Shown here: piece by piece, positions 1 to 32,188 of the stretch
Layout: every line of letters starts with the position of its first letter
How positions within the stretch are numbered: the first letter of the stretch is position 1
Notes under the pieces: model-generated
The model's input: only the letters and a program-made list of their open reading frames with translations
Told to the model about the DNA's origin: nothing
The model's database searches: none
Assembly (NCBI GenBank): GCA_003246675.1
Contig: QJZQ01000237.1
Location: 1-32,188 of the forward strand
DNA from: Nitrospirota bacterium
GTDB lineage: Bacteria; Nitrospinota; Nitrospinia; Nitrospinales; VA-1
Reading direction: 5' to 3'
Length of the DNA stretch: 32,188 nucleotides
Program-made: the position numbers and the translations under genes

Positions 1-210
1 GAGCTTGAGAGCATCACTTTCAAGACCACGCGCATGAGTGTCGATGCCGCCAAGGTGGCCATCATCAAGGACAGGGCCACGGCCGCCGAGATCATCGTGC
101 AGACGCAACGGATTCTGGAGGCTTCCGATTACAACCCGGATAGAAATATCAGGAATGTCATCCATCGTTGCATCGGGGGCAGCGGCCCCTGTAGGGGCAT
201 GGAAATTTAA
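1..210 (+). CDS. 3' end of a CDS of unknown function, truncated by the window edge
   Basis: Frame +1 is open from base 1 to TAA at 208-210 (ELESITFKTTRMSVDAAKVAIIKDRATAAEIIVQTQRILEASDYNPDRNIRNVIHRCIGGSGPCRGMEI); a strong terminator follows at 227-264. Confidence 0.5.
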   Translation, partial: ELESITFKTTRMSVDAAKVAIIKDRATAAEIIVQTQRILEASDYNPDRNIRNVIHRCIGGSGPCRGMEI

Positions 211-226
211 ACCGCAGCCGATGCGG

Positions 227-264
227 GCGCTTCCTCTCTTCATTGAGAGGGAGCGCTTTTTTTT
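227..264 (+). terminator. Rho-independent terminator between the partial CDS and convergent bioD
   Basis: GCGCTTCCTCTC-TTCATT-GAGAGGGAGCGC (12-bp stem, one G-U) followed by T8. Confidence 0.85.
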
Positions 265-268
265 GTCT

Positions 269-1072
<804 letters not shown>

Positions 1073-1154
1073 TCAGATAGCGGAAGGATTTGCTATAATC
1101 GAGGGGTCTCCCCGCCGGACCGCCGGCGGAATTAATGATGCGAGGTCGTGTTCC

Positions 1155-1445
1155 ATGAGTTCCATGAAAATCGATATTACCTGCCCCTGCTGCGACACCC
1201 AGCTCACCGTCGATGTGAAAACCGGTGAAGTTCTCTGGCAGGAGAAAAAGGAAAAGCCCCTGCCTTCGCTCACCGATATGGTCAAGGGGCTCGACAAAAA
1301 GCGCCAGGAAACCGAAAACCTGTTCAAAAAGCGCAGCGAAACCCACAAGGAACGCGGGCGCCTGCTCGACGAGATCTTCAAGGAATCGCAAAAGAAGGTC
1401 GATAAATCCACCGACAAGCCCCTGCGCGATTTCGACCTCGACTGA
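1155..1445 (+). CDS. Small conserved-looking hypothetical protein with a single CPCC zinc-knuckle-like motif and charged helical tail
   Basis: MSSMKIDITCPCCDTQLTVDVKTGEVLWQEKK... ; internal ATG of the 1008..1445 ORF chosen. Confidence 0.65.
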   Translation: MSSMKIDITCPCCDTQLTVDVKTGEVLWQEKKEKPLPSLTDMVKGLDKKRQETENLFKKRSETHKERGRLLDEIFKESQKKVDKSTDKPLRDFDLD

Positions 1446-1530
1446 TCTTTTTTGCCCTGGGCCGCCTTGCCGATGCAGGGGAGGGGGCTTTTCCAGCCCA
1501 CCGTCCGCGCGATTTCCCGCCTGAAAAAAA

Positions 1531-2295
1531 TTAGAATTCCACGCACAGCCCATCGTGGGCGAGGGCGACGTTTTCCGGCAGGCCGCGGGAGACGGTCTCG
1601 TGATCGAACTTGTGGTTGATGTGGGTGAGGAGCGCTTGCCGCGGGCGGATGGCCTCCACCGCCTTGAGCGCGTCGCTCAGGCAGAAGTGCGTGGGATGCG
1701 GCTCAAACCCCACCGCGTTGAGGATCAGAAGGTCGAGACCGGCGAGGCGGTCCAGGGTTTCATCGGGCAGCCCGCTGCAGTCGGTGATGTAGGCCACGTC
1801 GTTCAGACGATATCCCAGAATCGTCAGCCCGCCGTGCAGGATGTCGAGCGGCAGCACGCGCACACCTCCCAGACGGAACCCCTCGCCCGGCGCTTCCAGA
1901 AGTTCCAGGTTCGGCAGGCCGCCGCCGGTTTGCACCCCGCCGCGAAAAATGTAGGAGAAGTTTTTCCTGAGCTCGTCCAGAGTCGCCCTGTTGCCGTAGC
2001 AGGGAACCCGGATGCCGTTAAAATGGCTGAAGCTGCGCAGTTCGTCGATGCCGTGGACATGGTCGGCGTGGTGGTGCGTGTAGAGGACGCTGTCGATGCG
2101 GCCGACGCCGTGAAGCAGGCACTGCTGGCGCAAGTCGGTGGAGGTGTCGATGAGGATGTGGTGGCCGTCCTCCACCACCAGGAGCGATGAACGCAGGCGC
2201 TTGTTCCGGGCATCGTCCGACCGGCACACCGGACAGTCGCAGCACAGGGAGGGGACGCCGGTGGAGGTGCCTGTGCCGAGAAAAATAAGTTTCAT
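1531..2295 (-). CDS. MBL-fold metallohydrolase, PhnP/RNase Z-like
   Basis: MKLIFLGTGTSTGVP, cysteine cluster CCDCPVC, THHHADHVHGID metal-binding motif, late LTHINH. Confidence 0.85.
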   Translation of the reverse strand: MKLIFLGTGTSTGVPSLCCDCPVCRSDDARNKRLRSSLLVVEDGHHILIDTSTDLRQQCLLHGVGRIDSVLYTHHHADHVHGIDELRSFSHFNGIRVPCYGNRATLDELRKNFSYIFRGGVQTGGGLPNLELLEAPGEGFRLGGVRVLPLDILHGGLTILGYRLNDVAYITDCSGLPDETLDRLAGLDLLILNAVGFEPHPTHFCLSDALKAVEAIRPRQALLTHINHKFDHETVSRGLPENVALAHDGLCVEF

Positions 2296-2365
2296 GATGT
2301 TGCCGTCCTCAGCTTGGTCTTGAAGGGGGTGAGGGGCCGCCCGCCCGCCGGAGGCGTCCGCCGGG

Positions 2366-3259
2366 TCAATGGTCCATGTTGCATCGCACGCCGCTTTCCT
2401 GGCAGGGGCTGGATTCGAACTGAATGGTGGAGTGGGTGATATTGAATTTGTTTTTCAGCAGATCTTTGGCCTCGTGCAGAATGGATTCGACCTGGTTGAC
2501 CTTCTGGTCCTTCACCAGCGCGTGGGTGCTCAGGGCATAGATGTTGGAGCAGATGGACCAGATGTGCAGTTCGTGCACGTTCTGAATCGCCGGGATGGCG
2601 GTGAGCTCCCGTTCCACTTCGCTGAGCGAGATGCCCTTGGGCACCCCTTCGAGGAGGATATGCAGCGAATCGGCGAGAACCCGCCAGCCTCCCCACACCA
2701 GCAGCATGGAAATGGCCGCCGCGATGAGGGGGTCGATCAGGTACCAGCCCGTGGCCCACATGATCCCCCCGCCCACGATCACGCCGACCGAGGCGATGGT
2801 ATCGCCGATGACGTGCAAAAACGCGCTGCGGACGTTAAGATCGTGGTTGTGGCCGGCGGCGTCCTTGAGGAAAAAGATAACGCCGAGGTTGGCCGCAAGC
2901 CCGATCGCGGCGACGGCGACCAGCATCGGGCTGTCCACCTCGGCGGGGGCCTGAAAGCGCTGAACGGCTTCGTAAAGAATCGATGCCGCCATGGTCAGGA
3001 GAAGGACGCCGTTGATGAACGCCGCGAAAATCTCCATGCGGTGGTAGCCGTAGGTCCGCGTCGAGGTGACGGGCTGGCTTGCGATCCTGAGAGCGAACCA
3101 GCTGAGCGTCAGGGAAAAGACGTCGCCGAACATGTGACCGGCGTCGGAGAGGAGCGCCAGGCTGCCCGAGATCACCCCGCCCACCGCTTCCAGAAGGAAC
3201 ACGAAAAAGGTCAGGCCGATTGAAAGTTTCAGCCGTTTCCGAACGTCCGGTGAGTCCAT
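2366..3259 (-). CDS. Cation diffusion facilitator (CDF/ZitB/CzcD-like) transporter
   Basis: SGSLALLSDAGHMFGDVFSL and HNHDLNVRSAFLHVIGDTIASVGVI motifs typical of the CDF family; internal Met start chosen. Confidence 0.9.
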   Translation of the reverse strand: MDSPDVRKRLKLSIGLTFFVFLLEAVGGVISGSLALLSDAGHMFGDVFSLTLSWFALRIASQPVTSTRTYGYHRMEIFAAFINGVLLLTMAASILYEAVQRFQAPAEVDSPMLVAVAAIGLAANLGVIFFLKDAAGHNHDLNVRSAFLHVIGDTIASVGVIVGGGIMWATGWYLIDPLIAAAISMLLVWGGWRVLADSLHILLEGVPKGISLSEVERELTAIPAIQNVHELHIWSICSNIYALSTHALVKDQKVNQVESILHEAKDLLKNKFNITHSTIQFESSPCQESGVRCNMDH

Positions 3260-3479
3260 GAGGCGTATCGATTCCGATGTGGGTGTTTTGCGCGCGCCTG
3301 TTTCCCGTAGAAACCGTTCATTATAGCAGGCCCGCGCCAAGTCCCCCCATTGTAGGAGGCGGGTGCGGGGCTGTCAAGAATACGGCGCAGGGGCGGGAGT
3401 TCCTGATTGAACGCGTCCGGCGCTTTGTGTTAAATTAACAGTCCCAAAATTAAAACCCTTACTTTCAGGAGTGAAAAAT

Positions 3480-4067
3480 ATGTCAACCTTAGTGGCCAAG
3501 CCCGCACCGGATTTCACGGCCGATGCCGTTATGCCCGATGGAACTTTCAAGCAGATCAAGCTTTCCGACTACAAGGGCAAATACGTGGTTCTGTTCTTTT
3601 ACCCGCTGGATTTCACCTTCGTCTGCCCGACCGAGATCGTGGCGTTCAGCGACAAGACCGCCGAGTTTAAAAAACGCAATGCCGAGGTCCTCGGCGTTTC
3701 CATCGACAGCAAGTTCTCCCACCTGGCCTGGCGCAACACCGACCGCAAAAAGGGCGGCCTGGGCGAAATCGAGTACCCGTTGCTGGCCGATGTGACGAAA
3801 CAGATCAGCCGGGATTACGGCGTGCTGGCCGATATGGGTATCGCGTTTCGCGGGTTGTTCCTTATCGACAAGAACGGCATCGTGCAGCACCAGCTCATCA
3901 ATAACCTGCCGCTCGGCCGCAACATCGACGAGGCGCTGCGCATGGTGGACGCGCTGCAATTCCACGAGAAGAACGGCGAGGTTTGCCCCGCCAACTGGCA
4001 TCAGGGGGAAGACGGCATGAAGGCCGACCCCAAGGGATCTCTCGACTATTTCTCCAAACACAACTGA
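3480..4067 (+). CDS. Typical 2-Cys peroxiredoxin (AhpC/Prx1 family)
   Basis: [14 protein letters not shown] peroxidatic Cys and GEVCPANW resolving Cys motif; AGGAG upstream. Confidence 0.93.
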
Positions 4068-4106
4068 GCCGGGCCAGTTCCCGGAGCCTTTACAACCAGG
4101 ACAAGG

Positions 4107-4144
4107 GAGGCGGTGTTGCTTGCGGGCCACCGCCTCTTTTTTTT
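4107..4144 (+). terminator. Rho-independent terminator directly abutting the surE start codon
   Basis: GAGGCGGTG (4107-4115) / CACCGCCTC (4128-4136), then T8 (4137-4144); ATG begins at 4145. Confidence 0.85.
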
Positions 4145-4900
4145 ATGATTCTTCTCAGTAACGACGACGGGTTCCACGCGCCGGGGCTTCGCGCCCTGCG
4201 CGAGGAACTCAAGCACATCGCCGAGGTGGTGGTGGTTGCGCCGGAGGGAGAGCAGAGCGCCGTCGGCCACGCCATCACGCTGTCGGTGCCGCTCAAGGTG
4301 CGCAAGGTGGTGGAGGACGGCGAGTTCATCGGCTACGCCGTCAACGGCACTCCGGCGGACTGCGTCAAGATCGCCGTTTCGGTGCTGCTCGACGAGGCGC
4401 CCGAGATGGTCGTCTCCGGCATCAACCTGGGCGGCAACCTGGGCACCTGCGCCATTTATTCGGGCACCGTGTCCGCCGCCACCGAAGGGTCCATCATGGG
4501 CATCCCGTCGGTGGCCCTGTCGCTCGACACGTTTGAAAACCCGGATTTCGGCCCCGCGGCCCAGTTTGCCCGCAGCCTGGTTCCCCGCGTGTTGGAAAAG
4601 GGCCTACCCGAAGGCGTATCGCTCAATATCAATATCCCGCCCGTGCCGCGCGAGGAGATCAAAGGCGTGGCCATCACCCGGCAGGGCAAATCCCGCGTGC
4701 TGGAAACCTTCGATAAAAGGGTGGACCCGCGCAATAACGTCTACTATTGGATGGCGGGGGAGATGCGCTTCGACGAGGTGGACCCCGAGACCGATTGCGA
4801 GATGGTCGGAAGCCGGCATATTTCAATCACTCCCATTCATTACGACCTCACCCGGTACGACGCCATTCCCCTGCTCAAGGACTGGAACATCGAGTTCTGA
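4145..4900 (+). CDS. surE: 5'/3'-nucleotidase SurE
   Basis: MILLSNDDGFHAPGLRAL, VVAPEGEQSAVGHAITL, GTPADCVKIAV, VSGINLGGNLG motifs. Confidence 0.95.
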   Translation: MILLSNDDGFHAPGLRALREELKHIAEVVVVAPEGEQSAVGHAITLSVPLKVRKVVEDGEFIGYAVNGTPADCVKIAVSVLLDEAPEMVVSGINLGGNLGTCAIYSGTVSAATEGSIMGIPSVALSLDTFENPDFGPAAQFARSLVPRVLEKGLPEGVSLNINIPPVPREEIKGVAITRQGKSRVLETFDKRVDPRNNVYYWMAGEMRFDEVDPETDCEMVGSRHISITPIHYDLTRYDAIPLLKDWNIEF

Positions 4901-5043
4901 ACCGCGTTTTATCCCTCCGGCCCGCTTCCTGGCGGGGGAGGGCGCGTTGATTTGTGGCGGGGAATAATGTTAACCTGAGAGGGTTGTGGCAGCTCCCCGT
5001 TCTTTCCATTCCCCGCAAGGGGTTTCTTTAATTAAAACATTCC

Positions 5044-5667
5044 ATGGAACACAAGAATTTTAAACTGGCCGTCCTGGTTTCGGGCCGCGGCTCCAATCTG
5101 CAGGCGATCATCGACAGCATCGAGCGGGGAGAAATTCCGGGAGCCCGGGTGGCCCTGGTGCTTGCCGATGTGGCCGGTGCGCCCGCGCTCGAGCGCGCCA
5201 GAAAGCACGGCATCGAGACGCTCTTTCTCGACCCCAAGGGCTATGCCGGGAAAAGCGAGTACAACCAGGCGATGGTGGAGGCGATTCAGGAACGCGGCGC
5301 GGACCTTGTTTGCCTCGCCGGTTTCATGCGCATTCTCGGTCCGGGTTTCATCGAGGCCTTTCGCGGCCGGGTGATGAATATTCATCCCTCGCTGCTGCCG
5401 GCTTTTCCCGGCCTCCACCCGCAGCAGCAGGCCCTCGATTACGGCGTGAAACTATCCGGCTGCAGCGTCCACTTCGTCGACGAGACGGTGGATGGCGGGG
5501 CCATCATCCTGCAGAGTGCCGTCCCGGTTCTGGACGGCGACGATGCCGACGCGCTGGCCCGGCGGATTTTAGAACAGGAGCATCTTCTCTACCCGCGCGC
5601 CATCCGGCTGTTCATGGAGGGCCGCCTGACCCTCTCGGGCCGTAACGTATCTGAAAAGGAAAACTGA
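5044..5667 (+). CDS. purN: Phosphoribosylglycinamide formyltransferase
   Basis: LAVLVSGRGSNLQAIID, MNIHPSLLPAFPGLHPQQQALDYGVKLSGCSVHFVDE. Confidence 0.95.
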   Translation: MEHKNFKLAVLVSGRGSNLQAIIDSIERGEIPGARVALVLADVAGAPALERARKHGIETLFLDPKGYAGKSEYNQAMVEAIQERGADLVCLAGFMRILGPGFIEAFRGRVMNIHPSLLPAFPGLHPQQQALDYGVKLSGCSVHFVDETVDGGAIILQSAVPVLDGDDADALARRILEQEHLLYPRAIRLFMEGRLTLSGRNVSEKEN

Positions 5668-6345
5668 TTGCTCTCCATCATTCGTAATTTAGCGTATCTG
5701 ACCCTGTTTGTCGGCCTGCTCCAGGCCGGTCCTCTGGCGGCTCCGGCCTGGGCTGTGAGCGACGAGGAAAAGGTTATCCTGGCCATCCAGAAAAAGTATG
5801 AGGAGACCGTCACCTTCCGTGCCGCCTTTGTGCAAAAATCCTACGTCAAGATGATGAACCAGACCCTGGAGGCGAAGGGGGAGGTGGAGATCAAGAAACC
5901 CGGGCGCATGAAGTGGGTGTACAACGCGCCCGACCCGCAGGTGCTGGTGAGCGACCGGAAGATCCTCTGGCTCTACCTGCCGGAGGAGCGTCAGGTCACC
6001 AAAATGGCGCTGGAAGGGATATATTCCTCCAACACCCCGGCCCTTTTCCTGGCGGGCCGCGGCAAGTTGACCGATTCGTTCGATGTGATGCGGGTGGTGC
6101 GCGAAACCGGGGAAACCACGCTGGTGCTGGCGCCGAAACAGGAAGACCAGACCCTGGAAAAACTCCTCCTGCACACGGAGAATAAAAACTTCCAAATCGT
6201 GGGATCGACGGTGTATGATAAATTAGGCAACCGGACAGAAATGCGGTTCCAAAATATACAAATTAATATCGATATTCCTGACTCAGCCTTCCAGTTTCAA
6301 ATTCCCGCAGATGCGGAGCTCCTGGATTACACAGGCAACCCTTAA
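5668..6345 (+). CDS. lolA: Outer-membrane lipoprotein carrier protein LolA-like
   Basis: Signal peptide, VTFRAAFVQKSYVKMMNQTLEAKGEVEIKKPGRMKWVYNAPDPQVLVSDRKILWLYLPEERQV; TTG start right after purN stop with AAAGGA. Confidence 0.85.
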   Translation: MLSIIRNLAYLTLFVGLLQAGPLAAPAWAVSDEEKVILAIQKKYEETVTFRAAFVQKSYVKMMNQTLEAKGEVEIKKPGRMKWVYNAPDPQVLVSDRKILWLYLPEERQVTKMALEGIYSSNTPALFLAGRGKLTDSFDVMRVVRETGETTLVLAPKQEDQTLEKLLLHTENKNFQIVGSTVYDKLGNRTEMRFQNIQINIDIPDSAFQFQIPADAELLDYTGNP

Positions 6346-6365
6346 TCCCTATTCCGGAATAAAAC

Positions 6366-7739
6366 ATGCTTGAAACGTCCCTGTTTTCCCTCGACGCCAT
6401 CGCCGGTTTTGGACTGAAGATGCTGGTGTTTCTCGCCGGCCTCGCGGCCCTGATTTTCGTCCACGAACTGGGGCATTTCCTGGTGGCCCGCAAGGTGGGC
6501 GTGGTGGTGGAAAAATTCAGCCTCGGTTTCGGGCCGAAGATTCTGGGCTTCAAGTCCGGCGGCACCGAATACCTCATCTCGGCCATTCCCCTTGGCGGCT
6601 ACGTCAAAATGAAGGGGGAGGACTACGACGAAGCCTCGTTGCAGGAAGAGGGCACCTTCGCGGGCGCTCCCGTGCTTTCCCGCATGGCCATCGCTTTCGC
6701 CGGACCCTTGTTCAATATTCTCTTTGCGGTGCTCATTTATTGCGTAGTTTACATGGTGGGGGTGGAAACCCTTGGCCTGGTGACGGGCGCCATTAAGGAA
6801 AACTCCCCGGCCCAGGTGGCGGGCCTCCAGGCGGGGGACCGGGTCGTCGCCATCGACGGCAAAGAGGTGCGGTTCTGGGACGATTTGCAGAAAATCGTCC
6901 ACAACGCCCCCGGCCAGGCGCTCAACTTCAAAGTCGAGAGGAAAGGGGCCCCCGGGCCGCTGGACTTCACCATCACCCCGGTTTCGGAAGAGATCACCAC
7001 CCTGTTTGGCGACAAGGAAAACGTCGGCCTCATTGGCATCAGCCCGTTGGTGACGCATATCACCTTCGTCAAGGAGGGTTCGCCGGCCGACCGCGCCGGG
7101 CTCAAGGAGGGCGACCGCCTGTTGGCGGTGGATGATGCGCCGATTCTGGGCTGGGCGGAACTCAAGCCCGCCGCGGTGGACAAACCGGGGCAAGAGGTGA
7201 CCTTCCGCATCGATAGAAACGGCGAGGAAATCCTGGTTCCCCTCACCCCGGAATCCAAGGTGGTGGAGGACGAGCAGGGGAACAAGGTCGAGATCGGCCT
7301 GATCGGCATTGGCATGAGCGGCGAAATGGTGCTCGAACAATACGGTCTGTTCGGCGGCATCTGGCGCGGCATCGTGGAAACCGGCCGGCTCACGTACATG
7401 ATCGGCGTCAGCCTGAAGAGCCTGCTGGTGGGGTCCATTTCCGCCGACACCATCGGCGGCCCCATACTGATATTCCAGGTTTACGGCGAGTACGCCGAGC
7501 AGGGCTTAAGCGAACTCATTCGCCTGACGGCGTTGCTCAGCATCAACCTCGGTCTGCTCAACCTGCTGCCGATTCCGGTGCTCGATGGCGGACACATCCT
7601 GTTTTTTCTGGTGGAGCTGATCAAGGGCCGCCCCCTGAGCGAAAAAAGCCGCGAGCGGGCGCAGCAGGTGGGCCTGTTCATGCTCATCGGCCTGATGATA
7701 TTCGCTTTCTATAATGACATCATGCGAATTGTTGGCTAA
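6366..7739 (+). CDS. rseP: RIP zinc metalloprotease RseP with two PDZ regions
   Basis: FVHELGHFLVARKVGV (HExxH), SLGFGPKI, PLGGYVKMKGE, NLLPIPVLDGGHI. Confidence 0.95.
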   Translation: MLETSLFSLDAIAGFGLKMLVFLAGLAALIFVHELGHFLVARKVGVVVEKFSLGFGPKILGFKSGGTEYLISAIPLGGYVKMKGEDYDEASLQEEGTFAGAPVLSRMAIAFAGPLFNILFAVLIYCVVYMVGVETLGLVTGAIKENSPAQVAGLQAGDRVVAIDGKEVRFWDDLQKIVHNAPGQALNFKVERKGAPGPLDFTITPVSEEITTLFGDKENVGLIGISPLVTHITFVKEGSPADRAGLKEGDRLLAVDDAPILGWAELKPAAVDKPGQEVTFRIDRNGEEILVPLTPESKVVEDEQGNKVEIGLIGIGMSGEMVLEQYGLFGGIWRGIVETGRLTYMIGVSLKSLLVGSISADTIGGPILIFQVYGEYAEQGLSELIRLTALLSINLGLLNLLPIPVLDGGHILFFLVELIKGRPLSEKSRERAQQVGLFMLIGLMIFAFYNDIMRIVG

Positions 7740-7827
7740 TATAGCTTAACTAGCCGAAAAATAAGATAACTTCATCGTCCAACCGAACAGTGGCCGGAGG
7801 CGGCCCCCACCCACTTGTCACCTGCCG

Positions 7828-8091
7828 ATGGACCCTGAACAGCAATTGGAAGACCTGAAAACCGCCGCCGCCAAACTGGGCATCGCCATTGAGGCGGGCA
7901 ACCTGGATGACGACGAGTTTCCCTCGCGCGGCGGCTACTGCCGGGTGAAGGGACGGGATCTCATCCTGCTCGACCGGCGGCTGCGGCCCGAAGAGCAGGT
8001 GAACATCATTTTGCAAGCGCTTTCCCGGTTCGACCTGGAGGCGGTTTATTTACCTTCCTGGATACGGGAACAACTGAGCGTCGAACCATGA
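7828..8091 (+). CDS. Small protein of unknown function, ATGA-overlapped with the downstream PepM fusion
   Basis: ORF MDPEQQLEDLKTAAAKLGIAIEAGNLDDDEFPSRGGYCRVKGRDLILLDRRLRPEEQVNIIL...; stop overlaps next start at 8088-8091. Confidence 0.7.
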   Translation: MDPEQQLEDLKTAAAKLGIAIEAGNLDDDEFPSRGGYCRVKGRDLILLDRRLRPEEQVNIILQALSRFDLEAVYLPSWIREQLSVEP

Positions 8092-9815
8092 CCCTGCTGA
8101 ACAATATTTTGCCCGAAGCCCGGCGCGGCAAGCTTGCGGCCATGCTTGGCGAAAAGCGGCTGATCCGCGTGATCGAAGCGCATAATGGCCTGAGCGGCAT
8201 CATCGCGGGCGGCGCCCGTGTCGAAGGCGAGGAAAAGGGGGAGCGTGTGAGCCGCGAGTTCGACGCCCTCTGGGAAAGCAGCCTGACCGACTCGGCCTCC
8301 AAGGGCCATCCCGATATCGAAGTGGTGGGGTTCGACTCGCGCCTGGCGACGATCCAGGAAATTCTGGCGGTCACCGAAAAGCCGATGATCGTCGACGGCG
8401 ACACGGGAGGAGACGCGAACAACTTCGAGTACATGGTGTCGAAGCTCGAACGCGCGGGCGTTTCGGCGGTCATCATCGAGGACAAGGTGTTCCCCAAGCG
8501 CAACAGCCTGGAGGCGGGGGTGTCGCAGACCCTGCAGGACCCCGAGGTGTTCGCCCAGAAAATCCGCCGTGGCAAGCAAGTGCAGTTGACGGAAGAGTTT
8601 CTCATCATCGCGAGGATCGAAAGCTTCATCGCCGGCCTGCCCCTGGAGGACGCGCTCATGCGGGCGCGCACCTATCTTCTGGCCGGCGTCGATGGCGTCA
8701 TGATCCACTCCAAGTCCAAGAGCCCCGACCAGTTGTTCAGCTTCGCCGAGGCCTACCGTGCGCTGCTGGCGGAGCTTGGCCTCAATAAGCCGCTGATCTG
8801 CGTGCCGACCACCTACAACCACCTCACCGAGGACGAGCTGGCCGAAGCCGGGTTCGACGTCGTGATCTACGCGAATCATCTCCTGCGCGCGGCTTACCAG
8901 GCCATGACCGAGGTCACCCGGAACATCCTGCTCAACCAGCGCTCGCTGGAGGCCGACCCCCTGTGCGCCCCGGTGCGGGAAATATTCCGGGCGGTGGGTT
9001 TTCTCGACGTCAAGGAAAAGGACCAGCGCGACGGGCCGTCGAGCCAGATGGCCGTCATCATCCCCGCCGCGGGCGAGGACGAGGAACTCAAGCCCCTCTT
9101 GAACGGCCGGCCCAAGGCGATGCTGGAAATCGCCGGGCGCACCCTGCTCGACAGGCAGGTTGCTTCTCTCGCGGCCAATCACCTGAACGACATCACGGTG
9201 GTGGCCGGCTACGCCCGCGATAAAATGCGCGCCGAGGGGGTTGCCATTCTTGAAAACAAGGATTATAAAAACGGGTCGATGATGCACAGCCTCATGGTGG
9301 CGCGTGAGAAAATGCAGAATGGGTTCCTGATGTTATACGCCGACATTCTGCTTGAGGACCACATCATCGCCAAGCTCCTCGATTGCCGCGAGGACATCGT
9401 TCTGGTGGCCGACAACACCACGCAGTATCATAAATACGAAGGCGGCAAGGCGCTGGACTTCATTGTCAGCAAGCGCAAGCACCGGCCGACCCGGCGCAAG
9501 CTCAGCTTTGCGGGGGAAAGCCTGGTCGAAAGGATCGGCGCTACGATTTCACCCGGGGCCGCCACGCACGAATTCATCGGCCTGGCCCGGTTTTCGCGCA
9601 CGGGGGCCGAGCAGCTGGTGGCGACCTACGAGGATTGCATCGGCAACTTCCAGGGCCGGTTTCACGAGGCCGAGGATGTGGCGCGCCTGAACTTCACGGA
9701 CATCATCCAGGAGATGATCGATCGCGGGTTCCGGGTGCATTTTCTGGAGATCCATCAGGGCTGGCTGGAAATCCATCAGGCCGAGGACCTCAAGCTGGCC
9801 AACGAATTTTTATAA
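8088..9815 (+). CDS. Fusion: N-terminal phosphoenolpyruvate mutase (isocitrate lyase superfamily) and C-terminal nucleotidyltransferase
   Basis: IVDGDTGGDANNFEYMVSKLERAGVSAVIIEDKVFPKRNSL contains the PEP mutase EDKxxxxxNS signature; C-terminus IIPAAGEDEELKPLLNGRPKAMLEIAGRTLLDRQ resembles NTP transferases. Confidence 0.88.
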   Translation: MTLLNNILPEARRGKLAAMLGEKRLIRVIEAHNGLSGIIAGGARVEGEEKGERVSREFDALWESSLTDSASKGHPDIEVVGFDSRLATIQEILAVTEKPMIVDGDTGGDANNFEYMVSKLERAGVSAVIIEDKVFPKRNSLEAGVSQTLQDPEVFAQKIRRGKQVQLTEEFLIIARIESFIAGLPLEDALMRARTYLLAGVDGVMIHSKSKSPDQLFSFAEAYRALLAELGLNKPLICVPTTYNHLTEDELAEAGFDVVIYANHLLRAAYQAMTEVTRNILLNQRSLEADPLCAPVREIFRAVGFLDVKEKDQRDGPSSQMAVIIPAAGEDEELKPLLNGRPKAMLEIAGRTLLDRQVASLAANHLNDITVVAGYARDKMRAEGVAILENKDYKNGSMMHSLMVAREKMQNGFLMLYADILLEDHIIAKLLDCREDIVLVADNTTQYHKYEGGKALDFIVSKRKHRPTRRKLSFAGESLVERIGATISPGAATHEFIGLARFSRTGAEQLVATYEDCIGNFQGRFHEAEDVARLNFTDIIQEMIDRGFRVHFLEIHQGWLEIHQAEDLKLANEFL

Positions 9816-9839
9816 AATCATACGAAGACAGGACACGCA

Positions 9840-11543
9840 ATGCGCTATTCCCAGATGTTCATTCCTACCCTCAAGGAATCCCCCGCCGACGCCGAGGTGG
9901 TGAGCCACAAGCTCATGGTGCGGGCGGGGATGATCCGCCAGCTCGCCTCGGGGATCTACACGATCCTCCCGCTCGGGCTGCGCGTGCTGAGGAAAATCGA
10001 GCGTATCATCCGCGAGGAGATGGACGGCATCGGCGGGCAGGAGGTGTTCATGCCGAGCATCCAGCCTTCGGAACTGTGGGTGGAAAGCGGCCGCTGGAAT
10101 TTTTACGGCAAGGAGCTTTTGCGCATCAAGGACCGGCACGACCGGGAATTCTGTTACGGGCCGACGCACGAAGAGGTCGTCACCGACATTGTGCGCCGGG
10201 AGGTCAAGTCGTACCGGCATCTGCCGCTCACGCTGTACCAGATTCAGACCAAATTCCGCGACGAGGTGCGCCCGCGCTTCGGCATCATGCGCGGCCGCGA
10301 ATTCATGATGAAGGACGCCTACAGCTTTCATGCCGATGTGGAAAGCGCGCGCGAAACCTACGGCCAGATGGCCCAGGCTTACAGCAATATCTTCAAGCGC
10401 TGCGGGCTCACTTTCGTCAAGGTGCAGGCCGACTCGGGAACCATCGGCGGCAGCTTTTCGCACGAGTTCGCCGTTCTTGCCGATTCGGGGGAGGACCGTG
10501 TGGGGTTCTGCGACAGGTGCGACTACGCATCCAACCTGGAAATGGCCGAAGCCCGGCCGCCCGAGGGAGAGGACAGCCAGCCGGAGGAGGCGCTCAGGGA
10601 AGTGGCCACGCCGGGGAAAAAATCGGTGGCCGAGGTCGGGGAGTTTTTGTCTCAGCCGGCCGCGCGCATCGTCAAGACGCTGCTCTTCGACACCGATCGC
10701 GGCCTGGTGGCCGGGCTGGTGCGCGGCGACCGGGAGCTTAACCCCATCAAGCTGAAAAACCTCATCGGCTGCGAATGGGCCCACCCCGCCAGCGAGGCCG
10801 ACATTGCGAAAAATGACTGTCCTCCCGTAGGTTACGTGGGTCCGGTGGGACTTAACCTTAAGGTTTTTGCCGACCACGAAGTCATGCAGCTCAAGAGTTT
10901 TGTCGCCGGCGCCAACAAGCCGGACGCTCATTTCGCCGGGGTGTCCCCCGGGCGGGATTTCAAGGTGGAGAAATCCGGCGACCTGCGCGATGTGCGGGCG
11001 GGCGACCCCTGTCCGCGCTGCGCCGGAACCTACCAGGTGAGGCGCGGCATCGAAGTGGGGCACATCTTCATTCTCGGCACCAAGTACAGCCGCGCCATGA
11101 AAGCGAACTACCTCGACCCTAACGGCAGTGAAAAACCCATGGAGATGGGTTGTTACGGGATCGGCGTGGGGCGCACCGCCGCCGCCGCCATCGAGCAGAA
11201 CCACGATGAGAAGGGCATTGTGTGGCCGGTGCCCATCGCGCCGTTCCAGGTGGCCGTCATCCCGGTCAATTACTCCAATGAGAAGGTCCGCGAGGCAAGC
11301 GACGCCCTCTACCGGGCTCTGTGGGACGCGGGGGTGGAAGCGCTGCTCGACGACCGCTCCGACCGGCTCGGCGTCAAACTGAACGATGCCGACCTGCTCG
11401 GCGCACCGCTGCAAATCATTCTCGGTCCGAAAAACCTCGATGACGGCAAGGTCGAGTTTAAGGTCCGGAAAACCAATGTTTCCGAGGTTCAGCCGCTGGC
11501 CGGGGCGGCAGAAAAAGTGGTGGCTCTCCTGAAGACCCTGTAA
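9840..11543 (+). CDS. proS: Prolyl-tRNA synthetase, bacterial type with insertion domain
   Basis: MRYSQMFIPTLKESPADAEVVSHKLMVRAGMIRQLASGIYTILPLG; FRDEVRPRFGIMRGREFMMKDAYSFH; GCYGIGVGRTAAAAIEQNHDEKGIVWP. Confidence 0.97.
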   Translation: MRYSQMFIPTLKESPADAEVVSHKLMVRAGMIRQLASGIYTILPLGLRVLRKIERIIREEMDGIGGQEVFMPSIQPSELWVESGRWNFYGKELLRIKDRHDREFCYGPTHEEVVTDIVRREVKSYRHLPLTLYQIQTKFRDEVRPRFGIMRGREFMMKDAYSFHADVESARETYGQMAQAYSNIFKRCGLTFVKVQADSGTIGGSFSHEFAVLADSGEDRVGFCDRCDYASNLEMAEARPPEGEDSQPEEALREVATPGKKSVAEVGEFLSQPAARIVKTLLFDTDRGLVAGLVRGDRELNPIKLKNLIGCEWAHPASEADIAKNDCPPVGYVGPVGLNLKVFADHEVMQLKSFVAGANKPDAHFAGVSPGRDFKVEKSGDLRDVRAGDPCPRCAGTYQVRRGIEVGHIFILGTKYSRAMKANYLDPNGSEKPMEMGCYGIGVGRTAAAAIEQNHDEKGIVWPVPIAPFQVAVIPVNYSNEKVREASDALYRALWDAGVEALLDDRSDRLGVKLNDADLLGAPLQIILGPKNLDDGKVEFKVRKTNVSEVQPLAGAAEKVVALLKTL

Positions 11544-11578
11544 CCCCCCCTGGCCGGGGAGGGCGTTACAGAATTTCC

Positions 11579-11607
11579 TTGCAACAAAATCGCCGATTTA
11601 GTAACAT
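11579..11607 (+). promoter_or_regulatory. Putative sigma70-type promoter upstream of rimP
   Basis: TTGCAA - 17 bp - TAACAT in the proS-rimP intergenic region. Confidence 0.4.
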
Positions 11608-11634
11608 CAATCGACAAACCATGGCTCGTTGGTG

Positions 11635-11665
11635 AAATGCGGGTTTATACCCCGCATTTTTTTTT
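11635..11665 (+). terminator. Intrinsic terminator or attenuator hairpin in the rimP leader
   Basis: AAATGCGGG-TTTATAC-CCCGCATTT perfect 9-bp stem running into T9. Confidence 0.8.
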
Positions 11666-11730
11666 AGTATTTGCCGGGTTTCGGTAGCCCGATAGCGCCC
11701 GCGCGCCATCGCAAAGGCTCTGTTGGAGAT

Positions 11731-12195
11731 ATGTCAAAAGGTTCAATAGCTCAGACGGTTCTGGAACTTGTGGCGCCGCTGGTTGCGGAAGAAGGCCTTG
11801 AGCTTGTCGATGTGGAGTACAGGAAAACCGGGCGGGAGTGGACGCTCAGGATTCTGATCGACAGAACGCCGGGAGGCGTCACCGTCGACGATTGCCAGTC
11901 GATCAGCCGCAAAGTCGAGGACCTGATCGAAGTGGAAAACCTGGTGCCCTCCCAGTACGTCCTGGAGGTTTCATCGCCGGGCCTCGACCGCCCCTTGAAA
12001 AACGAGCGGGATTTTTTAAGATTCATGAACAAGCGGATCACCGTTAAAACGTATTCGTCCATCGAGAACCGGAAAGTTTTCGAGGGGCGGATCACGGGTT
12101 TTCAGAATCAGACTCTTTATCTGGACGATGCAGGGACCGAGAGGGAAATTCCCCTGAAGGACATCGCCCAGGCCCGATTAATTATTGAGTTTTAA
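11731..12195 (+). CDS. rimP: Ribosome maturation factor RimP
   Basis: VAEEGLELVDVEYRKTGREWTLRILIDRTPGGVTVDDCQSISR; EVSSPGLDRPLKNERDF; syntenic with nusA. Confidence 0.93.
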   Translation: MSKGSIAQTVLELVAPLVAEEGLELVDVEYRKTGREWTLRILIDRTPGGVTVDDCQSISRKVEDLIEVENLVPSQYVLEVSSPGLDRPLKNERDFLRFMNKRITVKTYSSIENRKVFEGRITGFQNQTLYLDDAGTEREIPLKDIAQARLIIEF

Positions 12196-12206
12196 AGCCA
12201 GATATC

Positions 12207-13853
12207 ATGAGCAGCGAAGTAATTAACATCATAGATCAACTCAGCCGCGAGAAGGGCATCGAGAAAGAAGTCCTTATCGAAGCGCTGACCAGCGCCATGG
12301 TGGCCGCCGCCACCAAACGGCTGCCGTATGCCCGGAATTTGACCAGCGAGTTGAACGAAGAGACCGGGGAAGTGGAAGTGTACTCGGAAAAAACGGTGGT
12401 CGAGACCGTCCAGAACCCGCACGAGGAGATCAGCCTGGCGGAAGCCCGCGAGATGCTGTCCGACGTCGAAGTGGGGGACCATCTTGCCGTGCGCCAGTTC
12501 CTGGAGAACTACGGCCGCATCGCCGCCCAGCTGGCCAAGCAGGTGATCCTGCAAAAAGTGCGCGAGGCGGAGATCGACATCACCTACCGCGACTATATCG
12601 ATAAGAAGGGCGAACTCATCAACGGCATCGTGCAGCGCTACGAGCATGGCGACCTGATTGTCGAACTCGGCAAGGCCGAGGGCATTCTGCCCCGGCGGGA
12701 GCAGGTATTCCGGGAAACGTTCAACCGCGGCGAGAGAATCCGCGCCTACGTCCTGGATGTCCGAAAAACGCCCAAGCACGCAAGCGTCATCCTGTCGCGG
12801 ACGCACGTGGGCCTCATCCAGCGGTTGTTCGAGCTGGAAGTTCCCGAAATCAGCGAGGGCATGGTGGAGATCATGGGCATCGTGCGCGAGCCCAATGGCC
12901 GCACGAAAATCGCGGTGCGGACCAACGACCGCGATATCGACGCCGTCGGGGCCTGTGTCGGCATGCGCGGCATGCGGGTGCAGTCCATCGTCCAGGAGCT
13001 GCGCGGCGAGAAAATCGATATCGTCGAGTATTCCGAGGACCCGCAGACCTATCTCCGCAACGCGCTCAGCCCGGCGAAGATTTCGCGCATCATCATGGAC
13101 CGGGAAAAGAACCACATGACCGTCATCGTGGCCGACGATCAAATGTCCCTCGCCATCGGCAAAAAGGGGCAGAACGTGCGCCTGGCCGCCAAGCTCGTCA
13201 AATGGAAGATCGACATCAAGGGCGAATCCGAAGGCATTGGCCTTGGGGCCGCTTCGGCGTTCCTTAGCGCTCCGGCCAAGCCGCGGGTGGATTTTCTGGA
13301 AGCCGTAAAAAATGCCAAGGGACTTGGCGAAAAGGTGATGACCATTCTGTTCACCAGCAATATCGAGACGGTGGACGAGGCGCTTAAGCGCGGTGTGGAA
13401 GGCCTCGTCGAGCTGAGTGGGGTGGGGCCGAAGAAGGCGGAGGCCATAATAGAACTTTGCCGGTCGATGGTCGAGGTTGCCGAGGTGGCGGAAGCCGCGC
13501 CGGGAGAAGAGGCCGTCGAGGAGGCAGCCGCCGGGGAGCAGGATGCCGTGTTGGCTGAGGAGGGCGGCGAAGCCGCTCTGGAAGAACCCCCGGAAAAAGC
13601 CGAAGAAAAGCCGGACGCAGAAGAAGCGTTGGAAGAAGAGGTTGAGGAAGAAGATATCAGCGTGCGGGAACTCGTTGGGGTGGCCCCTGCGGTCATCGAT
13701 CTTTTGCTCGAAAACGAGTTCCAGACCATGGCGGAACTTTCCGTCACCCCCGTCGAAGAGCTGACCGCTCTCGATGGCATTGACGAAGATGTTGCCCGGC
13801 AGGTCATCGAACAGGCCCGGCAACGGATGACGGAGATGGGAAACATCGGGTGA
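12207..13853 (+). CDS. nusA: Transcription termination/antitermination factor NusA
   Basis: REKGIEKEVLIEALTSAMVAAATKR; SRTHVGLIQRLFELEVPEISEGMVEI; KH motifs LAIGKKGQNVRLAAKLVKWKIDI; C-terminal helix-hairpin-helix. Confidence 0.96.
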   Translation: MSSEVINIIDQLSREKGIEKEVLIEALTSAMVAAATKRLPYARNLTSELNEETGEVEVYSEKTVVETVQNPHEEISLAEAREMLSDVEVGDHLAVRQFLENYGRIAAQLAKQVILQKVREAEIDITYRDYIDKKGELINGIVQRYEHGDLIVELGKAEGILPRREQVFRETFNRGERIRAYVLDVRKTPKHASVILSRTHVGLIQRLFELEVPEISEGMVEIMGIVREPNGRTKIAVRTNDRDIDAVGACVGMRGMRVQSIVQELRGEKIDIVEYSEDPQTYLRNALSPAKISRIIMDREKNHMTVIVADDQMSLAIGKKGQNVRLAAKLVKWKIDIKGESEGIGLGAASAFLSAPAKPRVDFLEAVKNAKGLGEKVMTILFTSNIETVDEALKRGVEGLVELSGVGPKKAEAIIELCRSMVEVAEVAEAAPGEEAVEEAAAGEQDAVLAEEGGEAALEEPPEKAEEKPDAEEALEEEVEEEDISVRELVGVAPAVIDLLLENEFQTMAELSVTPVEELTALDGIDEDVARQVIEQARQRMTEMGNIG

Positions 13854-13980
13854 TGGTCCATAGAGCCGGCGGCAGCCCCCCGTGGGCATGGCGGCCGGCG
13901 GGCGGTGCCCGTGAAAGGGTTACGGCCCTGAAACCCTGGCGGATTTTCCGGGGATTAAATTTGCAGTAAGGAGGATTTGT

Positions 13981-16452
13981 TTGGCTAAGATTCGCATCAA
14001 TAAGCTGGCGCTTGAGCTGAGCGTTCAGAACGATCAGATCATCGACGCGTTGCACGCGAAAGACATCCCGGTCAAGAATTACATGAGCTCGGTGGATGAA
14101 GAAACCGCCGATGTGATCCGGAAGATGTTTTCTCCCGCTGCGAGTGAAAAGAGCAGTGCCGTCCGCGTTATCAAGGCCAAGGTCACCCCGGGCAAGCCCA
14201 AAGCCACGGTGAAGACCGTCTCCAAGGCGATGGCCGCCAAGGCCCAGGCCAAGGTTGAGAAAAAGGTAAAAGAGGCCGAGGAAAAGGCAAAAGAGGAAGA
14301 GGCGAAGAAGGAAGCCGAGAGAAAGATAAAAGAGGCGGAGAAAAAAGCCAAAGAGGCGGAGAAAAAGGCCCGTGAGGCCGAGAGAAAAGCCAAAGAGGCG
14401 GAGAAAAAAGCCAAAGAGGCCGAAGAAAAGGCCCGGCGGGAAAAGAAGCCGGTGAGAAGAGAAGCGCAGGCCGCTAAGCCGGCGGCGCCGAAAGACAGGC
14501 CGCAGCAAGAAGCCCGCGCGCCCCGCAAGGCGGGGCTCAAGATCGTCAAGATGGAGGAGGCCCCGGTCAAGCCAGTCGGTAAAAAGACCAAGCCGGTCAA
14601 AACCAAGGTCGAAAAGCCCAAGCCCGAAAAGCCTTTGCCCGCGCGCAAAAAAGCTCCTCCGGCTCCGGTGGTGGAGCCTGCTCCTCCGGCGCCAGGGGAG
14701 GAAACCTTCGAAGTGGTGCAATTGCCGGAAAACCTGCAAGTCAGGGAGCTGGCCGAACTTTTGAAGTGCACCGCCAACGATGTGATCAAGGAACTGATGG
14801 GGCTCGGCATCATGGCCACCATCAATCAAAGTCTGGATTTTGACGTCGCAAGCAAGGTGGCGGACAGGCGTGGCTTCGAAGTCGAAGTCGCCAAGCCCGA
14901 GGTGGAGCTCGACTTTGAAGAAGAAGAGCAGGATCTGCCGGCGGACAATATACACCGCGCGCCCATCGTCACCATCATGGGGCATGTCGATCACGGCAAG
15001 ACCTCGCTTCTCGACGCGATTCGCGAGACCAACCTGACCAAGAGCGAGGCGGGCGGCATCACCCAGCATATCGGCGCCTACCAGGCGAAGATCAAGGGTT
15101 CCGCCATCACCTTTCTGGACACTCCCGGACACGAGGCGTTCACCGCCATGCGAGCCCGCGGTGCGCAGGTGACCGACATCGTGGTTCTGGTGGTTGCCGC
15201 GGACGACGGCATCAAGCCGCAGACGCGGGAAGCCATCGACCATGCCAACGCCGCCGGGGTTCCCATCCTCGTGGCGATCAACAAGATCGACAAGGCCGAC
15301 GCGCGCCCCGACGAGGTGAAGAAACAACTGGCCGATCTCGGCCTGCTGCCGGAAGACTGGGGCGGGCAGACCATCTTCACCGAAGTTTCCGCCCTGCAGA
15401 AACTGGGCATCGACAGTTTGTTGGAGATGATCCTCCTGCAGGCGGAGATCATGGACCTCAAGGCCAACCCCAACCTCCGCGCCCGGGGCGTGGTGATCGA
15501 ATCCAAACTCGACAAGGGCCGCGGCCCCGTGGCCACGCTGGTGGTGGAAGCGGGCACCCTCCGAGTGGGCGACCCGTTCATCGTCGGCCCTTTGTTCGGC
15601 AAGGTCCGTGCGCTCATCAACGACAAGGGCGCCAAAATGAAAAAGGCGCCGCCAGCCACCCCGGTGGAAGTCGTCGGCTTGCCCGACGTGCCGCAGCCGG
15701 GCGACAAGTTCATGGTGGTGGGCGATGAGAAAAAGGCGCGCCAGCTGAGCGACCAGAGGCTGCAGCAGCAACGGGAACAGCTTCTCGCGAAAACCACTCG
15801 CGTCACCATGGACGATCTGCACCAGCAGATTCTTGAAGGCAAGATCAAGGAACTCAACCTCATCACCAAAGCCGATGTGCAGGGTTCCCTGCTCGCCGTC
15901 CGCGAGGCGTTCACCAAGCTCGGGTCCGACGAAGTGCGCATCCGCATCATCCACGAGGCCGTGGGCGGCATCACCGAGTCCGACGTTCTTCTGGCCACGG
16001 CGTCCAATGCCATCATCATCGGCTTCAATGTGCGGCCCACGGACAAGGCGAGCCAGCTGGCGACGCGGGACAATGTGGAGATCCGCCTGTACCGGGTGAT
16101 TTACGACGCCATCAACGAAATGAAAAAGGCCATGGACGGCCTGCTCGAACCCAAGTTCAAGGAGCGCATCGTCGGCCGGGCCGAGGTGCGGGAGGTTTTC
16201 ACCCTGCCGAAGGTGGGTTCCATCGCCGGCTGTCAGGTCATCTCCGGCAAGGTCGAACGTAACATGGAGGCGCGCCTGATCCGCGACAACGTGGTGGTTT
16301 ATCAGGGCAAGATCGCCTCGATCCGGCGCTTCAAGGAAGACGTCAAGGAGGTTCTTGCCGGTTACGAGTGCGGGCTGTGCCTGGATAAGTATCAGGACCT
16401 CAAGCAGGGCGATATCGTCGAACCGTTTGTTCTCGACGAGATCGTGACCTGA
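13981..16452 (+). CDS. infB: Translation initiation factor IF-2
   Basis: [41 protein letters not shown] start preceded by AAGGAGG. Confidence 0.97.
14329..14433 (+). repeat. Five 21-bp tandem units inside infB encoding a Lys/Glu/Ala heptad (KEAEKKA)
   Basis: Units AAAGAGGCGGAGAAAAAAGCC at 14329, 14350, 14371, 14392, 14413; units 1 and 4 are identical. Confidence 0.85.
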
Positions 16453-16474
16453 GGGCCCGTTTCGGAAACCCGAA

Positions 16475-16792
16475 ATGATCGTGGCGTGCTGTTCCATCCG
16501 GTTCCATTTGCACGGCAACCGTACGCTTAAGGAAAAACGCCGGATTGCCAACGCGATTCGGGACCGGCTGAAAAATAAATTCAATATTTCCATCGCGGAA
16601 GTGGCCGACCAGGATCTGTGGCAGAGCCTTCACCTGGGGTTCGCCGCGGTGGGGAGTGATTCGAGATACCTCGAAGGGCTGATGGAGCAGGTGTTGCGCG
16701 CCATTGAAAGAATGAACCTGGCGGAGGTTGTCGATCATGAAGTCCGCCTCGTGCGCCTCACCGACAGCGACCGGGAGACAAAATTATCATGA
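16475..16792 (+). CDS. DUF503 family protein (YlxP-like)
   Basis: MIVACCSIRFHLHGNRTLKEKRRIANAIRDRLKNKFNISIAEVADQDLWQSLHLGFAAVG; located between infB and rbfA as is common. Confidence 0.88.
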   Translation: MIVACCSIRFHLHGNRTLKEKRRIANAIRDRLKNKFNISIAEVADQDLWQSLHLGFAAVGSDSRYLEGLMEQVLRAIERMNLAEVVDHEVRLVRLTDSDRETKLS

Positions 16793-17136
16793 TGCGCTTC
16801 AAACGATCGCAGCGAATTCAGGAACTGTTGCTCGAGGAGATTTCCGCCCTCATCCAGCAGGGGATCAAGGACCCGAGGATCGGCTTCGCCACTCTGACCA
16901 AGGTGGAGGTGACCGACAACCTTAAGCATGCCAGGGTCTTCGTCAGCATTCTGGGCACCGAAGAAGAGAAGCAACAGACCCTGGAGGGGTTGAAAAGCGC
17001 GCGTGGGTTCATCCGCGGCGCCCTGGGGAAGAAACTGTACCTGCGGTACATCCCCGAACTGGAATTCAGGCGCGATGACAACGCCGAACACGTCGAAAGA
17101 ATAACCAAGATTCTCAATGAGTTACACCCAGGATAG
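16789..17136 (+). CDS. rbfA: Ribosome-binding factor A
   Basis: MMRFKRSQRIQELLLEEISALIQQGIKDPRIGFATLTKVEVTDNLKHARVFVSIL; ATGA overlap with upstream gene. Confidence 0.93.
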   Translation: MMRFKRSQRIQELLLEEISALIQQGIKDPRIGFATLTKVEVTDNLKHARVFVSILGTEEEKQQTLEGLKSARGFIRGALGKKLYLRYIPELEFRRDDNAEHVERITKILNELHPG

Positions 17137-18058
17137 CATCGTCAATTTATTGAAGCCCCAGGGGCTCACGTCGTTCCAGGTGGTGGACCGGGTGAAAGCT
17201 ATCCTCAAGGCCAAGAAGGCGGGCCACATCGGAACCCTGGACCCGATGGCCGAAGGCGTGCTGCCGATTTGCCTCAACCGGGCGACGCGGATTATCCAGT
17301 TTCTGTCTCCCCTGAGCAAGGTTTACCGGGCCGAAATGGAGCTCGGCACGGCCACCGATACCCAGGACGCCACGGGGAAAGTGATCGAACAGGGGGAGGC
17401 CGGAGGGGTGAGCGCGGAGGCCGCGCAGGCGGTGGTGGAAAGCTTCCTGGGAGAGCAGCTTCAGGTGCCGCCGATGTTTTCGGCGAAGAAGAAAAAAGGA
17501 ATTCCTCTTTACAAATTGGCCAGAAATGGTATTACTATCGAGAGGAAGCCCGTCTCCATTCGCGTTTATCGCATTGATTTCCTGCGAAAGTCGGGGGACC
17601 GGGTGGAATTTGAGGTGGAGTGCTCCGCAGGCACCTATGTCAGGACTCTGTGCCATGATATGGGCCGCCAGTTGGGGTGCGGTGCCCACATGACCCGGCT
17701 GACGAGAACCCGGGTAGGCATGTTCGATCTGGAGAACGGCCTGACCCTGGAAGATCTCGTTGCCGCCGTCGGCGATGGCAGCCTGCCCCAGAAGCTTATC
17801 CCCCAGGAACGTGCCCTCGATTTTCTTCCAGAAATTCGGGTCAAGAAGGATTTTGTCAGTTCCCTGGCCCATGGGCAGGCGCTTTCGAAATCATCCCTGG
17901 AAACGTTTCCGTGCAAGTTCGAGCCGGGGATGGAGCTTAGGGTCATGAATGGTGGCGATCACCTGCTGGCGGTGGTGGAGCCGGTGGTGAATGAAGAGGG
18001 GTTCAAGGAGCTGGAGCCGGGAGACACTGCGTTTAAACTAAAACGTGTGCTGGTTTAA
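17117..18058 (+). CDS. truB: tRNA pseudouridine(55) synthase TruB
   Basis: LLKPQGLTSFQVVDRVKAIL, KKAGHIGTLDPMAEGVLPICLNRATR; 20-bp overlap with rbfA. Confidence 0.95.
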   Translation: MSYTQDSIVNLLKPQGLTSFQVVDRVKAILKAKKAGHIGTLDPMAEGVLPICLNRATRIIQFLSPLSKVYRAEMELGTATDTQDATGKVIEQGEAGGVSAEAAQAVVESFLGEQLQVPPMFSAKKKKGIPLYKLARNGITIERKPVSIRVYRIDFLRKSGDRVEFEVECSAGTYVRTLCHDMGRQLGCGAHMTRLTRTRVGMFDLENGLTLEDLVAAVGDGSLPQKLIPQERALDFLPEIRVKKDFVSSLAHGQALSKSSLETFPCKFEPGMELRVMNGGDHLLAVVEPVVNEEGFKELEPGDTAFKLKRVLV

Positions 18059-18079
18059 ATAAATAATATGAGCAATGCC

Positions 18080-18205
18080 AACCGCAGGAAGATTGGAATG
18101 TTTTCGCAGAGGAGTTCCGCCGGAGCCGGTTTCAGGACGGCGTGGCCGGGAACACGGAATTCCTCTGCGAAAACATTTGCCAGTCGTCCTTCGGTGGTTT
18201 TTTTT
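18080..18205 (+). promoter_or_regulatory. Long imperfect hairpin plus T-tract between truB and rpsO; candidate rpsO leader regulator or attenuator
   Basis: AATGTTTTCGCAGAGGAGTTCCG (18097-18119) pairs with CGGAATTCCTCTGCGAAAACATT (18155-18177), one G-U; pairing extends outward with bulges to 18080/18199 and ends in T8 (18198-18205). Confidence 0.8.
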
Positions 18206-18225
18206 AATCGAGGGGAGGAGTAATC

Positions 18226-18495
18226 ATGGCTCTGAAGAAGGAAGAAAAAGTTTCAATCATTTCGGTTCACAAAAAGCATGAAACAGATACCGGTTCCTCC
18301 GAGGTGCAGATCGCTCTTTTGACCAAGAGGATCGTCGACCTGACGGAGCATTTCAAAACCCACGCCAAGGATCACCATTCCCGGCGTGGTCTGCTCATGC
18401 TTGTCAGCCAAAGGCGCAAGCTGCTGGATCATCTGAAGGCGGAAGATGCTGGCCGGTACCAAAACATCATCGCGCAACTCGGCATAAGGCGATAA
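18226..18495 (+). CDS. rpsO: 30S ribosomal protein S15
   Basis: [71 protein letters not shown]. Confidence 0.97.
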
Positions 18496-18515
18496 AAAGA
18501 AATTGGAGACGTTGA

Positions 18516-20612
18516 ATGGAAAAAGTTGAGATAGAAATTGACGGGAAGACAATATCCATAGAATCGGGAACCCTGGCCAAGCAGGCCGGCGGTTCGGTAG
18601 TGGTGCGGCAGGGGGACACGATGGTCCTCGTGGCGGCGACCATGGCCAAGAAACCCAGGGAAGAGGTGGACTTCTTCCCGCTGACAGTTGACTACAGGGA
18701 AAAAACCTACGCTGCCGGGAAGATCCCCGGCAGTTTTTTCAGGCGTGAAGCGCGGCCGGGCGAACTCGAGACCCTGGTCTGCCGCCTGATCGACCGGCCC
18801 ATCCGGCCGCTGTTTCCCGATGGCTTCAGAAACGAGACGCAGGTCATCTGCCTCGTGGTATCCCACGACCAGGTGAACCCGGCTGATGTCGTCGCTATCA
18901 CAGGCGCATCGGCATCGCTCCTCGTTTCCGACATCCCGTTTCACAACCCCATCGCCGGAGCGCGCGTGGGCCGGGTGAATGGAGAATTCGTCTTCAACCC
19001 CACCTACGATGAATCGAAGGAGAGCGACCTGAACCTCGTGATGGCCGGCACCAAAGACGGCATCGTTATGGTCGAGGCGGGTGCGAAAGAGGTCAGCGAG
19101 GATGAAATGATGGACGCGCTCGCCTTCGGGCACGAGCGGATCAAGAAATTGATCGAGATTCAGGAAGAATTGCGCCGGCGGCTCGGCAAGGAAAAGGTTG
19201 CCTTGGCCGAAGCCAATGTCGACGAAGCTCTTGGCACGCGCGTGAAAGAACTGGTGGCCGCGAAGGTCGAAGCCGCCATGCAGATCGCCGGTAAGCAGGA
19301 ACGGTCCGATGAGATGCAGGCGATCAAGGAAACCCTCGCCCAGGAACTCAACTCCGAGGGCGACGATGGGGTCAAGAAGCAACTGGGAGAATTTCTCCAC
19401 GACATCGAGAAGGAAGCGGTTCGCCGGCTCATCCTGGAGAAGAAAACCCGCATCGACGGCCGCGGGCTCACCGACATCCGCCCCATCAGCATCCAGGTCG
19501 GCTACCTGGCGAGGAGCCACGGTTCCTCTGTTTTCACTCGTGGTGAAACGCAGGCGCTGGTGGCCGCTACTTTGGGCACGGGCATGGATGAGCAGCGGAT
19601 GGACAGCCTGGAGTTCAAGGGCTCGAAGTCGTTCATGCTGCATTACAACTTCCCGGCTTTTTGTACCGGCGAAGTCAAGTTTCTCGCCGGCCCCGGGCGG
19701 CGGGAAATCGGCCACGGCATGCTCGCCGAGCGGTCGCTTATTCCCGTTTTGCCGGAGAAGGAAAGCTTTCCTTACACCATTCGCCTGGTTTCCGAAATTC
19801 TTGAATCCAACGGGTCGTCCTCCATGGCCTCGGTGTGCGGCGGTTCGCTGGCACTGATGGATGCGGGCGTTCCGATCAAGGAGCCGGTGGCGGGCATCGC
19901 CATGGGGCTCATCAAGGAAGGCGATCAAATCGCCATCCTGTCCGACATCCTGGGCAGCGAGGACCACCTGGGCGATATGGACTTCAAGGTGGCCGGCACC
20001 CGTAACGGCATCACCGCGTTGCAGATGGACATCAAGATCGGCGGGCTGGACAAGGCGCTCATGGCCACCGCCCTCGGTCAGGCCCGCGAAGGGCGCCTGC
20101 ACATTCTTGGCGAGATGGCCAAGGTGCTGGAAGTGCCGCGTGAGACGATGTCCAAATACGCTCCGCGTATCGTCACCATCCGGATTCCCAAAGACAAGAT
20201 CCGCGACGTTATCGGACCGGGCGGCAAGGTCATTCGCGGAATCATCGAGAAGACCGGTGTCACCATCGATATCAACGATGACGGCATGGTGTCCATCGCC
20301 TCCACCGACGAGGCCGCGGCCAAAGCCGCGATCGATTACGTCCAGAGCCTGGTGCAGGAAGTCGAGATCGGCCGAATTTACCTTGGCACGGTTAAGAAGG
20401 TCGTCGATTTCGGCGCCTTCGTCGAAATTCTTCCCGGCACCGATGGCCTCGTGCACATCTCGCAGATCTGCGAGCGGCGTATCAAGAGTGTCAGCGATGA
20501 AATCCAGGAAGGCGACGAGATCAAAGTCAAGGTGATCGACGTTGATTCCCAGGGCAAAGTGAAGTTGAGCCGCAAAGAAGCCCTGCGCGAAGAGGCGACA
20601 GCTACGAAGTAA
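18516..20612 (+). CDS. pnp: Polyribonucleotide nucleotidyltransferase (PNPase)
   Basis: RREARPGELETLVCRLIDRPIRPLFP, KH domain IGPGGKVIRGIIEKTGVTIDI, C-terminal S1 domain. Confidence 0.97.
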   Translation: MEKVEIEIDGKTISIESGTLAKQAGGSVVVRQGDTMVLVAATMAKKPREEVDFFPLTVDYREKTYAAGKIPGSFFRREARPGELETLVCRLIDRPIRPLFPDGFRNETQVICLVVSHDQVNPADVVAITGASASLLVSDIPFHNPIAGARVGRVNGEFVFNPTYDESKESDLNLVMAGTKDGIVMVEAGAKEVSEDEMMDALAFGHERIKKLIEIQEELRRRLGKEKVALAEANVDEALGTRVKELVAAKVEAAMQIAGKQERSDEMQAIKETLAQELNSEGDDGVKKQLGEFLHDIEKEAVRRLILEKKTRIDGRGLTDIRPISIQVGYLARSHGSSVFTRGETQALVAATLGTGMDEQRMDSLEFKGSKSFMLHYNFPAFCTGEVKFLAGPGRREIGHGMLAERSLIPVLPEKESFPYTIRLVSEILESNGSSSMASVCGGSLALMDAGVPIKEPVAGIAMGLIKEGDQIAILSDILGSEDHLGDMDFKVAGTRNGITALQMDIKIGGLDKALMATALGQAREGRLHILGEMAKVLEVPRETMSKYAPRIVTIRIPKDKIRDVIGPGGKVIRGIIEKTGVTIDINDDGMVSIASTDEAAAKAAIDYVQSLVQEVEIGRIYLGTVKKVVDFGAFVEILPGTDGLVHISQICERRIKSVSDEIQEGDEIKVKVIDVDSQGKVKLSRKEALREEATATK

Positions 20613-20640
20613 CGTGCGGTTTTGAACCGTTTCACTGAAC

Positions 20641-20680
20641 AAAAAAGCCCGGCCGGGTTCTGTATCCCGGCCGGGCTTGT
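20641..20680. terminator. Bidirectional intrinsic terminator between convergent pnp and speA
   Basis: AAAAAAGCCCGGCCGGG-TTCTGTAT-CCCGGCCGGGCTTGTTTT; 13-bp stem (20645-20657/20666-20678). Confidence 0.88.
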
Positions 20681-20681
20681 T

Positions 20682-22610
20682 TTATTCTTGCCGTCTCAAC
20701 GTGTGATGGGGTTTGAGTAGGTAGGTGTAGCCGTTCAGCCCTTCCTTGTAAAAGGCCAGAAAGTCATCGGCCTCCCGCTGCGTGAGGTTGCCCTTTTCAA
20801 CCGCGCTGATCAGGAACCCGGCCACCCGGCCCGCGAGTTCATCCGCCCGGAACTGGACATAATCCAGCACATCCGTCACGTTCTCTCCCTCGATGATCTG
20901 CTCGTAATTCAGGCTGCCGTCTTCATTGAGGGAGACGTGGAAGGCGTTGGTATCTCCAAACAGGTTGTGCAGGTCTCCCAGGATTTCCTGATAAGCGCCG
21001 ACCAGGAAAATGCCAAGCTGATACACTTCTCCCGGTTCCAGCGCATGCACCCGAAGCGTTGTTTCTGTGCCGCGGTGGCTGCCGATGAAGGTATCGATGC
21101 GGCCATCGGAATCGCAGGTGAGGTCCTCCAGCGTCGCTTCCCGGGTGGGCTCTTCCTCCAGGCGCTGAATGGGGACCACGGGAAAGACCTGATCGATGGC
21201 CCAGGAGTCCGGCACCGACTGGAACACCGAAAAATTGCAAAAATATTTATCCGCCAGGGTTTTCCGGAGCGACTTGATCTCGTCGGGCATGAACTTGAGG
21301 CGCGACGAGAGTTTTTCGATCTTTCGGCAGATGCCCCAGAAAATGCGTTCGGCAAGAGCCCGGTCGGCCAGGGAGATCAGGCCCATCAGGAATTGGCTCT
21401 GCGATTGCTCCTTCAGGTGCACCGCGTCGTGCCACGATTCGGTCAGGTTCTTATTGGAAGTGGCCTGGAGGACGTCGTAGATTTCCCGCACCACTTCGGA
21501 CGCGTTTTCTTCGATGATGATCTGTTCGTTCCAAACGGGAAACGAGGTGACATCGAGGACGTTGACCACGAGGATCGAATGATAAGCCGTCATCGCGCGG
21601 CCGGATTCGGAGATGATGTTGGGGTGCGGCAGGTCTTCCGCTTCGCAGACCTCGAGCAGATGGTAGACCACGTCGTTGGCGTATTCCTGCACCGTGTAGT
21701 TGGTGCTGGAGTGGAACGTGGAACGGGTGCCATCGTAATCCACGCCCAGGCCGCCGCCGACGTCGATGTGCTGGATATTGCAACCCGCCCGCATCAGTTC
21801 GGCATAAAAACGGCCGACTTCCTTGAGGCTGTTCTTGATGCGGCGGATGTTGGTGATCTGGCTTCCCAGGTGGAAGTGGATCAGCTTGATGTTGTGGAGG
21901 ATGTTTTCCCTCTCGGCGATCTTCAGGGCCTCCACCAGTTCCATGGTGTTGAGCCCGAACTTGGAGTACTCGCCGCCGGAAGATGCCCAGCGGCCTGACC
22001 CGGCGCTGACCAGCTTGATGCGCAGGCCGATGTTGGGTTCCACGTCGAGTTCCCTGGCCACGCGGTTGATGAGGTCCAGCTCGTCGAGTTTTTCCACGAC
22101 GATGTAGACCTGCCGGCCGATCTTCTGCCCCAGCAGGGCGAGCCGGATGAAGGGTTCGTCCTTGTAGCCGTTGCAGATGAGCAGAGCGTTGGGGTTGTCC
22201 ATGATCGCCAGGATGGCGTGAAGCTCCGGCTTTGAGCCCGCTTCCAGCCCGATGTTGTAGGGGCGGCCGAATTTGACGATCTCCTCGACGACCTGGCGCT
22301 GCTGGTTGACCTTGATGGGGTACACACCGTGGTAGCTGCCGGTGTAGCCGTATTCCTTGATGGCCTTCTGGAACCCGCCGGCGAGGTTGGCGATGCTTGT
22401 TTTCAGGATGTCGGAAAAGCGGATCAGCGCGGGGAGCGAATAGCCTTTGGCCTGGATGTCGTTGACGAGATGCTTGAGATCAATTTGTTGTTTGCCGTTT
22501 TGCCGGGGTTTGACGACGATGTGCCCTGCGCTGTTGATGTCGAAATATCCGGAGCCCCACCCCTCGATATTGTAGAGGTCGCGGGATTCTTCGGTGGTCC
22601 ATTTTTTCAT
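20682..22610 (-). CDS. speA: Biosynthetic arginine decarboxylase
   Basis: YNIEGWGSGYFDINSAGHIVVKP; GVYPIKVNQQRQVVEEI; HIDVGGGLGVDYDGT. Confidence 0.95.
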   Translation of the reverse strand: MKKWTTEESRDLYNIEGWGSGYFDINSAGHIVVKPRQNGKQQIDLKHLVNDIQAKGYSLPALIRFSDILKTSIANLAGGFQKAIKEYGYTGSYHGVYPIKVNQQRQVVEEIVKFGRPYNIGLEAGSKPELHAILAIMDNPNALLICNGYKDEPFIRLALLGQKIGRQVYIVVEKLDELDLINRVARELDVEPNIGLRIKLVSAGSGRWASSGGEYSKFGLNTMELVEALKIAERENILHNIKLIHFHLGSQITNIRRIKNSLKEVGRFYAELMRAGCNIQHIDVGGGLGVDYDGTRSTFHSSTNYTVQEYANDVVYHLLEVCEAEDLPHPNIISESGRAMTAYHSILVVNVLDVTSFPVWNEQIIIEENASEVVREIYDVLQATSNKNLTESWHDAVHLKEQSQSQFLMGLISLADRALAERIFWGICRKIEKLSSRLKFMPDEIKSLRKTLADKYFCNFSVFQSVPDSWAIDQVFPVVPIQRLEEEPTREATLEDLTCDSDGRIDTFIGSHRGTETTLRVHALEPGEVYQLGIFLVGAYQEILGDLHNLFGDTNAFHVSLNEDGSLNYEQIIEGENVTDVLDYVQFRADELAGRVAGFLISAVEKGNLTQREADDFLAFYKEGLNGYTYLLKPHHTLRRQE

Positions 22611-22703
22611 TTACACGAACTCCACGGGTTCAGGTGAGGCGGGCCAGGGCGATGTCTGGAGGGGCCACATGGGCCGGCCAGGGGCTATCGGTGGCCTAAG
22701 GTT

Positions 22704-22726
22704 GAATGTTTAAAGTTATAACATTC
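22704..22726. repeat. Short inverted repeat, possible operator in the speA/lysA divergent region
   Basis: GAATGTT-N9-AACATTC. Confidence 0.4.
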
Positions 22727-22855
22727 GTCTCGAATTTCAAACAAAAATGTAGGCCTCCTAAAAGAATTCTAGGCGGCCGGAATTTATGCTATAAAATCCA
22801 GAACCCCGTGGCCCGGGCTGCGAGTGAAAACCTGTTTTCCAGATCAGGAGAGAGA

Positions 22856-24097
22856 ATGAAAATCGAACAAGTGGATGTGAAGGAGATTGCCCGCCGCTTC
22901 GGCACTCCGGTTTACGTATACAGCCTCGCGGCGCTTCGCCGCTCCATAGCGGAGATCAAACCTCTGGCGCCTGTTGTGCGTTACGCCATGAAGGCCTGTT
23001 CCAATGTCCGCGTGCTGAAGGAAATGCTTGCCCAGGGCGTGCTGATTGACGCGGTCAGTGTTTTCGAGGTCCAGCGGGCGCTGCGTGCGGGCTTTGCGCC
23101 GGAGGCCATCTGTTTTACCAGCGACGTGTTCTTTAATGCCGAGGATGTCGCCTTCTGCCTTGAAAATAAAATTTTCTGCAACCTCGGCACCCTCGGCATG
23201 GTCGAGGAATATGGCCGCGCGCTGGCGCGCACTCCCGGAGCCTCGCCGTGCATTTCCATTCGCATCAACCCGGGCGAGGGCCACGGTCATTCGAAAAAAA
23301 CCAATACCGGCGGCCCCTACAGCAAGCACGGCATCTGGTACCAGAACCTCGATGAAGTCAAGGCCATCGCCGAGAAATACGGTCTCACCATATCCGGCGT
23401 GCACATGCACATCGGCTCCGGCGGCGACATGGAGCACCTGAAGCGCATCACCGGCAAGCTGGTTGATTTTGCCAAACAGTTCGAGGATCTGAAGACCATC
23501 AATTTCGGCGGCGGCTTGCCCTACCAGTACGACCCGAGCAAGGCCGAGGAGGACATCTCCGGCTACCGTGCCATCCTGGAGGAGCGGGCGCAGCACCTCG
23601 AGCAGTATTTTGGCCGCAAAATCGTCTGCGAGATTGAACCGGGGCGGCGCTTCGTCGCCGGCTCGGGGTACCTCATCGGCGAGGTGCGCTCGCTCAACCA
23701 CACCTTCGACGAGGACGGCCGCCGCCTCGACTATGTGCTCGGCAACATAGGCTTTTGCCACTTGATACGCCCGATGGCTTATGGCTCCTACCACCCCATC
23801 TGGATCGTGGGCGATGACCTCGGCCCCGAGCAGGACATCATCGTCGCCGGGCCGGTCTGCGAATCCGGCGACGTGCTCACGCAAAAAGACGAGGAACCGG
23901 TGGCGAGAAGGTTGCCCAAACCGCAACCGGGCGACCTCATCGTGGTGGGCGGGGCGGGCGCTTATGGGTTCGCCATGTCCTCCAATTACAACAGCCAGCC
24001 GCTGATTCCCGAGGTGGTGGTCGAAGGCGAAACCCTCGTGCTCACCCGCCGCAGGCAGACCCTGGATGACATTTTGCGCGAGGAAAACGAGTCCTGA
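22856..24097 (+). CDS. lysA: Diaminopimelate decarboxylase, E. coli LysA-like
   Basis: VRYAMKACSNVRVLKEML, GHGHSKKTNTGGPYSKHGIWY, GVHMHIGSGGDMEHL; PLP fold type III. Confidence 0.85.
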   Translation: MKIEQVDVKEIARRFGTPVYVYSLAALRRSIAEIKPLAPVVRYAMKACSNVRVLKEMLAQGVLIDAVSVFEVQRALRAGFAPEAICFTSDVFFNAEDVAFCLENKIFCNLGTLGMVEEYGRALARTPGASPCISIRINPGEGHGHSKKTNTGGPYSKHGIWYQNLDEVKAIAEKYGLTISGVHMHIGSGGDMEHLKRITGKLVDFAKQFEDLKTINFGGGLPYQYDPSKAEEDISGYRAILEERAQHLEQYFGRKIVCEIEPGRRFVAGSGYLIGEVRSLNHTFDEDGRRLDYVLGNIGFCHLIRPMAYGSYHPIWIVGDDLGPEQDIIVAGPVCESGDVLTQKDEEPVARRLPKPQPGDLIVVGGAGAYGFAMSSNYNSQPLIPEVVVEGETLVLTRRRQTLDDILREENES

Positions 24098-24143
24098 GGG
24101 CAGCCTCTTCGCAGGCAGCGCCCGGCTCCTCCGGCGGCGGGTT

Positions 24144-26687
24144 TCAGATACCTTTCGTTTCAGGCCCGAGGGGTTTGAACACGACGATCAGCAGGGGCAG
24201 CAGAACAAGGTCGCCTAAAATGGCGAGGATCATCGCCGTGCCTGTCAGCAGGCCGAAGTAGATGGTGGGGATGAAGTTCGAAAGCACCAGAATGGAAAAG
24301 CCGACGGTGATGGTGATGGACGTGTAATACATCGCCCGCCCGATGGTGCCGTGGCAGTGCAGCACCGTTTCCCGGTAGTTCGAAATTTTGGGAAACTCCT
24401 CCTGAAAGCGGTGCACGTAGTGGATGGTGTCGTCCACCGCGATGCCGATGGTGATGGCGGCGATGGTGATGGTCATCATGTCCAGGGGGATGTCGAGCCA
24501 GCCCATGATTCCGAGCACGGACACGGCGGAGAAAATGTTAGGCAGCGTGGCCAGAAGCGCGATGCGGGCGTTGCGGAACAGAATCACGAACATGACAAAA
24601 ATCGCCGCCAGCACCATGCCGAGGGTGAGGATCTGCGAGCGGTACAGGCTGTGCAGCATGTTGTTGTAGAGCACCGCCATGCCGGTGAAATGAATGCGCT
24701 CCGGGGCCACCGCCATTTCGTCGATAAGGTAACGGTTGATCTTCTCGATCAGCTCGCCCCGGTTGAGGGTGGGTTCGGTTTCCTCGATGCGCAGGGTGAG
24801 GCGGATCTGGTTCGCGTCCTTCGATAAATAAGGGTCGAGAAAATTATTCCGAGCCTCCTCGGGCAGCAGCTTGCGGTAGATGGCGAGGTCGTAATCGTCG
24901 GGCACACGGCCTTCGTTGATCTGGCGTACCACCTTGAGGGTGGTGGCGATGGAGAGCACTTTGCCGATTTGCGGCATGGCTTCCAGATGGTCGTGTATTT
25001 TTTCCACCCAGAGCAGCTTGTCCGGGTGGAACCAGTAGTTTTCCTCCACGGGCTCTTTGGACGCGAAGGGGTCCTCTAAAGGGTCCTCCAGAGCCTTTTC
25101 TTCCTCCACTTCCTTGAGGTATTCGAAAAACGCCGGGTCGGCCTCTAAAACGAGGTCCAGAGGCGTTGTCCCGCCGAGCGATTTGTCGATGACACTCATG
25201 CCCTGGTAAATTTCCGTGCTTTCCTTGAAATAGTCGATGAAACGGTTGTCTACCCGGAGGAGGAATATGCCGAACACCGCAAACGCGGTGAAAACGGTAA
25301 AACCGGTGATGATCTTGTTCTGGTGGCTCAGGGCAAAAGAGGCGATGGCCCGGGTGATGCGCCGCGTCACGTCGTGCGCGGTGACCGAGGCCCGGGGCCG
25401 CATCAGCCGGAGCAACGCCGGAAACAGGATGAAGGACAGGGCGAACGCGAGCGCGATGCCGAGCGTCATGATCCAGCCGAAATCGATGACGGGGCGGATG
25501 CCGCTGACCACCAGCGAGGTGAACGCGACGATGGTGGTGATGGAGGTGTAGAAACAGGGCTGGAACATGTGGCGTACGGTGTCCCCCACCAGGGCGGGCG
25601 CTTCGCGAGTGGGGTCCTCGGCATACAACTCGCCGTAGCGGACGATGAGGTGAACCGTCAGCGAGATGGTGATGATAATCAGCATCGAGATGAAATTGGA
25701 GGAGATGACCGTCGCCCGCCAGTCCAGCCAACCCAGGCAGCCGATGACCACCCACACCGCAATGCCGGTGGTGAGGAGCGGCAGCGCCACCCAGCGCGCA
25801 CCGTGGAAAAACAGCCACATCACCAGCACCATGAGGGCGAACACGGCGATGCCGAAGGTGGACAGATCGCTGCGGATGAAGTCGATCATGTCGGTGGCGA
25901 TCATGGGCACGCCACCGAGGAAGATGTCCGCCCGGTCGCGGTATTTTTCGATGATGGCGCGCACTGCGTCCACCTCCCGCTCCTGGGTCGCGAGGACTTC
26001 GGCCAAGTACTGCTTGAACGCGAAAGAAACTTCCGCCAGTTCCTTTTCCTCTGCGGCGGAGAGGTTCTCGCTGCGCCGTTTGTCCCGCAGGTCGTTGCGC
26101 CGCTCCAGCAGCGAATAATATTTTTCGTCGCGCTTGTACAGGGCGAGCAGGGCGGTGGTTTTGCCGTTTGGGCTTGCGAGCAGCTTGCGGTAAATCGGGC
26201 TTTCGGTGAATTCCCGGATCGCCAGGCCCAGGTCCAGGCCGGGGGTTTCCAGGGTGCGGTTGTTGTCGCCGAGATCCGAGAGCTTGATGCGCGGGCTGTT
26301 GAACAACGGCACGTCGAGAATGCTGACCACGGACTTGACGCGTTCCAGCCGGGACAGTTCTTCCTTCAGGCCCTTCAGCCCCTCGATGGAGCGGGGAGAA
26401 AGCAGGCCGTCGAACGGCGTGTAGGTGATGATGAGGAAATCCTCGGTGCCGTACTGTTTGTTGATCTTGCGGTTGTAGGCGAGGTCTTCGTCGTTTTCCA
26501 GGACGAGCGAATCGGCCGAGGCATCGAGCTTGAAATCGGGCACCTTAAACCCCAGGCCCACGGAGATGAGGACGATTGCGGCGATCCAGGCTTTGGGGTG
26601 GCGGAAGATCAGCCGGTCGTAAATCCTGAAGAATCGGGAAGCCAGCGGCATGGCGGGCGGGGGAGGGTTAGAGGTTTCGGGATTCAC
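24144..26687 (-). CDS. RND/MMPL superfamily exporter, 847 aa, GTG start
   Basis: Two repeats of a large periplasmic loop followed by multi-TM blocks; ITIGIAVDDTIHYVHRFQEEF motif. Confidence 0.88.
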   Translation of the reverse strand: MNPETSNPPPPAMPLASRFFRIYDRLIFRHPKAWIAAIVLISVGLGFKVPDFKLDASADSLVLENDEDLAYNRKINKQYGTEDFLIITYTPFDGLLSPRSIEGLKGLKEELSRLERVKSVVSILDVPLFNSPRIKLSDLGDNNRTLETPGLDLGLAIREFTESPIYRKLLASPNGKTTALLALYKRDEKYYSLLERRNDLRDKRRSENLSAAEEKELAEVSFAFKQYLAEVLATQEREVDAVRAIIEKYRDRADIFLGGVPMIATDMIDFIRSDLSTFGIAVFALMVLVMWLFFHGARWVALPLLTTGIAVWVVIGCLGWLDWRATVISSNFISMLIIITISLTVHLIVRYGELYAEDPTREAPALVGDTVRHMFQPCFYTSITTIVAFTSLVVSGIRPVIDFGWIMTLGIALAFALSFILFPALLRLMRPRASVTAHDVTRRITRAIASFALSHQNKIITGFTVFTAFAVFGIFLLRVDNRFIDYFKESTEIYQGMSVIDKSLGGTTPLDLVLEADPAFFEYLKEVEEEKALEDPLEDPFASKEPVEENYWFHPDKLLWVEKIHDHLEAMPQIGKVLSIATTLKVVRQINEGRVPDDYDLAIYRKLLPEEARNNFLDPYLSKDANQIRLTLRIEETEPTLNRGELIEKINRYLIDEMAVAPERIHFTGMAVLYNNMLHSLYRSQILTLGMVLAAIFVMFVILFRNARIALLATLPNIFSAVSVLGIMGWLDIPLDMMTITIAAITIGIAVDDTIHYVHRFQEEFPKISNYRETVLHCHGTIGRAMYYTSITITVGFSILVLSNFIPTIYFGLLTGTAMILAILGDLVLLPLLIVVFKPLGPETKGI

Positions 26688-26711
26688 CGTGCGGGAATTA
26701 TTCCCGTGGTG
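26685..26711 (-). promoter_or_regulatory. Intercistronic hairpin overlapping the start of the RND gene
   Basis: CACCG-TG-CGGGAA-TTA-TTCCCG-TGGTG imperfect inverted repeat covering the GTG start codon. Confidence 0.45.
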
Positions 26712-26713
26712 CT

Positions 26714-27019
26714 TCAGAACAGGGTGTCCACCTTGCCGGCCATTTGCACGTCGGCGAGGGTGACGCCGCTTGCGCTGTGGGTCCAGTAACGCACCGTGAT
26801 GCGTTTGTAGTGGATGAAAATGTCGGGATGATGGTTATTCTCCTCGGCCAGCTCGGCCACCCGGCGGACAAACTCGATTCCCTCCATGTATTTCGCCGCG
26901 TGCTTGACCCGCTCGATGTAGGAAATGCCCTTTTCGTTTTTACCGGTTTTCCATTCCGGTGCGCTGGCCGCCAGCTTTTCCGCCAGCTCCTGCTCGGTCA
27001 GGGATTTTTTTTCTACCAT
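26714..27019 (-). CDS. 4a-hydroxytetrahydrobiopterin dehydratase (PCD/PhhB-like)
   Basis: FVRRVAELAEENNHHPDIFIHYKRITVRYWTHSASGVTLAD. Confidence 0.92.
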   Translation of the reverse strand: MVEKKSLTEQELAEKLAASAPEWKTGKNEKGISYIERVKHAAKYMEGIEFVRRVAELAEENNHHPDIFIHYKRITVRYWTHSASGVTLADVQMAGKVDTLF

Positions 27020-27092
27020 CGATCCTTTCCTTCCTGTGCGGTCGTTGCGGGTGAATCACGGCCCCTCATTATACCCGGAAAAATTCTCCGCG

Positions 27093-27359
27093 TCAGGGGG
27101 TGTCTTCCATCAGTTTGTCGAGGTTCTTGCGCAGGGTGATTTCGTGCACCTTGTAGATAAAGCGATCCTCGCCGTTGATTCTCAGCACCGGGATTTTTTC
27201 TTTATAGGTGGCGAAGAGCTGCGCGTCGGTTTCGATATCCGTGGTGCTCAGGCGCACGCCGGGGTAATCCGGCAAAACTTTATCCAGGGTGGCCTTGGCG
27301 ATATCGCACAGCGAACAATCGTTCTTGGTGAGCAATTCGAGGGAGACGGCCGGGCGCAT
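27093..27359 (-). CDS. Glutaredoxin-like thiol protein (CSLC motif)
   Basis: LELLTKNDCSLCDIAKATLDKV... EKIPVLRINGEDRFIYK; thioredoxin-fold cis-Pro IPVL. Confidence 0.8.
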   Translation of the reverse strand: MRPAVSLELLTKNDCSLCDIAKATLDKVLPDYPGVRLSTTDIETDAQLFATYKEKIPVLRINGEDRFIYKVHEITLRKNLDKLMEDTP

Positions 27360-27375
27360 GGGGAGAGAACCGGGG

Positions 27376-28389
27376 TCACATGGAATGCGTCATGGTGGTC
27401 ACCTTGCCCCAGATGATGAGGCCGCCCATCAGCAGAAGGGTCAACGCCAGCACTGCCACCGCCACGGGGCGGTCGCGCCAGTGCCGCTTATCGCTGCGGT
27501 CGACGAAGGGGACGAGAACCAGACCCAGAACGAGGATGAGCGGAGCCACGATCAGCGAAGGCACCCACAGGTTTTCCAGGGCGTAGATCCAGACGAACTG
27601 CCACGGCGGTTTGGTGACTTCCAGCCCGTACACCGGCGGCTGGCCGAGCGGCGGCGCGATGAGCAGGGCGAGAAGGCAGATCAGCGTGACGACGCCGGCC
27701 CCGGCCTTCTGCAAATACATCAGATGATCGGTGAAGCGGATCGGCTTTTCGCCCGATGCACTTTGCGGCAGGGGCGATAACTTGTGGTGGCGGATGTAAA
27801 ACAGGTGCAGCCCGAGCACGGGCAAGGTGACAATGGGAAGCAGGGAAATATGCCACATGTAGACGCGGCTCATCATCGGCACGCCCTGGGCGAAGCGCTC
27901 GGTGAGGGGCAGCCCCAGGAGGCCCAGTTTTTCACCCACCCAGGTGAAATGCGCCAGCGCCTCGTAGGCTTCCTGGTCCCATTTGATGACGGTGCCGGTG
28001 AACAGAAAACCGATCATCAGGAGCAGCAGGGCAACGCCCACCAGCCAGTTGACCTCGCGCGGTTTTTTGTAGGACGCGGTCCAGAAGACGCGCACCATAT
28101 GCAGGAGCAGCGTCACCGTCAGCACCTCGGCGGCCCAGAAATGAACGCCGCGCAGGTACCATCCCAGAAACACCTGGTCGTTCAGGTAATGCAGGCTCTG
28201 GTTGGCGCGCTCCGGGTCGGGGATGAAGAACTGGGCGAGCAGCATGCCGGTGAGCACCAGCACGGTCAGCGAGGCGAGCGTCATGCCGCCGAGGGAATAG
28301 GGGACGGTGTTGGCGTGCCCGCCGATCTCGTAATCGAGCTCGCCGGTTCCCAGGCGCTCCTTCAGGATCTCTGAGAATTTACCCGCCAT
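27376..28389 (-). CDS. b6-type cytochrome b of a quinol-oxidising complex, fused N-terminal and C-terminal halves
   Basis: Heme ligands [15 protein letters not shown] (13 intervening residues) and [16 protein letters not shown] (14 intervening); C-terminal helices with PPWQ. Confidence 0.88.
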
Positions 28390-28410
28390 GGCATCTCCCT
28401 TTCTGGAGAA

Positions 28411-28818
28411 TCACCCGCGTCTGAGGGCCAGGGCTCCGAACAGCAGGCCCGAGACCGCCGTTATCGCGATGGCCCAGGGATAACCGTTTTTCGATGAAGG
28501 TACAACCGTGTGCCGAGCCGGTTCGACCTCGGGCATGTCATGCCCCATATCGTGGTCGCCCATTTCATGCCCGCCCATATCGTGCCCCATGCCTTCTTCC
28601 ATTCCGCTGCCCAGCGCGTCGCTGCGCGCAAAGGGCGAAAGCAGATCGTCGCCTTCCAGAGGTTTTTCCTCGGGCGTGGGTTCGAGGGCGTAGGGCGAAG
28701 GGGCGGAGGGGGCCTCGGCCGGTTTTTTATGCGCATCGCCATGCGCCGCCGCGTGGCCGGCCCAACCGATCAGGCCGATAAGAACGAACGCGGAGAAAAG
28801 GAGCGGCGGGCGGGGCAT
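28411..28818 (-). CDS. His/Met/Asp-rich exported protein with a C-terminal TM helix
   Basis: Signal peptide MPRPPLLFSAFVLIGLIGWAGHAAAHGDAH; GMEEGMGHDMGGHEMGDHDMGHDMPEVEPARH; C-terminal WAIAITAVSGLLFGALALRRG; starts 1 nt after the upstream stop. Confidence 0.7.
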   Translation of the reverse strand: MPRPPLLFSAFVLIGLIGWAGHAAAHGDAHKKPAEAPSAPSPYALEPTPEEKPLEGDDLLSPFARSDALGSGMEEGMGHDMGGHEMGDHDMGHDMPEVEPARHTVVPSSKNGYPWAIAITAVSGLLFGALALRRG

Positions 28819-28819
28819 A

Positions 28820-29398
28820 TCAGGACCCCAGCACCAACTGCGCGAAGGCCGCCATGTTTTCATCGTTGTCCCACTGGCGCGGGCCGATGGCCTTGTGGAC
28901 GATGATGCCCTCGCGGTTGACGATGAAGGTTTCCGGCACGCCGGTGGTTTTATAATCCTTTTTCGCTACCGTGCTCTCCGGATCGAGGAGGACGGGGAAG
29001 GTCAGCCCGTATTTTTTCATGAACGGTTCAATCAGGGACTGATCCTTATCGATGCTGATGGTGAGCATCTCGAAGCCGTCGTCCTTGAAGCGCTGATAAA
29101 GTTTTTCCATCGACGGCATTTCCACTTCGCAGGTGCCGCACCAGGTCGCCCAGAAATTGATGAACACCACCTTGCCCCGGTAATCCTTCAGGCTCACCTT
29201 GCCGCCGGCCAGCGTGGGCAACTCGAAACTGGGTGCGAGAAAAGCCTCGGCGGGGTATTCCGTTTCGAAGGGCTGGAGCTCCACCTTGTTCATGGAGATA
29301 ATGAAGATCGAGAGCAGGGCGGTCACCAGCAGCGCGTAGGGAATGAAGATGCTGACCGGTTTGGTGTCGAGAGTGTTTTCTACCGTTTGTGTCGTCAT
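28820..29398 (-). CDS. TlpA/ResA-like membrane-anchored thioredoxin
   Basis: N-terminal TM, FINFWATWCGTCEVEMPSMEKLYQRF, TTGVPETFIVNREGIIVHK. Confidence 0.9.
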   Translation of the reverse strand: MTTQTVENTLDTKPVSIFIPYALLVTALLSIFIISMNKVELQPFETEYPAEAFLAPSFELPTLAGGKVSLKDYRGKVVFINFWATWCGTCEVEMPSMEKLYQRFKDDGFEMLTISIDKDQSLIEPFMKKYGLTFPVLLDPESTVAKKDYKTTGVPETFIVNREGIIVHKAIGPRQWDNDENMAAFAQLVLGS

Positions 29399-29853
29399 AA
29401 GGGGGAAGATTTTCTGTAAGGTCGGTAAAACTTCCGGTCGACGGCCACCACGATTTCGTCGATGGTCTTGCCCTGCTTGTAAAGCTCGTGCGCATACAGG
29501 GCCTCGTTGATGCAGGTTTCACACTTGGAGCCGTGGCGGCTGGTGAAACAGGTCAGCAGGTTCTTGTGCCCTTTTTCCTTCTTGCAATGGCAATAGCAGA
29601 ACTGGGCGTCTAGCACTTTGGGGATCTCGGCGGCCACGCGGTACGCCTCCGCCACCTTGCCGGTGAACAACGCCGGCGACAACACCGGCCGCTTCTCGAT
29701 GAGCTGGCCCGTCGCCGGGGCGACAGGCACCACCGGGGGCTTGGTGGCCACGTACACGCCGGAAAGCGCTATGGCGATCACCACAACGAAACCCGCCAGA
29801 ATACGGCTGGAACTCTTTTTCGTTTTGTTGCCGCCGCCTTTATTCTTACCCAT
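29395..29853 (-). CDS. PCYCGC-motif-type membrane-anchored protein
   Basis: FCYCHCKKEKGHKNLLTCFTSRHGSKCETCINEALYAHELYKQGKTIDEIVVAVDRKF; overlaps the TlpA-like gene by 4 bp. Confidence 0.75.
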   Translation of the reverse strand: MGKNKGGGNKTKKSSSRILAGFVVVIAIALSGVYVATKPPVVPVAPATGQLIEKRPVLSPALFTGKVAEAYRVAAEIPKVLDAQFCYCHCKKEKGHKNLLTCFTSRHGSKCETCINEALYAHELYKQGKTIDEIVVAVDRKFYRPYRKSSPL

Positions 29854-30032
29854 AGAATTTCTTTTCCAAATGCCTTGTTAAATGTCGGGATGTCTTTGTT
29901 AACGATTATAGGGACTGGATCAACAGGTTTCAAGGGTTTAAAAAGTCACCCGCAGAGGCTGACGAGAGGCCCGCAGGGTAACATTTTTGCGGAGGGCGGC
30001 GCCGGGAAATTTCAACGAGTTCCGGGAAATCT

Positions 30033-30743
30033 CTAGCGGATGACGAGGTACCAGCGGCTGAGGATTTTCGGCGAAAAACCCAGCAGGAACAGCGCCGCGA
30101 TGGCGATGTTGCGGGCCGTGGTGAAGAAGACGCCCTCGGCGCGCCAGCGGCGTGCGGAGGTGAGAGTTTTTTCGCGCAGCAGGACCACGGGGCCGTGGTT
30201 TTTCAGGCGGCGGAAAAAATCCAGATCTTCGCAGATAGGGAGAGGGGAAAACCCGCCGAGTTCGCGGAACGCCCCCGCGCGCACGAAAATGGCCTGATCG
30301 CCGTACACCAGATGCAGATAGCGCGAACGAAGCGTGGCGAGTAGGGAAATCATCTTAAGCGACCAAAGGTCGGATTCGATGGCGAGGGAAAACGCGCCGC
30401 CCACCCGCTCGCCCCGGTTCATGGCCTGGAGCATCCTGGCGAAACACTTTTCGCTCACCCGGCTGTCCGCATGCAGGAAGAGCAGCAGATCGCCGGTGGC
30501 CGCGCGCGCTCCCGCGTTCATCTGCATCGCACGACCGGGAGGAGAAACCACCACCCGGCAGCCCGCGCGGCGGGCGATGTCCTGAGTGCCGTCGTCGCTG
30601 CCGCCATCGGCGACGATCACCTCGTGCGGCCGGTGGCAATGCACCGCCTCCAGACTCGCAGGCAGCGCCTGGGCCTCGTTCAACGTGGGAATGACGACGG
30701 ATACTTTCAACAAGGCGTCCTTTTTAGACAGAGCCCGCCGCAT
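30033..30743 (-). CDS. GT2 glycosyltransferase, TIGR04283-like
   Basis: SVVIPTLNEAQALPASLEAV, EVIVADGGSDDGTQDIARRAGCRVVVSPPGRAMQMNAGARAATGDLLLFLHADSRV, YGDQAIFVR. Confidence 0.85.
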   Translation of the reverse strand: MRRALSKKDALLKVSVVIPTLNEAQALPASLEAVHCHRPHEVIVADGGSDDGTQDIARRAGCRVVVSPPGRAMQMNAGARAATGDLLLFLHADSRVSEKCFARMLQAMNRGERVGGAFSLAIESDLWSLKMISLLATLRSRYLHLVYGDQAIFVRAGAFRELGGFSPLPICEDLDFFRRLKNHGPVVLLREKTLTSARRWRAEGVFFTTARNIAIAALFLLGFSPKILSRWYLVIR

Positions 30744-30901
30744 TACTTAAGAGCGGCGTGTCTATGGGTCGTAGCTAAAAGCAATACCTGACAGGGCCAA
30801 CTTTAAGCCGGGCAGGCGGCCCTGGGCGGCGTCAGTTAACCATAATTCCGCGGGCATTGCAATTTGCACCCGATGGAGAGCGGGGAGGCAGCTGCATTGA
30901 A

Positions 30902-31020
30902 CTCCCCTCTTTGCCAAGGAGGGGTTGGGGGAGGTGGTTTTAAGGTTTGTGCGACATTCAGGAAAGGACTTATAACCCCTTCCAGCCTCCCCTTGTGAAG
31001 GGGAGGTATATTTTACTCCC
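30902..31020. repeat. Palindromic intergenic element of two inverted-like hairpins
   Basis: CCCCTCTTTGCCAAGGAGGGG (30904-30924) and CCTCCCCTTGTGAAGGGGAGG (30986-31006), both about 9-bp stems with 3-nt loops; flanks TTGGGGGAGGTGGTT and AACCCCTTCCAGCCTCCCC are roughly complementary. Confidence 0.65.
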
Positions 31021-31077
31021 CTCGATTTACGTGTCCAAGTCGTTGTTTTTGATGTTGGTTGGGCGGGTTGGCGTTTG

Positions 31078-31086
31078 TGTTATAAT
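31078..31086 (+). promoter_or_regulatory. Extended -10 promoter candidate (TGTTATAAT) upstream of the arginyltransferase-family gene
   Basis: TGnTATAAT sequence in an AT-rich gap about 75 bp upstream of the ATG. Confidence 0.45.
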
Positions 31087-31162
31087 GCTTTTTTAATTTT
31101 CATGACTCCATTTTGCCGGGGCGGTGTGCTTCGGCCAGGATAACTCCCTGCGGTAAAGGGCC

Positions 31163-31945
31163 ATGCTGGCGCATTTCATCGATTCCAAGCCTTTTCAGTG
31201 CGGTTATTTCGGGGACCGCCGGTCGTTGTTCGAGGAATACCTCCTGGAGGATATCTCGGAGGTTGAATTCGAGTACCTGCTGGCGCACGGCATGCGGCAT
31301 TTCGGCGATTATTTTTTCCGGCCGCGCTGTCAGAATTGTCATCAGTGCATTCCCATTCGCGTCCGCACGGATGAGTTCCGCATGAATCGCAGCCAGCGGC
31401 GGGCGCTTGCGAGGTGCCGGGAGATCGAAACGCGCATCGGCACGCCCCGGTTCAGCCGCGAGAAGTTCCGCATGTACCTGGAGCATAAAAACCGGTTTCA
31501 TCCGTTGCAGGACGATGTGGAAGACGAACAGAATTTCCGCTTGTCGTTCTACGTGAACACGCAATACGGCATCGAGTTCGAATACTACCGTGAGGGGTGC
31601 CTGGTGGGCGTGGCGCTGGGGGATTACACGGATAAGACTTTCTCGGCGATTTACACGTTTTATTCCGCCGCCGCCGAGGAGGTGAGCCTCGGCACCTTCA
31701 GCGTTCTCAAGCAGCTGGAGTTTTCACGCCTGAAGGGGATTCGCCATTTCTACCTCGGCTACTACATCGCGGGCAACGCATCGCTCAATTACAAGTCCAA
31801 CTTCCGCCCGAGCGAGGTCTATATGGATGGGCAGTGGCGGCCGTTTCGCAACGCGGCGGGGGATTTCCTCATTCCGAGCGAAAGACTGGCGTGGAAGAAC
31901 TCGGAATCGCTGGTCAAGGCCAGCAAATCCAACCTGACCGCCTGA
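31163..31945 (+). CDS. Arginyl/leucyl-tRNA-protein transferase (ATE/Bpt family)
   Basis: FGDYFFRPRCQNCHQCIPIRVRTDEFRMNRSQRRALAR; YLGYYIAGNASLNYKSNFRPSEV. Confidence 0.9.
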   Translation: MLAHFIDSKPFQCGYFGDRRSLFEEYLLEDISEVEFEYLLAHGMRHFGDYFFRPRCQNCHQCIPIRVRTDEFRMNRSQRRALARCREIETRIGTPRFSREKFRMYLEHKNRFHPLQDDVEDEQNFRLSFYVNTQYGIEFEYYREGCLVGVALGDYTDKTFSAIYTFYSAAAEEVSLGTFSVLKQLEFSRLKGIRHFYLGYYIAGNASLNYKSNFRPSEVYMDGQWRPFRNAAGDFLIPSERLAWKNSESLVKASKSNLTA

Positions 31946-31954
31946 GGGCGGGCG

Positions 31955-32068
31955 CTAGATCAGGCCGGTGAACAGCAGGATCATCCAGGTCACCAGTACG
32001 ACGTTGATTACCACGCCGACGTGAAACAGGATGTTGAACAGTTTATCGTAGGTGAATTTGTAGTCCAT
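31955..32068 (-). CDS. 37-aa single-TM microprotein, absent from the supplied ORF list
   Basis: ATG(32068)..TAG: MDYKFTYDKLFNILFHVGVVINVVLVTWMILLFTGLI; AAAGGA just upstream of the ATG. Confidence 0.55.
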   Translation of the reverse strand: MDYKFTYDKLFNILFHVGVVINVVLVTWMILLFTGLI

Positions 32069-32188
32069 GGGTCGATCCTTTCATTCCTCTTCCGCCGGGG
32101 TTTTCCAGATGCATCGCTGAATGGCCGCGATGTTTTGTCCGCTCCGGGCTTGTCTGTTGTTTCTGTCAGTCCATTACCAGGGTTTTCA

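Follow-up and report, generated by a model that had tools for sequence, protein, structure and literature searches.

A conserved hairpin in the truB-rpsO gap of Nitrospinales, read as a new leader RNA family of rpsO-pnp

The gap between truB and rpsO in the DNA analysed here (the window, a stretch of 32,188 nt from a member of the Nitrospinales) houses a long imperfect hairpin that, on the evidence of comparison between genomes, is a single-copy RNA structure conserved order-wide. We read this hairpin as a new family of rpsO-pnp leader RNAs that would control translation. A preliminary description of the window had proposed an rpsO leader of unrecognised form. This part of the proposal stands, the hairpin being single-copy, covarying and outside Rfam, whereas the transcription attenuation proposed along with it does not hold as a general function. 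No paper describing the element was found in a search of open-access journal papers, and searches for Nitrospina RNA motifs gave nothing.

Locus and anatomy of the hairpin

The gene order in the window, with names given by product recognition, is presumably infB, a short ORF, rbfA, truB, rpsO and pnp; the names S15 and PNPase are additionally backed by homology searches. All the features described below lie on the plus strand. The upstream gene truB (17117–18058), placed from the ORF list and from the truB-rpsO gaps of relatives, is separated by 167 nt from rpsO (18226–18495), which encodes ribosomal protein S15 (89 aa) and is followed, starting 20 nt past its end, by pnp (18516–20612), encoding polynucleotide phosphorylase; both were assigned from their ORFs and by homology search. 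Among named genomes, the best matches of the window S15 are Nitrospinaceae records, with 93% identity to that of CP070799. The ribosome-binding region of rpsO, AATCGAGGGGAGGAG, was placed at 18206–18220 from the sequence and from duplex calculation. That of pnp reads (A)TTGGAGA in most genomes (rpsO-pnp gaps of most Nitrospinaceae loci), and the CCAAT strand of the hairpin could therefore pair with the pnp start too.

The hairpin that had been claimed at 18080–18205 is present there and is far from chance (shuffle z -6.65): its folding energy is -77 kcal/mol, against -50.9 +/- 3.9 kcal/mol for dinucleotide shuffles, none of which, out of 200, folds as low. Most of the pairing described initially was recovered, namely an arm pair at 18097–18119/18155–18177 (23 nt, 96% complementary, one G-U, 35 nt in between), a 2-nt bulge (18178–18179) followed by 6 bp (18091–18096/18180–18185), a single A-G mismatch (18090/18186) followed by 4 bp (18086–18089/18187–18190), and a T8 tract at 18198–18205. 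Only the outermost part differs, as the fold gives a 1x1 mismatch, 3 bp, a bulged A and 4 bp instead of a 3-nt bulge and about 6 bp.

Judged from the alignment of relatives, the element consists of a near-invariant core, a 3'-strand bulge of 2 nt at a fixed position, a basal stem that covaries and an apex that is free to vary. The two strands of the core, AATGTTTTCGCAG (18097–18109) and CTGCGAAAACATT (18165–18177), were delimited from the alignment, and the latter begins with CTACG in many relatives, which creates a C-A mismatch. The bulge that follows has variable letters. Below it, GATTGG (18091–18096; fold and alignment), which is GRTTGR in most relatives, faces CCAGTC (18180–18185; fold and covariation), while the outer part of the basal stem, whose 5' strand spans 18077–18090 in the MFE fold, consists of species-specific pairs with the one mismatch at 18090; in the alignment, column pairs 6–11 of this outer part covary and have 9–21 of 47 cells unpaired. 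The apex (18110–18164 in the alignment) comprises 10 further pairs and then a loop or branch that varies among relatives, in which the apex measures 20–121 nt. The duplex, made of the 13-bp core, 10 pairs above it and at least 6 below the bulge, thus amounts to two helical turns or more. The commonest form of the element is GRTTGR-AATGTTTTCGCAG-apex-CTRCGAAAACATT-NN-YCAAYC, with a consensus near-invariant core of 13 bp, AAUGUUUUCGCAG/CUrCGAAAACAUU.

Conservation and covariation in Nitrospinales

A covariance model finds the element in 56 of the 65 Nitrospinales genomes, with one match per genome and always in the truB-rpsO gap, and in none of the 13 Nitrospinota genomes of other orders (56/78 Nitrospinota overall). 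It occurs in families f1, f2 and f4. Among the nine Nitrospinales genomes without a match, four have no rpsO-pnp in their assembly and two have an rpsO that is truncated at a contig end or was recovered only in part, so that a readable gap lacks the element in three genomes only: G038 (gap of 57 nt), G052 (19 nt) and G016. The rpsO and pnp of G016 (L063, G016:C92), a genome placed in genus g5, are far from those of its congeners (46% and 63% identity, respectively), and its contig is possibly misbinned or its operon replaced. In the gap of G038 (L022), the Shine-Dalgarno (SD) sequence is immediately preceded by a short hairpin of another kind, ATGCGGAA/TTCCGTAT, perhaps the element in reduced form or a structure that has replaced it. 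Outside Nitrospinota, the element is absent from about 69 S15 loci. In a more strictly filtered search, where absence is weak evidence, none of 198 genomes from the phylum of G078 matched, and of 198 from the phylum of G080 a single one matched, weakly and at two places (E 0.0015), in stretches that show no convincing homology to S15.

Compensatory changes, which the preliminary description had proposed to look for in the truB-rpsO gaps of relatives, are present. In an alignment of 47 distinct sequences, both-sided changes affect 20 of the 31 pairs scored, and 87% of the cells are paired, compared with 42–53% when the structure is slid by 1–3 columns; as the alignment of genera g10 and g14 is imperfect (bulge shortened or shifted by one pair), the paired percentage is underestimated there. 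None of 500 shuffles reaches any of five covariation measures, and RNAalifold, unaided, recovers most of the core and of the apical stem with 9 compensatory pairs. Furthermore, a model whose training set was limited to families f2 and f4 detects the window copy (E 1.7e-13) as well as copies of other f1 genera, and has no match in the three element-free gaps. The basal stem exchanges A-U for G-C at columns 14/107 and G-C for A-U at columns 18/103. Within the core, five pairs never or almost never vary, and its end carries a C-A mismatch in 24 sequences and C-G in 16. The apex of G026 (L003) is enlarged to 121 nt with extra stems, core, bulge and basal stem being retained, which indicates that the apex tolerates large insertions.

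This distribution also bears on the main alternative put forward initially, a mobile palindrome of the MITE/REPIN type, and on a palindrome acting at the DNA level. The strong inverted repeat is what such an element would display. However, BLAST in the 2.7-Mb host genome returned no dispersed copies, the sole strong matches being the locus and its own reverse complement, and exact copies of the 13-nt core lie only in the two arms, matches with at most one mismatch being otherwise at background level. The palindrome is thus single-copy and occupies one orthologous site in 56 genomes; its strands show compensatory changes, its apex varies widely in length, and the RNA model scores 73.8 bits on the plus strand against 48.7 bits on the minus strand. 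The MITE/REPIN reading was therefore rejected, and the probability left to any palindrome of this kind is negligible.

A further reading makes the hairpin a terminator in the truB-rpsO gap or a transcription attenuator, the latter being among the initial proposals. In the window, T8 directly follows the stem foot, and the sister species has T5AT3 there; these two aligned sequences represent genus g1, and no other genus has a T-run of at least 6 nt at the foot. Outside g1, the T-runs after the core measure 1–5 nt or, like the T5–T6 runs of g14, lie past the SD, and the conserved features sit in the core, not in the foot. Attenuation would thus be at most a local addition in g1, a conserved terminator is rejected outside this genus, and we hold it very improbable that the element as such is an attenuator. 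A terminator pattern scan found none here, its 8-nt loop limit excluding a hairpin of this kind.

A second partner for the basal 3' strand

In most genera, the segment that follows the core is complementary to the SD region of rpsO. In the window, this anti-SD segment, GTCGTCCTTCGGTG (18183–18196), delimited by the predicted duplex and by complementarity tests, overlaps the basal 3' strand and is predicted to pair with AATCGAGGGGAGGA (18206–18219) at -13.7 kcal/mol. Other examples are CCAATCGTTT with AACGAGTTGGA in g8, ATTCTCTTAA with TTAAGAGGAA in g6 and ATCCTTTCT with AGGAAAGGAT in g2. When one representative per genus was compared with dinucleotide-shuffled segments, the complementarity exceeded chance over 14 genera (Fisher median p 0.0018, 5–95% range 0.0002–0.010), the 3' part of the apex, taken as control segment, giving p 0.89. 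The effect goes clearly in the same direction in 10 of the 14 genera; it is not seen in g7 and g4 and is neutral in g9 and g10. A stricter test, in which partners were exchanged between genera, gave p 0.06; as SDs are purine-rich everywhere, composition explains part of the complementarity.

On average, the SD of the full leader has a computed openness of 0.50; removing the 5' strand lowers it to 0.19, against 0.32 with shuffled 3' segments. Since the basal 3' strand is complementary to the SD, the closed hairpin should expose the RBS and loss of the 5' strand should hide it. By these calculations, the proposed SD switch is supported but not proven.

A two-state leader and its possible triggers

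The reading that we favour, with about even confidence, is that of a lineage-specific cis-regulatory leader RNA of rpsO-pnp that would exert post-transcriptional, two-state control of the rpsO RBS. A short distance upstream of the rpsO SD lies a conserved, covarying long helix, invariant in its core and with a bulge at a fixed position, and by computation its basal 3' strand has two alternative partners, the 5' strand of the hairpin itself and the SD. As long as the hairpin stays closed, the SD would be free and S15 and PNPase would be made; with the 5' strand lost, the freed 3' strand would cover the SD and expression would fall. As the 5' strand, the core, the 3' strand and the SD are synthesized in this order, the closed hairpin with an open SD would be the default, and closing the SD would require loss or displacement of the 5' strand.

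If RNase III cut the long core duplex and PNPase, which is encoded in the same operon, then removed the 5' strand, the SD could be closed by a feedback like that of E. coli pnp. We consider such processing the most likely trigger, although at somewhat less than even confidence, and rank it first on three grounds. Of 8 genomes tested, the host among them, 7 encode RNase III; the exception, G052, is only 72% complete and also lacks the element. The rpsO-pnp gaps of element-bearing genomes (19–59 nt) contain at most short hairpins, which makes the truB-rpsO hairpin the sole long duplex in the two gaps flanking rpsO. Finally, the literature documents control of pnp by RNase III in several phyla (PMC8708148, PMC10126417), and a short RNA protecting the pnp mRNA of E. 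coli is digested by PNPase (PMC10362022). Short hairpins in the longer rpsO-pnp gaps (L008–L021, L042–L064) are of the CCTGAATTCTCAGG type in g8, CCTAATT..TTAGG in g5 and ATCCTGCCTATAGGAT in g14; in other genera, the gaps measure about 20–26 nt and have no such hairpins.

In E. coli and Streptomyces, RNase III cuts in the rpsO-pnp gap (PMC10126417, PMC8708148). Their hairpin, like the present one, is a long imperfect duplex in an rpsO-pnp transcript with pnp downstream, and both enzymes are present there as in Nitrospinales. However, the Nitrospinales element sits on the opposite side of rpsO, in the upstream gap to truB instead of the rpsO-pnp gap, its cleavage is putative, and it combines an order-wide, nearly sequence-invariant core with SD complementarity. 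An almost invariant 13-bp core is more than RNase III alone would need and suggests a protein that reads the sequence. It is also conceivable, if rather unlikely, that the element exemplifies a new autoregulatory class, in which one strand of a duplex is both the partner of a 5' strand removable by RNase III/PNPase and the rpsO anti-SD; if so, PNPase activity would set the translation of S15 and of PNPase itself via an RNA-strand-removal switch.

Binding of S15 is the nearest rival and the second-ranked trigger of the two-state leader, a possibility we hold more doubtful than processing. An autogenous leader in which S15 binds the bulged core and blocks translation of rpsO (and pnp) seems similarly doubtful. 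The element lies directly upstream of rpsO in every genome examined, its invariant core and fixed bulge resemble a protein site, and known S15 leaders are structurally diverse (PMC4137082, PMC7247131), at least six other rpsO leaders of unrelated structure offering a precedent; the known types comprise the E. coli pseudoknot (RF00114) and those of Geobacillus, Thermus, Rhizobium, Actinobacteria, Chlamydia, Flavobacteria and archaea. Like these, the element is a conserved structured RNA 5' of rpsO and near or over its RBS. However, validated S15 leaders mimic an rRNA three-way junction or a GU/GC step (PMC4684408, PMC7247131), whereas the conserved part here is a single unbranched, bulged helix with a variable apex (47 sequences), with no conserved three-way junction or pseudoknot, and no single position carries a GU/GC step in more than 20 of the 47 sequences; the window lacks the step at the position in question. 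Furthermore, S15 bound to the closed hairpin would shift the balance towards the form with an open SD, contrary to what repression needs unless the protein blocked the ribosome sterically. Even without the known recognition features, S15 may be the ligand. Mimicry was judged against published features only, since the genomes searched yielded no usable 16S: the single-contig genome G001 (L192, G001:C1:1445000-1447200) gave only a 16S fragment (model positions 109–308) with a run of 100 N nearby, and in five other genomes none that is usable was found.

Rfam 15 has no family at gathering score in the window. The E. coli-type S15 leader (RF00114) scores 22.7 bits there, for a cut-off of 39.5, and covers the SD and the start of rpsO; as L060, a relative without the hairpin, scores 24.6, this signal reflects coding homology. 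Matches to miRNA models were dismissed as generic hairpins. Single bulged hairpins are candidate r-leaders for L31 and for S4 of Bacteroidia/Flavobacteria (PMC7247131), which adds to the case for an S15 leader. Like the Nitrospinales element, they are one bulged hairpin with conserved letters, found in one lineage only and without obvious rRNA mimicry, but they belong to another gene and phylum, and the element described here has a long, nearly invariant core helix. The invariance of the core beyond the needs of pairing, illustrated by the five almost fixed pairs, would also suit recognition by another RNA-binding protein, or an element that serves stability or processing and does not switch the SD. 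This would, however, leave the above-chance SD complementarity unexplained, and we regard it as distinctly unlikely.

Significance

The hairpin appears to represent a so far undescribed family of structured RNAs that is retained almost throughout Nitrospinales, the order to which the marine nitrite oxidiser Nitrospina belongs. As the two-state rpsO-pnp leader that we favour, it would add a further independent solution to the bacterial control of rpsO, and it possibly joins S15 control to PNPase/RNase III feedback, which in E. coli depend on separate elements flanking rpsO.
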